Below are positions 1 to 64,000 of a DNA stretch of 64,000 nt, piece after piece. Below the pieces are notes generated by a model. The model saw nothing but the letters and a program-made list of their open reading frames with translations. It searched no databases and was not told the origin of the DNA. How positions within the stretch are numbered: position 1 is the first letter of the stretch; each line of letters opens with the position of its first letter. The DNA lies in contig CANQTF010000009.1 in the NCBI GenBank assembly GCA_947626745.1, forward strand, positions 1-64,000, in the 5' to 3' direction. The position numbers and the translations under genes are program-made. This DNA is from an uncultured Lachnospiraceae bacterium. GTDB taxonomy: Bacteria > Bacillota > Clostridia > Lachnospirales > Lachnospiraceae.

Positions 1-263
1 TCATTATACCTCAAGGAACCAATACTCTTTTTATTTATTTATTTTCTATCAACTGACAATATCTTTACTCCAACCGCACATTTTTCCATAAAAAGACGGA
101 CTCTTTTTTGGCTTTTTCAGGTAAAAAAACCGTTAAGTTGACGGGCTAAGCCGCATAAAACCGGGAAAGTTCTAAATACGCCCCTTAATTTGATGACATT
201 GGAAACTCCATAATATTGCGGTCGCATAAAACAATTTCAGCATTACATAATAATCCTTTATTT

Positions 264-374
264 CTATTTCAATTCCGTCCATAAAAAATCATTCTCTTTT
301 GAAGCCCATGCAAGCCAATTGTAATCATCGCGCAGATCACCCCACATCGTTAATGAAACGGTAAGGTTATCCAT
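264..374 (-). CDS. Small ORF, 36 aa, unknown function (MDNLTVSLTMWGDLRDDYNWLAWASKENDFLWTELK)
   Basis: Reverse-strand ATG preceded by AAAGGAG at good spacing, open to TAG; below the cutoff of the ORF track. Confidence 0.4.
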   Translation of the reverse strand: MDNLTVSLTMWGDLRDDYNWLAWASKENDFLWTELK

Positions 375-434
375 ATCGCATTTCTCCTTTACTCTGGATA
401 TAAAACTTTTATATCGTTTGAGAGCGTTTATCGC

Positions 435-1277
435 CTATCGCGGAAGATACTTTGCCGAAAGCATTTGAGATAATTCCTTCACGGAATCAAAGATCAGGTG
501 GGGCTGTACGTCCGACGTCTGCGCGTCCTCCAGCGACGCCTCGCCGCTCAGGACGAGAATGCTTTTCAGGCCGTTGTTCCTGCCTGCGGCAATATCCGTG
601 TAGAGCCTGTCGCCCACCATGGCGATGTGCTCCCGCGCCGTGTTCACCCGCGTGCAGAGATAGTCGATGATATCCCCGTTGGGCTTGCCGATGATGCGGT
701 CCGGATAGCGGAACGCCGAGGCATGGATAAAGGCGTGGATTGCTCCCGCGTCGGGGATAAATCCCGTCTCCGTCGGGCAGTTGTAGTCGGGGTGGGTCGC
801 CAGATAGGGAAGTCCGGCCCTGACATGGTCGCAGACACGGCACAGCTTCGCGTAATCGAGCGAAGTGTCGAAGGCTGTCACCACGACATCCGGATAGCTG
901 TCCTCCAACACGATACCGGCCTGTGTAAATTCTTCCCGCAGCATGTCATTACCGAGCAGGAATACCTTTGCGCCCGGAAAGTGTTTCTGCAGATACGCGA
1001 TCGTGGCCTGACCGGAGGTGACAATCTTGTCCTCCTCCACGTCCAGACCCATGCGGTGCAGCTTCTCCACATAGACGGCGGCATTCTTCGAGGAGTTGTT
1101 GGTCACGAACACATAGTTCCTTCCCGTCTCCTCTATCTTATGCAAAAACGCCGGCGCGCCGTCGATCCATCTCTCCCCGAGATAGACCGTGCCGTCCATG
1201 TCCAGCGCAAAACAGCGGATCTCCTGCAATATATCGTTTTCGTCGTGATTGACGGGCGGTAAGGTTTTCTGTTTCAT
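435..1277 (-). CDS. HAD-IIA family phosphatase (NagD/AraL-like)
   Basis: FALDMDGTVYLG, VTNNSS, GKPNGDIIDYL and MVGDRLYTDI HAD motifs. Confidence 0.9.
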   Translation of the reverse strand: MKQKTLPPVNHDENDILQEIRCFALDMDGTVYLGERWIDGAPAFLHKIEETGRNYVFVTNNSSKNAAVYVEKLHRMGLDVEEDKIVTSGQATIAYLQKHFPGAKVFLLGNDMLREEFTQAGIVLEDSYPDVVVTAFDTSLDYAKLCRVCDHVRAGLPYLATHPDYNCPTETGFIPDAGAIHAFIHASAFRYPDRIIGKPNGDIIDYLCTRVNTAREHIAMVGDRLYTDIAAGRNNGLKSILVLSGEASLEDAQTSDVQPHLIFDSVKELSQMLSAKYLPR

Positions 1278-1393
1278 CTCTTTCTCATCATCGCGGGTGA
1301 TTTCTTATATTTGCAAGCTGCAGATTCCGCGCCTGTTCCCGCAGGTCTATTATACCCAAAATCAAACCGCAGGGCAACGGATAAATCATCCTT

Positions 1394-2452
1394 TCAGTTT
1401 GTAGTTACTTGCGCATCAAAAATCTCGCTGGATAGTTCTAAATATTCATCATAAGTTATTTCGGTTCCATTTAAGTAATATTTTTCTGGGCCCTCTACAT
1501 TATCTTCATCAATAAGTTCTTCATTGAAATTCATTTCTTCAACTAAATTATCTGCTCCTTCAAATAATTCCATATGGTATGACTCATATCCTTGATGCAT
1601 TCTGTTGCTATACAAAATCCATATAGCTCCCCTGAAATAGGTATATGAAAGAGTGAAACCATAGCCTTCTCCTGCGGCAAATCCATATACCTGACCATCC
1701 CGCGCGTCAAGATATATCCCGCCGTAAGGCCCATTCAGAATCAGTTCGTTTTCTCCGTCGTTGTCAAGATCGATTTTCTCTCCGACAGAATATGCATCCC
1801 ATTCTTCAGAATCCATATTTAAATCAGTGATATAAAATGTCGATGTCGAATCCGTAGGATCAACTGCATTGATTGAACCACTGATAAATAAATCAAGCAG
1901 TTCATCTGCTTTCATTTCTGACTGTTCTTCCGGCGCACCATCCGCAAAAGAATAGACGTCCACATCCAAGAACTCATTAGCATCCGAGATAACCGTCATT
2001 TCTGCCTTATCGTCAATGACAGAGATATCTGCCACCACATCATGAGGGGCTTCGCTGGTAAAACGAAGCTTGTCCCCTTCCCAAACCGCTGTGCCACGCA
2101 ATGTACCGGCGCGATATATGCCGATTTCTACCACATAGGTCCCATCCTCCTGCAAAGCAAGCGTTAAATCGCTGTAAACCTCCGAGGTCCCCTGTTTATC
2201 GGTATAAATGCCAGAGACATCCGCCTTCTCTGCAGACTCTGTATCCGCCGTCTGCACTTGATTCTCCTTTTGTTCTTGCTCTTCATCCACAGGTAACTCT
2301 TGCTCTGTTGCACCGGATTTCTGTAAGGTTGTCTCTTGCGTCTGAGTTGCTTTCTGTGTCCGTATCGGCTGCCCACCATTCCCATCAGGCGTACAGGCCG
2401 TAAGGGAAAACATAAGACAACCCACAAGTAAAATGTCTAATCTTTTTTTCAT
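1394..2452 (-). CDS. Predicted lipoprotein, unknown function
   Basis: Signal peptide with lipobox-like LTAC, then a low-complexity Q/E/T linker. Confidence 0.75.
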   Translation of the reverse strand: MKKRLDILLVGCLMFSLTACTPDGNGGQPIRTQKATQTQETTLQKSGATEQELPVDEEQEQKENQVQTADTESAEKADVSGIYTDKQGTSEVYSDLTLALQEDGTYVVEIGIYRAGTLRGTAVWEGDKLRFTSEAPHDVVADISVIDDKAEMTVISDANEFLDVDVYSFADGAPEEQSEMKADELLDLFISGSINAVDPTDSTSTFYITDLNMDSEEWDAYSVGEKIDLDNDGENELILNGPYGGIYLDARDGQVYGFAAGEGYGFTLSYTYFRGAIWILYSNRMHQGYESYHMELFEGADNLVEEMNFNEELIDEDNVEGPEKYYLNGTEITYDEYLELSSEIFDAQVTTN

Positions 2453-2552
2453 AATGATATATTGCCTCCTGTTATAACTCCGCTTTCGTTAACTATCGGT
2501 AATCTCCATTATAGGCGCGGAAGAAGAATAAAGCAATTCACCAGTTTGCAGT

Positions 2553-2777
2553 ATGATTAAATTTGATAAGCTTTTCCGAACCTTGAAGGAAAACGGGATA
2601 AGCCAGTACAGCCTATATACCCGCTATGGCATAAGCAGGTCGCAGATACAGCGGCTCAAAACCAATCAGTCCGTCACCACGCATACGCTGAATATGATAC
2701 TGAACATCTTGGGCGACGGCTTCACGCTTGATGACATCGCGGAATTTACACCCGATGAAAAGGAAAAGGTAAAATAA
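2553..2777 (+). CDS. Small XRE-type helix-turn-helix protein
   Basis: SQYSLYTRYGISRSQIQRLKTNQSVTTHTLNMIL HTH pattern. Confidence 0.8.
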   Translation: MIKFDKLFRTLKENGISQYSLYTRYGISRSQIQRLKTNQSVTTHTLNMILNILGDGFTLDDIAEFTPDEKEKVK

Positions 2778-2881
2778 ACCGACAAAATGGACGTTTTCAC
2801 CCGAAAGTATTTACCGCGCTGCCGAAATCGTGTAAAATAATCACAGTAAAAACTGCGAAAAGAAAGCGAGGTCTTCCGGCC

Positions 2882-3643
2882 ATGAAAGAACAACTGTACA
2901 CGATCCCGTTGAATGACGCCATGAACGCAGAAGACGAATGTCCGTTCTGCTTTATCGAGCGGAATGTGGAGCAGGATCTGTTAGACTTCGTGCTCGGCTC
3001 CGGTTCTTCCTACATGGAGAGCGATATCCGCGAGCAGACCGATCTGGCGGGATTCTGCCGGGACCATTTCAAGAAGATGTTCGACTACGGCAACACGCTC
3101 GGCAACGCATGGATCTTAAAGACCCACTACATGCAGATCAACCGCGAGCTGCAGGAGCAGTGCCGGAATTTCAAGCCCGGCAGGACTTCGCTGAAAGATA
3201 AGTTCAGGAAACAGACCGAGCGCCAGAATCCCATCGGCATATGGGTGGAGAAAAAAGAGCAGTCGTGCTATATCTGCAAGCGCTATGCAGACACCTACGA
3301 GCGCTATCTGGATACCTTCTTCGTCATGTACAAGCGCGACCCGGCATTCCGCGACAAGGTAAAGAACAGCAAGGGCTTCTGTCTGCATCACTTCGGCGAT
3401 CTGTGCGAGGCCGCCGACAGCCGCTTAAACGACAAGGAAAAGGCGGCGTTCTACGATATGGTGCTGCCGCTTATGGAGCAGAATATGGCGCGGCTCGCCG
3501 AAGACGTGTCATGGCTGGTGGAGAAATTCGACTACCGCAATAAGGACGCCGACTGGAAAAATTCCAAGGACGCGATCCAGCGCGGCATGCAGAAGCTGAA
3601 AGGCGGTTATCCGGCTGACCCGCCCTACAAAATGAACAAATAG
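2882..3643 (+). CDS. DUF6062-like cysteine-containing protein
   Basis: CPFCFIER and SCYICKRY motifs; overall resemblance to the DUF6062 family (recall, not searched). Confidence 0.65.
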   Translation: MKEQLYTIPLNDAMNAEDECPFCFIERNVEQDLLDFVLGSGSSYMESDIREQTDLAGFCRDHFKKMFDYGNTLGNAWILKTHYMQINRELQEQCRNFKPGRTSLKDKFRKQTERQNPIGIWVEKKEQSCYICKRYADTYERYLDTFFVMYKRDPAFRDKVKNSKGFCLHHFGDLCEAADSRLNDKEKAAFYDMVLPLMEQNMARLAEDVSWLVEKFDYRNKDADWKNSKDAIQRGMQKLKGGYPADPPYKMNK

Positions 3644-3662
3644 ACGGGCACGGCCCGATATG

Positions 3663-3696
3663 AAAAATGACACCGGCTCTGTCCGATGTCATTTTT
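3663..3696. terminator. Bidirectional intrinsic terminator
   Basis: AAAAATGACA...TGTCATTTTT stem between convergent genes. Confidence 0.8.
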
Positions 3697-3757
3697 ATCT
3701 GCCGGAAATCGTCCGTGCAGCCATATGTTCACACTGTCTGCGATCCGCCTTGTCCGC

Positions 3758-4144
3758 TTACATAGCGTCCATAGAGCCGTCGTGGTCGTCGTCAAAGAAC
3801 TCCTCCACCTTGACTTCCGCTGTGTCCGCGGCTTTCTTGACGGTATCCGCCGCTTTCCCTGCGGTCTCTTTCACGGCTCCCACGACCTTGTCCGTCGCTT
3901 CCGCCTTCGCCGCGTCAAGCCCTTCCTTGAACTCTCCCGCCTTCTCCAAGCCGAGATCGACATAGTTGCGGTCGGTCTCCTTCGGCGCCTCATCGTCCAG
4001 ATCATCGTCAAAGTTATCGAAATCGTCGTCCTCAAAATCATCGTCCACAGAACGATCCCTGCCCTGCAGATAATAGTATGCTCCTGCCGCCGCCGCGCCG
4101 AGCACTGCCGTCACCATCAGAAATTTACCGAATTTTTTTGCCAT
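3758..4144 (-). CDS. Short membrane-anchored acidic protein
   Basis: N-terminal TM (FLMVTAVLGAAAAGAYYYL), acidic stretch, then amphipathic Ala/Lys/Glu helix. Confidence 0.6.
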   Translation of the reverse strand: MAKKFGKFLMVTAVLGAAAAGAYYYLQGRDRSVDDDFEDDDFDNFDDDLDDEAPKETDRNYVDLGLEKAGEFKEGLDAAKAEATDKVVGAVKETAGKAADTVKKAADTAEVKVEEFFDDDHDGSMDAM

Positions 4145-4420
4145 GAGGGGTCTCCTTTCACCGACTCTTTGTTATAACAATATACTAATACTATTTTACC
4201 AAATTGAAAAGGGAATATGTACAAAAAAATATCTTTTTTTCCTCGGATACAATATCTTGTGGCATAAAAATTTTTGGAAACTAGTTTATGCCAAAACATT
4301 GAATCGACTCTTTTTTTGTGATATATTAAAATTCGACTCACAAAGTCAATATGCGGCGGATCACGTCCGGATCCATGCGATCCCGTATACGCGCCGAAGC
4401 AAAAACGAACAGGAACTGCC

Positions 4421-5026
4421 ATGAACGATAAATTTTTTGATCTGAAAAAAGAAAAACAGGACCGCATGATCAACGCCGCGCTGAAAGTATTCGCCGCAAA
4501 CGGATACAGACACGCCAGCACCGACGACATTGTGGCCGAGGCCGGCATCAGCAAAGGGCTTTTATTCCATTATTTCGGGAACAAGATCGGCCTTTACGCC
4601 TTTCTGTACGACTACAGCGTCCGCTTCATGAAACTGGAATTGACTACCGGAGTCTCTTCCACCGCGAACGACTATTTCGAGATCCGCAAGCAGATCGAGT
4701 TTGCCAAGATGCAGGTGCTGAAGAATTATCCGCATATGCAGCGGTTTCTGGAACGCTGCGCTTCGGAGAACGTCAGCGAGGCGCTCGCAGCCATCGGGCC
4801 GCAGCGCGACACGATCCGGGAACTGTACAGCGATCTGAAGGGCCGGGCCGACCGCAGTCTTTTCTTAGACAACGTCTCCTTCGAGAAGCTGGATGCCATG
4901 TTGGATTACACGATCAGCGGAATCATGGCGGCGCACGCCGAAGAGCCGTCCTTCCGGCCGGAAGCGCTCTACGAGGAAGCCGTCTCCTACCTCGATATGA
5001 TGCGGGAGATCTCCTATCGGAAATAG
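4421..5026 (+). CDS. TetR/AcrR family transcriptional regulator
   Basis: N-terminal HTH RMINAALKVFAANGYRHASTDDIVAEAGISKGLLFHYFGNK. Confidence 0.92.
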   Translation: MNDKFFDLKKEKQDRMINAALKVFAANGYRHASTDDIVAEAGISKGLLFHYFGNKIGLYAFLYDYSVRFMKLELTTGVSSTANDYFEIRKQIEFAKMQVLKNYPHMQRFLERCASENVSEALAAIGPQRDTIRELYSDLKGRADRSLFLDNVSFEKLDAMLDYTISGIMAAHAEEPSFRPEALYEEAVSYLDMMREISYRK

Positions 5027-5032
5027 AGAGAC

Positions 5033-5064
5033 AAAAGGTCTGCACATACGCGCAGACCTTTTTT
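5033..5064. terminator. Bidirectional intrinsic terminator
   Basis: aaaaggtctgc...gcagacctttttt between convergent TetR and MocR genes. Confidence 0.85.
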
Positions 5065-6553
5065 AACGCTGTGTCTTGGCATCGGCTCTCCTGCCGTTTC
5101 GCCGCACCGCCCACGCATCCTTCAACAATGCGATCCCTTCCCGGATCTGCTGCGCCGTAAGTCCTCCGTATCCCAAAATCAGCATCGCCGGCTCTCCCGT
5201 TGTCCGGCTTCCGTCGGCATTTCCGGACACGCCGTTTTCCGGGCCTCCCATTCTGAAATCACTCATTTTATAAACCTTCACATCGACCCCGGCCGCCAGG
5301 CTTACCAGTTCTTCCTCGCTGCGCCCGCACCTGTCCCGCAGGATCACATGCAGACCTGCGTTACTGCCGGATATCTCGAAGGTTTCTTCAAACTCCCTCA
5401 GCTCGTCAAGCAGCAGATCATGCTTTTCCCGATAGCGCTTGCGCATCTTATTCAGATACCGCTCAAAACAGCCGTCCCCGATAAACTCGTTCAGGATCGT
5501 CTGGTCTATCCTCGACACCGTGGAGGAATAGAAGCCGCACGCGCTCCTATACCGCGCAAGGAGCGGGTAAGGCAGCACCATATAGCTGACGCGGATCGCC
5601 GGGGCGATCGCCTTGGAGAACGTGCCGATATAGACCACTTTTCCCTCCGCGTCGGACGCCTGCAGCGACGGGAGCGGCTTTCCTTTGTAGCGGAACTCGC
5701 TGTCGTAATCGTCTTCGATCAGATAGCGGTCGGGCTTTTCCGCCGCCCATCTGAGCAACTCCATGCGTCTGCCGATCGGCATGGAAACACCCGTCGGATA
5801 CTGGTGCGACGGCATCACGTACGCCACCTGCGCGTCGGTCTTGCGCAGACAGTCCACGCGCATGCCGCTCTCGTCCATCGGCACAAGTAAGACCGGGTAG
5901 GCGCAGGACTGAAAGATCCGGTAGGCCCGCACATAGGTGGGATTCTCCATCGCCACGCGGATATGCCGCCCCAGTATTTTCTCCAGCAAAAGAAGCAGGT
6001 AATCGTTCCCTGCCCCCACAATGATCTGTTCCGGCTCGCAGTTTACGCCGCGCGACCCGTGCAGATAACGGCAGATCGTCGTGCGCAGCTGCAGATCGCC
6101 CTGCGGCTCGCCCAGAGAGAACATCTCGCTGTTGGCGTCAACGAGAATGCTCTTGGTGATCTTTTTCCATGTGGCATAGGGAAAATAACGCATGTCAATG
6201 GCATTGGGCGAGAAATCATAGCGCGCGGCGCGCCGCTCTTCACGGCCGTGCGTCTCAGCCGCCTCCCCCTTTGCCGGCGCGTCTATCACATACAGCTCTT
6301 CAAACGCGCTGACGAAATACCCCCTGCGCGGTCTGGCCTCCACATACCCTTCCGTCACGAGCTGGTCGTAGGCCATATCCACCGTTGTCCTCGACACCTG
6401 CAGATATTCCGCCAAAAAACGAGTCGAGGGCAGCTTCTCGTTTTGCAGAAGATGCCCTGACCTTATCTCGTTCCTGATATATTCATAGATCTGTTCATAC
6501 AGCGTTTTTGTGTTTTCCGGCTGCAGCCGGATATGGATCGGTAGCTCTTTCAT
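5063..6553 (-). CDS. MocR/PdxR-type regulator: GntR wHTH fused to an aminotransferase fold
   Basis: N-terminal GntR HTH (LPSTRFLAEYLQVSRTTVDMAYDQL) plus PLP site region (YIGTFSKAIAPAIRVSYMVLP). Confidence 0.9.
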   Translation of the reverse strand: MKELPIHIRLQPENTKTLYEQIYEYIRNEIRSGHLLQNEKLPSTRFLAEYLQVSRTTVDMAYDQLVTEGYVEARPRRGYFVSAFEELYVIDAPAKGEAAETHGREERRAARYDFSPNAIDMRYFPYATWKKITKSILVDANSEMFSLGEPQGDLQLRTTICRYLHGSRGVNCEPEQIIVGAGNDYLLLLLEKILGRHIRVAMENPTYVRAYRIFQSCAYPVLLVPMDESGMRVDCLRKTDAQVAYVMPSHQYPTGVSMPIGRRMELLRWAAEKPDRYLIEDDYDSEFRYKGKPLPSLQASDAEGKVVYIGTFSKAIAPAIRVSYMVLPYPLLARYRSACGFYSSTVSRIDQTILNEFIGDGCFERYLNKMRKRYREKHDLLLDELREFEETFEISGSNAGLHVILRDRCGRSEEELVSLAAGVDVKVYKMSDFRMGGPENGVSGNADGSRTTGEPAMLILGYGGLTAQQIREGIALLKDAWAVRRNGRRADAKTQR

Positions 6554-6571
6554 GGATTCCCCGACTGCCGC

Positions 6572-7456
6572 TTATTTCTTGGCGGCATTCTTCTCTTTGA
6601 TCTTCTGCATCAGCATATCCTTGATATCCCTCGCCTTATCCTTCATGCGCGGATTCGCCGTACTGGACTGCAGGATGCCTTGGATCAGACGGCTGGAAAG
6701 ATCGTACTGGTCAAAGCGCATCGCGGTGACGGCGATCACATAATCCACCGTCGGCTCATCCATGCCGCACATCGGGAAACTCTCGGTCTGTCTCGCAGCC
6801 AAAAATCCCTCCAGCGCATTCCGCAGGAACTCATTCTCTTCGTCCTCGCACTGCTTCTTCTGCGCCGCGTAATCCGGGAGATTCTTGTCAAGATGCTCCG
6901 CCTTGCCGCGCAAGAGCCATGCGGTCTTCAGGCAGATGTATGCCTTCTCGCTCGCCCGCGTCTGTTTTACGATCGCGTTCACGAGGGTCAGCTTATAACG
7001 CTCCAGCGCCTCGTCGTATGTATAGATCTCTTTCTCCTGCTTCTGCGGTTTGAAGGTCGAGGTGATCTTCTCCCTGATATTCTTCGCCTGCGGTGAAGTG
7101 ACGTACTTGAAGAAACGGCTCAGCGCCGCATAGCCGCAATCCGGACACATGATCACATCGTATTTCAGCAGATCGATCTGCTCATAGCGCGGCCTGAGAT
7201 CCAGATCGCTTCCCGCCAGCTTCGCTTTGCCGATCTTGACCGTCCTTGCCTTGAACTCTTTATCACAGATCGGACACGTAAATGATTTGTCAAAAAGGAA
7301 ATCCTGCTCCTGTACGACGGGTGCGGCCGCCTTGCCGCCTTCCGCTCCCTTATCCGCTTTCTTCTGGCTCTCATACAGATCCATATTCTCCAGATTGCCT
7401 AATCCAAACTGCTCTAATCCTGACAATAATCCTGCCATCGTGCTTCCTCCAATCAT
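6572..7456 (-). CDS. DUF2225 family protein
   Basis: Zn-ribbon-like CPICDKEF...CPDCGYAAL, DLDLRPRYEQIDLLKYDV. Confidence 0.8.
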   Translation of the reverse strand: MIGGSTMAGLLSGLEQFGLGNLENMDLYESQKKADKGAEGGKAAAPVVQEQDFLFDKSFTCPICDKEFKARTVKIGKAKLAGSDLDLRPRYEQIDLLKYDVIMCPDCGYAALSRFFKYVTSPQAKNIREKITSTFKPQKQEKEIYTYDEALERYKLTLVNAIVKQTRASEKAYICLKTAWLLRGKAEHLDKNLPDYAAQKKQCEDEENEFLRNALEGFLAARQTESFPMCGMDEPTVDYVIAVTAMRFDQYDLSSRLIQGILQSSTANPRMKDKARDIKDMLMQKIKEKNAAKK

Positions 7457-7493
7457 AGCTTGCGCTATTCATATCTTTTATTCTCTCACAAAT

Positions 7494-9197
7494 TTACTGT
7501 TTCGGCAAGACAAAAGAACTCTTCAACGAAACAATTCTGTTGAACACGAGTGCGTCCGGCTTGGAATCCTTGCTGTCCACACAGAAAAATCCCTGTCTGA
7601 CGAACTGGAATCTGTCGTACGCGCCCGCCCCGTTGACGGAGGGCTCGATGCGGCATTCGCGCATGACCGTCAGCGAATGCGGATTCAGATTCAGACTGCC
7701 GTCCTCATTGTACACGCCCTTCTCCTCGTCGATGATATTCTCGTACAGACGGACCTCCGCGCTGACCGCGTCCGCCGCGGAGACCCAGTGGATCGTCCCC
7801 TTGACCTTGCGGCCGTCTGGGCTGTTGCCGCCCTTGGACGCCGGATCGTAAGTGCAGTGTACCACCGTCACCCTGCCGGCATCGTCTTTCTCATAACCGA
7901 CGCACTTCACGAAGTAAGCGCCCATCAGGCGTACCTCGTTGCCCGGAAAGAGCCTGAAATACTTCTTCGGAGGCTCTTCCATAAAGTCCTCCCTGTCTAT
8001 ATACAGTTCCCGCGAAAAAGGCACTTCCCGTTTGCCGAGCGCCTCGTTCTCCGGATTGTTGACGATCGCAAGCCACTCCGTCTGCCCTTCGGGGTAATTG
8101 TCGATGACCAGCTTGACCGGATCGATCACCGCCATGATGCGCGGACATTTCATCTTGAGGTCTTCCCTGATACAGTATTCCAACATGGAGTACTCCGCAG
8201 AGGAGTTTGCCTTGGACACGCCGCACAGCTCCACGAACATTTTGATAGATTCCGGCGTGAAACCGCGTCTTCTGAGCGCCGCCACCGATACGAGACGGGG
8301 ATCGTCCCAGCCGTCCACAATGCCGTCCTCCACCAGCTTCTTGATATACCGCTTTCCGGTGACTACATTGGTCAAATACATCTTCGCAAATTCGATCTGC
8401 TTCGGCGGATGCGGGTATTCCAGCTCCTCCACCACCCAGTTATAGAGCGGCCTGTGATCCTCGAACTCCAGCGTACAGATAGAGTGTGTGATCCCCTCAA
8501 TGGCATCTTCAATGGGGTGCGCGTAATCGTACATCGGATAGATGCACCACTTGTCCTTCGTGTTCTGATGTGACAGATGCGCCACACGGTACAGGATCGG
8601 GTCGCGCATATTGATATTCGGCGACGCCATGTCGATCTTCGCGCGCAGGGTCTTCTCCCCGTCGGCATACCGGCCCTCCTTCATCTCCTCGAACAGTCTG
8701 AGATTCTCCTCCACGCTCCTGTCCCGGTTGGGGTCGTCGGTGCCCGGCTCGGTCAGCGTCCCGCGGTATTCGCGCATCTGTTCCGCCGTCAGGTCCGACA
8801 CGTACGCTTTGCCCTTCTTGATCAGCTTCACCGCGCCCTCGTACATCTGATCGAAGTAGTCCGAAGCGAAGAAGAGCCTGTCCTCGAAATCCGCGCCGAG
8901 CCATTTGACATCTTCCTTGATAGACTCCACGAACTCGCTCTTCTCCTTCGTCGGGTTCGTATCGTCAAAGCGAAGATTGAACTTGCCGCCGTACTGTTTC
9001 GCCAGCCCGAAATTCAGCAGTATGCTCTTGGCATGTCCGATATGCAGATAGCCGTTGGGTTCGGGCGGAAACCGCGTATGCACCGTGTCATAGACGCCCT
9101 CCGCCAGATCCTTGTCGATGATCTGCTCAATGAAATTTCTGGAGACGGCTTCTTTTTCCGTCGTTTCTTCCGCTGTAATCTTGTCGTTCTCGCTCAT
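7494..9197 (-). CDS. glnS: Glutamine--tRNA ligase
   Basis: [17 protein letters not shown] signature; full-length class I GlnRS. Confidence 0.95.
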
Positions 9198-9316
9198 GGT
9201 TCCATGCTCCTTCGGACCCTGTCCGTAGTCCTGATCTGCTAAGACCCGCCTGTCTGCCGAGTCTGCGTCTATTGTACCATAGGAATTTTAAAATAGGAAG
9301 ACCGAATATCCGTATA

Positions 9317-12300
9317 TCACCGTTCGGCGTGACGCTCTCCGGTGCGCAGCGTCTCCTCGGCGGCAGCCGCGATCTCCTGCACAGAATAAAGCGGCGTCCT
9401 GCAGACCGTTGTGCCTTTGCGCAGATAAATCTGCCCGTTCACGGCGTCATAGGCCAGAAAACCGTGGAGACGCGCCAGGATATCTCCCCCGTCCTGCGTG
9501 AGCAGGTAGGCATACTCCGTTCCCCACAGCACGGCCAAACCTCCCTCGTACGCCTCATATCCGGCCATATCGTCCTCCAGCCCTTCGTACTTGGCGCTCG
9601 CTTCCCTGTCCACCTCGCAGAAATCAGGGGCGTCCGTATCGGCGGCAAGGCGCATCACCGTGACCCTGCCGTCCAGACTGACGAGATACAGCCGTCTGTC
9701 CGTATCGCTGCCGCCGAAAAACATCGTGCGCAGATAGCGGAAATTGACATATCCCTCCTGCAGCGGGTCCGTGCCGCCGTCATAGGTATAAAATACCTGT
9801 CCGTCCCGGCAGAAGCACAGACTTCCCGCCTCCGTATCGGCCACCGCATAATAGGGGAAACCGTCGGGCGCCGCCACGATATCACTGTAGGACAGCTCTT
9901 GACCGGCGGAGAACTCCGTTATGCTGATGCCGGACGGCTCGGACAGATCGCAGTCGTACAGTGTCTGAAAATCCTGCAGCAGCACATGTCCCAACGCGGC
10001 GTCGTCCGCCACCACCGTCAGGCTTGCGTGAAGCCCATACTCTTCATGCGTACAGGAGGAGACGACCTCCCCCGTTGACACATCCAGCTGCAGCATACGC
10101 CTGTTCGTCAGCAGCGCCAGCCGTTCTTGACCGTTGCAGTCAACAAACAGCATACCGCCGTAATAGTCCGCGTCCGTATAATTCCATAGCACATCGCCGC
10201 TCCTCGCATCCAACAGACAGATCTCGGTGTCCTGACCGACGCCGCTGTAGGCAACTGCCAGATATGCGCCGTCGGCGCTCAGCGCGGCTTCCCGGAGACT
10301 GCCGGCCACCCCCTCCTGCTTCTCATGAAAGACCTGCACCCCGTCGCCGACCGCCGTCCGGTATACCGTGATCTGTCTGCTGCCGTAAGGCAGCGTCACA
10401 CAGTAGCCGTCGCCTATCGCGAAGGTCTTCACGTTTGCGGAAGTACATGCGGGAAAAAGCATTCCCACCATATCTTCCCTGCTGTCCGCATTCAGATAAT
10501 GCCAGATGCCGTCTCTCGTGAACGCCATGAACATGCCGCTGCTCTCCGCATACCACAGCTTGACCACCTCCGAGCCCAGCCAGAAGCGGTAGAGCAGTCT
10601 GCCGTCCTGCGGATCGAGGATATCCACCCGGTCATAGCCCTGACAGAGCAGATAGTCCGTGCCGCTGCCCGTTCCCGCGGCTATGTCATAGAGCCAGCCG
10701 TCTGCGAGAGCATACGTCCACAGAGGCGTGTCTGCGCCGTGCAGGTCATAAGCATACAGACGGCTCTCCATATCGACGGCATAGCTTTCGCGGTCCGCCC
10801 CGCCGCTGCCGTTGTTCAATATATAGAGCCTGTCCTGAACGAACCGCAGCTCCTCCACATAGGTATAGGGCAGCGAGTAGATGCGCTGCACCGTGCCTGT
10901 GGCGGTATCGCAGAGGATCACCGCGCTCTCGTCACGCTCTCCCTCCTCCGTCAGCAGTTCCGCCGCCCAGTATGCGCCGTCCGCACTGCCGGCGCATGCG
11001 CCGCCGGACGCCGCGCTCAGACCCTCCGGCAGCTCCCACGCCCGCTCATACAGGATACTGCCGTCCGCACCGTCAAACAGCAGATAACCGTCCTCCGTCA
11101 GTAACACCGCCCGGTCCTGTTCCCGCAGCGCGATGATCCCCAATATCTTCCCCGAACCGTCCGCCGCCTGTCGGACACAGTACCGCTCTACGGCCTTCTC
11201 TCCCGACAGGTCATAGAGCGCCATGCCTTCCTCCGTCAGCGCATACACACTGTTTTCGTCCCGGAAATCCACCAGCGTCTCCGCGTCAAGATACGTATAC
11301 GCCGGCATCGTACACGGCACGATCCGCGCGTTGACGTCAGCCGCGCTCCACACGGTCACCTGCCCCGTCGCGTCCACCGTAAGGATCCTGCCGCCCTCCG
11401 GCGACATCTTCATGACCTGCACAGTGTTGTCCGCCTCCAAGATACGGTCCGGCAGGATCTGCTGCCCGTTTTCGTACAGATACAGACTGTCCGTCAGCGC
11501 ATACACCGTCTCCGGCGGATAATCGATCCCTGCGCCGGTCATACCGTCCTCCGCCAGATCTGACAGCGCGTCCTGCGCGGTGGCGACGGCCCGCATACGG
11601 TCGCCGTCCTCCAGATACTGCTTTGCCTCTTTGGCCCGCGCGACGGCCGTATTCCGCTTCGCCTCGCGGTACTGGGCTTCGATCTCCTGCGCCTGTGCGG
11701 CGATCTCGGCCGACTGTTCGCTGATCTGCGTGTTCTGCCGTCTGATCCGCAGCGCCATCGTCGTGCTGACGATGCCGAACAAAAGACAGGCGGCGCTGAT
11801 CGACACAGATGTCATAATGATCTTGCGCATACGGCGCTCTCTGTGTCGCTGCCGCAGGTCGTCGTAGCTGCAGCCGAACATCGGCGCCACAAGGCGCAGC
11901 AGCTCGCTTTTCAGCTTCTTGCGGATCTCTCTGCGGTCTGCGCCCCGCACATCGGCGGCCAGCGGCTCTACCGCGACCTTCTTTTTTATGACACTTCCGT
12001 CAGGTTGTTTTTCTTCTTCCTCGCGCCAAAGCAGCTCCTCGGGAAAAGACGTGTCCGGCTCTCCCTCCACAAGCACCGCCAGCACGTGCTCCCTGTCATG
12101 CAGCCGGATAAACGTCTCGATCTCCTGACGGCACCACATGGACTCGGGCAGCCTGGGGGAACAGATCACGATCAGGTACTCGGAATCCCGCAGCGCCTCC
12201 GTAATGGGATCGGCCAGATTGGCGACCAAGGGCAGTTCTTCCCGGTCGCGGAACACGCGCCGTATCCTCGTTCTGCCGTTCCACGCGCCCGTCTGCGCCG

Positions 12301-12454
12301 TTTGCTCCCCGTCCGCCGTCTGCGCTGCCATTCTGCGGGCCAGACCGGCGGGCAGTCTGAAATTCTCCAACTGCCTGTGGAGCGTCTGCGCCGCATAGCT
12401 GTCCGGTTCGGAATGTCTGTAGCTGATAAATGCGTCGTACTTCACCGTTCCCAT
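9317..12454 (-). CDS. TIR-domain protein with TM segment, coiled coil and C-terminal beta-propeller/WD40-like repeats
   Basis: N-term YDAFISYRHSEPDSYAAQTLHRQLE, RVFRDREELP, SMWCRQEIETF (TIR); TM IIMTSVSISAACLLFGIVSTTMAL; repeated blade-like sequence. Confidence 0.85.
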   Translation of the reverse strand: MGTVKYDAFISYRHSEPDSYAAQTLHRQLENFRLPAGLARRMAAQTADGEQTAQTGAWNGRTRIRRVFRDREELPLVANLADPITEALRDSEYLIVICSPRLPESMWCRQEIETFIRLHDREHVLAVLVEGEPDTSFPEELLWREEEEKQPDGSVIKKKVAVEPLAADVRGADRREIRKKLKSELLRLVAPMFGCSYDDLRQRHRERRMRKIIMTSVSISAACLLFGIVSTTMALRIRRQNTQISEQSAEIAAQAQEIEAQYREAKRNTAVARAKEAKQYLEDGDRMRAVATAQDALSDLAEDGMTGAGIDYPPETVYALTDSLYLYENGQQILPDRILEADNTVQVMKMSPEGGRILTVDATGQVTVWSAADVNARIVPCTMPAYTYLDAETLVDFRDENSVYALTEEGMALYDLSGEKAVERYCVRQAADGSGKILGIIALREQDRAVLLTEDGYLLFDGADGSILYERAWELPEGLSAASGGACAGSADGAYWAAELLTEEGERDESAVILCDTATGTVQRIYSLPYTYVEELRFVQDRLYILNNGSGGADRESYAVDMESRLYAYDLHGADTPLWTYALADGWLYDIAAGTGSGTDYLLCQGYDRVDILDPQDGRLLYRFWLGSEVVKLWYAESSGMFMAFTRDGIWHYLNADSREDMVGMLFPACTSANVKTFAIGDGYCVTLPYGSRQITVYRTAVGDGVQVFHEKQEGVAGSLREAALSADGAYLAVAYSGVGQDTEICLLDARSGDVLWNYTDADYYGGMLFVDCNGQERLALLTNRRMLQLDVSTGEVVSSCTHEEYGLHASLTVVADDAALGHVLLQDFQTLYDCDLSEPSGISITEFSAGQELSYSDIVAAPDGFPYYAVADTEAGSLCFCRDGQVFYTYDGGTDPLQEGYVNFRYLRTMFFGGSDTDRRLYLVSLDGRVTVMRLAADTDAPDFCEVDREASAKYEGLEDDMAGYEAYEGGLAVLWGTEYAYLLTQDGGDILARLHGFLAYDAVNGQIYLRKGTTVCRTPLYSVQEIAAAAEETLRTGERHAER

Positions 12455-12466
12455 CTGTTCCTCCTG

Positions 12467-13981
12467 CTAGGCCGGCGCATACGTCATGCGGAAGATATCC
12501 TTCTCCACCACATAGATGTCGTGTCTGTCGTCGCACCGTACTGCCAGATAATCTCCCTCTTTGCCGAGCATATACTTTTCTTCGTCCCAAGCGGTAAATA
12601 TTTTGACCCTATTGGTCAATTCTTTTGCGTGGATATGTGTGCCGCCCTTCGCAATACAGCTTTTGGCGCAGTCCGTCAGTCCCATGACCTCCCCGGTAGC
12701 CCGGTTGCGTATCGTCGGCTCATACAGGGCGGCCTGTCCCGGAACGTGGACACTGTTCAGCCGGTACGGCTCACCCGTGACGGTATAGTGTTTTCCGAAC
12801 TGTTCCCGGCGGTTGGGATAGACCTCCCCCTTGATGCCGATCATGATGATCAGATCCTGCTCCACCGTCATATCCACATCGCCCTCCAGTGTCCGGATCG
12901 TCACCGGCGTGCCGACGGGCAGTATCTTCACCGCCTCCACAAAGCCGACATGCACGGGCTTTTTCACATAGCGCCGCATATCCGACAGATCGATCTCGTA
13001 GGTCTTGGCATAGATGATCCGGCAGTTGTCAAAGTAGCTGTTCAGCCGCTGGCTGAAGAAAGCCTCGGAATGCAGCGTCGGATAGACATTCTCATACAGC
13101 GTCTTATTGATGAAACCGCCCGCCTTCTCCCGGTGGCCGCCGCCCGAGCCGATCCCTTCCGCGAGGAACGCCGCCAGCTCGTTTGCCTGCACCTCCTTGA
13201 TGCAGCTCCTGACGGAAAATTTATAACCGTCTTCCGTTTCATTGTAGACGACGCAGCTGTCCACCTCCGCCACTTGGATCAGGAAATCGCTGATCAGGCC
13301 GAGGATATTCGGGTCGCAGGGCTGTGACCGGATGATCGCATAGCGGTAATCGTCGTTGTAGATGTAGCGTATCATCGCCACACCCGCGATCTCCATTTCC
13401 TGAAGAGACAGGTTGGAATTGCGGAAAAGCGTGATCAGCGATTTCTCGCAGGGCACGGCGTCCCGCATATCCATATCGAGAGGATTGTAGATCTCGGCGA
13501 ACTGGTTCGTGTCCGTATACAAACCGTAATAGAGCGCCGTCCCCACTTTGCTGTCCTCTATCCGATAGCCGCTGTCCCGCAGCATACTCCACACGAGGGT
13601 GGAACAGCTTCCCAGATGCGGATCGATCTCGCTTTTCTCCACATTTGTGATCTCCGTCTGGTGGTGGTCGATGATCGCCACCTCCTGCGCGGGAAGGCGC
13701 GTCACGTTGCCCGCGCCGTACTGACAATCCACCGTGAGCAGAAGCTCTGCGGCCTTGGCTTCCTCCTCCACGTGTGTGATAGGGATATTGAGCTTGTCCA
13801 CCATCAGCAGCAGATTGGATTTCCGGATCCTGTTCCTGCCCGCGTACACGAGCCGCACTTGTTTTCCCATGCTCTGAAAATACGCATACAGTGCAAATCC
13901 CGACGCGATAGCGTCCGCATCAGGGTTGTCATGGCATTGGATCGTAATATCCCGATAAGATTCCAGATCTTTGAGTTTCAT
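12467..13981 (-). CDS. DHH family phosphoesterase
   Basis: CHDNPDADAIASG, AIIDHHQTE, GSGGGHREKAGG motifs. Confidence 0.88.
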   Translation of the reverse strand: MKLKDLESYRDITIQCHDNPDADAIASGFALYAYFQSMGKQVRLVYAGRNRIRKSNLLLMVDKLNIPITHVEEEAKAAELLLTVDCQYGAGNVTRLPAQEVAIIDHHQTEITNVEKSEIDPHLGSCSTLVWSMLRDSGYRIEDSKVGTALYYGLYTDTNQFAEIYNPLDMDMRDAVPCEKSLITLFRNSNLSLQEMEIAGVAMIRYIYNDDYRYAIIRSQPCDPNILGLISDFLIQVAEVDSCVVYNETEDGYKFSVRSCIKEVQANELAAFLAEGIGSGGGHREKAGGFINKTLYENVYPTLHSEAFFSQRLNSYFDNCRIIYAKTYEIDLSDMRRYVKKPVHVGFVEAVKILPVGTPVTIRTLEGDVDMTVEQDLIIMIGIKGEVYPNRREQFGKHYTVTGEPYRLNSVHVPGQAALYEPTIRNRATGEVMGLTDCAKSCIAKGGTHIHAKELTNRVKIFTAWDEEKYMLGKEGDYLAVRCDDRHDIYVVEKDIFRMTYAPA

Positions 13982-14691
13982 TGTATGTTCTCCCCGCTGT
14001 TCCTATTGCATGCTTCCGATCTGTGCGGCGTTCCGCCCTGTTTTACGCCGAATTTTTCCCGCATGGCGATAAGCCTTCCGATCTGTTCGTCGGACAACTG
14101 CCGCTGTCTGCCGAGCAGCCTATCCGTGATGAGCAGGAGCTTCGCATAGTACTCCATCGACTCCAGCCTATAATACGCGCTGTATGCGTCCTCCGCCCAT
14201 GTCACCGCGCCGTGATTGGCGAGCAGTACCCCGTTGTGCGTGCGGCAGTAGGGCGCGACCGCTTCCGGCACCGCTTCCGTCCCCAGCTCCGCGTAGGGCG
14301 CGATCGGCACATCGCCCAGCATAATCACCGCCTCCGCAAGGATCGGAGCCTCCAGCGGGATCCCCGCCACCGCAAAGCTCGTGCAGATCGGAGGATGCGC
14401 GTGACAGACGCTTTGCAGCGCATCGTTCTCCCGATAGGCCCGCAGATGCATTTTCAGTTCGGAGGACGGCCGGTGCGTTCCCTCCAGCACGTTGCCATCC
14501 AGATCTACCTTGACGAGCATCTTTTTCTTCATATAGCCCTTGGACACGCCGGTGGGCGTGGCCCACACCGCATTGTCCCCGACTTTCACAGAGATATTGC
14601 CGTCGTTCGCCGCCACGAAGCCTCGCACGTACATGCGCTGTCCGATGTCTATAATCGCCTTCTTTGCGGCTTTGTCGCTCATGTAGTTCAT
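13978..14691 (-). CDS. Class II aldolase/adducin family protein
   Basis: GNISVKVGDNAVWATPTG, VCHAHPP, LLANHGAVTW; overlaps the DHH gene by ATGA. Confidence 0.88.
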   Translation of the reverse strand: MNYMSDKAAKKAIIDIGQRMYVRGFVAANDGNISVKVGDNAVWATPTGVSKGYMKKKMLVKVDLDGNVLEGTHRPSSELKMHLRAYRENDALQSVCHAHPPICTSFAVAGIPLEAPILAEAVIMLGDVPIAPYAELGTEAVPEAVAPYCRTHNGVLLANHGAVTWAEDAYSAYYRLESMEYYAKLLLITDRLLGRQRQLSDEQIGRLIAMREKFGVKQGGTPHRSEACNRNSGENIQ

Positions 14692-14743
14692 AAGTGCTCC
14701 TTCCGTGATATCCGATACCCGCCCGCGGGCAGGTACGCATTCG

Positions 14744-15835
14744 CTACAGCTCCTGCCGTCTGCGGAACAATGCCTGAAACGCCTCCGCGTAAGGCGGCCG
14801 CAGCACGCCGTGTTCGGTCACGATGCCCGTGATCAGTTCGTTGTCCGTGACATCGAAGGCGGGATTGAAGACCTTCACCCCGGCGGGCGCCATCGGCTTC
14901 TCATACCACATATCCGTCACCTCGCCGGCGGGCCGCTGCTCGATCACGATATCCGCCCCTGTCGGGGTATCCATGTCGATCGTTGAGGTCGGCGCGCATA
15001 CATAAAAGGGCACGTTGTAACGCTTCGCCACCGTGGCGACCACGGACGTACCGATCTTGTTTGCCACATCGCCGTTGGCCGCCACGCGGTCACAGCCCAC
15101 GAACACTGCGTTGATCCAACCGTTTCGCATGACCGCAGCGCACATGTTGTCACAGATCAGCGTCACGTCCACGCCCGACGCCTGCAGCTCATACGCCGTC
15201 AGCCTCGCGCCCTGCAGGAGCGGTCTGGTCTCGTCCGCAAAGACACGGAAGTGATAGCCGCGCTCCTGCCCCAAGTAGATAGGCGCTGTCGCCGTGCCGT
15301 ATCTGCACGTGGCCAGCTGTCCGGCATTGCAGTGCGTCAGGATACCGTCGCCCGGTCTGACGAGCGTAAGCCCGTGTTCCCCGATCGCCCTGCACACGCG
15401 GATATCCTCCTCCTTCATGGCGAGCGCCGTCGCTTTCAGCCTCTGCCTGATCCCGTCCACGGGCAGCCCACGGCTGTCCTCACAGATCCGCTCCATCCTG
15501 TTGAGCGCCCACGAGAGATTGACCGCCGTGGGTCTCGCGGAATTCAGATAGTCCTTATACTCGCGAAACTTCCGGCAAAAGACATCGTAGTCCTCCGTGT
15601 CGATCCCTTTGGCCAGCAGATAGATGCCGAAGGCCGCCGCCACGCCGATGGCAGGGGCGCCGCGCACCTTCAAAAGATATATGGCGTCCCATATCTCCTG
15701 TGCGGTGTGCAGCCGGATCAGCTCCGTCACCGCCGGCAGTTTCGTCTGATCGATCACCACCAGCGCGCTGTCCGCATCGTCTAACGCCACCGTCTCGTAC
15801 TCCATGATATTCTTGTCCCGCTGTCTGTCGTCCAT
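14744..15835 (-). CDS. mtnA: S-methyl-5-thioribose-1-phosphate isomerase
   Basis: KVRGAPAIGVAAAFG, ILTHCNAGQLATCRYGTA, VGCDRVAANGDVANKIGT; start trimmed to MDDRQRDKN. Confidence 0.93.
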   Translation of the reverse strand: MDDRQRDKNIMEYETVALDDADSALVVIDQTKLPAVTELIRLHTAQEIWDAIYLLKVRGAPAIGVAAAFGIYLLAKGIDTEDYDVFCRKFREYKDYLNSARPTAVNLSWALNRMERICEDSRGLPVDGIRQRLKATALAMKEEDIRVCRAIGEHGLTLVRPGDGILTHCNAGQLATCRYGTATAPIYLGQERGYHFRVFADETRPLLQGARLTAYELQASGVDVTLICDNMCAAVMRNGWINAVFVGCDRVAANGDVANKIGTSVVATVAKRYNVPFYVCAPTSTIDMDTPTGADIVIEQRPAGEVTDMWYEKPMAPAGVKVFNPAFDVTDNELITGIVTEHGVLRPPYAEAFQALFRRRQEL

Positions 15836-15885
15836 AAGTGTCTCCCGTATCCTTTCCCAACGCCGTGTACCTGTTTCCTGTGCCG

Positions 15886-16761
15886 TCACAGTCCCTGCGG
15901 TCCTCCCTGCTCCCACAGAGTCAGCCGTTTCCCGTCGCTCTGAAAGACCACCTCCGCCTCTCTTGAAAAGAGGAGTCTGCTCCCGCATTTTTCGGCGCTT
16001 TCCAATATCTCTTCATCTGCTCTGTCAGATGTGACCACGGCATAATCCGGATCCAGCGCCTCAAACAGCGCCTCCGAAGCGCCGTTTGCCCGCCCGTGAT
16101 GCGCCACCTTATATAAGGCGACCTTAGGCAGACCCGCCGCAAGAAGCTCTTCGCTGCGCTTTTTCAGCGCATCTCCTCCGAAAAACATCCTGACCTCCCC
16201 ATGCTCCGCCAACACGGCCAGAGAATAATTGTTGTCCTGCTTGTAGTGTTTTTCCTGCGGCGGATAGATCAGCAGACTGACATAGCCCGTATCCAGCTTC
16301 CACACATGATCCGGATAGCAGACCGGGATCCCCTGCGCTTCACAATATGCCTCTATTGCCGTCAGCGTCTCTTTTTCTTCATCATAGTACGGGTGGAACA
16401 CCTGATCCACCGGGATCGTCTCCAATACGGAGAGCGCTCCGCCGATATGATCCTTGTCGGGATGCGTTAAGATGAGCGCGTCGAGTTCACGGATATCTGT
16501 GTCCTGCAGCGTCTGTATCACATGTCTGCCGTCCTGCGCCTCGCCGGTATCGATCATCACCGCGTTTGCGCCCTGATGCAGTATGATGCAGTCCGCGTCA
16601 TCCCTTGTCTGTAAAATGCGCACCTGCAGATCCGTGCCGCTTGCTGCCGGGCCGCCCGTACCGTCCTCCGCCAGACAGGCCGCAGCCAACAATGCCGCCA
16701 GCACACCGGCCGCACATAAACACGCTGCCCTTCTCATTTTCCGCTCCTTTTGTCCGTTCAT
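15886..16761 (-). CDS. ComEC/Rec2-like secreted MBL-fold hydrolase
   Basis: LTHPDKDHIGG, MIDTGEAQDG, VAHHGRANGAS; N-terminal signal/TM. Confidence 0.82.
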   Translation of the reverse strand: MNGQKERKMRRAACLCAAGVLAALLAAACLAEDGTGGPAASGTDLQVRILQTRDDADCIILHQGANAVMIDTGEAQDGRHVIQTLQDTDIRELDALILTHPDKDHIGGALSVLETIPVDQVFHPYYDEEKETLTAIEAYCEAQGIPVCYPDHVWKLDTGYVSLLIYPPQEKHYKQDNNYSLAVLAEHGEVRMFFGGDALKKRSEELLAAGLPKVALYKVAHHGRANGASEALFEALDPDYAVVTSDRADEEILESAEKCGSRLLFSREAEVVFQSDGKRLTLWEQGGPQGL

Positions 16762-17135
16762 TTTCTCAACCCTGCATCGGTAAAGTTCTTCTTAAGCGCC
16801 CGCTCCGTCGGAAAGACCGAAACGATCATCACCATGCACTGCACGGTGCAGAGCGCCACGCCCAGTCCGCCGATGACAGTCTGCGAGCTGCGGCAGAACG
16901 GAAGCTGCACAAGCGCCGACAGAAGCAGCAGGAGCCAGCCGACCTTCCACCAGATACGCCCGCAGTACACCTGTGCGAACTGCCATGTATCCGCATTCCG
17001 CATAGAACGTTTCGTCCGGTAGCCGTACACCATATTGACGCCCGGCGGCGGATGCTTCCACAGCAGTCTGCCGCCGGCGATCATAATGAGCGGCACGATC
17101 AGATCGCAGCAGAACATAAACCACCAGAATCCCAT
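16758..17135 (-). CDS. SdpI family membrane protein
   Basis: NMVYGYRTKRSMRNADTWQFAQVYCGR plus TM segments. Confidence 0.8.
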   Translation of the reverse strand: MGFWWFMFCCDLIVPLIMIAGGRLLWKHPPPGVNMVYGYRTKRSMRNADTWQFAQVYCGRIWWKVGWLLLLLSALVQLPFCRSSQTVIGGLGVALCTVQCMVMIVSVFPTERALKKNFTDAGLRK

Positions 17136-17217
17136 GTGTCGATACCTTCCTTTCTAACACAGCGGCGCGAAGATCCGCAGCACCCGCGCTATGACGGGAA
17201 ACCCCGCTGCGATGTAT

Positions 17218-18387
17218 TCACATCTGCAGATAATACGTCGCCGGGAACAGCTTCTCCAACACCGCAAAGACAGGCACATACGCCGCCAGTCTGACAAATA
17301 CGGGGGAGCACACGAGGCTGCCGAGCGAAAGGAGCGGGATCGCCGCCGCTATCGTCTCCCGGCGCCGCAAAAACAGCCGCAGCATGCAGCAATAGGCGGC
17401 CACGATCAACTGATAGGCGATGAGCCGTCCGATCTGTGACAGCCATTCGCCCGCATCCCACACGGACAACAGTGTGCCGGGAGAAAAATGTCCGCCCGCC
17501 GCGCGCACGCCCTCCGACAGCCACAGGCAGACAAGCGCCGCCGCGGAGATAAAAACGGTCGGCAGCCATACATCGACTACATAAGTCAATGCATTGGGGG
17601 CTATCCGAAGGAATCTTTTTTCCTGCAGATCCCTGTCATATTCCAGCATACCGCACATGCCGCCGATAAAAATGATAACCGCAAACACCCCTTTTACGGG
17701 AAAGGCAGTCATGTCATAAGTGTCAGCCTCGTCATTTTCCTGTTGACTATATTGGTCATCATACAGATAGCGGAAATCAAAGGTACTGCCGTCCGTCAGA
17801 TGCGTCTCGTAAGCCTCCCAAGCATAGTCGGAAAGCTCCGGCGACAACGCTTCCATATAATCCATATAACTCTGTTCGGAATAACACTGAAAGAGCACTT
17901 CCGCGATACGCTCCTTGGCCATGCCCGTGATGCTGCTCGCGTTGGTCTCATAGACCGTGACGCACTTGCGCCGGTCGTTTTCCATGATCCGTTCTTCGAT
18001 ATCCGCCGGTATGACAAACCCGCAGTCTGTCCCGCCGCGCAGCACGAGCGACTCCGCCTCGGAGCTCTCCGCACAAAACACATATGTGAGGACGCTGTCC
18101 TTCTCCTGCTGCCGCAGCCCGTCCGCGATCCGTTCCGCCCATGAGCCGTCTTCCACGCAGACCGCCACGGCCGCGCCGCCTCCTTCTCCCTGCGCGGACA
18201 CACCGACCGCAAGGCCGATGAGCGGGATCAGCACGAGCAGCACGACGTAAGCCGGCTGCCGCCACAGCCGCTTTGCAAGGAGCAGCAGCCAGATACGGTA
18301 TTGTTTTTGCAGCGGGGAGCCGCCGCCCTTTCGATGATCTCCTCTATCGCTTTTCAAGCCTTTCTCTGCCAGCCCTTTCTCACACAA
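17218..18387 (-). CDS. ABC-2 type transporter permease (start uncertain)
   Basis: N-terminal TM, large extracellular loop, C-terminal TM cluster. Confidence 0.75.
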   Translation of the reverse strand: MCEKGLAEKGLKSDRGDHRKGGGSPLQKQYRIWLLLLAKRLWRQPAYVVLLVLIPLIGLAVGVSAQGEGGGAAVAVCVEDGSWAERIADGLRQQEKDSVLTYVFCAESSEAESLVLRGGTDCGFVIPADIEERIMENDRRKCVTVYETNASSITGMAKERIAEVLFQCYSEQSYMDYMEALSPELSDYAWEAYETHLTDGSTFDFRYLYDDQYSQQENDEADTYDMTAFPVKGVFAVIIFIGGMCGMLEYDRDLQEKRFLRIAPNALTYVVDVWLPTVFISAAALVCLWLSEGVRAAGGHFSPGTLLSVWDAGEWLSQIGRLIAYQLIVAAYCCMLRLFLRRRETIAAAIPLLSLGSLVCSPVFVRLAAYVPVFAVLEKLFPATYYLQM

Positions 18388-18406
18388 GGTAGAAATCTCT
18401 TACGCC

Positions 18407-19666
18407 CTATTTGCAGCGGCGGTATCTGAAACGCTCCGCCGCATAGGCCGCCGCGCCAAACGCGGCCGTGTACATGCCTAACTGCGCGGCCAGACGCCCT
18501 GCCTCCGGGCCGTATCCTGTAAACAGGCCCCCGCACGCACGGATCAAACAGGAGGTCGGGAGCGCTGCCCCGACACCGCGTATCGTCTGCGGCAGCAGCG
18601 CGGACGGCACAAAACCGCCGGACAGATAGAGCATCGCCACGGAAATCGGAAAGAAGAACAGGATACTGCCCGTTCTGCTTCCCGACACGCTGTAGATCAT
18701 ATGATGAAACGATGTGACCGTCGTCAGCACCAAAAACAGCATACCCATGCAGACACCGGCCGATATACGCCTCCTTCCGCTCACGAGCAGTTCCCCGAGG
18801 CGCTCTGCCGCCTCCGGGGTACACAGTCTGACGCTCCACAGCAAAACCAGCATCGCAGCCGCAAGCAACAGCATATAACAAAGACCGCACAGCCACTTAC
18901 ACAGACTCTGCCACGGCCCGCCGACGCCCGCGCGGACAAGCTGCTTCCGGAACGCCGCCGGCTCGGGCTGCATGACGGGGTAGGCCGCCATGCCCGCAAG
19001 CAGCAGGAAAAGGACGATGCCGGACGACGCGTAATGCTGCGCCACGCTCAGCCGTCCGGTCGCGGAGACTGTCTCCTCGTCGTAGATCGACAGCCTGTCT
19101 AACGCAAACGCGAGGTTATAGCCGTCTATCCCGGCCTCCACGGCGGACAGCTCATCGCCGAGTCCGTACCGGGCCGCCGTATCGTCCGCCCCGTAGATCT
19201 GTGCCTGTGCCACGCGCAGAAGCCCCGCGCCCGACTCTGTCAGCTCCCGAAACAGCATCGCCTCCAAGCGGGCATTCTTCGGGAACACCACGTCCACCGA
19301 CGGGTTGCGCCCGTACATGATGCCGTCCACAAGCCCCTCCGGCAAAAGCACCAGCGCCGCCAGCTCCCCGTCCGCCAGCATGTTCATGCCCTCTTCCTCG
19401 GACACCTGCCGGAATCGGCAGATCTGCGCGGCGCTCTCCATGTTCTCCACATAGTCGAGCGCCATGCGCGTCATGCGGTCGTCCTCCCGCACCACAACGC
19501 CGATGTCTGCGCCGACCGCCAGCGGTTCTCTCTCCATAGCCTTAACGCCGCAAAAAGCGATCCCGCCTACGAGGATCATGAGCGCGACTGCCAAAAGCAG
19601 CATACGCGGAAACATGCCCGCCGTTTTCTTTAATTCTATATACAGATACCGTGCCTTACGTCTCAT
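18407..19666 (-). CDS. ABC-2 type transporter permease
   Basis: Same architecture as the adjacent permease. Confidence 0.75.
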   Translation of the reverse strand: MRRKARYLYIELKKTAGMFPRMLLLAVALMILVGGIAFCGVKAMEREPLAVGADIGVVVREDDRMTRMALDYVENMESAAQICRFRQVSEEEGMNMLADGELAALVLLPEGLVDGIMYGRNPSVDVVFPKNARLEAMLFRELTESGAGLLRVAQAQIYGADDTAARYGLGDELSAVEAGIDGYNLAFALDRLSIYDEETVSATGRLSVAQHYASSGIVLFLLLAGMAAYPVMQPEPAAFRKQLVRAGVGGPWQSLCKWLCGLCYMLLLAAAMLVLLWSVRLCTPEAAERLGELLVSGRRRISAGVCMGMLFLVLTTVTSFHHMIYSVSGSRTGSILFFFPISVAMLYLSGGFVPSALLPQTIRGVGAALPTSCLIRACGGLFTGYGPEAGRLAAQLGMYTAAFGAAAYAAERFRYRRCK

Positions 19667-19671
19667 GTGTA

Positions 19672-19902
19672 CTACGCTCTTCGATCCGGCTCTCCCGCGC
19701 TGATGTCCGTGTACATGTCAAGCAGCCCCACCGTCTCCGATGCGGGTCTGCCGTACATATGGCAGCACTTGTGCGAAACCGTCTTGCGCGCCTCCTCTTT
19801 CTCGTCAAAATTGACGCTCATGCGGTACACGCCCTGCGAGGACTCCGCGTCCAGATGCCGCATGACCTCTTCGACCATGTCGTCCTGTTCCATATCACCC
19901 AT
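19672..19902 (-). CDS. Small protein, 76 aa, unknown
   Basis: MGDMEQDDMVEEVMRHL start with upstream AAGAGG; sits between exporter genes. Confidence 0.6.
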   Translation of the reverse strand: MGDMEQDDMVEEVMRHLDAESSQGVYRMSVNFDEKEEARKTVSHKCCHMYGRPASETVGLLDMYTDISAGEPDRRA

Positions 19903-19918
19903 GACCATACCTCTTTTC

Positions 19919-21526
19919 TTACCACAGCAGAGAGTCGAGCAGATCGCCGTACTCGTATCCAAACTGCCATAGGATGTCGTACCAATCCGACTCCGACATC
20001 TCAAAAAACGCCGTCTCGGGTCTGACGGAAGGCCGGATCTCCTCGCGTAGCGGCTCGACGCTGATCTCTCCCGCCAGCCTTAACAGATCCTCACCGTCCA
20101 TGCTAAGCGCCGCCCGATCCAGACTAAATTCCACGCTCTCGCCCGCCGCATAATCGTCGATACTGCCCTCGACCACCAGCTGCAGCTCGGATCTCTCGTC
20201 TTTCACGGAGCAGTCCAGACTGACCGTATCCTCCACCGCGTCGCAGTCAAACACGAGTTTTATCTTATCTGTGGTCTCGCTGCCCTCGTTCATCTTCATA
20301 TCCATATCTACCAGATAGGTCTCGTCGTCCGCCGTCTGCTGTATCTGCCAGACGACCGCCAGCGGCGGGTCGTCGTCGGCATAAGCCGTAAGCTTGCCCT
20401 GCATCTTGTCGATGCTGCGCTCTTCGCCAAGGAAAAAGTATTCCACGTCCAGACTGCCGGCGCCGTCCAGCATTACCACCGGCTCTTCCGACACGATGCT
20501 CTCGATCCGGTTGCCCTTGCCGATCTCGATGAGAAGACACACGTCGGAAAGGACCAGTTCCTTGTAAGACTTTAAGTCGTACAGCTGCGCCGCCGACATC
20601 GCCCCGTAATCCTCCACGTCCACGACGCGCTTGAGCAGCCTGTCGCTCTCCTTCTGCGGAAATGTCACGCGATACACGCCCTTTTCCGCCTTCTCTATCG
20701 TCATCGCCCTGCGCAGCGCCTCCAACTCAGGCCCGGTCTCTTCAAACCAGTATCGAAATGCCCGCAGGGGATCCTGCCCGTCCTGACCGGAGAACAGATC
20801 GATGGAAAAATCCTCCATATCGAGCGGCGAGCCGCTCGCCAGAACGGAGTCGTTGTACTGGCTCACAACGTTCTCATTCTCGATGTACATATTCTCCAAA
20901 AAGAGCTCCGGCAGGGAAAAGCAGAATACCTCGCCGTCCGCATACAGATTCAGGTGCGCGAAATCATAGTTCATCAGGCTCAGACTCGTCTCGGCGCTCA
21001 TCTGCTTCTCATGCACGTCCTTGTAGAAATCCGTATCCACGCCCAAAGTCGTCTCGTTGATATAAGGCAGGAAATGACACAGCGTAAAGTCAAGCGAGCT
21101 TTCCACATGGCTGCCTTCCTCCCGCATCATCTCCGCGATATCGCTCAGGCCGAGCTTCTCCGTCAGAGGATTGCTGCTGTCCCTGATCTCCTTCGCCAGA
21201 TTCAAAAATCCCCTGTTGATCTTGTAGGACGGCGTACTCCGATAATACGAAAACGCGCCGATGCCGATACCGATCAGCGCCACAAGAGAACACAGGATGC
21301 CGACAGCGATCTTCTTGCCTGTGCCCTTGTTCCTGCCGGGGTCGTAGGGCTGCACCGGCTGTGTGCCGAAACCGTTCTGCGTCTGATAGCCCTGCGGTTG
21401 GTAAGGATTGTGGTAATAGGGATCGTTCTGCGGATAGCCGCCGTTTGCCTGATACGGATCCCCCTGCGGATAGCCGCCGTTTGTCTGCCCGTATGGATTG
21501 TTGCCGTTCTGATTCATACCGTCCAT
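19919..21526 (-). CDS. Membrane protein with N-terminal Gln/Asn/Gly/Pro/Tyr-rich tail and large extracytoplasmic domain
   Basis: PYGQTNGGYPQGDPYQANGGYPQNDPYYHNPYQPQGYQ then TM IAVGILCSLVALIGIGIGAF. Confidence 0.7.
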   Translation of the reverse strand: MDGMNQNGNNPYGQTNGGYPQGDPYQANGGYPQNDPYYHNPYQPQGYQTQNGFGTQPVQPYDPGRNKGTGKKIAVGILCSLVALIGIGIGAFSYYRSTPSYKINRGFLNLAKEIRDSSNPLTEKLGLSDIAEMMREEGSHVESSLDFTLCHFLPYINETTLGVDTDFYKDVHEKQMSAETSLSLMNYDFAHLNLYADGEVFCFSLPELFLENMYIENENVVSQYNDSVLASGSPLDMEDFSIDLFSGQDGQDPLRAFRYWFEETGPELEALRRAMTIEKAEKGVYRVTFPQKESDRLLKRVVDVEDYGAMSAAQLYDLKSYKELVLSDVCLLIEIGKGNRIESIVSEEPVVMLDGAGSLDVEYFFLGEERSIDKMQGKLTAYADDDPPLAVVWQIQQTADDETYLVDMDMKMNEGSETTDKIKLVFDCDAVEDTVSLDCSVKDERSELQLVVEGSIDDYAAGESVEFSLDRAALSMDGEDLLRLAGEISVEPLREEIRPSVRPETAFFEMSESDWYDILWQFGYEYGDLLDSLLW

Positions 21527-21571
21527 ATTTTCCCCTCGTTCTTTCTCTGCATCTCCTGTGTTCTTCAGCCC

Positions 21572-22276
21572 CTAAAACAGCTTTGCCAGTTCCTCGCCCC
21601 GCAGCCGGTTGTCCGCCTGCTGCAGGACGCCGTCCTTCATGACATAGATCTTACTGCACAGCGCCAGTTCACTCTCCTCGTGGGTCGTGATGACTACCGT
21701 ACCCCTGCGCTCCAGATAGGTCTGCAGATATGCGCGTATGTCCGCCTTGCAGACCAGATCAAGGGCCGCGCTCGGTTCGTCCAACAGCAGGATCGGCGGC
21801 GCTTCCGCCATCGCGATGCCGATGCTCACCCGCTTCTTCATACCGCCCGAAAGCCTGTCGGCCCGTGTGCCGGCGAAAGCCCCGATCCCCATAAGCTGCA
21901 GGAAGCCCTGTGACAGCTCCCGCCGGAGCACGCGTTTATCGGGATACCAAAGGCGGAGATTATCATAGACGGTGAGCTCCGGGATCAGCGGATCCTCCTG
22001 CGGAACGTAGCCCGTCATCTTCCTGATGACTTCTCGGTCACAGCGTATCCTGCCCGTCCGGCCGCCGCTCCACGCCGTTCTGCCCCCGTATGCGACCGTG
22101 CCGCTTTTCGGCTTCAGTGTGCCGGCTAGGATCGACAAAAGCGTGGATTTGCCGCAGCCGTTAGCGCCCACGATGCCGACGCACTCGCCGCGCGCCGCCG
22201 TGAAAGATACACCCTTCAAAACGCGCCGTCTGCCATATGAACTTGTAACGTCCGCCGCCGTGATCATGTTCTCCAT
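21572..22276 (-). CDS. ABC transporter ATP-binding protein
   Basis: Walker A GANGCGKST, signature LSGGMKKR, Walker B ILLLDEPSA. Confidence 0.93.
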   Translation of the reverse strand: MENMITAADVTSSYGRRRVLKGVSFTAARGECVGIVGANGCGKSTLLSILAGTLKPKSGTVAYGGRTAWSGGRTGRIRCDREVIRKMTGYVPQEDPLIPELTVYDNLRLWYPDKRVLRRELSQGFLQLMGIGAFAGTRADRLSGGMKKRVSIGIAMAEAPPILLLDEPSAALDLVCKADIRAYLQTYLERRGTVVITTHEESELALCSKIYVMKDGVLQQADNRLRGEELAKLF

Positions 22277-22302
22277 GCTCTTATAGTACCATAGATCCCC
22301 CT

Positions 22303-22338
22303 AAAAAGAAACGCTAAAGCATAATACTTTAGCGTTTC
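22303..22338 (-). terminator. Intrinsic terminator downstream of etfA
   Basis: Minus strand GAAACGCTAAAG-TATTATG-CTTTAGCGTTTC-TTTTT; 12-bp perfect stem. Confidence 0.9.
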
Positions 22339-22406
22339 CGTGTCATTTCTTTTTATCAGGCGTCCGATCCGACAGATGCGCTTCTGCGCGTTCCGCCGGC
22401 AGACGA

Positions 22407-23453
22407 TCATTTTGCCGCCGCGATCTCCGCCTTCAGAGCCTCCGTCAGCTTGGGCACGATCTTGTTCAGATCGCCCACCACGCCATAGTCCGCTACGTCA
22501 AAGATCGGCGCGTCCGCATCCTTGTTGATCGCAACGATGATGTCCGACTCTTCCATACCGGCCACGTGCTGGATCGCACCGGAGATGCCGATCGCAAAGT
22601 AAAGATTGGGGCGAACGGTCTTGCCCGTCTGTCCTACCTGCAGATCCTTCGGCTTCCAGCCGGAATCCACGACCGCGCGGGAGCAGCTCACCGTGCCGCC
22701 CAACACCTCGGCGAGATCCTCAAGGATCTTGAAGTTCTCCGGGCTGCCGACGCCGCGGCCGCCGGATACAAGGATCTTGGCGTCCATGATATCCACCGTC
22801 TCGGTAACGGCTTTCACGATGTCGAGGATCTCCACGTATTTGTTATCAGGCGTAAAGCCCGGATTAAACTCTTCCACAACCGCCTTTGCGCCTTTGATCG
22901 GCTCGATCTTCTGCATAACGCCCGCGCGGACCGTCGCCATCTGCGGACGGTTGTAAGGGCACGCGATCGTCGCGATCGTATTGCCGCCGAAAGCGGGACG
23001 TGTCATCAGAAGCTGATTATGTAACTGCTCCTGCCCCGGAACCGCCTGCAGCGGGAAATCGCCGATCTCCAGAACGGTACAGTCCGCCGTCAGACCTGTA
23101 GCGACCCTCGCGGACACTCTGGGACCCAAGTCGCGGCCGATAGCCGTAGCGCCGACCAGCATGATCTCCGGCTTGTATTTATTGATGACAGACGCCAGCG
23201 CGTGTGCGTAAGGCTCGGTCCTGTAATCCTTCAGCTCGGGATCGTCCACCACGATCACCTTGTCCGCTCCGTACTCGGCAAGCTGATCCGTCAGTCCTTT
23301 GATGCCGGATCCCAGCAAAACCGCGGTCACTTCCGCATTTAAATCTGCAGCCAGGTCTTTTGCCTTGCCGAGCAGCTCGAAGGCGATGCTGCTGATCTCG
23401 TTGTCTACCTGTTGCGCAAAGACATATACTCCCTTGTATTCTTCTAAATTCAT
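22407..23453 (-). CDS. etfA: Electron transfer flavoprotein alpha subunit
   Basis: [14 protein letters not shown]-terminal [30 protein letters not shown]; start trimmed to [15 protein letters not shown]. Confidence 0.95.
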
Positions 23454-23499
23454 GATAATCCTCCAATCTGAGCATTCGTTTGATTTCTTTTTGCAGCTA

Positions 23500-24282
23500 T
23501 CAGATGACATGCTTTTCTTTCAACTTGCCTACAATATAGCTTACGGATTCGTCGGGATCGAGGTTGACTTTCTCGCCCGCGCCTTTTCTCACTTTGTCGG
23601 ACGCTTTCGCGATCTTGGTCGGAGAGCCCTTCAGACCCAAGTTGGAATCGTCTACGTCCTTTAAGTCCGCTCTGCCCCATACGGTGATCTCTTTACTGTA
23701 AGCATCGAAGATACCGCCGGGCGTCATGTAGCGTGGCTCGTTCAGCTCGGACAGGGCGGTGATCAGGCAGGGCATCTTAGCCTTGACCACATGGTATCTG
23801 TCCTCAAACTGACGCTCAACGATAACGCTGTCGCCCTCGACCTTGATATTCTGCGCATAGGAGATAACGGGAATATTCAAATGCTCGGAGATCTGGGGGC
23901 CTACCTGCGCCGTATCGCCGTCGATCGCCTGACGGCCCGTGATGATAAGGTCATATTCCAGATTTCTGAGCGCACCTGCGATCGTCGTGGAGGTCGCCCA
24001 CGTATCCGCGCCGCCGAGCACTCTGTCCGTCACGAGAATACCCTTGTCCGCGCCCATTGCCATAGCCTCGCGCAGCACTTCCTCCGCCTTGGGGAGTCCC
24101 ATCGTCACGACCGTTACTTCCGCACCAAACTGATCCTTTAATTTCAGCGCCGCTTCCAGACCGGCTTTATCATCGGGGTTCATGATCGTGAGCATCGCGC
24201 CTCTGTCGAGCGTTCCGTCCGGATTAAACTTGACGCCGCCCTTTGTATCAGGAACCTGTTTAATACAAACAACAATTTTCAT
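23500..24282 (-). CDS. etfB: Electron transfer flavoprotein beta subunit
   Basis: MKIVVCIKQVPDT, TGRQAIDGDTAQVGPQ. Confidence 0.95.
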   Translation of the reverse strand: MKIVVCIKQVPDTKGGVKFNPDGTLDRGAMLTIMNPDDKAGLEAALKLKDQFGAEVTVVTMGLPKAEEVLREAMAMGADKGILVTDRVLGGADTWATSTTIAGALRNLEYDLIITGRQAIDGDTAQVGPQISEHLNIPVISYAQNIKVEGDSVIVERQFEDRYHVVKAKMPCLITALSELNEPRYMTPGGIFDAYSKEITVWGRADLKDVDDSNLGLKGSPTKIAKASDKVRKGAGEKVNLDPDESVSYIVGKLKEKHVI

Positions 24283-24316
24283 TGTATCTCTCTCCTTATA
24301 AAATAAATTTTATCTA

Positions 24317-25483
24317 CTATTTCAACAGTGCGCCTGAGATGACCATACGCTGCACTTCGCTTGTTCCCTCGTAGATCTCCGTGATCTTGGCATCGCGCAT
24401 CATACGCTCCACATCGTACTCTCTGATGTAGCCGTATCCGCCGTGGAGCTGGACCGCCTTGGTGGTCACTTCCATAGCGACCTCGGCCGCATACAGCTTC
24501 GCCATCGCCGCCTCCACAGAGTAGGATACCTTCGGGTTGGAGGCATATTCCGCCTTCTTCATGGCCGCCTTGTACACCAGCATCTGCGCGGCCTGTACCT
24601 TGGTAGCCATGTCCGCCAGCTGGAACTGCGTGTTCTGGAAAGCGCCGATCGTCCTGCCGAACTGCTTTCTCTCTTTCACGTACGCGATCGTCGTCTCCAG
24701 CGCGCCCTCCGCAAGGCCGAGCGCCTGAGCGGCGATGCCGATACGTCCGCCATCCAGCGTGTGCATAGCGATGTTGAAGCCCTTGCCCTGCTGTCCTAAC
24801 AGATTGTCCTTCGGGATACGGCAGTCCGTGAAGATCAACTCGTATGTAGAGGAACCGCGGATACCCATCTTCTTCTCCTTCGTGCCGAACGTGAAGCCGG
24901 GCGTTCCCTTCTCCACGATAAATGCGGAGATCTCCTTCTGCATCCTGCCGCGCTTCTCGACCGTGCCGGTGATCGCGAAAATAACATACACATCGGCTTC
25001 CTTACCGTTGGTGATAAAGCACTTGGAGCCGTTCAACACCCACTCGTCCCCGTCAAGGACGGCCTTCGTCTGCTGCCCCTGCGCGTCTGTGCCCGCGCCG
25101 GGCTCGGTCAGGCCGAATGCGCCCAGCTTCTCGCCTTTTGCAAGAGGAATGAGATATTTCTGCTTCTGCTCTTCCGTGCCGTAGGTCATGATCGGATCGC
25201 AGCAGAGGGACGTGTGCGCGGACACGATAACGCCGGTCGTACCGCATACCTTGGACAGCTCTTCCACGCACATCACATAAGTCAAAGGATCGCAGCCCTG
25301 TCCGCCGTACTCCTTCGGAACGGGAATGCCCAGAAATCCTAATTTCGCCATTTTCTCAACTGTCTCCCGCGGGAAGGTCTCCGTCTCGTCTACCTCCTGC
25401 GCGAGCGGCTTTACTTCTTTTTCAGAGAACTCTTTAAAGAGCGCTCTCGCCATTTCATGTTCTTTGCTCAAAGTAAAATCCAT
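24317..25483 (-). CDS. bcd: Acyl-CoA (butyryl-CoA) dehydrogenase
   Basis: AFGLTEPGAGTDA, GYGYIREYDVERMMRDAKITEIYEGTSEVQR; next to etfBA. Confidence 0.93.
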   Translation of the reverse strand: MDFTLSKEHEMARALFKEFSEKEVKPLAQEVDETETFPRETVEKMAKLGFLGIPVPKEYGGQGCDPLTYVMCVEELSKVCGTTGVIVSAHTSLCCDPIMTYGTEEQKQKYLIPLAKGEKLGAFGLTEPGAGTDAQGQQTKAVLDGDEWVLNGSKCFITNGKEADVYVIFAITGTVEKRGRMQKEISAFIVEKGTPGFTFGTKEKKMGIRGSSTYELIFTDCRIPKDNLLGQQGKGFNIAMHTLDGGRIGIAAQALGLAEGALETTIAYVKERKQFGRTIGAFQNTQFQLADMATKVQAAQMLVYKAAMKKAEYASNPKVSYSVEAAMAKLYAAEVAMEVTTKAVQLHGGYGYIREYDVERMMRDAKITEIYEGTSEVQRMVISGALLK

Positions 25484-25519
25484 GATCTTCTTTTCCTCCA
25501 TATATTTTTAATGATCTGC

Positions 25520-26359
25520 CTATTTCGTATAATTGAAGAAGCCTTCTCCGGTCTTTCTGCCAAGCTTCTTCTCCTCAACCATCTTTTTGAGAAGCGGCTG
25601 CGGAGCGTACTTCGCATCCTTGGTCTCGTTGTAGAGGACTTCCATGATCGCAAGGCAGATATCCAGACCGATCAGATCGCCCAAGTGAAGCGGGCCCATG
25701 GGGTGGGACGCGCCGAGCTGCATCGCAACGTCGATATCCTCTGCGGAAGCCGTACCTGCATCAAGCACACCGATCGCCTCGTTGATCATCGGGATCAGGA
25801 TCCGGTTTACCACAAAGCCGGGAGCCTCCTTCACCTGAACGGGAGTCTTGCCGATCTCCGTGGCGATAGCCGTGATCTTGTCTACCATTTCCTGCGGCGT
25901 GTTCTCGCCTCTGATGACCTCCACCAGCTTCATCCTGTCGGCAGGGTTAAAGAAGTGCATACCGATCATCGGCCTGTCCAGCCCTTCTCCTATCTTCGTT
26001 ATGGAGAGAGAGGACGTGTTGGAAGCGAACATGCAGTCCTTTCTGACAATGCCCATCAGTTCCTTGAAGATCTGCTGTTTGATCTCCATTTTTTCCAGAG
26101 CGACCTCGATGATCAGGTCACAGTCCGTACAGATACCGTTTAAGCCCGTCGTGATCTTGCTCATGACCTCGTCCGCTTTTTCCTTGGTGATCTTCTCCTT
26201 GCCTACAAGAAAATCCATGTTCTTCTGAATCTTAGCCTTACCGCCCTCAGCATACTCTTCCTTGATATCACAGAGGCATACCTCGTAACCGTCTGTCATG
26301 GCAAACGCCTGTGCAATACCGGAACCCATGGTTCCCGCGCCGATAACTCCTACTTTCAT
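25520..26359 (-). CDS. hbd: 3-hydroxybutyryl-CoA dehydrogenase
   Basis: MKVGVIGAGTMGSGIAQ, GMHFFNPADRMKLVEVI; start with strong RBS AAAGGAGG. Confidence 0.95.
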   Translation of the reverse strand: MKVGVIGAGTMGSGIAQAFAMTDGYEVCLCDIKEEYAEGGKAKIQKNMDFLVGKEKITKEKADEVMSKITTGLNGICTDCDLIIEVALEKMEIKQQIFKELMGIVRKDCMFASNTSSLSITKIGEGLDRPMIGMHFFNPADRMKLVEVIRGENTPQEMVDKITAIATEIGKTPVQVKEAPGFVVNRILIPMINEAIGVLDAGTASAEDIDVAMQLGASHPMGPLHLGDLIGLDICLAIMEVLYNETKDAKYAPQPLLKKMVEEKKLGRKTGEGFFNYTK

Positions 26360-26376
26360 TGTGATTCCTCCTTTAA

Positions 26377-26549
26377 AAGATGTTCTTAGTTTTTGTTTTC
26401 GATCCGCCAAAGCATTCGACTGGGCGGCCGTGTTTACCACTCGAAAATCCTTTTGCTCCGCAAAACCGCGCTTTCGCGCTTCTGATTTTCTCGTTGTACG
26501 CCGTCAAAAAAGCAAATGCCGCTTCGCGTCGCTTGCTTTTTTATGACGG
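26377..26549 (-). other. Structured crt-hbd intergenic element (long hairpin plus possible three-way junction)
   Basis: Inverted arms 26500-26515/26533-26550; outer stem 26443-26449/26484-26490 enclosing two smaller hairpins. Confidence 0.6.
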
Positions 26550-27335
26550 CTACACGTTTTTGAAGGGCTCTTTGACCTTCTCCTTATTCTTGTCGAGGAA
26601 AAATGCCATGCCGTACTTCTGATCTTCCGTCTCGAAGCAGTCGCCGAACAGCTTCTCCTCGATCACGAGCGCCTCGTCCATGCCGGCTTCCAATCCGTCG
26701 TTGATAGCCTTCTTGCAGTTGCGCACCGCGATAGGCGCGTTCTTGGCGATCACCGCCGCCATCTTCTCCGCTGCCGCCATGAGTTCTTCCTGCGGATATA
26801 CCGCATTCACCAGACCGATCCGCAAAGCCTCGTCCGCCTTGATGTTTCTCGCCGTGTAGATCATCTGTTTCGCCATGCCCGGCCCCACGATCCTCGCAAG
26901 TCGCTGCGTGCCGCCGAATCCGGGGGTGATGCCCAGGCCCGTCTCGGGCTGTCCGAACACCGCATTCTCGGAGCAGATCCTGATGTCGCAGCTCATGGAG
27001 ATCTCACAGCCGCCGCCCAGCGCAAAGCCGTTGACCGCGGCGATCACCGGGATCGGGAAAGTCTCGATCCTGCGGAACACATCGTTGCCCTTCTTGCCGA
27101 AGGCTTCGCCCTCCGCTTTCGTTAAGGTGCTCATCTCCCCGATGTCCGCGCCGGCGACGAAGGATTTCTGCCCTGCGCCGGTTAAGATCAGACATCTGAT
27201 CTCCTGCAGATCTACATTGTCCAGAGTCTTGTCCAACTCTTCCAACACGGTAGAGTTTAATGCGTTTAATGCCTTTTCACGGCTGATCGTGATGATTCCG
27301 ATCTGCCCTTTTACTTCATATAATACAAATTCCAT
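26550..27335 (-). CDS. crt: Enoyl-CoA hydratase/crotonase (3-hydroxybutyryl-CoA dehydratase)
   Basis: AVNGFALGGGCEISMSCDIRI, FGQPETGLGITPGFGGTQRL. Confidence 0.94.
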   Translation of the reverse strand: MEFVLYEVKGQIGIITISREKALNALNSTVLEELDKTLDNVDLQEIRCLILTGAGQKSFVAGADIGEMSTLTKAEGEAFGKKGNDVFRRIETFPIPVIAAVNGFALGGGCEISMSCDIRICSENAVFGQPETGLGITPGFGGTQRLARIVGPGMAKQMIYTARNIKADEALRIGLVNAVYPQEELMAAAEKMAAVIAKNAPIAVRNCKKAINDGLEAGMDEALVIEEKLFGDCFETEDQKYGMAFFLDKNKEKVKEPFKNV

Positions 27336-27351
27336 ATCCGCTCTTTCCTCC

Positions 27352-28533
27352 TTAGTCTCTCTCCACGATCGTCGCGCAGCCCATACCGCCGCCAATGCAG
27401 AGCGTCGCAAGACCTTTCTTGACGTCACGTTTCTGCATCTCGTGAAGGAGCGTGACAAGGATACGGCAGCCGGACGCGCCTACCGGATGACCGAGCGCGA
27501 TCGCGCCGCCGTTCACGTTGAGAACGTCGTCGCTGAAACCAAGATCCTTCTGTACGGCCAGAGACTGTGCCGCAAATGCCTCGTTTGCCTCGATCAGGTC
27601 GAAGTCGTCGATCTTCATGCCGGCCTTCGCCATCGCTTTCTGCGTCGCGGGTACGGGGCCGACGCCCATGATCGCGGGATCCACACCGCCCAAAGCGCCC
27701 GCAACGAAGGTCGCCATCGGTTTCACGCCGAGTTCCTTTGCCTTCTCCTCACTCATGACAACGATCGCGGCCGCACCGTCGTTGATACCGGAAGCGTTGG
27801 CCGCCGTAACGATGCCGTCGGGCTTGAACGCGGGGCGCAGCTTGGAGATGCTCTCCACGGTAACGCCGGCGCGGGGGCCTTCGTCCGTATCAAAGATGAC
27901 CGTCTCTTTCTTCTTCTTGACTTCCACGGGAACGATCTCGTCCTTGAACTTGCCCTCCGCGCGGGCCTTCTCGCATTTCTGCTGAGACCACGCCGCGAAC
28001 TTATCCAGATCCTCTCTCGTAAAGCCGTACTTCTCGGCCACATTCTCCGCCGTAATACCCATATGATAATTGTTAAAAGCATCCCACAGCGCATCGTTCA
28101 CCATGGTATCTACCAGAGTCGCATTGTTCATTCTGTAGCCGTAACGCCCCTGCATCGCCGCATAAGGCGCCATGGACATATTCTCCATACCGCCGGCTAC
28201 GACCACATCGGCGTCACCCGCCTGAATCATTTGCGCCGCCATATTGACACAGTTAAGACCGGAACCGCAGACCACATTCACCGTGACTGCCGGAGTGGTG
28301 ACAGGCAGTCCTGCGTTGATGGAAGCCTGACGCGCTACATTCTGTCCCAGACCCGCCTGGATAACGCAGCCCATATATACATGATCAACGGCGTCCGCAG
28401 GAACACCCGCTCTCTTTAAAGCCTCTTTGATTACGATAGATCCGAGCACCGGCGCCGGCGTCGTGCTCAAGCCTCCGCCCATAGTACCGATCGCCGTACG
28501 GCATGCTCCCGCCAAAACAACTTTTTTTGCCAT
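27352..28533 (-). CDS. thlA: Acetyl-CoA C-acetyltransferase (thiolase)
   Basis: [47 protein letters not shown]. Confidence 0.95.
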
Positions 28534-28626
28534 CTTCTTTCCCTCCGTTATGGTTTAGTCTGTAAATACAGCTTTGTTTTTTGCGGCCGACAAAGATTGT
28601 TATTTTTTTATCATTGTCCGCTTTTC

Positions 28627-29748
28627 CTATTGTATCATAGCACCATTGTTTTTGCAATGCTTTTCTGCCTCGGGATCTGCCATTTCGCGGGTGCGCCTCC
28701 ACTCCTTTGTCCCCTCGACTTTAGCGGCTTCGCTGCGGTTGCGATAGAGGAACTTGGTCAGCTCATAGCAGTCCACCCAGATCTCGTTGTTTCCTTCCTT
28801 CTGCGACTCGTCAAAAATAAGCTGCAGCCCCCAGTGCAGATGCACCGTCTCTATGTTGTTGACGTTCTCCTTCGTGCTGTAGCCGGTGTGTCCCATATAA
28901 CCGATCACGTCGCCCGCCGTCACGACACTGCCTTCCTCAAGCCCTTCGGCATAAGGATAATTCTGCCGCAGATGCGCGTAGTAATAGTAACGTCTGCCGT
29001 CAAAGCTGCGGATACCGATGCGCCAGCCGCCGTACTGGTTCCAGCCGAGCGCCTCCACGACACCGGATTCTATGGCGATGATCGGCGTGCCGATCTGTCC
29101 CATCATGTCATGCCCCAAGTGCGGCCTCGCATAGCCGTAGTTTCGTGAAGCGCCGAAATCGTCATAATGACTGTAGTCGAATCCCTTGGCGATAGGCGAG
29201 AACGCCTTCAGGCCGTAATATTCCTTCCACGTATCCTCCTCTTTCAGCGAAAACTCTCCCACCATGCCGCCCAGCACGGCGGTGTACGCCTCCAGATAAT
29301 AATCGTAGTACTCCATGTCCTCCGTCAGCTCTTTCATGGTCGCCTCGCCGCTCTGCAGCTTCTCTGCGGCTTCGTTGATCTTCCTCACACTGCCGCTGTC
29401 GAACTTTCCCCCGGTCTTCGCCCCCGCATAGGCGAGAAGCTCGATCCAGTTCAGATGCACCTTTTGTCCGTAAGATCCCACATCCAGATCGTACGCCGCC
29501 GCCATCGCCTCACAGGTCACGTTAAATTCCACCCACTTGATGTAGTCTCCATCCGCCGTCACCTCCACGGCCTCCCGCTCACCGGCCGTCCATGCGGCGC
29601 CGCCGCCCTGCAGCGCCGGATCCCGCCATCTGTCCGTCAGTTCTCTGCAGACAGCGGCGCAGCACAGTGCAAGCAGCAGGATCAGTTCGACCCGCACGGC
29701 GGACCTGATGCCGCCTCTGTCGCCCCTTCTCTTCATACACGCTCCCAC
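28627..29748 (-). CDS. M23 family (LytM-like) metallopeptidase
   Basis: RPHLGHDMMGQIGTPIIAIESGVV, YYYAHLR, HLHWGLQL. Confidence 0.85.
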   Translation of the reverse strand: MGACMKRRGDRGGIRSAVRVELILLLALCCAAVCRELTDRWRDPALQGGGAAWTAGEREAVEVTADGDYIKWVEFNVTCEAMAAAYDLDVGSYGQKVHLNWIELLAYAGAKTGGKFDSGSVRKINEAAEKLQSGEATMKELTEDMEYYDYYLEAYTAVLGGMVGEFSLKEEDTWKEYYGLKAFSPIAKGFDYSHYDDFGASRNYGYARPHLGHDMMGQIGTPIIAIESGVVEALGWNQYGGWRIGIRSFDGRRYYYYAHLRQNYPYAEGLEEGSVVTAGDVIGYMGHTGYSTKENVNNIETVHLHWGLQLIFDESQKEGNNEIWVDCYELTKFLYRNRSEAAKVEGTKEWRRTREMADPEAEKHCKNNGAMIQ

Positions 29749-29821
29749 GATACCCTCTCTGCCCGCCGTTTCGCACTGCCGCTTCCGTGCGGTCAGAAAT
29801 TTATGGTTATGTATATGAGAA

Positions 29822-29852
29822 AAACCTGCGGGTTATGTCAGCCCGCAGGTTT
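29822..29852 (-). terminator. Intrinsic terminator overlapping the 3' end of the GT2/GtrA gene
   Basis: AAACCTGCGGG...CCCGCAGGTTT followed by T's on the minus strand. Confidence 0.8.
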
Positions 29853-30929
29853 CGTCTTCTTGCGATACACAAATTCTCTCTGGATCACAAAACTGATAAA
29901 GAACAGGAAGATGTCCACCGGTATCTTGACGAGCACCTCCGCGCCTCCGGTCAACCCGTACAGAAAGTTCACGAGAAAAGCGCTGCACAGCATCTGGCAG
30001 ACGGCAAGCGCAAGGTATTTTCCCGCGGTGACCGCCAGCTTCGCCTCGCTTCTAAACACCACCCGGTAATTGATCAAAAAATTATATACGGCAGAGATCA
30101 CTCTGGCGAACACGGTCGCAGCCACGATATAGGGGACAAACCACAGCTTCCCGCCCAGCGGGCTCAACAGCGTGCAGAAGAAGTGGAACAGCAGCAGATC
30201 CAGCACGCTGGAAGAGAGCGAGGAAAAAAGAAATTTTCCGAATACCAGATAGATCCGCACGGAATCCTTGATCGGATTGAAATGGCTCGTCCTGTTCTCC
30301 TCGATGTAGACCGTCCGGATAGGAACCTCCAGAATGGGGATCGAAAGCTCCTTCGTCTCGATCAGCATATTGGTCTCATACTCGAAACGCTCCCCCTTCA
30401 CCTGCATGAGCTCCCGCATGAAAGAAGCAGGTATCGCCCGCAGTCCGGTCTGTGTGTCGGACACGGAGAGCCCCAGCAGAAAACGGAACACTTTTCTCGT
30501 GACCTTATTGCCGAACGCCGATCTCGCCGGAACCTCCGGCGCATCAAAATCCCTGCAGCCCAAGATCAGCGCCTGTGGATTCTCCCACAGCGCGCGCATG
30601 CACGCCGCGATATCCTCCGGCGTATGCTGCCCGTCGGAATCCGCCGTCACACAGCCGCAGGCGTCCCCGAACTCCCGCAGACAATAATTGAAAGCCGTCT
30701 TGAGCGCCCTTCCCTTGCCGAGATTCACCGCATGGTGCAGCACGGTACAGCCGGGCAAAGCCGCCGCCTGTGCAAAGAGTTCCTCATACGCCTCTCCGCT
30801 GCCGTCGTCCACCACTACCACGCGGCTGATCTTTGTCTGCTGTAAGGCGCGTAAGAGCGCTATCAGCTTTTCATCCGGCTCATAGGCCGGTATGATGACC
30901 GGTATATTATAATAAGAAGACATATGCAA
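29838..30929 (-). CDS. Glycosyltransferase family 2 fused to GtrA-like membrane domain
   Basis: VIIPAYEPDEKLIALL, CGCVTADSDGQHTPEDI; C-terminal GtrA-like TM region. Confidence 0.85.
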   Translation of the reverse strand: MHMSSYYNIPVIIPAYEPDEKLIALLRALQQTKISRVVVVDDGSGEAYEELFAQAAALPGCTVLHHAVNLGKGRALKTAFNYCLREFGDACGCVTADSDGQHTPEDIAACMRALWENPQALILGCRDFDAPEVPARSAFGNKVTRKVFRFLLGLSVSDTQTGLRAIPASFMRELMQVKGERFEYETNMLIETKELSIPILEVPIRTVYIEENRTSHFNPIKDSVRIYLVFGKFLFSSLSSSVLDLLLFHFFCTLLSPLGGKLWFVPYIVAATVFARVISAVYNFLINYRVVFRSEAKLAVTAGKYLALAVCQMLCSAFLVNFLYGLTGGAEVLVKIPVDIFLFFISFVIQREFVYRKKTKPAG

Positions 30930-30949
30930 TTCCTTTTCCTGTGCTCTAT

Positions 30950-32896
30950 TTATGACACCGGCGTCAGTTTCATGTCGGCCCCGTTATCCGTGATCCTGTA
31001 CAACACGCCGCACGAGAAACCGCCCTCCTGCATCAGCGGGTCAAAGACCGCGCCCGCATCGGCTTCCGTGTCCTCCGCATACAGGTATGACGCGTGGGCA
31101 GCCCGGATCTGCTCCCTGATCCAGTCCGTCGTCGCATCGTCGAGATTTACGCTCTGAAAGACCACCGATACCGGAGACGCCTCATAGGCCGTGTAGCTGT
31201 TGTTCACCCAGCGCGGCGTATCGCCGCGTCGGATATAACACACGCGCGCCCCCTGCCTACTGCCGCTAAGTTCCCGAACGGCATCAAGAAATGCCGTCTC
31301 GTCTTCTCCGATCATGGAAGCCCGCCTGTCCAGCTCCGCCTCGATCCCGCTCCGGTAACCGAGCAGCCCGTCATAGCCGGCCCGATAGCCGGCCGTCAGC
31401 GCCACAAAGAGGACGAGGCACAGGCAGACGCCATATTCCCGAAAAAATACCGGCAGCCTGCACCCCGCAAAAACCTTTTTTCCACGATCCGTCCAGATAC
31501 CCGCCAGAAAGACAAGCGTCCCGACGGTAAACGGCGCGCCGTAACGCTCTATGGACGAGATCATGCCTTCCGCTTCCAGATACTGCGTCTCCGTGGCAAA
31601 TATGGTGACGTGCGCCACAAAAATAATGCCGTAGAAGAGCGCGCCGCTGACTACGCTGAACCACAACACGAGCCTGCGCTCCCACGCGGACAGGATACGG
31701 GCCTTCCAAAACACGACCGCGATCAGACAGACGCACAGATAAAGCCCAAACGGCGTCAGGTCAATGGCTATGCTCCTGTCTTGGTGGAGCGGCAGCCTGA
31801 AGAACGCCCTGGCGAACGCCCTCGCAAGATCCGGCGCGTACCCGGATATGCCGTATTCGTCCGTGGTCATATACTTGACCGCCGTCGCCGTCGTCTTCGT
31901 CACGCGGCGCATCAGCAGACAGAAGGCCATCCAGCTTCCTCCCGATAGAAGCGGCAGCACGGCGACGGATGCTGTCCGCAGCAGCCTTCTTTCGGCCGGC
32001 CGCGGCGCATCTGACGACAGCCGCCGCTCTTCCCGGCTCTCGCAGAAGCTGTACAGCACAAAGAAGAGCAGTCCGAACAGCGCCCACACGAACCCTATGG
32101 ATTTGATCAGCACAAGCACCCCTAAGTATAAGGACAGCCGCCCGTAATAGAACAGCGCGGAGGGGGTCTCCCTGTCCGTCACCGCCAACAGGAAGCCGCC
32201 GTACACACATGCCATTGTCAGATCGGCACAAAACCCGTTGTACCCGTAGATCTCCGCGATGCTCGGAAGAAACCACAGCGCCGCCGCCATGACCGCCGCC
32301 ACCGGCACGTTCTTCCCCTTTATCTTGCGTAACAGCGGCAGAAGGAAGGTCATATTCATCATATGATAACCGACGAACGCCAAGCCCTCCCGGAACGCGT
32401 CCGGCGACAGATGCAGGAACCACCATTTGATCAGCTGCGCGCCCGGCGGATAATCGCCGAACTCCGGCGCTGCATTCTCATATTTTCCCGCAAAGCCATC
32501 CAAAAAATACAGGGCCTTCGCATCCGTCGCCCAGAAATTGATGTCGTCCCACCACGTCACCGCCTTGCCAAAAGTGCAGACCGCTATGACCGCAAACAGA
32601 ATCACCGCGGCAATAAACGACGCGCTTGTCATATCCCTGCCGCAGCTCGCCGCAAACGCCCTCCTTATCTCCTTCGGTCCGCAGACGATCCACACGGCAA
32701 ACGCCGCCACGACCGCCAAGGCAATCCCGTCGATCCATGATAAGTGATGCAGCATCGCAAGTATATACAGGACAAAAACAAGCGCGCATATAAAAACCGG
32801 CGCCGCCTCAACCGGTGTCACCCGAAACCGATAGGCAACAACCAACACGCAGATGAGGACGGCGCATATATGAAGCATGTCTATCAAAACCGTCAT
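30950..32896 (-). CDS. Large polytopic membrane protein, possible GT-C-like glycosyltransferase
   Basis: Multiple TM helices; adjacent to GT2-GtrA gene; WWDDINFWATDAKAL acidic loop. Confidence 0.6.
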   Translation of the reverse strand: MTVLIDMLHICAVLICVLVVAYRFRVTPVEAAPVFICALVFVLYILAMLHHLSWIDGIALAVVAAFAVWIVCGPKEIRRAFAASCGRDMTSASFIAAVILFAVIAVCTFGKAVTWWDDINFWATDAKALYFLDGFAGKYENAAPEFGDYPPGAQLIKWWFLHLSPDAFREGLAFVGYHMMNMTFLLPLLRKIKGKNVPVAAVMAAALWFLPSIAEIYGYNGFCADLTMACVYGGFLLAVTDRETPSALFYYGRLSLYLGVLVLIKSIGFVWALFGLLFFVLYSFCESREERRLSSDAPRPAERRLLRTASVAVLPLLSGGSWMAFCLLMRRVTKTTATAVKYMTTDEYGISGYAPDLARAFARAFFRLPLHQDRSIAIDLTPFGLYLCVCLIAVVFWKARILSAWERRLVLWFSVVSGALFYGIIFVAHVTIFATETQYLEAEGMISSIERYGAPFTVGTLVFLAGIWTDRGKKVFAGCRLPVFFREYGVCLCLVLFVALTAGYRAGYDGLLGYRSGIEAELDRRASMIGEDETAFLDAVRELSGSRQGARVCYIRRGDTPRWVNNSYTAYEASPVSVVFQSVNLDDATTDWIREQIRAAHASYLYAEDTEADAGAVFDPLMQEGGFSCGVLYRITDNGADMKLTPVS

Positions 32897-32904
32897 CTTA
32901 TGTC

Positions 32905-33432
32905 TCAGTTCTCCGGCTCGATCAAACCGTAAGTGTTTCCTTTTCTCTTATAGACCACATTGACCTGATCCGTCTCCGCATTACAGAACACAAAAAAGTT
33001 ATGCCCGAGAAGCTCCATCTGCACGCACGCGTCTTCCGGATACATCGGCTTGATATCGAACTTCTTCGTCCGAATGATCTGCACTTCCTCGTCTTCCATG
33101 TAATCCTTGTCCACAAACTCCTGCTTGAAGAAAGCGGAAGCCTGCTTCTTGTCGATCAGCTTCGTCTTATACTTCTTAAGCTGTCTCTCGATGATCTCTT
33201 CCACCAGATCAATGGACACATACATGTCGCTGCTGACCTGTTCGGAACGAATGATATTGCCCTTCATCGGAATCGTCACTTCGATCTTCTGTCTGTCCTT
33301 CTCAACGCTCAGTGTAACATGAACTTCCGTATCTTCGGTGAAATACTTTTCCAGCTTACCGATCTTGTCCTCTACCGCCGACCGCAGACCCGGTGTCACT
33401 TCGATGTTCTTGCCCGTAATAATAAACTTCAT
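32905..33432 (-). CDS. hpf: Ribosome hibernation promoting factor, long form
   Basis: MKFIITGKNIEVTPGLRSAVEDKIGKLEKYF; C-terminal VQMELLGHNFFVFCNAETDQVNVVYKRKGNTYGLIEPE. Confidence 0.93.
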   Translation of the reverse strand: MKFIITGKNIEVTPGLRSAVEDKIGKLEKYFTEDTEVHVTLSVEKDRQKIEVTIPMKGNIIRSEQVSSDMYVSIDLVEEIIERQLKKYKTKLIDKKQASAFFKQEFVDKDYMEDEEVQIIRTKKFDIKPMYPEDACVQMELLGHNFFVFCNAETDQVNVVYKRKGNTYGLIEPEN

Positions 33433-33650
33433 ATCACTCATCCCTTTCATTGGATTATTGTAGGATAATTATACCATATTTTTCTCCTTTGGTGCAACAA
33501 TTCGCATCGGGCGTTTTGTCTTTTTTGACACCTGAAAAGTCAAGGGTTTTTTCCTGTTTTTTTGTCAAAATATACTTTTTCATGACAACTTCACAAAACG
33601 TCTGTTTGTTCAGTTACCATAAATCTTTCTCCGGTTTTGCTCGAAAAATA

Positions 33651-33722
33651 TGTGGATAAAGTGGATAAGTCGGTGTATAAGTCCATTTTCCGCAAAATTT
33701 TGGCCGTTTTGAATGTGGATAA
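33651..33722 (+). promoter_or_regulatory. DnaA-box cluster (two perfect TGTGGATAA plus two near-matches)
   Basis: TGTGGATAA 33651-33659, AGTGGATAA 33660-33668, GGTGTATAA 33672-33680, TGTGGATAA 33714-33722. Confidence 0.6.
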
Positions 33723-33830
33723 CAGCCTTCGGAACAATGTGTCCGAAAAATACGGCGGCGGATTCTTTGTACAAGATATCCAAATCATCCTGTTGGCAAG
33801 CAAAATATTTTCTTTCTGCGAAATAAATTT

Positions 33831-33852
33831 GAGGGAGGCCCAAGCCTCCCTC
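33831..33852 (-). terminator. Intrinsic terminator of the NlpC/P60 gene
   Basis: GAGGGAGGC-TTGG-GCCTCCCTC followed by AAATTTATTT on the minus strand. Confidence 0.8.
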
Positions 33853-33888
33853 ATGATAGGATCCGTTTTATTTCTTTACGCCGTGCCG

Positions 33889-35193
33889 TTAGAATATCCT
33901 TCTGATCGAAAGGATCGAACGGTAGGTCGCGCTCGACACGATGATACCCGTCTTCGATGTAGACGCATGGACGATCTGGCCGTTGCCCACATAGATCGCA
34001 ACGTGGCCGGAGTAGCAGATGATATCGCCCGGCTGCGCATTCTCGATGCCGTTGACGGTCGCTCCCACGTTTCTGTCCGCTGCGGAAGAATGCGGCAGAC
34101 TCACGCCGAAATTGCTGTACACGCTCATGACGAAGCCGGAGCAGTCCGCGCCGTTCGTCAGGCTCGTTCCGCCATATACATACGGATTGCCGACAAACTG
34201 CACCGCAAAGTTCGCAACATCTGCGCCCGTGCTGCCCATAGGACTTGCATAAGTCTTTCCGCCGCTTGAAGAAGACGAGGAATTTGACGCCGCTTTCTTG
34301 CTCGCCGCCTCTTTGGCCGCCTTTCTGGAAGCCTCCTCCTTCGCCAGACGAGCCTCCTCCTCTGCGATAGATTCCGCCTTGACGAACTCGGTGGACAGCG
34401 TTACATAGTCCATAGACACATAGCCGTCACCTTCCTCGATGTTGACCTTGACCCAGCCGTCCAGCTCTTCCGTGACGATCAATTCGTCCTCGATCGGCAC
34501 CAGACCGAGCACAGCCGCATCAAGATCAGGCTGCTCGCGCACCTTCAGCGTGGTGGTCGTGACTGTGGCGATACGCGTTCCGACCTCTTTCGCATAGTCC
34601 ACGGCCTCGTCTCCCGTCACGCAGAACTCACCTTTCACATAACCTTCCACGGAGCCGGAGCTGATCTTATACCAGCCGTCCTTCTCCTCGATAAAGTTTC
34701 CCACTGATTTATTGTACAGCTTGCCGACGATGCTGCCGTCCTCGCTCGGGATATCCCTGACATTCACATAGTCGTTGACCTTGGCGATGACCAGATTCTT
34801 AAAGCTCTCTTCCTCCTCGGACAGACCGGTGTTTGCCGCCTTCTTCAGATCCTCCGTGTAGCCTTTACTGAAAACGACCGTATCCTCTATCTTCTTCGAC
34901 GGCGCTGCACTGACCGTATCCTCGGTGCTGGCGATCTCCGCATAACTGCCGACCTGCACGCTGCCGATGCTCATACCGCCGGCCTCCTCATTCGCAGCGG
35001 CCGCCTTCTCGGACTCTTCCTGCAGGGAAGAGAGGGAAGTGGACTTGTCTTCACTCTGTAAAGAGTAATCGATCCCCGAGGACGGCAGGACCGTCGCCAC
35101 ATTATTGGAAGCGTTCACGTCAAACCCCGCGCCCGTAAAACCGAGCGCCGCCGCCATCGCACAAGCTGCTATTCTTACGTATCTGCTCTTCAT
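33889..35193 (-). CDS. SH3-domain NlpC/P60 family cell-wall hydrolase
   Basis: Two SH3b-like units (VNVRDIPSEDGSIVGKL; LKVREQPDLDAAVLGLV) and GADCSGFVMSVYSNFGVSLPHSS catalytic Cys region. Confidence 0.9.
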   Translation of the reverse strand: MKSRYVRIAACAMAAALGFTGAGFDVNASNNVATVLPSSGIDYSLQSEDKSTSLSSLQEESEKAAAANEEAGGMSIGSVQVGSYAEIASTEDTVSAAPSKKIEDTVVFSKGYTEDLKKAANTGLSEEEESFKNLVIAKVNDYVNVRDIPSEDGSIVGKLYNKSVGNFIEEKDGWYKISSGSVEGYVKGEFCVTGDEAVDYAKEVGTRIATVTTTTLKVREQPDLDAAVLGLVPIEDELIVTEELDGWVKVNIEEGDGYVSMDYVTLSTEFVKAESIAEEEARLAKEEASRKAAKEAASKKAASNSSSSSSGGKTYASPMGSTGADVANFAVQFVGNPYVYGGTSLTNGADCSGFVMSVYSNFGVSLPHSSAADRNVGATVNGIENAQPGDIICYSGHVAIYVGNGQIVHASTSKTGIIVSSATYRSILSIRRIF

Positions 35194-35206
35194 AAATTAC
35201 CTCATT

Positions 35207-35223
35207 TGTTACAAATTTGTTAC
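35207..35223. promoter_or_regulatory. Candidate WalR (YycF) binding site
   Basis: TGTTAC-AAATT-TGTTAC matches TGT(A/T)A(A/T/C)-N5-TGT(A/T)A(A/T/C); the complement TGTAAC-AAATT-TGTAAC also matches. Confidence 0.5.
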
Positions 35224-35418
35224 ATGTTGGCTATAATATAACATCGGAAATACGTTTTGTCAACTACAGCATATACCAATAAAAGCGCGTATTTACGCAA
35301 CTTCTTGTATATTATGCCACGCTTCACATATTTTTCACATTTGTAACAATTGGCAGATATGCACTTTACACAAAAATAGCCGCGGCCGCAGCCGTCCTGC
35401 CTGTATTTTGAACAAGGC

Positions 35419-36336
35419 TCATCGTTTCGCTGTCAGATAGCGCTCCACGGACGCCACGGCGCACGCGCCGTCCGCCACCGCCGTGATGATCTGGCGCACC
35501 TGCTTCGTGCGCACATCGCCGGCCGCAAAGATACCCTCTGTCCGGGTGGCGCAGTCCTCTCCGGCTATCACATAGCCCGACGCATCGCAGGGCACGACGT
35601 TCCTGAACGCCTCCGTGTTCGGGTGCATGCCCACCGCGATGAACAGGCCGTCCACAGGCAGCTCCTCGCTTGCCTGTCCCGCCGTATCGAGGAGCGTCAC
35701 GCCCTCTAAGGCGCCCGCGCCGTGAATATCCTGCACCGTTTTGTTCCACAGGATCTCCACATTCTCACACGCGGTCAGCTTGTCCTGCAATCCCTTTGCC
35801 GCGCGCAGACTGTCCCGCCTGTGGATCAGCCGCACCTTATTGCACATGCGCGCAAGATAGATCGCATCCTCCACCGCCACGTCGCCGCCGCCCACTACCG
35901 CCACGTCTTTTCCCCTGAAAAAAGCGCCGTCGCAGGTCGCGCAGTAGGACACACCCCTGCCCTTGTACTCTTCCTCGCCGGGCGCGCCTAACAGCTTGTG
36001 CTCCGCGCCTGTCGCCAGGATCAGCGCCCTTGCCTCATACGCCGTCCCGTCGGCTGTCCTGACGGTCTTTGCGTCGGGCGCGTCACAGATCTCTGTGACG
36101 GACGCCGTCTTGAAGGAAGCGCCCGCCATGTCCGCATGCTCCCGAAATTTCATTCCCATATCAAAGCCGTTCATGCCGGGCAGTCCCAGATAATTGTCCA
36201 CCTCGTATGTGTTCAGGACCTGTCCGCCGCTCATGGGCTTCTCCTCTATCACCAAAAGCTCCAGCCCCGCGCGCCTTCCGTAGACGGCCGCGGACAGACC
36301 CGCCGGTCCCGAACCGATAATGATCAGATCGTACAT
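35419..36336 (-). CDS. trxB: Thioredoxin-disulfide reductase
   Basis: MYDLIIIGSGPAGLSAAVYGRRAG, CATCDGAFF. Confidence 0.93.
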   Translation of the reverse strand: MYDLIIIGSGPAGLSAAVYGRRAGLELLVIEEKPMSGGQVLNTYEVDNYLGLPGMNGFDMGMKFREHADMAGASFKTASVTEICDAPDAKTVRTADGTAYEARALILATGAEHKLLGAPGEEEYKGRGVSYCATCDGAFFRGKDVAVVGGGDVAVEDAIYLARMCNKVRLIHRRDSLRAAKGLQDKLTACENVEILWNKTVQDIHGAGALEGVTLLDTAGQASEELPVDGLFIAVGMHPNTEAFRNVVPCDASGYVIAGEDCATRTEGIFAAGDVRTKQVRQIITAVADGACAVASVERYLTAKR

Positions 36337-36522
36337 CTTCCCTCCGTTCCGAGCGCCTCCGCCAGGCAGGAAATGCGGCTTTTCGCACAAAGCCTTGGCT
36401 TTTCGCGCTCATATCCTATATAATATAGTTATTACCATAACATGCGGCCGCATACCCTGCCGCGCAACGCTATCCTATTATCAGTGTACCACATTTTTGA
36501 TAGGGAAGAAACGGAGAAGATC

Positions 36523-37266
36523 ATGACACGCAAAACCGATATCCTTTCCCCCAAATACGCGCTGGTCACCGGCGCATCGCGCGGCATCGGCGCAGCGATC
36601 GCCGAAGCCCTTGCAGCCGAGGGCTTCCACCTGTACCTGACCTGTCTGCGCTCCGCGGACAGGCTGGCCGAGCTGGCGGCAAGACTCTCCAGCGCATACG
36701 GCGTCAGGTGTACGCCTGTCGCGGCGGACATGGGCGATCCCAAGGACGTGGCGCGGCTCTTTGCGCAGATCGACTCGCTGGATCTCGTCGTCAACAACGC
36801 CGGCGTCTCCTATGTGGGGCTTCTGCACGAAATGTCCGACGCCGACTGGCAGGGCGTGATGCGGACGAATCTGGACAGCGTTTTCTATACAAGCCGTCTG
36901 GCGGTCCCGCTCATGCTCGCCAGGCACAGCGGCCGGATCATCAACATCTCTTCCGTCTGGGGAACCGTGGGCGCTTCCACGGAGGTCGCCTACTCGGCTT
37001 CGAAGGGCGGGGTCAACGGCTTCACGCGCGCGCTCGCCAAAGAACTTGCGCCCAGCGGCATCGCGGTCAACGCTATCGCCTGCGGCGTGATCGACACGGA
37101 AATGAACGGCTTCCTGTCTGCGGAGGACATGGAAGCCCTGCGCGCGGAGATTCCTGCTGACCGCATCGGTCAACCGTCGGAGGTGGCCGAGGCCGTCCTC
37201 TCGCTCTTACGCGCGCCGTCCTATTTGACCGGACAGGTCATCACGCTGGACGGCGGGTGGACGTAG
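36523..37266 (+). CDS. SDR family oxidoreductase (FabG-like)
   Basis: VTGASRGIGAAIAEAL, NNAG, YSASKGG; start trimmed to MTRKTDILSP. Confidence 0.9.
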   Translation: MTRKTDILSPKYALVTGASRGIGAAIAEALAAEGFHLYLTCLRSADRLAELAARLSSAYGVRCTPVAADMGDPKDVARLFAQIDSLDLVVNNAGVSYVGLLHEMSDADWQGVMRTNLDSVFYTSRLAVPLMLARHSGRIINISSVWGTVGASTEVAYSASKGGVNGFTRALAKELAPSGIAVNAIACGVIDTEMNGFLSAEDMEALRAEIPADRIGQPSEVAEAVLSLLRAPSYLTGQVITLDGGWT

Positions 37267-39034
37267 CAGCCTCTCCCCTTTCCGGCAGCTCCACAAGCGC
37301 CGTCATCAGGCAGAAGGGCGCGGAAAAGATCAGAAAATAGACATAGCGGAAATCCGCCGCCACCGGGGTGGCGATCATGACGGTGAGATACAGGGCGAGG
37401 TTCGGCAGATAACAGACGAGCTTCGCCTTTTCCTGTCTGACGAAGGCATTGGCGACGCCAAACAGCAGCAGCCAGAATGCCGCGCCCATGTTCCAGAGCA
37501 GCCCGTACAACGGCAGGATGCTTCCCATTTTCAGCGCGATCTCCTTGGCCTTGACGACGACGGGGCCGCCGATCAGCGGCGTGTGTGCCACGGGCAGCGT
37601 CGTCTCGCTGACGCCCTCTATATCCGCCGTCGTGTACAAGACGTCCGGATACCAGTAGCCGTATGTCTGATCGATATAGGCCTGCAGATAATCCGCCGGA
37701 TAGGCCAGCCCGAGCTGCACCCACAGCCGGAAGTAGGCCGCCTTGTGCTGCGCCAGATACTCCTGATCTCCGGCCCGCACCAGCTCCTTCATGTTGTCCG
37801 CGAAGCCCGGGCTGTACAGTTCTTTGATATAGCGCGTGTCGATGACCTTCTCGATCAGCGCCCTCTGCTCATTGTTTAAGGGCCTGTCGTGGCACAGGAC
37901 GGCGGCGATCTGCTGCGTCGGGATCGACAGCGATTCGATCAGATCCGGCTGCGCCACATGCAGCGCAGTCATGACCGGATATCTGACGATCGCCGCCGCC
38001 AGAAGGATCGACGCTATGGCGGGGAACAGCTTTTTCGCCTGACGGCGGTACGCAAACAGCAGGAACGGCACGCACAACAGGAAGCCGTACCAGCCGTTGC
38101 TGCGAAACAGGCAGATCATCACGCCCGAGCAGACAAACATGGCAAGCTCCGCCGCGCCGCACCTCTGCAGCATGCGCAGCATACTGCAGCCAAACAGCAT
38201 CACCGCCGCCGCAAACGGTATGTCCTTCCAGACCGTGACGGAAAATACCGCATGGTACGGCACCAGCGCATAGAAAAGGGCGAACAGGATCAAAACCGCC
38301 TTGCGGACGCGGTACCGCTCCAGCGTCCTCAGGAAGTAACAGACGCCAAACGCCAGAAAACACATCTGAAAGAAGGTATACAGCGCAACCGCCGACACCA
38401 TGCTGCCGGTCATGAAATACCCGATGTGATAGAACAGCGAAAAGAGCATGGTATGCGCAAAGGGGTGATGATTGCTGTATCCGATCAAGCCGACAGCCTG
38501 TTCCAGCTGGTTGATGCTGTCGGGCGTCATGACGCCCGGATACAGATACAGATAGTACGGGAGCCAGCACAGCAGACAGCCTGCAGCGCACCAGAGGCAC
38601 AGATGCTTCCCATGCCCTCCTTCCTCCCGGCAGAGCAGCCGCCCAAGCAGCTTCCTGTCGCCGCTGTAGGAGAAGAGAAAGAGAAGCGCCTTGCAGAAGC
38701 AGACGAAAAATCCGATGCAGACCGCCGCCAGCACGACGCCCCTGTAGAGCCCGCTCGTCAGCGCCTCCACGTACCGCCCGTGATCCGCCAGCACATAGGT
38801 CAGTGTATAGACAGCAGCCAAGAGCGCGGCCGCCGCCCGCGCCGTCCGCGTATCGGCAGACGGCCTGTCCGCCAGACGGCCGTCGATATGCCTGTACAAA
38901 ATATAGAATGTCAGGAAGAGTACGCCCGTCAGAAGGTTGCCCGGCCGCATACTGCCGGCCTTCATAAAGGCCCAGGATGTAAAAAAGCTCTCCGCCAGAT
39001 TCCGTATGGTGTGTTTGCAATCTTTTGTGTTCAT
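37241..39034 (-). CDS. Large polytopic membrane protein (DUF6020-like)
   Basis: Many TM helices; MTPDSINQLEQAVGLIGYSNHHPFAHTMLFSLFYHIG. Confidence 0.6.
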   Translation of the reverse strand: MNTKDCKHTIRNLAESFFTSWAFMKAGSMRPGNLLTGVLFLTFYILYRHIDGRLADRPSADTRTARAAAALLAAVYTLTYVLADHGRYVEALTSGLYRGVVLAAVCIGFFVCFCKALLFLFSYSGDRKLLGRLLCREEGGHGKHLCLWCAAGCLLCWLPYYLYLYPGVMTPDSINQLEQAVGLIGYSNHHPFAHTMLFSLFYHIGYFMTGSMVSAVALYTFFQMCFLAFGVCYFLRTLERYRVRKAVLILFALFYALVPYHAVFSVTVWKDIPFAAAVMLFGCSMLRMLQRCGAAELAMFVCSGVMICLFRSNGWYGFLLCVPFLLFAYRRQAKKLFPAIASILLAAAIVRYPVMTALHVAQPDLIESLSIPTQQIAAVLCHDRPLNNEQRALIEKVIDTRYIKELYSPGFADNMKELVRAGDQEYLAQHKAAYFRLWVQLGLAYPADYLQAYIDQTYGYWYPDVLYTTADIEGVSETTLPVAHTPLIGGPVVVKAKEIALKMGSILPLYGLLWNMGAAFWLLLFGVANAFVRQEKAKLVCYLPNLALYLTVMIATPVAADFRYVYFLIFSAPFCLMTALVELPERGEAATSTRRPA

Positions 39035-39076
39035 GATCTTCCTTTAACCGGTCCGGGCGGGATCCCCGCCGCCGTC

Positions 39077-41116
39077 CTAGCGCACAAGCAGCAGCGCGGA
39101 CGCCGCCGCGTCCTGTTCGTCAAAAGAGGCGTACTGCAGCATGACATCGTCGAGCACCGTCTCCGCCCCGGCGTCCAGCACCGTGATCCTGATGTCCGAC
39201 GCCTCGTCGTTCAGTACCCCGTCCAGCTCGGCCCTCTCTTCCGCCGTGAGCGTATCCTGCCCCTGCACGGTCCGCCCTTCTCCGCTGCCGCGCAGCACGA
39301 ACACGCCGCCCACGCTGCCGACGCTCTCCCGCGTCACGCCAAGCGCCTCAAATGCAGACGCATACCGCTCATCCTGCAGGACTTCCGCGTTATTGATCTT
39401 AAGCGCCGCCGTACAGTCCGCATATTTTAAAGCCTGAAGATAATACGCCGTGTCGGTGAACGTGGAAAACTGCACCTGCAGTTCATAGGCCGTCCTTCCG
39501 TCATCGTGCGTCCGGTTCAGCTCCTCATAGTAACGATCCGTCTCCCGCAGCCGTTGTGCCACATACGCCCGAAAAGTGTCCAGTCCCGCAGACGCTTCCG
39601 TGTAAGTGCCTTCCGGCCATCTCTCCATTTCCCGCCGATATGCGCCGGACAGGTAGATCTCTCTCTCGTACGCGTCCAGCATGGCGCCGATCGTCTCGTC
39701 CGACCAGGCCGATTCCCGCAGACGCCTGTACTTTTCATAGATCCGATCCCATGCGCCGCCGTCGCCGTTCACCAGGATCTGATTCAGATACCCGCTCTGC
39801 ATGAGCACATGATTGGACGGGGTGAGCTGATACGGGGACACCAGATTCACCGACAGATCGTTCGCGAACCAGTTGCCCCACGTGAGATCCATGTCCCAAG
39901 GGGCGTACAGCGCCGTAGGCCCGTTCTCTCCCGCGCGTATCGCGAGGTACAGATTTTTGATATTTTTGCCGCCGACGTTATCTCCACCCTGAATCAGGTT
40001 AAAAAACAGATAGATGTCTATGGCGTTGTCGATGTCGATGCCCGCGTACAATCTCTCATTGTCACCGCGGCCTTCCCATAGGGCATAATAATAATCCAAT
40101 AGCGGCGCCCAATTCCTTTTCGCCTCGTTGACCGCTCCCTTGATGCGGAATCCCACCGGATTGCCGCCCTCCGTAAAAGCGATGCTGCCGTCCGCAGACC
40201 AGATCACGCCCTTGTATAATCCGTCTTCGCCCGAATCGGGATCCAGCATGAGCTGTTTCTCGTCGATCGGATAGCCCAGCGCATACAAGCCCCAGTATTC
40301 TCCGTTCATAAACAGCTCCAGATACTTATATTCCGTCCCCGTGTCAACTCCCAGCGCATTGTCATCGGCGCAGGAGGCTTTCCACAGGTTGGCGCAGAAT
40401 ACGTTCCTGACCTTTTCCTGATCGTTGTAGGCCGGGTAGAGGATCCAGTCGTCGTCCTGCCGCATGCCCAGAAGAGAGACCTGATTGGAACGGGTATGAT
40501 TGCCCGCAGAATCCGTGACAAGAGACAGACGGTATCCCTTTTTCGGAAACGCCGTCGTGGTGTTGCCCCGCACATGGATCGTTCCGTCCGACACCGCAAC
40601 GCGTTTTACCGCGCCGTCCGCGTTGTCAAACAGCGTCATATGCATGGCCGCCATATCTTCCCCGATCTCGCCGCCGTCATATTCGATGTTCATGAGCGGG
40701 AGCGTCGTACATTTCAGCGTAAACCGCGCGTACGACTTATCCGTATAGAGAAGAAAACTGATGCCGGTATCGGCGGCGATCGCTTCGTCCGTGATGCTTT
40801 CCTCCAGAAAAGCGATCTTTACACCTCTCTCCCTGCTCTGTATCCTGATGTGCGGGTCGTATGCCCCGGCGTCGCCCTGTACCAGCGAATAATAATAGGT
40901 ACCCGACATGACATCGCACTGCAGCGCTTCGTCGTCAAACAGCAGCCGTTCCGGCAGACCCAGAGACGCGCTGCGTTCCGCCATGACAGCCTCGAACTCA
41001 TTTTCCGTCATCACACACGCCGAATAGCGAAACGGCCGCCCGCGAAAGCATACCAGACAGATCCCGGCGGCCGCCGACAGGATCAGGATGATGATACCGA
41101 GCGCCTTCTTCATCAC
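39077..41116 (-). CDS. CotH kinase family protein
   Basis: VRGNTTTAFPKKGYRLSL, DDDWILYPAYNDQEKVRNVF, LYAPWDMDLTWG. Confidence 0.88.
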   Translation of the reverse strand: MMKKALGIIILILSAAAGICLVCFRGRPFRYSACVMTENEFEAVMAERSASLGLPERLLFDDEALQCDVMSGTYYYSLVQGDAGAYDPHIRIQSRERGVKIAFLEESITDEAIAADTGISFLLYTDKSYARFTLKCTTLPLMNIEYDGGEIGEDMAAMHMTLFDNADGAVKRVAVSDGTIHVRGNTTTAFPKKGYRLSLVTDSAGNHTRSNQVSLLGMRQDDDWILYPAYNDQEKVRNVFCANLWKASCADDNALGVDTGTEYKYLELFMNGEYWGLYALGYPIDEKQLMLDPDSGEDGLYKGVIWSADGSIAFTEGGNPVGFRIKGAVNEAKRNWAPLLDYYYALWEGRGDNERLYAGIDIDNAIDIYLFFNLIQGGDNVGGKNIKNLYLAIRAGENGPTALYAPWDMDLTWGNWFANDLSVNLVSPYQLTPSNHVLMQSGYLNQILVNGDGGAWDRIYEKYRRLRESAWSDETIGAMLDAYEREIYLSGAYRREMERWPEGTYTEASAGLDTFRAYVAQRLRETDRYYEELNRTHDDGRTAYELQVQFSTFTDTAYYLQALKYADCTAALKINNAEVLQDERYASAFEALGVTRESVGSVGGVFVLRGSGEGRTVQGQDTLTAEERAELDGVLNDEASDIRITVLDAGAETVLDDVMLQYASFDEQDAAASALLLVR

Positions 41117-41712
41117 AGGATATCCTCGCTGTCATACGCTATGACGGAGGAGCGCTCCACACCGGCTTCCCGCAAGTCCGCCGCCAACTCCCCGGGATCC
41201 TTGACGGACAGCTCTACCACCATATCCAGATCATCGCCCACATAATTCCTGCTCTTGATGCGGTATCTGGGCGTATGCGCCGCGATCCTCTCCGTGACAT
41301 CGGCTTCCTTCTGCGCATCACAGTGCAGGACCAGCACAAAGGGCTTCCTGCCGATATGGATATGTTCAAAACAGAGCATGACGACGGTGACCATCAGGGA
41401 AGTCAGCACCGCCAGCTCGTATAGCTGACACCCGCATGTGATGCCGATATGCACGGACCACATCAGATACAGCATGTCAACGGGATCCTTGATCGCCGTC
41501 CTGAAACGCAGGATCGCCAGTGCGCCGATCGTGCCCAGCGTGATCACGATGTTGGACTGCAGACTGAAGATAATGGTGGAGATGAAAAACGGAAGGACCG
41601 CGATGCAGATATGGAACGATCGGTTATAGAAGGCCCTGTGGGACACGAGCCTGTATACCATAAATTCGTATACGCTCAAGATCAGCACCATAAGCAGCAC
41701 CGAAAGGATCAC
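41113..41712 (-). CDS. DUF4956 membrane protein (annotated GTG start; see finding on the upstream 23-aa ORF)
   Basis: ITLGTIGALAILRFRTAIKDPVDMLYLMWSVHIGITCG; ATGA overlap with CotH gene. Confidence 0.85.
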   Translation of the reverse strand: MILSVLLMVLILSVYEFMVYRLVSHRAFYNRSFHICIAVLPFFISTIIFSLQSNIVITLGTIGALAILRFRTAIKDPVDMLYLMWSVHIGITCGCQLYELAVLTSLMVTVVMLCFEHIHIGRKPFVLVLHCDAQKEADVTERIAAHTPRYRIKSRNYVGDDLDMVVELSVKDPGELAADLREAGVERSSVIAYDSEDIL

Positions 41713-41713
41713 T

Positions 41714-41785
41714 TTAGCCCCCCCCCACTACGGGATTGGCGTATGCACTCGCAATGTTTTCCAAGATATCCTGTATCATATTCAT
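41714..41785 (-). CDS. 23-aa ORF (MNMIQDILENIASAYANPVVGGG) ending in a G9 tract; probable true N-terminus of DUF4956
   Basis: AGAGGAG RBS and ATG; stop TAA lies one base before the DUF4956 GTG; deleting one G joins the two frames. Confidence 0.6.
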   Translation of the reverse strand: MNMIQDILENIASAYANPVVGGG

Positions 41786-41863
41786 TGTTTTTCTCCTCTT
41801 TGCCGTATCCGCACGGCCGTCTGTATTCTTTTTGCCGGCGCTGCCTCCCGACAGCCGGACGCG

Positions 41864-42571
41864 CTATCTTCCCATCCGCTGCAGCGTCTTTCTTCCCAGC
41901 GCATACTTGGAAAAAGACGACTGGATCAGATGATGATCCGTAACGATATGCTTGATATAAGAAGGCAGGATATGATCGAACTTGACCTCCAGCACATGCT
42001 CCCCTGCCTCTTGGATCGGATAGCAGAGATATCCGCCGTCCGTGAAACGGCCAAAATCATCGGAGACGGATATATTCTGATCCATCGTGATCCGTATGTT
42101 GGTGATCTTCTCCACATAGGCGCGCCTCTCAAAGTCGATCACCGCCGCGGGTGCAAGAAGCCCCGTCATACAGCGGACGCAGAACATCTGCAGGAGCGGC
42201 TCGTCCGTCCGCCAGAACACCTCCCCTGCACGGCCCGCCATGATCAGCGCCAGCTCTTCGGCCGTGATCGGGCAGCTCGTCTTGTGGCAGCGCCCCTCCG
42301 ATTTCTCCTTGCGTTCCAGACGCAGCCTGTCGCTGCGGTCATTGTAGTAGCGGACACGGTATTTCACCCGCTCCGACAGCCCCAGATCGTTTGCCCTGGC
42401 ACAGGCATTCGTATAGTCGTCAAAATAGAGGCTGCGGATACGGTATCTGCCGTCCGCGCCGCCGTATTCGTCCTTGTCCATGACCGCATCCAGTCTGCTG
42501 CCTATGATCTGCAGTTCGTTCAGGCTGCAGCAGTACTTCCACTCATTTCTGTATACTTTGATCTTCCTCAC
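41864..42571 (-). CDS. VTC-domain polyphosphate polymerase-like protein
   Basis: RNEWKYCCS...YRIRSLYFDDYTN, KYRVRYYNDRSDRLRLERKEKSEGRCHKTSC, VIDFERRAY, EVKFDHILP. Confidence 0.88.
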   Translation of the reverse strand: MRKIKVYRNEWKYCCSLNELQIIGSRLDAVMDKDEYGGADGRYRIRSLYFDDYTNACARANDLGLSERVKYRVRYYNDRSDRLRLERKEKSEGRCHKTSCPITAEELALIMAGRAGEVFWRTDEPLLQMFCVRCMTGLLAPAAVIDFERRAYVEKITNIRITMDQNISVSDDFGRFTDGGYLCYPIQEAGEHVLEVKFDHILPSYIKHIVTDHHLIQSSFSKYALGRKTLQRMGR

Positions 42572-44054
42572 CTCCGGCCGGAGCGGATGCGTCCGGTTTC
42601 AGCCACGGGCTGTAGGCGGCTTCCGGAACGGGCTGGGGCAGATAACGCGACCGCAGCTCGTTGGGGCGCGAGGAATAGACTTCCACCGCAAATCGGTAAG
42701 ACCCGCCCGAGTGTCCCCAGCTTGCCACGTCAAACCAGACGCCTCTGCCTATCTCCATGATCTCCGCCTTGCTCCATATGTTATTGCCGATACAGTTGCC
42801 GGCCTCATCGTAAAAGCTCACATTAAAGCGATCTTTGCTGTCGTAGTCGTCCATATTTTCCCACGCGGCACAGTACGACCCCCCCCCGCTTTTCCGGTCA
42901 TAAAGCACATCCCATTTCAGTCCGACAGGCTCCGGGATCACAGGCGCGTCCTCTCCGGTGTACACAAAAACATCGGAGACGACGTACGGGCTGTCCGCAT
43001 AGGCGACGCCGTCCCCTGCCGCCGACACGGTATAATAATAGCTGCCGTTCTCCCCGAACCCTTGCGCAAGGGCGACCGCATATTCGCCCTCCTCGTTGAC
43101 GGAAAAATTGCCCCACATATCGCCGTTCATGACGCACAGATCACTTTCCGGATCGGGCTCCTGTTCCGATTCGCACCTATAGAGCCTGTACCGGTAAGCC
43201 ATCTCACCGTTGACGCCGCTCTCCGGCACGACGCCCCACAGGGCGGTGCCCGTCTCCCCGTCCCAGTGCGGATCTTCCGGCGCCGGCAGCGCTGCCGGAA
43301 AGCCGTCGGCCACAGCAGACGCTTCTTCCCGCGGCATCCGCAGACTCCATGCCGCCGCACCGGCCAGACAGCACACGATTGCCGCGGCCGACAGGCATAA
43401 AAGCTGCGTCCTGACGCCGAACAGATCTCTTTTGACCGCTTTGACGGAATCGTACCGCTTATCGGGATCCAAGCTTGTGCATTTCCGAAGCGCCTTCCTG
43501 TAGCGCGGTCTGTCCGCCGCGCTTCCCATGAGCTGTCTGAGCGTGACGCCGAGCGCATAGATATCCGCCCTGCAGTCGGTCTGCGCAAAGCCGTATTGTT
43601 CCGGCGGCGCATACCCTCTCGTGCCGAGCAGACTGGTATCCTGCTCCAGATCGTCCTTCGGCATACGGGCCGCGTCAAAGTCGATCAGGCGGATATGGCC
43701 GTCCCCCGCCAGCAGGATATTGGACGGTTTGATGTCCCTGTGTATGATATTCTTCTCATGCAGAAACGCCAGCACATCGCACAACTCCCGCACGGCCCGC
43801 ATCAGCTTCCTGCCGGACAGATCGGCGCTCCCGATCGACACGCCCTCTATGTACTCTTCTATGACCGTTACGGAATCGGCCGTCTGATCCACCTCGTAGA
43901 TCTTAGGCAGATAAGGGTGCGGACAGTCGCGCAGGACTGTGAAGACCTCGTGTCTGCCTTTTAATATCTTCCTGATGTAAAGACCGTCGCTGCGCACCAG
44001 CTCTACCGTGCTCTTGCCGCTCTCTTTGATCCGTCTGACCACTTCGCAGTCCAT
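42543..44054 (-). CDS. Transmembrane Ser/Thr protein kinase with extracellular sensor domain
   Basis: HRDIKPSNILL, LIDFDAARM, GTRGYAPPEQYG; TM LLCLSAAAIVCCLAGAAAWSL. Confidence 0.9.
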   Translation of the reverse strand: MDCEVVRRIKESGKSTVELVRSDGLYIRKILKGRHEVFTVLRDCPHPYLPKIYEVDQTADSVTVIEEYIEGVSIGSADLSGRKLMRAVRELCDVLAFLHEKNIIHRDIKPSNILLAGDGHIRLIDFDAARMPKDDLEQDTSLLGTRGYAPPEQYGFAQTDCRADIYALGVTLRQLMGSAADRPRYRKALRKCTSLDPDKRYDSVKAVKRDLFGVRTQLLCLSAAAIVCCLAGAAAWSLRMPREEASAVADGFPAALPAPEDPHWDGETGTALWGVVPESGVNGEMAYRYRLYRCESEQEPDPESDLCVMNGDMWGNFSVNEEGEYAVALAQGFGENGSYYYTVSAAGDGVAYADSPYVVSDVFVYTGEDAPVIPEPVGLKWDVLYDRKSGGGSYCAAWENMDDYDSKDRFNVSFYDEAGNCIGNNIWSKAEIMEIGRGVWFDVASWGHSGGSYRFAVEVYSSRPNELRSRYLPQPVPEAAYSPWLKPDASAPAGGEEDQSIQK

Positions 44055-44105
44055 GGCGCTCCTCCTCTGTCATGTCAGTCATGCATGGTATCATTTTAGC
44101 ATAAC

Positions 44106-44134
44106 TTGCATAATAATGCCAGATAATGTATAAT
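44106..44134 (+). promoter_or_regulatory. Sigma-A-type promoter for the XRE gene
   Basis: TTGCAT - 17 bp - TATAAT. Confidence 0.65.
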
Positions 44135-44176
44135 CAACGATGTAAATATCCAAAGAATAAGAGAGAGACAATCGAC

Positions 44177-44617
44177 ATGGATAAAGTACAGAAACACAAG
44201 ACCACAGAAGAGTTGAACCACGAAATAAGCGCGGCGACCGACGTAGACGATTATCTGGAACGCAACAGAAACGATCTGCTGACGGGTACGCTGTCCGAGC
44301 ATCTGCGGGGACTTCTTGACCGCAAAGGCTTAAGCCGCGCAGATGTTGCACGCGGCTCTCAGCTTGACAGGACATATCTATATCAGATCTTTTCCGGCAA
44401 AAAGAATCCGTCACGGGACAAATTGATCGCCATCGCCTTCGGGCTTACGCTCACTGCCGAGGAAACCCAGCAGATGCTCAAGATATCCGGCTACAAAGAG
44501 TTGTATGCCAGAAACGAGCGGGACGCGCTGATCCTTTTTGCCCTGCACCACGGCGATACCCTGCTTAAGGCCAATGAATCGCTGTACGAGCATCATTGTG
44601 CCGTGCTGGGTAATTGA
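44177..44617 (+). CDS. XRE family transcriptional regulator
   Basis: LLDRKGLSRADVARGSQLDRTYLYQIFSGKKNPSRDKLIAIAFGL; start trimmed to MDKVQKHK. Confidence 0.85.
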   Translation: MDKVQKHKTTEELNHEISAATDVDDYLERNRNDLLTGTLSEHLRGLLDRKGLSRADVARGSQLDRTYLYQIFSGKKNPSRDKLIAIAFGLTLTAEETQQMLKISGYKELYARNERDALILFALHHGDTLLKANESLYEHHCAVLGN

Positions 44618-44623
44618 GCCGCC

Positions 44624-45013
44624 TTAAAAGATCACGATATTTTCTCCGCTGCGCAATGCCGCGCAGATTCTTTCCAGTCCTTTTTCGTTTTGCATAACCT
44701 GTATGACTTTGTCCGCCTGTTCTCCTGCGGAAATGACCCCCATGCCCAGAGAATCTTTCAGATCCGGGTTGTCCCTGATGACTTGCAGCATCCGGTCCTC
44801 TTCCTCCTGGCTCAGAGAGAGCAATTCCTTATCACAGAGCGCCTCGATCCTGCTCTCCGCAAACTGTTCGACCGTCTCCAACGCTCCCACAACGCTTCTC
44901 GGCATGTCTTTCATTTTTTTGGACCAATGCAGTTGTGCGCATGCCGCATTTGCTTTGACGCAGAGAACAACAGGCTCTATCGTCTTGTCATCTGCTACGG
45001 AATATACTTTCAT
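44624..45013 (-). CDS. Unknown protein, 129 aa, last gene of the dynamin/HerA operon
   Basis: ATGA overlap with the upstream gene; no family recognised. Confidence 0.7.
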   Translation of the reverse strand: MKVYSVADDKTIEPVVLCVKANAACAQLHWSKKMKDMPRSVVGALETVEQFAESRIEALCDKELLSLSQEEEDRMLQVIRDNPDLKDSLGMGVISAGEQADKVIQVMQNEKGLERICAALRSGENIVIF

Positions 45014-45927
45014 GATTCTGCTACCTCCTTTATGGCATCTTCCACGTCAGCTACGCTCTCATCCAAGGTGATCAATTTGGCATCGTATTTATCGCAGACA
45101 CTCTCCGCAAGCCCCGGCTGCACATCTTTGATATCCGAGGTCGTGAGCAATACTTTACTGCCTTCCTGCCCGGAAAGCTGATTCGGAATATGGCTGTTAA
45201 GCTGATCCTCCATGTATGCGGAGCCGCCGCACTTGCATTCCACCGAGATCGTCTCACCGGGCTGTACGGTTGTTCCCAGAGCCTCTATCGGCTGATCGGT
45301 ATCATTCTTTGCAATCACGTCGGGTCGTGTACCGCCGCTCTCGCCTTCAACAACTTTTTGTTTTGCCTCCACATTTAATCCGGCATCTGCCATGGCATCT
45401 TTGACAGCCGTTTCCAGCAGCTGTCCTTTCAGATTGCTTAACTTTGACTGTGCGCTCCGAATTTCAGTCGGTGAAGCATTCGGATCATTCAGTGTCTCCA
45501 ACGCCTCAAGCTGCTTCTTCCACAATTCGGCCTTTTCCGGATGCCGCTCTATCAGTTTACGGATACCTTCCGGCGTTCCCACCGATTCTTCGATTTCTTT
45601 CACAAGCGGGTCGGACTTGTCTAAATCCGCCCCTTTCAGCTTGTCTCCCCCATCGTCGATATCCGACAGGGCATCTATGATGTCTTCCCCGTCGTCGATA
45701 TCCGGCAGGGCGTCGAGGCCGTCTCCTTCTTCATCGATATCCGGCAGGGCATCGAGGCCGTCTCCTTCTTCATCAATATCCGGCAGGGCATCGAGGCCGT
45801 CTCCTTCTTCATCAATATCCGACACGTCATCCGGGCTGTCTTTTTCATCGTCGGTATCCGACACGTATACGTCCGGCTTGGGTTTCAATATATCCGAAAG
45901 GGAATCCCTAAAATTACCAAATGCCAT
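45010..45927 (-). CDS. Protein with acidic 13-aa tandem repeats and candidate PD-(D/E)XK-like C-terminal domain
   Basis: DIDEEGDGLDALP repeats; GTRPDVIAKN...ISVECKCGGSAYM. Confidence 0.65.
   Translation of the reverse strand: MAFGNFRDSLSDILKPKPDVYVSDTDDEKDSPDDVSDIDEEGDGLDALPDIDEEGDGLDALPDIDEEGDGLDALPDIDDGEDIIDALSDIDDGGDKLKGADLDKSDPLVKEIEESVGTPEGIRKLIERHPEKAELWKKQLEALETLNDPNASPTEIRSAQSKLSNLKGQLLETAVKDAMADAGLNVEAKQKVVEGESGGTRPDVIAKNDTDQPIEALGTTVQPGETISVECKCGGSAYMEDQLNSHIPNQLSGQEGSKVLLTTSDIKDVQPGLAESVCDKYDAKLITLDESVADVEDAIKEVAES
45658..45852 (-). repeat. 39-bp tandem repeat (about 4 good units plus 1 degenerate) encoding DIDEEGDGLDALP
   Basis: Units at 45658, 45697, 45736, 45775, 45814 in exact 39-bp register. 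Confidence 0.92.
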
Positions 45928-48900
45928 TACATCGGCCCCCTTCCTATAAATTTTTCATATCTTTCAACAAAAGAGTCCACATTCGGCTTGTCAGCAACAT
46001 ATTGCAAAATGAGCTGACGGATCCTCATAACCAGCTCGTTATTGTCAAGCTGCCACATTCGTTTGAGCTTTTCTTCCATTTTCTCGATTTCCTTGGAGGC
46101 ATCCTCTACGCCGTCCCTGAGGGCAATCGCCGCCGCTTTGCCCGCGAACAGATTGTATGCCACCTTTTGCATCTCCTTTTCGGTGAGCGGTTCTTTCCGC
46201 AGCACTTTCCGCAATATGTTCTGCGTATCGGGCGGATAAGGCAGTCCGGCGATCCAGTTGGCGATCCGATCTGCGGCTTCTTTCTCCATGCCTCTATTAT
46301 CGCGCATCTGAAACAAAATTTCAAAATATTCGTTGTACGCAATTTTCTCCGGGTCGGTCTTTTCCGCTGCCGCATCGGTCTGCGTCGCAGCGCCGTTCGC
46401 AGAAGGCGATGCGGATGCAGACGCAGGAGGCTCAGACGCAGGAGGCTTAGGCTCATACTTCTCAAATCTGCAAAGGACCGCTTCGACCCAGTCGTTCTGA
46501 TAGACTGCGGCCACTCCCCTCGGCAGCTTCGCCAGTTCTTCGATCTGATCCTCCCGCAGCGCTGCCGCTCTGCCGACCAGCTCCCTGTCCGCAGCATCGG
46601 GAAGTCTGAGGATTATCTTGGTGTTCGTGTTGCGGATCACAGCCTCGTCCAACAGCCCCGGCGCCTGATCGGCGATGATAAAGCCCTCGCCGTAGGTGCG
46701 CATCTCGGCAATGGAATTTGTCAGCATCTCCACCGATTTGCCCTGCAGATTCGCACTGTCCTGCGCCTGTCCGAACGACGTCCTTCTAAGCAGATTATGC
46801 GCCTCCTCCAGTACGGTCACATGTTGAAGATCCTCGTTGCTCACCGCCGATGAACTCATATGATACTCCTGCAGCTTCATGATCAGCACACCCATCAGCA
46901 GCGCCTTGGTTTCGACCGAACCCACTCTGCTGATATCCACTACGATGTTTTGCCGAAACATCTCCTCATCGGAAAGCTCGACGCCCGCACACAGCACTCT
47001 GCCGTTGATTCCGTTCGTCAGCGATTTGACACGCGTCACCAGCGCGCCGGCGTAATCGCTCTTGGTATCTTGGGAATATGCGGAACTGTTTACCACCTCC
47101 GGCAGTGCAATCAAAAGATCCTTAAAAGTCGGGAAGGCATCCGACAAATCGCACCGGCACCGGCTCGACACAAGATCCCAGCCCTTCTCGATATACGTCT
47201 TTTCTATGGCGTCCTTTAAGACGGCGGGCATAGCGGCGTACATCGGCCAGCACGCATTCAGGATCTCCGTCAACCGGTCAATGTGCTCCAAAACATGTAT
47301 GGGTCTATCCACACCTTCTCCCGTCGGAAAAGTAAACGGATTTATGCTGAGCAGTTCCATATCCGGCATATTGGGGTTTGTCCCGTAAACCTTATCGCAG
47401 ACGCCTTTGAGCGCATCTTTATACTCGCCCTTGGCTGGCTCAATGACCATAAAGTTTTTCTGCTTATCATGCAGTTCCGTCACGATCCGGTAAACGGTAT
47501 TTGACTTTCCTGTACCCGTAGAGCCCGTGACAAAGACATGGGACGCAAGGCTGTTCACGTCAAGCGATACCTTTTTGTTCTCGACCTGATACATATGTAC
47601 GACTTTTCCGATCTCCAGGAAATCCGCAGGATCGCCGTCCGGAGCATCCGCGCCATCCGTCTCGATCACGGAAAACCTGTGCGTTTCTCTTCCAAACGCC
47701 GCGCTGTTGATCACCGGAAATCCCGCAACGGATTTTCTGGGAAAATTCAGAGCCCGCACCAATTCTTTGCCGGAGATCAGCGTAAACAGATCCACTTCCG
47801 GGGGCAGCATGGAATAGTCCTCGTATTGCTCGCACTTCTCCTTGTCAAGGACAAATGCGGGATGCAGGATCCGTTTAAGATTTTCCAAAATAACCGCGGC
47901 TTCCTTTTGCTGATTTGTCCCATGCCAAAAATTGAGCACGGCACGGGACAGATAGGACTCCTCCCCCTGCGTCAACGCAAGATACATACGGGCCACATCT
48001 TTCGCGACAGCCGGAGCCTCCGATACCGCATAGGCTGCGAATCTCCACATCCCGAGGGCCGAGCACTGTTCCAGCCTTTTCATCTGGCTCTCCAGCAATT
48101 CCAGACTGTGCTTGACGGCATAATTCGTGATTGTTTTGTTCTTTCCCTGAATCTCCCCTACCGTCTCATTTCGGTTTACCGTTTTCCCAAAATTAAGGCC
48201 AAAATTTATGCCGGCATTTACGCCGAAATTCACACCGACATTCATTCCGACGCTTACGCCTGCATTTATGCCTATGCTCTTCGCCAGCGAACTGCCGCTG
48301 CCAAGAGTCGTGCTCTTGTTTACGGAAACCGACTCCTGCCATTCCGCATACGGAGACAGCGCATTATACATAGCAAACAGGAGATCCTTTTGCGTCTCCA
48401 CCTCCGCATCGCTTACCGGGCTGGCCAACAGGATCAGTCTATATTCTTCGTCCTTTTCCGGCACTATGCCGTCCAACAGCTTCTCCATGCTCTGACTGAT
48501 AAAATCCTCGGATTTATCCGTCGCAAGATTTGTCACGGCCGCCACGGAATACGCTTTCCTAACCTGGCAATTATCATTGTATCGGACGGTACCTTTCATG
48601 CAGTCTGGTACGCCCCACTTTTTCTTTTCTGTTATCTCTGCCCCCGGGAAATTGCCCCGTATTGCCCGCTGCAGCCTATCGCTGTATCCCGTCACAATAG
48701 CCCGATTCGATTTATCTCCTGTATTTACAACCGCCATGGTAACCTTGCACCCGTCTTGTTTTCTGTCATAGATCAGCGCAATATTACAGTTCTCCCCCGA
48801 TAAGGTCTGATATACGTTGATCAGCTTCTCTATATTCTTCTCTTCCGTATCGGTGACCCAGCGCGTAATGTCAAAGGATACGATCCTCGATGCCGCATCA

Positions 48901-49223
48901 AACTTAGAGGGATCAAAGGCGCATATCGGCTCATAGGCTTCGCCCACATACGGCAGATGCGCATTGTACAGCTTGATGCCCAAAGCGCCCAAAGCCCGTT
49001 GCGTCGATGTGTTCTCTTCGTCCTGATCCTCCTGAATAATAGAAAAGTAATCTTTTCTTGCTTCTTCGATCTCCTTCCTGAGTTTTTCCCCTTTCTCAGC
49101 CCGAGCGGCAAGATAACTTTTTTCCTTCTCCTGTATAGCGTTGTCAGCTTTTTGGGCAAACTGTACCGCCGCATCTTTAGCGCCCTGCCCCATCTCTTTG
49201 ACGCCCTGTACCATTTTCTTCAT
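45927..49223 (-). CDS. HerA/FtsK-like (DUF87-type) ATPase with N-terminal coiled coil and Gly-rich 4-residue repeat
   Basis: Walker A VTGSTGTGKSNT, Walker B VTVLEEAHNLLRR; SIGINAGVSVGMNVGVNFGVNAGINFGLNFG. Confidence 0.88.
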   Translation of the reverse strand: MKKMVQGVKEMGQGAKDAAVQFAQKADNAIQEKEKSYLAARAEKGEKLRKEIEEARKDYFSIIQEDQDEENTSTQRALGALGIKLYNAHLPYVGEAYEPICAFDPSKFDAASRIVSFDITRWVTDTEEKNIEKLINVYQTLSGENCNIALIYDRKQDGCKVTMAVVNTGDKSNRAIVTGYSDRLQRAIRGNFPGAEITEKKKWGVPDCMKGTVRYNDNCQVRKAYSVAAVTNLATDKSEDFISQSMEKLLDGIVPEKDEEYRLILLASPVSDAEVETQKDLLFAMYNALSPYAEWQESVSVNKSTTLGSGSSLAKSIGINAGVSVGMNVGVNFGVNAGINFGLNFGKTVNRNETVGEIQGKNKTITNYAVKHSLELLESQMKRLEQCSALGMWRFAAYAVSEAPAVAKDVARMYLALTQGEESYLSRAVLNFWHGTNQQKEAAVILENLKRILHPAFVLDKEKCEQYEDYSMLPPEVDLFTLISGKELVRALNFPRKSVAGFPVINSAAFGRETHRFSVIETDGADAPDGDPADFLEIGKVVHMYQVENKKVSLDVNSLASHVFVTGSTGTGKSNTVYRIVTELHDKQKNFMVIEPAKGEYKDALKGVCDKVYGTNPNMPDMELLSINPFTFPTGEGVDRPIHVLEHIDRLTEILNACWPMYAAMPAVLKDAIEKTYIEKGWDLVSSRCRCDLSDAFPTFKDLLIALPEVVNSSAYSQDTKSDYAGALVTRVKSLTNGINGRVLCAGVELSDEEMFRQNIVVDISRVGSVETKALLMGVLIMKLQEYHMSSSAVSNEDLQHVTVLEEAHNLLRRTSFGQAQDSANLQGKSVEMLTNSIAEMRTYGEGFIIADQAPGLLDEAVIRNTNTKIILRLPDAADRELVGRAAALREDQIEELAKLPRGVAAVYQNDWVEAVLCRFEKYEPKPPASEPPASASASPSANGAATQTDAAAEKTDPEKIAYNEYFEILFQMRDNRGMEKEAADRIANWIAGLPYPPDTQNILRKVLRKEPLTEKEMQKVAYNLFAGKAAAIALRDGVEDASKEIEKMEEKLKRMWQLDNNELVMRIRQLILQYVADKPNVDSFVERYEKFIGRGPM

Positions 49224-49248
49224 ATCATTCTTCCCTTCCGAGATCAAT

Positions 49249-49599
49249 TCATCTTTCGTTCACCAGAAACACTAAGACAGCCACGAGCGCTATCGCAATC
49301 ACGATCCCTGCCGCAATCACCAGCCATTTTGGCACGCCCTTATGCACCTCATCGCTGACCTCCGCCATATACAGATAGAATTCCCTGGATCCTGCGCCTC
49401 TTACACTGAGCGCTCTCAGTTCCTCGAGATACTCCATGCTCCACGGCTTGGGTTTTCTCGTCACAACATAGCTGTTAAAGCAATCTTCTCCATACTGCTT
49501 TGCGATCCTGTCCAATTCCCTTTCCACTTCAGGTCTGTGGATCTCCCCGTTTACGATCCTCGAGACCAACCTGATCTGCTCCTCCACTGCTCCCATCAT
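49249..49599 (-). CDS. Small tail-anchored membrane protein, 116 aa
   Basis: C-terminal TM WLVIAAGIVIAIALVAVLVFLV ending in NER; 4-nt overlap with dynamin gene. Confidence 0.75.
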   Translation of the reverse strand: MMGAVEEQIRLVSRIVNGEIHRPEVERELDRIAKQYGEDCFNSYVVTRKPKPWSMEYLEELRALSVRGAGSREFYLYMAEVSDEVHKGVPKWLVIAAGIVIAIALVAVLVFLVNER

Positions 49600-51971
49600 C
49601 TCTGTCCCTCCGTGCTTCTTTTTTGAAACGCTATCTGCTGTTCGATCTTTCTTTTCTCTTCTTCAATCTGACTGATCTGCGCATTTTTTGTATCGATCTC
49701 TTTCTCATACTTCGCGAGCTGATCGGCTATTTCTTTCAACTCAGGATTGAAGGAAATGATATTATTTTGCAGTTTTCCTATGACGGCAGCCGTCATCGCT
49801 TCAAAATTTTGCTCATTCATCGTTGTTGCATCATGATTATTTTTGAAAATGTTCTCCTCAAGAGTACTCCGATATTGCCTGATCCATGCGCCTTTGTCTT
49901 CCCGCACTTTTTGCTTCTTCTCCGCCCACTGTTTCCGCCCCAAGGCCCTAAAGATCTTACCGACCAAAGAATCTGTTTTTCCCAATGCGAGCCGGAACAC
50001 ATCATGACGATTCGGCACCTTCGCCGTTTCCATCAGATTATCCGCCAGGAGCTTTTTCTGATCCTTTGTCAGCGCATCGCTGTCATACACAATTTTCAGG
50101 AGCTTGTCCTTCAGGTCTTGCGTACACTCTGCCCAATATTTTTCTGTGGATTCGGTTGCTTCCTTGGCATAATTTGTGATATCCTCTTGATATGCTTTAG
50201 TCAGCTCGCTTAGAAACCATTCCTGATTATCGACATCTATTTTCCCTCCACATTTTTTTTGAGCCTCGTCTATGCTTCCCCTGATCCGCGATTCTTCCGT
50301 ATACTTCTTTACTATGAGGTCTATTGCCCCATTCGCAAACTCTGTGGTATACTTAGCGTATCTTTCCTTGCACGTCTCCTTCAGCTTGCTTATCAATTCC
50401 TTTTTCTTATCGTCCAGCCATGTTTGATGAGTTCGGCGGAGATTTTCACTTACTTCTTTGGCAATTTCTATTTTCTTTTCTGCTTGTTCCGCCGCTTTCG
50501 TCAGATACCCGATCGCATTCAGGCACTTGTTGTATAACGCATATTTCTTTGCGAAGCCGCCTATATCCTGCGCGACACACGGTATCCCGCTGTTCCACAG
50601 AAGCGAGGCATCGCCGTCTTTCGCACGGCCCTCCAGCTCCTCTTTTTCGTCCTCCGGAAGGATATTGTAGGTAGGCAGATCTAGGTAAAAGTCGTCGTCT
50701 TTATCTTTGAATTTATTCTCGTGATCTTTGTAAGTAGCATAATATTGCTGATCGAACCAGCTCGTGCGCTCTAAGGGGCGCTCCTTCTTGCCGCCCAGCC
50801 CTATAATGGAGGAGACAAAGTATACGCGGGCCGGTCTGTAGTTTAGCTGCCGCTGTTCCTCTCTTTTTGCAACAATCGTTTGCAAAGCAGACGGAATCTT
50901 GTCATCGCATCGATTGACAACGATCAGCATATTGGAGAGATCCAGTTTCCCATCCAACTCGTCAAGAATTTCATCGAGTTCCGTCTGCGCCGCCTTATCC
51001 AGGCTATCCGGTTTCGCCACAATGATCGGCAGTCCGTTTGTCTGTTCTTCCATGGCTTCCCGCAGGACTTCCAGATGCTCCTTGTGCCCCGCCGAATCCG
51101 ACCCCGGCGTATCATAGATAACAAAGTCATAATCCTTCGGCAGATCCGACGCGTCAAAAGGAACGTGAATCTCAATCATATCAGCCAGTTTCTCCCGATT
51201 CTCCTTATGATTGCCGAATTCATTCAGTGCAGCGAGCGTCCAGTACATCGCCCCGCTCTCCGTCTCAGGTTTTTTCTCCTCCAGCTTATTCTGTATCAGC
51301 TTTATGATCTCACTGACGGAACGCGGCGTGACCTTCGGCACAGACCCGTCGAAGGTCAGTGTATACTCTTGGTTCTGAACGCTAAAGCGGATCGAAGATT
51401 CCGCTGACGCCCTTATCTTATAGATTCTTGCCGTTTCAGGATTGTCAGCGCTCGGCAGTATCTCCCGCCCGATGAGGCTGTTGATAAAGGCGGACTTGCC
51501 GGAGCTGTACAACCCCATAACGCACAAAACGATCTCCTCTTTGACCGTTTCCTGATACTTGTTGATAACGCTTTCCATCTCAGGATCCGGATAGTCCTTG
51601 AAATATTCCTCCAACACGTTGAATGACCTCTCTATCTGCTTTATGACATCTTTGGCACATTTTATTTCCCGTTCTCCATGGGCAAGCTTGATATTATCCT
51701 CAGGGAAAAAAGTGGTCAGAACCGTTTTTAAGGCGCGATAGTCGTCCTCCGTGCCTTCAAAGGAAAGGCACATGCCTTCTTCTTCGTTGTAAAAGCATTC
51801 CTTAATACAATCGAATATCTTGTATGCTATGTGTGAGACAGGCCATTTTTTGGCTTCATCCACACCAAAAAAGGTGTCACCTATACCCACGTCCTCTTTA
51901 CTGCCGTTTCCAATCCAGAAATATTGATTTTCCTTGTGATACGGGTCGCTCTGCATTACCATTTCTTCCAT
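49596..51971 (-). CDS. Dynamin-like GTPase
   Basis: P-loop GLYSSGKSAFINSLIG, G3 DTPGSDSAG, G4 VNRCDD; C-terminal coiled coil. Confidence 0.87.
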   Translation of the reverse strand: MEEMVMQSDPYHKENQYFWIGNGSKEDVGIGDTFFGVDEAKKWPVSHIAYKIFDCIKECFYNEEEGMCLSFEGTEDDYRALKTVLTTFFPEDNIKLAHGEREIKCAKDVIKQIERSFNVLEEYFKDYPDPEMESVINKYQETVKEEIVLCVMGLYSSGKSAFINSLIGREILPSADNPETARIYKIRASAESSIRFSVQNQEYTLTFDGSVPKVTPRSVSEIIKLIQNKLEEKKPETESGAMYWTLAALNEFGNHKENREKLADMIEIHVPFDASDLPKDYDFVIYDTPGSDSAGHKEHLEVLREAMEEQTNGLPIIVAKPDSLDKAAQTELDEILDELDGKLDLSNMLIVVNRCDDKIPSALQTIVAKREEQRQLNYRPARVYFVSSIIGLGGKKERPLERTSWFDQQYYATYKDHENKFKDKDDDFYLDLPTYNILPEDEKEELEGRAKDGDASLLWNSGIPCVAQDIGGFAKKYALYNKCLNAIGYLTKAAEQAEKKIEIAKEVSENLRRTHQTWLDDKKKELISKLKETCKERYAKYTTEFANGAIDLIVKKYTEESRIRGSIDEAQKKCGGKIDVDNQEWFLSELTKAYQEDITNYAKEATESTEKYWAECTQDLKDKLLKIVYDSDALTKDQKKLLADNLMETAKVPNRHDVFRLALGKTDSLVGKIFRALGRKQWAEKKQKVREDKGAWIRQYRSTLEENIFKNNHDATTMNEQNFEAMTAAVIGKLQNNIISFNPELKEIADQLAKYEKEIDTKNAQISQIEEEKRKIEQQIAFQKRSTEGQR

Positions 51972-52015
51972 GTAGAATAATCGCTCCTCTCCGCAGTATA
52001 TGCCATTATTCTACA
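51971..52015. promoter_or_regulatory. 11-bp perfect inverted repeat flanking RBS and start codon of the dynamin gene
   Basis: TGTAGAATAAT 51971-51981 and ATTATTCTACA 52005-52015. Confidence 0.7.
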
Positions 52016-52175
52016 CCATTCTTTCCGATTTGTTGTATGCTGCCGGCATACATATGTACTTTTTTTCATGCGTTAAGTTTGGGCGGCAATAAAAATGTCT
52101 GCTATTTTTGCATAATCCAGCTTTGTATCTGCATATACTATGGCGTGATTATATGCAGAAAATCGGAGCGTCTTC

Positions 52176-52204
52176 TTTACTTTATGCATATAAACCGCTA
52201 TAAT
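52176..52204 (+). promoter_or_regulatory. Promoter of the fic gene
   Basis: TTTACT - 17 bp - TATAAT, with near-palindrome TTTATGCATATAAA in the spacer. Confidence 0.6.
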
Positions 52205-52229
52205 AATATGCAGAAACGGAGAACAAAGT

Positions 52230-53276
52230 ATGAAAAGATTTGACTACTCTTTTTTGGATAACGGGATGCTTCCGGCCGGTCTTGTGAATCTGACTGCGAA
52301 TATTGCGGCGCTCAAAACCATGGCGGGCGTCCGGAAAGAGGCATACGCACAGATCTTTACAGAGCTGGAGGCGGTCGCCAAGGTGCAATCCGTCAAAAGC
52401 TCCAACGCCATTGAGGGGATCGTCACCAGCGACGAGCGTATCGCCGCCATTGTCAATCAGAACAGCGCGCCCCTAAACCACAATGAGGCAGAGATCGCCG
52501 GATATAGGGATGCGCTGAATGCCATCCACTTGGGCTTTGACCATATCGACTTTACACAGCAAAATATTCTCCGTCTGCATGAGATAATGATGTCCATTGC
52601 CGGTTATGAATACGGCGGACAGTACAAGACGGACAACAACGTGATTTTGGAAGTGGACGCAGACGGCAATCGCCGCGTGCGCTTCCGTCCGACTTCCGCC
52701 GCAGAGACCCCGAAAGCAATGGAACAGTTGGAGCTGGCCTATCTTGCGGCACGGGACGACGCGAATATCAATCAGCTTCTGCTGATCCCCTGCGTGATTT
52801 TGGATTTCCTCTGCATCCACCCGTTCCGGGACGGCAACGGCAGAATGTCCCGTCTGCTTTCCCTGCTGCTCCTTTATAAAAACGGGTATGACGCCGGAAA
52901 ATATGTGTCCTTTGAGGAACAGATCAACAACTATAAAGCCTATTACTATGAGGCTCTGCGGCAGTCCTCCGCCGGGTGGGACACGAATGAAAACAGCTAT
53001 TTCCCCTTTATAGAAAATTTCCTCTCCACGCTCTATATGTGTTATAAGGAGTTGGATAAACGGTTTGCCGTGGTCAACGGAAAGAAAATCACGAAAAAAG
53101 CGCGTGTGGAAGCCACGGTGTTGAATAGCCTGACGCCTCTTTCCAAAGCGGAGATATGCAAGATCCTCCCGGATGTCAGTCCGACTACCGTGGAGGCCGT
53201 GCTGGGCGCAATGGTCAAAAGCGGTTCCGTTCAGCACATTGGCAGCGGAAGATCTACAAGATATATGAAAAAGTAA
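52230..53276 (+). CDS. Fic/DOC family protein (class II-type with N-terminal inhibitory motif)
   Basis: HPFRDGNGRMSR catalytic motif; SSNAIEG inhibitory-helix motif. Confidence 0.93.
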   Translation: MKRFDYSFLDNGMLPAGLVNLTANIAALKTMAGVRKEAYAQIFTELEAVAKVQSVKSSNAIEGIVTSDERIAAIVNQNSAPLNHNEAEIAGYRDALNAIHLGFDHIDFTQQNILRLHEIMMSIAGYEYGGQYKTDNNVILEVDADGNRRVRFRPTSAAETPKAMEQLELAYLAARDDANINQLLLIPCVILDFLCIHPFRDGNGRMSRLLSLLLLYKNGYDAGKYVSFEEQINNYKAYYYEALRQSSAGWDTNENSYFPFIENFLSTLYMCYKELDKRFAVVNGKKITKKARVEATVLNSLTPLSKAEICKILPDVSPTTVEAVLGAMVKSGSVQHIGSGRSTRYMKK

Positions 53277-53315
53277 TGTGGGGGTAATCCGCATAACAAA
53301 AAAGCACAGTCGTTA

Positions 53316-53473
53316 TATCTGCGGAACTCAAGAGCTGAACCTCGATTCCGCTCCGCTTCATCTCGGTCATCTCTTGGATTCGCGCATGCCCCTGCATTCG
53401 CGTAGATTATCTGCGGAACCCAAGAGCTGAACCTCGATTCCGCTCCGCTTCATCTCGGTCATCTCTTGGATTC
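53316..53473. repeat. Direct repeat of a 66-bp stem-loop-forming unit
   Basis: 53316-53381 and 53408-53473 differ at a single position (aactcaag vs aacccaag). Confidence 0.9.
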
Positions 53474-53559
53474 CTATGGAATCTCGGATATATAAAAAAG
53501 CACAGCCGCAAGTGAACTTGCGCTGTACTTTTTTCCATATCCTCGTTCCGCAGATAATC
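53405..53559. mobile_element. Candidate MITE-like element bounded by 15-bp perfect inverted repeats
   Basis: GATTATCTGCGGAAC 53405-53419 and GTTCCGCAGATAATC 53545-53559. Confidence 0.45.
53494..53534. terminator. Bidirectional intrinsic terminator between fic and rpsI
   Basis: AAAAAAGCACAGCCGCAAG-TGAA-CTTGCGCTGTACTTTTTT. Confidence 0.85.
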
Positions 53560-53560
53560 C

Positions 53561-53968
53561 TTATCTCTTTGAAAACTGCGGCGCTCTTCTTGCGGCTTTG
53601 AGGCCGTATTTCTTACGCTCTTTCATACGGGGATCTCTGGTAAGATAGCCCGCTGCCTTCAGGGTCGGTCTGTAGTCCGCATCCGCCTGAAGAAGCGCTC
53701 TCGCGATGCCGTGTCTTACAGCGCCCGCCTGGCCTGTAAAACCGCCGCCCTTGACTGTGACGATCGCGTCAAACTTGTCTGCGGTATCCGTGGCCGCAAG
53801 AGGCTGACGAACGATGACCTTAAGCGTCTCCAATCCGAAATAATCGTCGATATCTCTCTTGTTGATCGTAATCTGACCTTTGCCCGGCACTAAATATACT
53901 CTGGCAACAGAGGTCTTTCTTCTGCCGGTTCCGTAATATTTTGCTGCTGTTTTAGCTGACTTAGCCAT
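53561..53968 (-). CDS. rpsI: 30S ribosomal protein S9
   Basis: [26 protein letters not shown]...[24 protein letters not shown]. Confidence 0.98.
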
Positions 53969-53997
53969 TCTTATTTTCTCCTTTCAGTCCTTGCGAA

Positions 53998-54426
53998 TCA
54001 AAACGTCAATACTTCCGGCTTCTGTGCCGCCTGCTTGTGCTCGGGGCCTGCGTATACATGAAGTTTTGTATACATCTGTCTTCCCAAGGGTCCTTTCGGG
54101 AGCATACCTTTGACTGCGTGCTCAACCACTCTCTCAGGGTGTGTCTTAAGCATCTCCTTCAGAGTCGTCTCTTTCATACCGCCTACATACTCGGAGTGAT
54201 GATAGTAGATCTTCTGATCCAGCTTCCTGCCTGTCACCTTTACCTTCTCGGCATTCACCACGATCACATAATCGCCTGTGTCGATATGAGGCGTGAAAAT
54301 CGGCTTGTTCTTGCCTCTCAGCACTTTGGCGACCTCAGATGCCAAACGGCCGAGCGTCATATCTGTCGCATCGACTACGTACCATTTTCTCTCGATCGTA
54401 GCCGGACTTGCCATAAAAGTCTTCAT
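53998..54426 (-). CDS. rplM: 50S ribosomal protein L13
   Basis: [30 protein letters not shown]. Confidence 0.98.
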
Positions 54427-54601
54427 GATATTACCTCCTAGTAACGATTCGTCTTTCGACTGTCTGTGCCGCCGCGACGATCTCTCGGGGCGGATGTCCG
54501 GGCCGCCTCTCTGAATCCGTCAGACAACGGACGATATTTCTGTCATATTGAAAAAATGCCCTGCCGGGGCTTTGGCCGGACACTTTCAAACACTGTCACA
54601 G
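54427..54601 (-). ncRNA. Structured 5' leader of rplM-rpsI (candidate L13 leader)
   Basis: About 175-nt leader after a consensus promoter; several hairpins including GCCC-CGGCA-GGGC followed by ATTTTTT. Confidence 0.5.
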
Positions 54602-54607
54602 TTATCT

Positions 54608-54636
54608 ATTATATTATACGCTTCCGAGTGTGTCAA
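54608..54636 (-). promoter_or_regulatory. Consensus promoter of rplM-rpsI
   Basis: TTGACA - 17 bp - TATAAT on the minus strand. Confidence 0.8.
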
Positions 54637-54669
54637 CCCATTTTTTGCTTGATTTTTCTTCCCTTTTCC

Positions 54670-55473
54670 TCATGGGTTTTGGTCGTCCGGCGCAAACGCT
54701 ATCCCCGCCAGCGTCAGCCCGCAGGCCGGGGCGGTGGGGCCGGCCGCCTGTCTGTCCCGCGCCTCCAAAATATCCTGCATCTGCTCCGGCATGATGCGGC
54801 CTCTCCCCACTTCCATCAGTGTTCCCGCGATGATGCGCACCATATTATAGAGGAAACCGTTGCCTGACACACGTATCACAATATCTTGACCGCGCCGGTC
54901 AATATCGTCGCCCATACCGGCGGCCGGACCGTCGTCCCGCGGCGCAAGCACTTGTATCGAATCGATCCGCCGCACGGTCGTCTCCGCCTGTGTGTCTGCG
55001 CTGCAGAAGCTCTTGAAATCGTGCTCGCCCGTCAGATACGCCGCCGCCTGACGCATCGGCGCAAGCTCCAGCGGCACATAGGTATAGTGGGCGTACAGTC
55101 TTTTGGTCGGCATCGGGAAAGGGGCGCAGTAGATCCGGTACTCGTAGGTCTTGCGGCTCGCACAATGCCGCGGGTGGAAGCCGGCCGCCACTTCTTCCGA
55201 CTTCTGTATCCTGATGTCTTCCGGAAGGCTCCTGTTCAGGGCATAGGATATCTTGTCCGCCGGGATCGGGCTTTCCGTGTCAAAGACCGCCACATTCCCT
55301 ATGGCATGGACGCCGGCATCGGTACGGCTTGCGCCCGTCACCTCGATCTTTTCGCCGAGAAGTGCAGAAAGGCATCTGTTCAAGATGCCTTCTATCGTCT
55401 CTCCGTTCGGTTGTATCTGCCACCCGTGATAGTTTGTTCCGTCATAGGCCACCGTGAGCATAACTCTTTTCAT
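54670..55473 (-). CDS. truA: tRNA pseudouridine(38-40) synthase
   Basis: VAYDGTNYHGWQIQPNGETIEGILN, GASRTDAGVHAIGNVAVF. Confidence 0.96.
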   Translation of the reverse strand: MKRVMLTVAYDGTNYHGWQIQPNGETIEGILNRCLSALLGEKIEVTGASRTDAGVHAIGNVAVFDTESPIPADKISYALNRSLPEDIRIQKSEEVAAGFHPRHCASRKTYEYRIYCAPFPMPTKRLYAHYTYVPLELAPMRQAAAYLTGEHDFKSFCSADTQAETTVRRIDSIQVLAPRDDGPAAGMGDDIDRRGQDIVIRVSGNGFLYNMVRIIAGTLMEVGRGRIMPEQMQDILEARDRQAAGPTAPACGLTLAGIAFAPDDQNP

Positions 55474-55516
55474 GATCCACGCCTTCTCTTATGGCCCTGC
55501 CGCCGGGCCGCATCCC

Positions 55517-56317
55517 TTATAAGTATATCCGTATCGCGATGCACAGCGCGAAATACGCCGCAAGCACGCCGTAAGCGATACGGTCCCTCGCCGCATACTT
55601 AAGGGGCTTCATCTTCGTCCTGTGCTCCCCGCCCCGGTAACACCTTGCCTCCATCGCCATGGCGAGATCGTTCGCACGCCGGAACGCGGAGATGAACAGG
55701 GGCACAAGCAGGGGCACCATCGCTTTCGCCTTCTTGACAAGATTGCCGCTCTCGAAGTCCGCGCCTCTGGCGATCTGCGCCTTCATGATCTTATCCGTCT
55801 CTTCCAGCAGGATCGGGATAAAACGAAGGGCGATCGACATCATCATCGCCACCTCATGCACCGGCACCTTGAACAGCTTCAGGGGCTTCATCAGATCCTC
55901 CATGCCGTCGGTCAGACTGTTGGGGGTAGTCGTCAGCGTCATCACGGAAGAACCTACGATCAGGAACGACAGCCTTACCGCCATCATCACCGCCAGCTCC
56001 AGCCCTTCTCTCGTGATCCGCAGCTTCCACACGGATACGAGCGTCTCGCCCGGCGTCAGGAAGAGGTTGAACACCACCGTGATGAGCAGGATGAAAACGA
56101 TCGCTTTCATGCCTTTTACCATATATTTAAAGGGTACGTTCGACAGCCTGATCATCACCGCAAGAAATACCGCCGCCGCCACATAACCGACCCAGCTTTT
56201 CACCACAAAGAGCGACACGATAAAACAGATCGTCGCCGTCAGCTTCACCCGCGGGTCCAGTTTATGTATGACGGATTCCGTCTGATAATACTGGCCCAAT
56301 GTAATATCCCGTAACAT
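55517..56317 (-). CDS. ecfT: Energy-coupling factor transporter transmembrane protein
   Basis: HKLDPRVKLTATI; C-terminal ARGADFE...KAKAMVPLLVPLFISAFRRANDLAMAMEARCY. Confidence 0.94.
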   Translation of the reverse strand: MLRDITLGQYYQTESVIHKLDPRVKLTATICFIVSLFVVKSWVGYVAAAVFLAVMIRLSNVPFKYMVKGMKAIVFILLITVVFNLFLTPGETLVSVWKLRITREGLELAVMMAVRLSFLIVGSSVMTLTTTPNSLTDGMEDLMKPLKLFKVPVHEVAMMMSIALRFIPILLEETDKIMKAQIARGADFESGNLVKKAKAMVPLLVPLFISAFRRANDLAMAMEARCYRGGEHRTKMKPLKYAARDRIAYGVLAAYFALCIAIRIYL

Positions 56318-56390
56318 AACCGATTCCTTTCCTGTATCCGTCGTCCGCAGCGCCCTGCGGCCTTTCGCGCGCTCTGTCCGCGGGGCCGGC

Positions 56391-57239
56391 TCACCTTCCC
56401 AGCGCTTTCAGGATCTCCTGTTTTGCCTCCCCGATCGTGGTGGCGTCCGTCGCCACCGGCATACCGTTTTCGTGAAGCGCCCGCATGATATAGGTCACCT
56501 GCGGCGCGGCCAGCCCGATCTGCTCCAGCTCGCGGTAATGGGCGAACACTTCCTTCGGCGCGCCGTCATACATCACGCTGCCCTGATTCATCACGATAAT
56601 GCGCTCCACATACTTCGCCACATCTTCCATGCTGTGCGATACGAGAATGACAGTGATCCCCGTCTCCTCCTTCAGCTTTGCGATCTGGTCGAGGATCTCA
56701 TCTCTGCCCTTGGGGTCTAAGCCCGCGGTCGGTTCGTCCAGAACGAGCACGTCGGGCTTCATGGCGAGCACGCCCGCGATCGCCACCCGCCTCTTCTGCC
56801 CGCCCGACAGATCAAAAGGCGACTGATAGAAATATTCGTCCTCCAGCCCGACCTGTTTGAGCGCCGCATAAGCCCGCAGCTCCGTTTCTTTCTTGGACAG
56901 TCCCAGATTCTTCGGCCCGAAGCACACATCGGAAAAGACGTCTATCTCGAAAAGCTGGTGCTCCGGATACTGGAAGACCAGCCCGACCTTGCTGCGCAGC
57001 TTCTTCTTATCATAATCCGCCGCATGGATGTCCTCACCGTTATAGTATATGCTCCCTGCGGTCGGCTTGATCAAACCGTTCAGATGCTGCACCAGCGTTG
57101 ACTTGCCCGAGCCCGTATGGCCGATCAGACCGATGAACTGTCCGTCGGGAATCACCAGACTGATATCTTTGAGCGCGTGTACCGCGAGCGCCGTATCGCC
57201 CCCGTACACATAATCCACATGATCTAAGATGATCGACAT
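56391..57239 (-). CDS. ecfA2: Energy-coupling factor ATPase
   Basis: GHTGSGKSTLVQHLNGL, LSGGQKRRVAIAGVLA, DEPTAGLDPKGR. Confidence 0.93.
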   Translation of the reverse strand: MSIILDHVDYVYGGDTALAVHALKDISLVIPDGQFIGLIGHTGSGKSTLVQHLNGLIKPTAGSIYYNGEDIHAADYDKKKLRSKVGLVFQYPEHQLFEIDVFSDVCFGPKNLGLSKKETELRAYAALKQVGLEDEYFYQSPFDLSGGQKRRVAIAGVLAMKPDVLVLDEPTAGLDPKGRDEILDQIAKLKEETGITVILVSHSMEDVAKYVERIIVMNQGSVMYDGAPKEVFAHYRELEQIGLAAPQVTYIMRALHENGMPVATDATTIGEAKQEILKALGR

Positions 57240-57317
57240 GATCCCTTGCGCTTCCTTTCCTTCGCTTCACTGCGGCCCTTCGGCAGCCGCCTTGCCCGAT
57301 ACGATATGACACGCATG

Positions 57318-58181
57318 TCATTGTTGTCCGCGGTATGTCTGCAGGAGCGCCTGTGTCAGCTCCTCCACTGTCAGAATGCCGTTCGGCAGATCCACCCCGC
57401 TCTTTTGCAGCTCGTAGGCGAGCAGCGTCACCTGCGGTACATCGAGCCGCAGCGCTTTCAGCCGCTCCACCTGTGAAAAGATCTCCCGCGGCGTACCCTG
57501 CATGGCGATCCTGCCCTGATCCATGACAAAGACCTTGTCCGCGTGAATGATCTCCTCCATGTAGTGCGTGATCAGCACGACCGTGATGCCCTCCACATCG
57601 TTGAGCGCCCGCACCGCCCGCACCACTTCCCTGCGGCCGCTCGGGTCAAGCATGGCGGTCGGCTCGTCCAGAATGATGCATTTCGGGTGCATCGCGATCA
57701 CGCCCGCTATGGAGACGCGCTGCTTCTGTCCGCCGGACAGCTTATTAGGCGAATATTTCCGGTACTCGTACATATCGACCGCCTTCAGGCTCTCCTCCAC
57801 CCGCGCCCAGATCTCCGCCGTGGGTACGCCCATATTCTCCGGCCCGAAGCCCACATCTTCCTCGACCACCTGTCCGATGATCTGGTTGTCCGGATTCTGA
57901 AAGACCATGCCGGCCTCCTGTCGGATATCCCACAGACGCTTCTCGTCCTGCGTGTTCATGCCGTCGACCCACACCGTGCCCTCCGTCGGATAGAGGATCG
58001 CGTTGATGTGCTTGGCGAGCGTGGATTTGCCGGAGCCGTTATGCCCCAGAATGGCCACGAAGTCGCCCTGCTTCACGTCCAGATCGACCTCGTCCACGGC
58101 GCGCGTGATCCCCTCCACGTTGCCTTCCTCGTCGCGGCGTATATATTCAAAAACCAGTTTTTCGGTCTTGATGATCTCCAT
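57318..58181 (-). CDS. ecfA1: Energy-coupling factor ATPase
   Basis: GHNGSGKSTLAKHINAI, LSGGQKQRVSIAGVIA, DEPTAMLDPSGR. Confidence 0.93.
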   Translation of the reverse strand: MEIIKTEKLVFEYIRRDEEGNVEGITRAVDEVDLDVKQGDFVAILGHNGSGKSTLAKHINAILYPTEGTVWVDGMNTQDEKRLWDIRQEAGMVFQNPDNQIIGQVVEEDVGFGPENMGVPTAEIWARVEESLKAVDMYEYRKYSPNKLSGGQKQRVSIAGVIAMHPKCIILDEPTAMLDPSGRREVVRAVRALNDVEGITVVLITHYMEEIIHADKVFVMDQGRIAMQGTPREIFSQVERLKALRLDVPQVTLLAYELQKSGVDLPNGILTVEELTQALLQTYRGQQ

Positions 58182-58337
58182 TCCGTCTGCTCCTGTCATA
58201 TCTGTCCTCCGCCTATTATACTAACTAATGCGCCAAAACACAAGGGCAAACGCCTCCCGGCGGGCGGCTGTTGTTTTTTTGTCCCCGATACCCTATAATA
58301 ATTGGAAGATACGGATAGCAGGAAAGGAGCCGATACC

Positions 58338-59345
58338 ATGTCTCAGAACAGATCCTCCGGCAGAAGGCCGGCTGATGCAAAAGAATTGCTGCGGGCCGTC
58401 GCGCGGCCGCTGACCTTCCTATTGTGCCTGATCATGGTCTGTGCGTTTCTGGCGCACTATCTGCTGGACTCGGAGACGCTGGCGGAATATGCCGCAAACG
58501 ACCCCGAAGCCGCGTACGGCAGACAGGAGGCTGACGGCGGGACAGAGACGGCCCGGACCGCCGAAGACACGTCCGCAGATGCCGACAAGGATACGCCCGC
58601 AGACAACAGCGCCGTCACGCCGGACGAGCCGGGCGCATATGATACCTCAGAAGCGCAGAACGGGGGTGTATCCGCAGTCTCCCCCGCAACGCAGCAGGAA
58701 GAGGGCGAGCAAGACATGGCAGAACAGGAAAATGCAGACAGGACCGTCTATCGGGACGGCTTTTACTATGAACCGCTGAGCGATGCGGTCAAGGAGCGCA
58801 TTACGGGGATCTCCTACCCCGAGGAGGGCTGCACCGTACCCTATGAGGATCTGAACTACGTGGGACTTCTCTATGTGGACTTTGACGGCAACGTACAGGA
58901 AGGCGAACTGATCTGCAATCGGGCGATCGCACAGGATATGGTGGAGATCTTCTATGAGCTGTACCGGAACGACTACCGCCTCGAGCGCGTCCGTCTGGTT
59001 GACGAGTACGGCGGCGACGATACGCTCTCTATGGAAGACAACAACACTTCCTGCTTCAACTATCGGGTGGTGGACGGCACTTCCACGCTCTCCAAGCATG
59101 CGCTCGGCTGCGCCATCGACATCAACCCGTTCTACAATCCCTATATCGTATACAACAAAAACGGAAGCGGTGAGACATATATCTCTCCCAAGGGAAGTGA
59201 GATATACGCAGACCGCTCCCAAGATTTTCCTTATAAGATCGATGAAAACGATCTGTGCTACAAGCTGTTCACACAGCACGGCTTCACATGGGGAGGCAAC
59301 TGGAATTCCACCAAAGATTACCAGCACTTCCAGATCGTTCTCTAA
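58338..59345 (+). CDS. Membrane-anchored M15-type peptidase
   Basis: [20 protein letters not shown]...[11 protein letters not shown] plus D/E/T-rich linker; RBS GGAAAGGAG. Confidence 0.82.
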
Positions 59346-61045
59346 TCCGTTTCAAACATCGACATGCTGTCATCCAGCCTGTTGGAGATGTCTTTCAGAT
59401 CGACCGCATTGTTGGCGATCTCACCGACGATGCTGCTGATCTCCGTAACGGAGGCCGATGTCTCCTGCGAGCTCGCCGCATTCTCCTGCGCGATCGCAGA
59501 CAGATTCTGCACCGTATCTACCACGCTGCTGCGGGCCTCGTTGATCCTGTTCGTCTTCTCGACCACTTCCTCGATACCCGCAAGCGATTCTTCCACGTCC
59601 TGCAGAAGGTTCATGACCTGCGTGTTCGTGTTCGCGACATTCTCGCTCTGCTGCTCCATGATCTCTTTCACTTCGTTCATGGTGGTGACAGATTTGTCGG
59701 AATCCTCGATCAGCGAGAGGATAATGCGCTCGATCTGCTTGGCGGATTCGTTGGACTGCTCGGCCAGCTTCTGGATCTGCGCCGCCACGACTGCGAAGCC
59801 TCTGCCCTGTTCGCCCGCGCGCGCCGCCTCAATGGACGCGTTCAGCGACAGCAGGTTCGTCTCCTCCGCTATGTTGGTGATGAGCGCCGTAGCCTCCTTG
59901 ATCTTCTGTGCGGACTCGTTCGTCACGTTCGTCTGCTCGTAGATGATATCAATGGATTCGCTCGTCTTTTCGTTGGTGGCCTGCAGTTCGCGAAGCGCCT
60001 TGATCGCGGCCTCGCCGCGCTCCTTCATGGACTTCGCGCTCTCGCTTAAGCTGCCCAGCTCATCGACCGTCTCCTCAATCATATTGCCCATCACAATGAT
60101 ATTTTCCGTCGCGTCCTGCGTCTCCTCCGCCTGACTGCCCGCGCCGATCGCGATCTCGCCGACGGCCTTCTCCATCTGTTCCACATGGCTGCTGGTGTCG
60201 GTGGTCTTCTCGCTCAGCTGTTCGGAAGCGCTCAAAAGCGTAGTGCTGTCATTCTTAATGGAAGAAATGATATCCGTCAGATTGCTCTTCAGCTTATGTA
60301 TCGCCCGGCTGATATCGCCGATCTCGTCCTTGCTCTTAAGCTGCGCATCGCTCAGATGCACGTTCAGCTTGCCCTCGGAAAGCCGTGTCAGGGCGTCCAC
60401 GCCCTCCGTGATACTCTTGACCATCTTGTTGACGATCATGAAGATGAGCACGACGCACACAAGCGCCACGGCCACAACGATACCGACGATCAGGTAGATG
60501 ATGCTCCTGATCTGGTTCTTCGCGTCCGCCTGTGACATGCCGGCAAATACCATACCCACGATCTGGCCCGTCGTCTCGTCCGTGAGCGGCACATAATAGC
60601 CGAAATAATCCTGCCCTACCACCACCACGTCCGTGGCGAAATAATCTTCTCCGCCCTTCAGCACGGTGTTGATGACGGCCTCGCCCGCCTGTGTCCGCAG
60701 CACGCGGTCACCGTTCTCGTCCAGCACGGAGGTCATATAGCGCGTATCCCCGTAAAACACCGTGATATCCGTATTGGCGCTCTTGCGCAGTTCGTCCGCC
60801 AGCCGCGTATGCTGAGTGACGTTGTAATCGCCCTTGCACAGCTCATCGTTCTCGTCGATGTAAAATGCCTCGTCGTTGATCTCCTCCAAGGAGTCCAAGA
60901 CCGATATTGCCGCGCTCCGCAGACCGTTCTCAATGGCGGAGGTGAGCACCGCGTTGATACGCTTGTTGCTGACCCACAGCATGACCACGCCCAGCAGCAC
61001 GATAGGCGCAATCGAGATCAATAAGATTTTCTGTTTTAACTTCAT
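59342..61045 (-). CDS. Methyl-accepting chemotaxis protein with Cache-like sensor and HAMP
   Basis: [35 protein letters not shown]; two TM helices. Confidence 0.93.
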
Positions 61046-61307
61046 CTCTTGTCTTTTCCCTCCAATAGCTATAACAGTTATATACTTTCCAAAGTGTATT
61101 TTAACACTTTTTGGCAAAAATGTACAGAAAAATTTGGCGTCACCCCCCCCCTTTGTGATTTTTGCCTATTATTGTGCATTCTGCCGCAAAATCTATAGAA
61201 TAATTGTCTTTCAATCGTCAAATGATTATGGTAAAATAGGACTAGGGCGAGTGCTGTCGGTTTGCCGCAGCCTGGTCCGATATATGCAAACGCAAGGAGG
61301 ATCAGTT

Positions 61308-62084
61308 GTGAAACTTACAGATTTTATGGATTTGAAGATACTGCAGAAGATTCAGGACGCTTTTTCCGATGCAACGGGTCTGGCGGCGATCGCAGTGGAC
61401 AATGACGGAAAATACATAACGGAGGGCAGCAACTTCACGGATTTCTGCATGAAGTATACCCGCGGCTGCGCGGAGGGTTCCAAGAGATGCGTGAAATGCG
61501 ATCAGGAGGGCAAAGGAACATATGAGTGCCACGCCGGACTGATGGACTTCTCCATTGATATCGTGCTGAACGGCGAGAAGCTCGGCTCCGTCATCGGCGG
61601 TCAGGTGCTTCCCGCGCCGCCCGACGAAGAGAAATTCGCCCGGATCGCGGAGGAGCTCGGCATCGACCCTCAGGCCTATGTCAACGCCGTGAAGAAGGTT
61701 CCCGTGCGTCCCAGAAAATCCATTCTTGCCGCCGCCGACCTGTTGGAGGATGTGGTCAACCGCATCGTGAAGCAGGAATATATGAACGCGACGGAATACA
61801 AGAAGCTGAACGTGTGGGAAGACGAGCTGCACATCGCTACGGAGACGATCGGCGAGATCAAGCAGTGTACCAAGGAACTGGAAACGATCTCTTCCAGGCA
61901 GTCGATCATGGCGCTGAATGCGGCGATCGAGACTGCAAGAGTCGGCGCTGCCGGCGCGGGCTTCGGCATCATCGCCAAACAGATGGGCGAATTTTCCAGA
62001 CAGTCCTCCGATATCTATAAGCATATTACGGAATCCGCCAACAAGATCTCCGTCTCTATCGACAAGATGAACAACGCGAAATAG
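61308..62084 (+). CDS. Cytosolic PocR sensory-domain protein with short MCP-like signalling tail (GTG start)
   Basis: MDLKILQKIQDAFSDATGLAAIAVDNDGKYITEGSNFTDFCMKYTR; AAGGAGG 7 nt before GTG; MALNAAIETARVGAAGAGFGIIAKQM. Confidence 0.87.
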   Translation: MKLTDFMDLKILQKIQDAFSDATGLAAIAVDNDGKYITEGSNFTDFCMKYTRGCAEGSKRCVKCDQEGKGTYECHAGLMDFSIDIVLNGEKLGSVIGGQVLPAPPDEEKFARIAEELGIDPQAYVNAVKKVPVRPRKSILAAADLLEDVVNRIVKQEYMNATEYKKLNVWEDELHIATETIGEIKQCTKELETISSRQSIMALNAAIETARVGAAGAGFGIIAKQMGEFSRQSSDIYKHITESANKISVSIDKMNNAK

Positions 62085-62122
62085 CATAACGCCGAATTTT
62101 CTGGCTTTTCGGATCTCTGCAA

Positions 62123-62158
62123 AAAATCCCTTATGAGCGTCAGCCCATAAGGGATTTT
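62123..62158. terminator. Bidirectional terminator between the PocR gene and rplQ
   Basis: AAAATCCCTTATG...CATAAGGGATTTT. Confidence 0.85.
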
Positions 62159-62184
62159 ATGATACCGTATCATCGTCCCGGCTT

Positions 62185-62721
62185 TTATACCAGCTCCAGA
62201 ACGACTTCCATTGCCGCGTCGCCTTTGCGGGGACCGATCTTCACGATCCTCGTGTAGCCGCCGTTGCGGCTCGCATATTTAGGGCCGTACTCGTCGAACA
62301 GCTTTGCGACCAGATCGACCTCTTTCGTGCCTTTCTTTCTGCCCGCTCCCGCCTTGGGTACTTCCGTCACAGGATACAATACGCGCAGCATCTTTCTTCT
62401 CGCGTGCAGTCTGGAAGGCATATCTTTCTTGATCTCCTTCTCGACCGTATCATATACGGTGACCTTCTTGCCGTCCTTGACTTCCTTGACTCTCTTGCCG
62501 TCCTTATCCTTGCGGGGCACCTTCGCGCTGACCTTGACGGTCTCGAAATTGTCCTTTTCCTTGACGGCAAGCGCGATCAGACCGTCTGCTATCTTGCGGA
62601 CTTCCTTCGCTCTCGCCTCTGTGGTAATGATCCTGCCGTTGTACAGCAGCGCCGTTACCTGACTTCTCAGCAGCGCCTTTCTCTGGTCGGACGTTCTGCC
62701 GAGTTTTCTGTATTTTGCCAT
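62185..62721 (-). CDS. rplQ: 50S ribosomal protein L17
   Basis: MAKYRKLGRTSDQRKALLRSQVTALLYNGRIITTEARAKEVRKIAD. Confidence 0.97.
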   Translation of the reverse strand: MAKYRKLGRTSDQRKALLRSQVTALLYNGRIITTEARAKEVRKIADGLIALAVKEKDNFETVKVSAKVPRKDKDGKRVKEVKDGKKVTVYDTVEKEIKKDMPSRLHARRKMLRVLYPVTEVPKAGAGRKKGTKEVDLVAKLFDEYGPKYASRNGGYTRIVKIGPRKGDAAMEVVLELV

Positions 62722-62876
62722 TACAGACTCCTTTCTCACCGGGGAGTTCTCTCCCGCGTCATGGTGTGCATACGGCAACGCTCTTTGGACTTACTCACCG
62801 AATGCATTTCTTGTTCCATTTATGAGCAGACACGCCGGCGCTCATCGGTCTTATCCCGCATGCCTTTCACATATGT

Positions 62877-63836
62877 TTAAGCCTCGTCGCTCGGATTGAG
62901 CTGTAAGCCTAACTCCTTTAATTTGGCCAGAACTTCCTCGAGAGACTTGCGGCCCAGATTGCGGACCTTCATCATGTCCTCGGAAGTCTTGTTGGTCAGT
63001 TCCTCCACCGTGTTGATACCGGCTCTCTTCAGACAGTTGTATGAGCGGACGGACAGTTCCAGTTCGTCGATGCTCATCTCCAGCACCTTTTCCTTCTCGT
63101 CGTCTTCCTTCTCCACCATCACCTCTGCGGTTCTGGCGTTCTCGGACAGATCGATGAAAAGGCTCAGATGCTCGCTCAGCACCTTCGCCGCAAGGCTGAC
63201 CGCCTCGTCGGGCGCAAGCGTACCGTTCGTGTACACGTCCAAAGTCAGCTTGTCGAAGTCCGTGATCTGACCGACACGCGTATTCTCGACGGTGACATTC
63301 ACCCTCTCGATCGGCGTATAGATAGAATCCACCGCGATCACACCGATCGGGAGATCCTCCGTCTTGTTCCTGTCGGAGCTGACATATCCTCTGCCTTTTG
63401 TGATCGTCAGTTCCATGTAGAGTTTGGTATCCTTGCCGCTAAGCGTGGCAATGACCAGATCGGGATTCAGGATCTCGATATCCTGATCCACCTGAATATC
63501 GGATGCTCTGACAACGCCCTCTCCCTCATACTCAATGTACGCCGTCTTGGGCTCGCCTGTCTCGCTGGTGTTCCTGATCGCAAGGCTCTTGATGTTCATG
63601 ATGATCTCCGTGACATCTTCTTTGACGCCGGGGATCGAGCTGAACTCATGCAAAACGCCTTCGATCTTCACCTGACTGACCGCCGCGCCCGGTAAGGAAG
63701 AAAGCATGATTCTCCTAAGAGAATTACCAAGGGTAATACCGTAGCCTCTCTCTAACGGTTCAACTACAAATCTGCCATACTTCTTATCTTCCGAGATTTC
63801 TGCAACCTCAATGTTGGGTCTCTCAAAATCAAACAC
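62877..63836 (-). CDS. rpoA: DNA-directed RNA polymerase subunit alpha (GTG start)
   Basis: [26 protein letters not shown]; alpha-[28 protein letters not shown]. Confidence 0.97.
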
Positions 63837-63866
63837 GCAAATACCCTCCTTTGCCAAACACGATAA

Positions 63867-64000
63867 TTATTTGGAGTACAACTCGACAATAAGCATCTCG
63901 TCTACCGGAACGTCGATCATCTCTCTTGTCGGGAGATATTTGATTGTTCCCTTAAATGCGTCCTGATCTACCTCCATCCACTCGGGGACCAGTCTGCCGG
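63867..64000 (-). CDS. rpsD: 30S ribosomal protein S4, C-terminal part (runs off the window)
   Basis: Reverse translation ends ...VPVDEMLIVELYSK*, followed by rpoA. Confidence 0.88.
   Translation of the reverse strand, partial: GRLVPEWMEVDQDAFKGTIKYLPTREMIDVPVDEMLIVELYSK

Follow-up and report, generated by a model that had tools for sequence, protein, structure and literature searches.

Poly-G contingency loci have been described chiefly in Gram-negative mucosal bacteria, of which Campylobacter and Neisseria are the best known, with single loci in bifidobacteria. Campylobacter lacks mismatch repair, and in the porA and opc genes of Neisseria a homopolymer between the -35 and -10 boxes sets the spacing and the strength of the promoter. 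In the Campylobacter phasome, each strain carries 5 to 81 poly-G genes, tract length peaks at nine (53%), and the tracts lie mostly in reading frames, with the G on the coding strand, and also in promoter regions (PhasomeIt, PMC6321876). In the sortase-pilus switch of Bifidobacterium breve, a G tract annotated as G10 or G11 lies early in the first gene of the surface operon and the frame decides expression; slippage has been measured there by deep sequencing, at one or two loci per genome (PMC9187656). Besides, CotH, polyphosphate polymerase and DUF4956 genes, the trio found around the tract described here, occur in streptococci and clostridia as neighbours of the pel exopolysaccharide genes (PMC7112168).

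Here we analysed a tract of nine Gs at a DUF4956 gene in a 64,000-nucleotide stretch of DNA (hereafter, the window) from an uncultured Lachnospiraceae bacterium. A preliminary description had read this tract as either a phase-variable switch or a sequencing error. Our results indicate that it is probably a contingency locus, one of a genome-wide set that resembles the poly-G phasome of Campylobacter and would act at both the translational and the transcriptional level, with slippage around nine bases.

Results

The G9 tract and the start of the DUF4956 protein

On the minus strand the locus reads AGAGGAGAAAAACA-ATG(41785)...CCC GTA GTG GGG GGG GGC TAA(41716-41714) A GTG(41712). The exact run of nine Gs (41718..41726, minus strand), assigned as the putative switch on its run length and its membership in a genome-wide class, begins 60 nt into the frame from the ATG and leaves MNMIQDILENIASAYANPVVGGG-stop and DUF4956 one base out of register, as first described. 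The TAA ends the 23-codon ORF (41714..41785, minus strand) at codon 24, and GTG 41712, one base later, mechanically opens the DUF4956 body (41113..41712, minus strand), a frame of 199 residues. The preliminary description had also held that eight Gs would let the frame run on into DUF4956 and that the short ORF has its own ribosome-binding site, and both points were borne out: translation across an eight-G tract gives 22 residues fused to DUF4956, reading ...NPVVGGAKVILSVLL..., and the site AGAGGAG (41793..41799, minus strand) has its AGGAG 7 nt from ATG 41785.

The DUF4956 protein is therefore predicted to begin at MNMIQDIL (ATG 41785), the start proposed earlier, since a homologous N-terminus behind a Shine-Dalgarno sequence is common to five sister species, which have GTC, ATC or ATT in place of the internal GTG; comparison of the homologue N-termini found none that starts there. 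The 23-codon ORF and its stop would then be the true N-terminus of the protein in an out-of-frame (G9) state, while GTG 41712 is peculiar to this genome, where the arrangement TAA-A-GTG could permit weak re-initiation.

The protein belongs to the DUF4956 family (PF16316), with 48 bits against a curated Pfam cut-off of 30.6 (E 1.5e-12), and scored 25.1 bits against the MgtC family (PF02308), below the cut-off of 31.4. The AlphaFold model of the full protein had a mean pLDDT of 58 and was usable for the C-terminal domain only, whose best fold matches in this low-confidence model were MgtC C-terminal domains. Assignment to the MgtC family was rejected, because the likeness is structural and restricted to that domain and the Pfam score lies under the cut-off. 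In the same low-confidence model, the glycines encoded by the tract follow a short predicted N-terminal helix and precede the first membrane helix, a position that tolerates glycines, and a product starting at GTG 41712 retains the first predicted membrane helix.

Genomic context of the locus

The gene lies in an operon with a VTC-domain (polyphosphate-polymerase-like) gene (41864..42571, minus strand), which is kept in the five sister species, and a CotH-type kinase gene (39077..41113, minus strand). The ATG of the CotH gene overlaps the DUF4956 stop (TGATG), so that translation of the two genes may be coupled. The next gene after CotH encodes a DUF6020 membrane protein (37241..39034, minus strand), an order that recurs in three sister species. 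Upstream of VTC, a protein-kinase-domain gene (42543..44054, minus strand) has an in-frame G9 tract, the second in the window (42879..42887, minus strand), and no homologue of this gene was found in roughly 4 kb upstream of VTC at the sister loci. The operon of sister species G005 (L091) has a further G9 tract at 1541-1549, about 2.6 kb upstream of its VTC gene. The third G9 tract of the window (61143..61151, minus strand) precedes the ATG of a chemotaxis-receptor gene by about 97 bp, outside any clear -35/-10 pair. A Pel accessory cassette would be contiguous with pelDEADAFG; on reading through the neighbouring ORFs, no pel-type gene was recognised.

Tract state in sister species

The genome's nearest relatives belong to its own genus and have public records as rabbit-gut Lachnospiraceae assemblies, and all comparisons of tract state rely on one genome per species. 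The frame is open in G010 (GTAGT-G9-AAAGGTC) and in G018, where an interrupted tract, GTGGTGGGCGGAGCC, has no pure run. It is shut in the present genome (G000) and in G005 and G095, both of which read GTGGT-G9-CAAAA, one base too many. G096 has G8, which keeps the frame through the tract. Separately, a few dozen bases downstream, this copy lacks one base (L093, near 4960-5010); either the gene is broken or the assembly slipped there. Both ON and OFF states are thus represented among close relatives. Species at 60-70% identity are without a tract at the DUF4956 site, and in G013 a distantly related DUF4956 paralogue is likewise out of frame, with a G10 tract in a glycine stretch of its own, where its relatives have the interrupted GGCGGCGGA.

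The downstream DUF4956 frame of the present genome is fully open and 88-91% identical to that of the in-frame relatives. A FastTree analysis of VTC and CotH, with local support values, placed G000 apart from G005 and G095, with in-frame species branching between them, so that the +1 state would have arisen at least twice or reverted; on this tree, at least two +1 changes, or an equivalent that includes a reversion, would be needed.

Genome-wide distribution of G runs

The present genome contains 1, 4, 45, and 1 exact runs of seven, eight, nine, and ten Gs, against approximately 51, 9, 1.7, and 0.3 expected when the decay of shorter runs in the window is extrapolated. Within the window, G/C runs of one to five bases number 19847, 5683, 1021, 197, and 37, none has six to eight bases, and three have nine, against 0.04 predicted by the same extrapolation. 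Raw abundance of runs of eight or more Gs was dropped as a test in favor of the run-length distribution because dinucleotide shuffles give similar numbers: the six overlapping matches in the window are unremarkable, being reached by 14 of 100 shuffles, and the shuffle does not flag them since the long runs themselves raise the GG count.

The peak at nine is common to nine species of the genus (63, 495, and 50 runs of G8, G9, and G10, summed), and G9 makes up 64-90% of the G8-G10 runs in each. Nearly all other members of the genus have at most 20 G9 runs, the exceptions being G022 (22) and G030 (31), and among 295 genomes of the order this genome alone had more than 24. In G020, G007, and G006, many G8 runs, often flanked by C, occur with few G9 runs, which appears to be a different G-run habit. 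Hardly any runs of six or seven Gs occur in the sequence examined, namely the window and the stretches around the tracts in a draft assembly that is 83.5% complete in 49 contigs, though runs of nine are common; some process seems to purge G runs of intermediate length. In five cases a tract comes within 300 bp of a contig end, against 0.56 expected, and both length mixtures and poor Illumina reading of G runs would give contig breaks near tracts.

MutS1 scored over its family cut-off in 74 of 77 genus members, and in the present genome it is also encoded by an open frame, so that loss of MutS was ruled out as the cause of the tracts and the mutation rate may be low.

Location of the tracts in reading frames and promoters

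Thirty coding tracts had a start supported by a ribosome site, about 19 of them in frame and 11 out, an approximate split that hangs on the choice of start codon, with TTG or alternative starts behind some of the calls (L099; L103 at 7248; L130 at 8321). Among the out-of-frame tracts, seven need one G fewer and four need one more. About ten tracts were not assignable to the coding or the promoter class. In L123 (3031, minus strand), the gene runs the other way and a 565-aa open frame has poly-C on its coding strand, the sole such exception in the genome.

The genes carrying tracts are mostly surface-polysaccharide, envelope, and sensing genes, so that the genome fits the description of a phasome, with tens of over-represented tracts at surface genes. 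According to Pfam they include glycosyltransferases, FkbM, TylF and other methyltransferases, Acyl_transf_3, MBOAT, polysaccharide deacetylases, DUF6056, an extracellular solute-binding protein, an Ig-like/beta-helix protein, a chemotaxis receptor, and two CotH kinases besides the operon's own. One of these CotH genes, in L107 (G000:C4:126500-137100), has its G9 in frame and stands beside a second DUF4956 gene (C4:125801-126424); the other, in L099 (G000:C1:291200-297200), has its G9 out of frame. Two fatty-acid-type genes also carry tracts (L121). In the out-of-frame acyltransferase of L125, the domain itself is cut by the tract, since the downstream piece begins at profile position 39.

Eight tracts of this genome separate a TTGACA box from a -10-like box (C1:87509, C1:409973, C2:47855, C4:73907, C7:217, C9:98591, C10:6460, and C17:22474). 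A genus-wide pattern search recovered 81 distinct sites of this promoter type in 34 of 77 genomes, against one for the reversed pattern, some of the 81 looking related to one another and thus not being independent. The spacer measures 19 bp in 43 of these sites, with 8 to 11 Gs, and the feature that is kept seems to be spacer length rather than the number of Gs. In 57 sites the tract lies directly against the -10 box.

Discussion

The DUF4956 tract has the arrangement of a poly-G phase-variable locus, that is, a pure run reaching the usual minimum of 7-8 Gs inside a frame, in which adding or removing a single G would open or shut the frame of the gene. The occurrence of both frame states among sister species, together with the membership of the tract in a class arranged like known phase-variable loci, supports the switch of the preliminary description. 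In the proposed mechanism, replication slippage would add or remove one G; with nine Gs, as in the consensus, the ribosome would stop after 23 codons (the OFF state), and with eight it would read the whole DUF4956 protein. Expression of the overlapping CotH gene would fall in the OFF state, by an inferred polarity, and would probably be restored in the ON state. Tracts in reading frames would likewise give translational switching, and those in -35/-10 spacers transcriptional switching. From these sequences we infer that the tracts slip in living populations, that expression goes ON and OFF, that CotH is subject to polarity, and that switching brings a benefit.

Several observations could also be explained without a switch. 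If the true tract had eight Gs and the assembly were in error, the gene would always be on, and indeed the draft is incomplete (83.5%, 49 contigs) and G tracts are hard to read (PMC9187656). However, the same +1 state occurs in G005 and G095, which are separate assemblies, 19 coding tracts are in frame at nine Gs while the out-of-frame ones shift in both directions, and the peak at nine extends to promoters, where frame is irrelevant; a systematic slip is unlikely when nine separate assemblies have the same peak, and we consider an error at this site improbable. A permanently broken, decaying pseudogene, in which the tract is a plain frameshift, would agree with the shut frame in three of six species and with the further one-base deletion of the G096 copy. 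Yet the frame downstream is fully open with 88-91% identity to in-frame relatives, the whole operon is conserved, and the +1 sits precisely at a tract prone to slippage and either originated repeatedly or reverted, which makes decay a very improbable account of the locus.

The tightness of the length at nine across many genes and species might instead point to a fixed tract at which slippage of RNA polymerase or of the ribosome yields both frames from one DNA. This is quite improbable, given that promoter-spacer tracts act before transcription and that a slippage signal would not be tied to one frame, since the in-frame length at the DUF4956 site differs between sisters (G8 here, G9-A in G010). 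The least probable reading takes the short form from GTG 41712 as a genuine second product, translated by re-initiation once the 23-codon ORF has ended; the TAA and the GTG are one base apart and the low-confidence model retains the first membrane helix in this form, but the GTG is missing from all five sisters, including the two that share the out-of-frame state.

A contingency locus thus remains our preferred reading, although the sharp peak at nine, with few tracts caught at other lengths, counts against switching. Tentatively, and with more doubt than conviction, the length might be held at nine in a phasome peculiar to this clade by something more specific than random slippage, as the near purge of six- to seven-G runs, the intact MutS, the constancy of nine Gs while the flanking bases change, and promoters built with a 19-bp spacer whose G tract abuts the -10 box would suggest.

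If this reading is true, with about 50 loci in one gut Lachnospiraceae-type genome and a clade sharing them, some of the surface variation in this abundant group would come from switching rather than from stable inheritance, and gene callers would assign wrong starts to tract-bearing genes or break them up. For the operon studied here, the same reading would suggest a cell-surface role of the poorly understood VTC/DUF4956/CotH system. We found no report in the literature of phase variation in this trio and no paper on homopolymer phase variation or a phasome in Lachnospiraceae, in a search that was thin on subscription papers and preprints; the mechanism is already known, and its scale in this lineage looks unreported.

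Compared with the Pel accessory genes (PMC7112168), the locus has the same three families, CotH, polyphosphate polymerase, and DUF4956, side by side, but here DUF6020 follows the trio. As in the B. breve switch, the tract is an early one in a Gram-positive gut host, whereas about 50 tracts, known from sequence, replace the few pilus loci of that species. The homopolymers between -35 and -10 boxes recall porA and opc of Neisseria, with the difference that the commonest spacer here measures 19 bp and that the Gs usually run right up to the -10 box. The closest resemblance is to the Campylobacter phasome, which likewise has many tracts per genome, a peak at nine, and tracts in both frames and promoters. 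It differs in belonging to another phylum and in mismatch repair, MutS1 being present in our genome; the Lachnospiraceae tracts, in turn, show a sharper peak at nine in each species, near absence of six- and seven-G runs in the stretches examined, and a promoter class with a modal spacer of 19 bp.

What the first reader, a model, noticed from the sequence alone, without database searches (positions are those of the whole stretch)
44624..51971. Five-gene coupled operon: dynamin GTPase + tail-anchored protein + HerA ATPase + candidate PD-(D/E)XK protein + unknown protein
Seen: the ORFs are tightly packed. Dynamin/116-aa and 305-aa/129-aa pairs overlap by ATGA, HerA/305-aa by TAATG, and 116-aa/HerA are about 25 nt apart. 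An intact dynamin P-loop/G3/G4 set, an intact HerA Walker A/B pair and a protein ending in a hydrophobic tail anchor are present. Known: HerA-type ATPases paired with nuclease or Sir2-like effectors form antiviral complexes, and bacterial dynamins act at membranes. Inference: this may be a membrane-linked defence, DNA-handling or envelope-stress machine that combines a DNA translocase and nuclease with a membrane-remodelling GTPase. I do not recognise it as a named system.
Basis: partly seen in the sequence, partly recalled or inferred. Interest (0 to 1): 0.85.

Follow-up and report, generated by a model that had tools for sequence, protein, structure and literature searches.

The report
Dynamin–HerA polymorphic toxin operon
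The five genes form a toxin operon: a conserved membrane-type GTPase and a DNA-pump-type ATPase are followed by a swappable toxin gene and its antidote gene, a widespread arrangement in gut and oral bacteria that I could not find described and that may be a new way for bacteria to use toxins against rivals or phages.

Summary
In detail: five tightly coupled minus-strand genes (dynamin, tail-anchored protein, HerA-type ATPase, 305-aa and 129-aa proteins). The interpretation needs changing. In 89 non-redundant loci around HerA relatives, the GTPase and HerA are constant. The next two genes are a swappable toxin and its immunity gene. The +1 proteins carry Endonuclea_NS_2, colicin-type HNH, WHH, LHH or Ntox15 nuclease domains. 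The +2 proteins are YezG, SUKH, DUF6985, PoNi or Tdi1 immunity families. Toxins share a short N-terminal tag that follows the HerA tree, while the toxic C-terminus swaps together with the immunity gene. In one pair HerA is 94.5% identical, the first 40 toxin residues 85% identical and the last 100 only 17%. In 20 whole genomes the tag occurs only in these operons. This is a polymorphic toxin system with a dedicated dynamin–HerA machine; I found no description in the open-access library. The ATPase model resembles both HerA and VirB4, so toxin export to neighbours is the leading reading, at about even odds; intracellular anti-phage use is the main rival. The window's own 305/129 pair matches no known family and is assigned by position and tag alone.

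The parts
49596..51971 (-). Dynamin-like GTPase, 791 aa, first gene of the operon; family-specific N-domain (residues about 1-140, NPY-type motif) then Dynamin_N GTPase; no transmembrane segment
   Evidence: Pfam Dynamin_N 2.1e-17; family profile hits bacterial dynamin-like protein 2j68 at 2.4e-12 and mitofusins; N-domain also found as a stand-alone gene beside small GTPases
49249..49599 (-). 116-aa tail-anchored protein, C-terminal transmembrane segment; candidate membrane adaptor
   Evidence: hydropathy 3.25 at residues about 93-111; similar C-terminally anchored small proteins directly upstream of HerA in about ten other loci
45927..49247 (-). HerA/VirB4-type ATPase; likely start ATG 49223. 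N-terminal domain, Gly/Asn-rich loop (about 48138-48326), ATPase domain (about 46458-47630), C-terminal helical region
   Evidence: DUF87 45 bits; AlphaFold pLDDT 79; Foldseek: HerA 4d2i E 3e-14 and full-length TrwK/VirB4 E about 1e-13
45010..45927 (-). 305-aa protein in the toxin (+1) position: N-terminal acidic repeats resembling the LPDEIG-type tag, C-terminal domain of unknown family
   Evidence: position after HerA; 39-bp repeat x5.3 at 45656-45863 encoding ALPDIDEEGDGLD; window HerA lies in the clade of LPDEIG-tagged loci, SH-aLRT 98; no family match
45656..45863 (-). tag-repeat region of the 305-aa protein
   Evidence: Tandem Repeats Finder
45010..45480 (-). C-terminal 156 aa of the 305-aa protein, presumed toxin domain; PD-(D/E)XK-like residues by eye only
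   Evidence: no homologue in 295 order and 399 phylum genomes, plasmids or viral contigs; AlphaFold pLDDT 50
44624..45013 (-). 129-aa protein in the immunity (+2) position
   Evidence: position and ATGA coupling; 76 proteins at this position include YezG 19, DUF6985 15, SMI1_KNR4 12, PoNi 3, Tdi1 2; the window's own protein has no match

Best explanation
The operon is a polymorphic toxin system with its own dedicated machine. Shown by comparison: a conserved GTPase module (dynamin, or a split N-domain plus two small GTPases) and a HerA/VirB4-type ATPase are followed by one, sometimes two, short tagged effectors, each with a partner gene. The nuclease partners belong to known immunity families. 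The N-terminal tag co-varies with the ATPase; the C-terminal domain, mostly nuclease and sometimes metallopeptidase, swaps with its immunity gene. Inferred: the ATPase reads the tag and moves or hands over the effector. The dynamin and, where present, the tail-anchored protein put the complex on the membrane. Most likely the effector is exported and kills neighbours that lack the immunity protein. My confidence is about 0.9 for the polymorphic-toxin identity of the family, 0.85 for the window's pair belonging to it, and 0.5 for export.
For: Architecture over 89 non-redundant loci in Bacillota, Actinomycetota, Spirochaetota and one Prevotella MAG, plus an E. coli plasmid. +1 Pfam hits: Endonuclea_NS_2 24/80, Colicin-DNase 24, WHH 24, LHH 4, HNH 3, Ntox15 2. 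+2 hits: YezG 19/76, DUF6985 15, SUKH 12, PoNi 3, Tdi1 2. Toxin class predicts immunity class: 22/23, 7/7, 4/4, 3/3, 2/2, 2/2. Tag class changes twice on the HerA tree (the minimum) against 14 changes of toxin class on the same rows. N-terminal similarity of different-class toxins rises from z 0.8 to 19 with HerA identity; Mantel 0/300. Cassette swap between L069 and L074. Tag only in these operons in 20 genomes, on the +1 protein in all and on the +3 metallopeptidase in seven. Whole-length structural alignment of the ATPase with VirB4. Only 3 of 10 system-bearing genomes pass the T7SS EssC cut-off; the window's genome does not.
Against: No channel, pilus, signal peptide or known export domain is encoded. 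The cargo is confined to the operon and no arrays of orphan immunity genes were seen, both unusual for antibacterial secretion systems. WYL regulators (14/89 loci) and some flanking defence genes fit phage defence. Almost all +1 effectors are nucleases. The window's own 305-aa and 129-aa proteins match no family.
Confidence: 0.62

Rival explanations
1. Intracellular anti-phage or anti-plasmid system. The membrane GTPase and HerA sense invasion, recruit the tagged nuclease through its N-terminus and release it from the neutralising +2 protein, so that invading DNA is cut or the cell dies.
For: HerA-nuclease and HerA-SIR2 complexes are antiphage systems with known structures (PDB hits). WYL-type regulators in 14/89 loci, mostly upstream on the same strand. 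Among 121 flanking genes are strong PADLOC matches to BrxHI, DrmA/DrmD, type II methyltransferases, Csn2 and candidate systems (no baseline). Effectors are nearly all nucleases. Tagged cargo only in cis.
Against: Known HerA defence partners, as far as I know, lack swappable toxin tips with YezG/SUKH/PoNi/Tdi1 immunity proteins, families used in interbacterial competition. HerA, LeoBC and other defence models match only far below cut-off or weakly. The full-length structural match to VirB4 is not expected of a DNA-only HerA.
Confidence: 0.3
2. Competition between mobile elements, or an addiction module: the operon secures its plasmid or island by poisoning cells that lose or lack the immunity gene, without dedicated export.
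For: Found on plasmids of Lactococcus, E. coli, Treponema, Ruminococcus and Exiguobacterium. In the window's genus it is an accessory: the neighbouring regulator-kinase pair occurs in congeners without the operon.
Against: A stability module needs only toxin and antitoxin; the conserved 5-6 kb GTPase-ATPase machine and the tag would be unexplained.
Confidence: 0.08

Closest known systems
[quoted passage not shown] 2012, PMC3482391)
   Same: Constant N-terminal part, swappable C-terminal toxin domain, adjacent cognate immunity gene, the same toxin and immunity families
   Different: The N-terminus is a short tag, not a T2/T5/T6/T7/PVC domain, and each locus carries its own dynamin/GTPase + HerA machine, a mode absent from the passages and trafficking table that I read there
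Type VII secretion with LXG toxins
   Same: Gram-positive setting, FtsK/HerA-superfamily motor, YezG-type immunity to nuclease toxins
   Different: No LXG/WXG domain among the +1 toxins; EssC passes its cut-off in only 3 of 10 system-bearing genomes; GTPase module present
HerA-nuclease / HerA-SIR2 antiphage complexes
   Same: HerA-superfamily ATPase next to an effector, often a nuclease
   Different: Large additional N-terminal domain, GTPase partner, swappable toxin with immunity gene, scores far below NCBIfam HerA_antiphage cut-offs
VirB4/TrwK ATPase of type IV secretion
   Same: Predicted fold aligns over 938-1021 columns with R388 TrwK/VirB4; ATPase domain TM-score up to 0.75 to 4ag5
   Different: No T4SS-like gene set seen in the operon; VirB4 models far below cut-off
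Bacterial dynamin-like proteins (BDLP, LeoA/Eleos)
   Same: Dynamin GTPase domain; profile match to BDLP 2j68
   Different: Family-specific N-domain, replaceable by stand-alone N-domain plus small GTPases; LeoBC only E 0.015

Membership tests
Polymorphic toxin system | Conserved N-terminus with recombining, diverse C-terminal toxin domains | tested here: met
   shown for the family, not for the window's own C-terminus
Polymorphic toxin system | Cognate immunity gene immediately downstream, changing with the toxin | tested here: met
Polymorphic toxin system | N-terminal domain of a known secretion route | tested here: not met
   Pfam finds no such domain among 80 toxins
Polymorphic toxin system | Delivery to other cells | not testable with these tools
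   needs experiment
Polymorphic toxin system | The window's own 305-aa and 129-aa proteins match a known toxin and immunity family | tested here: inconclusive
   no match in Pfam, NCBIfam, PADLOC, PHROGs; placed by synteny and tag-like repeats only; absence from libraries does not exclude a rare toxin
HerA antiphage systems | Curated HerA_antiphage models above cut-off | tested here: not met
   57.5 bits against 800
DUF87/HerA-superfamily ATPase | DUF87 gathering score, Walker A and B | tested here: met
   45 against 23.2 bits; sequence
Type IV secretion VirB4 | VirB4 models above cut-off and other T4SS genes beside it | tested here: not met
Type VII secretion | EssC over cut-off in the same genomes | tested here: not met
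   3 of 10 genomes, window genome below cut-off (the window genome is 84% complete)
Dynamin family | Dynamin_N above gathering score with G1, G3, G4 | tested here: met
   64.1 against 27 bits; sequence
Eleos (LeoA/LeoBC) | LeoA/LeoBC model match | tested here: not met
   LeoBC E 0.015, residues 478-773 only
PD-(D/E)XK nuclease (305-aa protein) | Fold and catalytic motif | tested here: inconclusive
   motif by eye only

The most novel reading that the evidence does not exclude
A previously undescribed toxin delivery system of mainly Gram-positive bacteria, in which a dynamin (or paired small GTPases) and a HerA/VirB4-type ATPase export toxins that carry a short N-terminal tag, without any known secretion channel.
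Probability: 0.42. Interest if true: 0.93.

Novelty: new variant of a known kind. Interest (0 to 1): 0.8.

Why it matters
Polymorphic toxins are normally classed by how they travel. Here is a large, cross-phylum set whose constant part is a dynamin GTPase and a HerA/VirB4-like motor. Either there is an unrecognised secretion route in common gut, rumen and oral bacteria, or toxin-immunity cassettes have been recruited as interchangeable warheads of an intracellular immune machine. Either outcome gives bacterial dynamins a new job and is directly testable in Lactococcus or E. coli laboratory strains. At least 500 HerA relatives, with many uncatalogued toxin-immunity pairs, become readable.

Tried and rejected
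Relatives of the 305-aa C-terminus were sought in 295 order genomes, 399 phylum genomes, plasmids and viral contigs: none. Its single-sequence AlphaFold model was too poor to use; comparison with two REase-like toxin groups gave nothing; PDB sequence hits were to designed repeat proteins and antibodies, taken as spurious. VirB4 N-domain family PF03135 rang in no relative, so no VirB4 profile could be built for comparison. Loci that seemed to lack immunity genes were ORF-picking artefacts in seven cases; L051 still lacks one. Phage carriage was considered and rejected as general: only 4 close relatives in 2.9 million viral contigs. A first PADLOC/Pfam run on flanks exceeded the size limit and was repeated with 121 genes, without a background set. 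Literature searches found no description; subscription papers and preprints are not held, so this is not proof of novelty.

Full report
What is in the window. Five ORFs on the minus strand, read in the order dynamin, 116-aa tail-anchored protein, HerA-type ATPase, 305-aa, 129-aa, lie exactly where stated and overlap or nearly abut. Pfam places Dynamin_N (64 bits) and DUF87 (45 bits) above their cut-offs; the last two proteins match nothing. The genome is a draft (84% complete, 49 contigs). Its taxonomy was not told; the closest named relatives of HerA are mostly Lachnospiraceae and other Clostridia.

What recurs. HerA relatives occur in 12 of 150 family genomes and in 13 of 60 congeners, of which 4 besides the window's own are at least 45% identical. 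A scan of 84,980 species genomes found at least 500 relatives, of which the best 80 were kept. With 11 loci from the family search and the window, three redundant ones removed, this gives 89 loci. In 71 a dynamin lies up to three genes upstream. In eight more (L016, L018, L035, L036, L037, L039, L041, L043) there are small GTPases instead, in most with the dynamin's N-domain as a separate gene. The genes abut: median gaps of 14, -4 and -4 nt. Annotated plasmid copies in Lactococcus cremoris, Treponema, E. coli and Exiguobacterium show the ATP-binding protein followed by an HNH-type nuclease and a small protein (SMI1/KNR4 family in three of them); the first three also have dynamin family proteins just upstream. 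The E. coli copy occurs in 1 of 5,426 genomes.

The last two genes are toxin and immunity. Scanned one by one, the +1 proteins match Endonuclea_NS_2 (24 of 80), Colicin-DNase (24), WHH (24), LHH (4), HNH (3), Ntox15 (2) and a metallopeptidase family (2) (one protein may match several). The +2 proteins match YezG (19 of 76), DUF6985 (15), SMI1_KNR4/SUKH (12), PoNi (3) and Tdi1 (2). All but DUF6985 are established toxin or immunity families of interbacterial systems (Pfam descriptions; Zhang et al. 2012, PMC3482391). Clustering the last 105 residues of the toxin and the +2 protein independently gives near one-to-one pairing. Seven apparent exceptions were ORF-picking artefacts.

A tag marks the cargo. 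The first 50-130 residues of many +1 proteins carry one of three short motif types (NFKNIKPE, FDPDKRID, LPDEIG), found in 42 of 86 against 7 of 1,295 other proteins (motifs chosen after inspection). On the HerA tree the three tag types need two changes, the least possible, while toxin class needs 14 on the same rows (quick tree, some long branches). Without any motif definition, N-terminal similarity between toxins of different class rises with HerA identity, z 0.8 to 19, Mantel 0 of 300. L069 and L074 show a recent swap: HerA 94.5% identical, first 40 residues of the toxin 85%, last 100 only 17%, and the immunity protein changed from YezG-like to another family. A profile of the commonest tag, run over 20 whole genomes, hits the +1 gene in every genome; in seven of them it also hits the gene two further on, an HExxH metallopeptidase with its own roughly 98-aa partner. 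No convincing tagged protein lies elsewhere. So the machine serves one or two tagged effectors encoded beside it.

The window's own pair. The 305-aa protein has five 39-bp repeats reading ALPDIDEEGDGLD, close to the LPDEIG tag of the clade in which the window's HerA lies (SH-aLRT 98). Its last 156 residues have no relative in 295 order genomes, 399 phylum genomes, plasmids or viral contigs, as can happen with rare toxin tips. PD-(D/E)XK is possible from the residues, not shown. The 129-aa protein is the presumed immunity protein by position only.

The machine. The HerA model is good (pLDDT 79). Foldseek's best hits are archaeal HerA over about 410 columns and full-length R388 TrwK/VirB4 over 938-1021 columns, and the ATPase domain matches VirB4 4ag5 with TM-score up to 0.75. 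TM-scores over the whole chain are low, so the VirB4-like N-terminal domain is a lead, not proof. Nearly all HerA and dynamin proteins have no transmembrane segment; a C-terminally anchored small protein precedes HerA in about ten loci and would tether the complex (inference). T7SS EssC passes its cut-off in only 3 of 10 bearers, so T7SS is not required.

Function. Swappable toxins with dedicated immunity proteins argue for use against relatives, hence export; the VirB4-like motor fits. WYL regulators, defence genes in some flanks (no baseline), the nuclease bias and the cis-only cargo argue for an intracellular immune role. I put export at about 0.5 and defence at about 0.3. In the window's genus the operon is accessory: the adjacent regulator-kinase pair is kept in congeners without the operon.

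Limits. The survey is a sample of the closest relatives, many from metagenome-assembled genomes. No experiment exists here. The literature library lacks subscription papers and preprints.

Noticed in passing
L017 6207-6875 and 5920-6210; L073, L099 and others, +3/+4 genes: A second tagged effector, an HExxH metallopeptidase, with a conserved roughly 98-aa partner follows the nuclease pair in about a dozen loci; in L088 the order is reversed.
   Followed up: partly
L016, L018, L036, L039, L041, L043: The dynamin is replaced by a stand-alone copy of its N-domain (about 270-560 aa protein) plus two small septin/AIG1-like GTPases.
   Followed up: partly
L022, L023, L025, L026: More distant HerA relatives sit with zinc-ribbon proteins, Hsp70-like proteins or other ATPases instead of a GTPase; L025 and L026 still carry toxin-immunity pairs of the same families nearby.
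   Followed up: no
L117 (E. coli plasmid pTW10590_133): A complete two-dynamin version on a conjugative IncI plasmid, the only copy among 5,426 complete E. coli genomes.
   Followed up: partly
window 42543-44054 and 44126-44617: A Ser/Thr kinase gene and a divergent helix-turn-helix regulator form a pair conserved in congeners (kinase in 19 of 60 genomes); not part of the toxin operon.
   Followed up: partly
window 52230-53276: A divergent Fic-domain protein (SoFic-like) lies just upstream of the dynamin; a weak Fic-like neighbour also occurs in L017, probably coincidence.
   Followed up: no
NCBIfam NF033849 (ser_rich_anae_1): All 45 HerA family members match this 'serine-rich protein' model below cut-off, so that uncharacterised NCBI family may be a sister toxin-system ATPase.
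   Followed up: no
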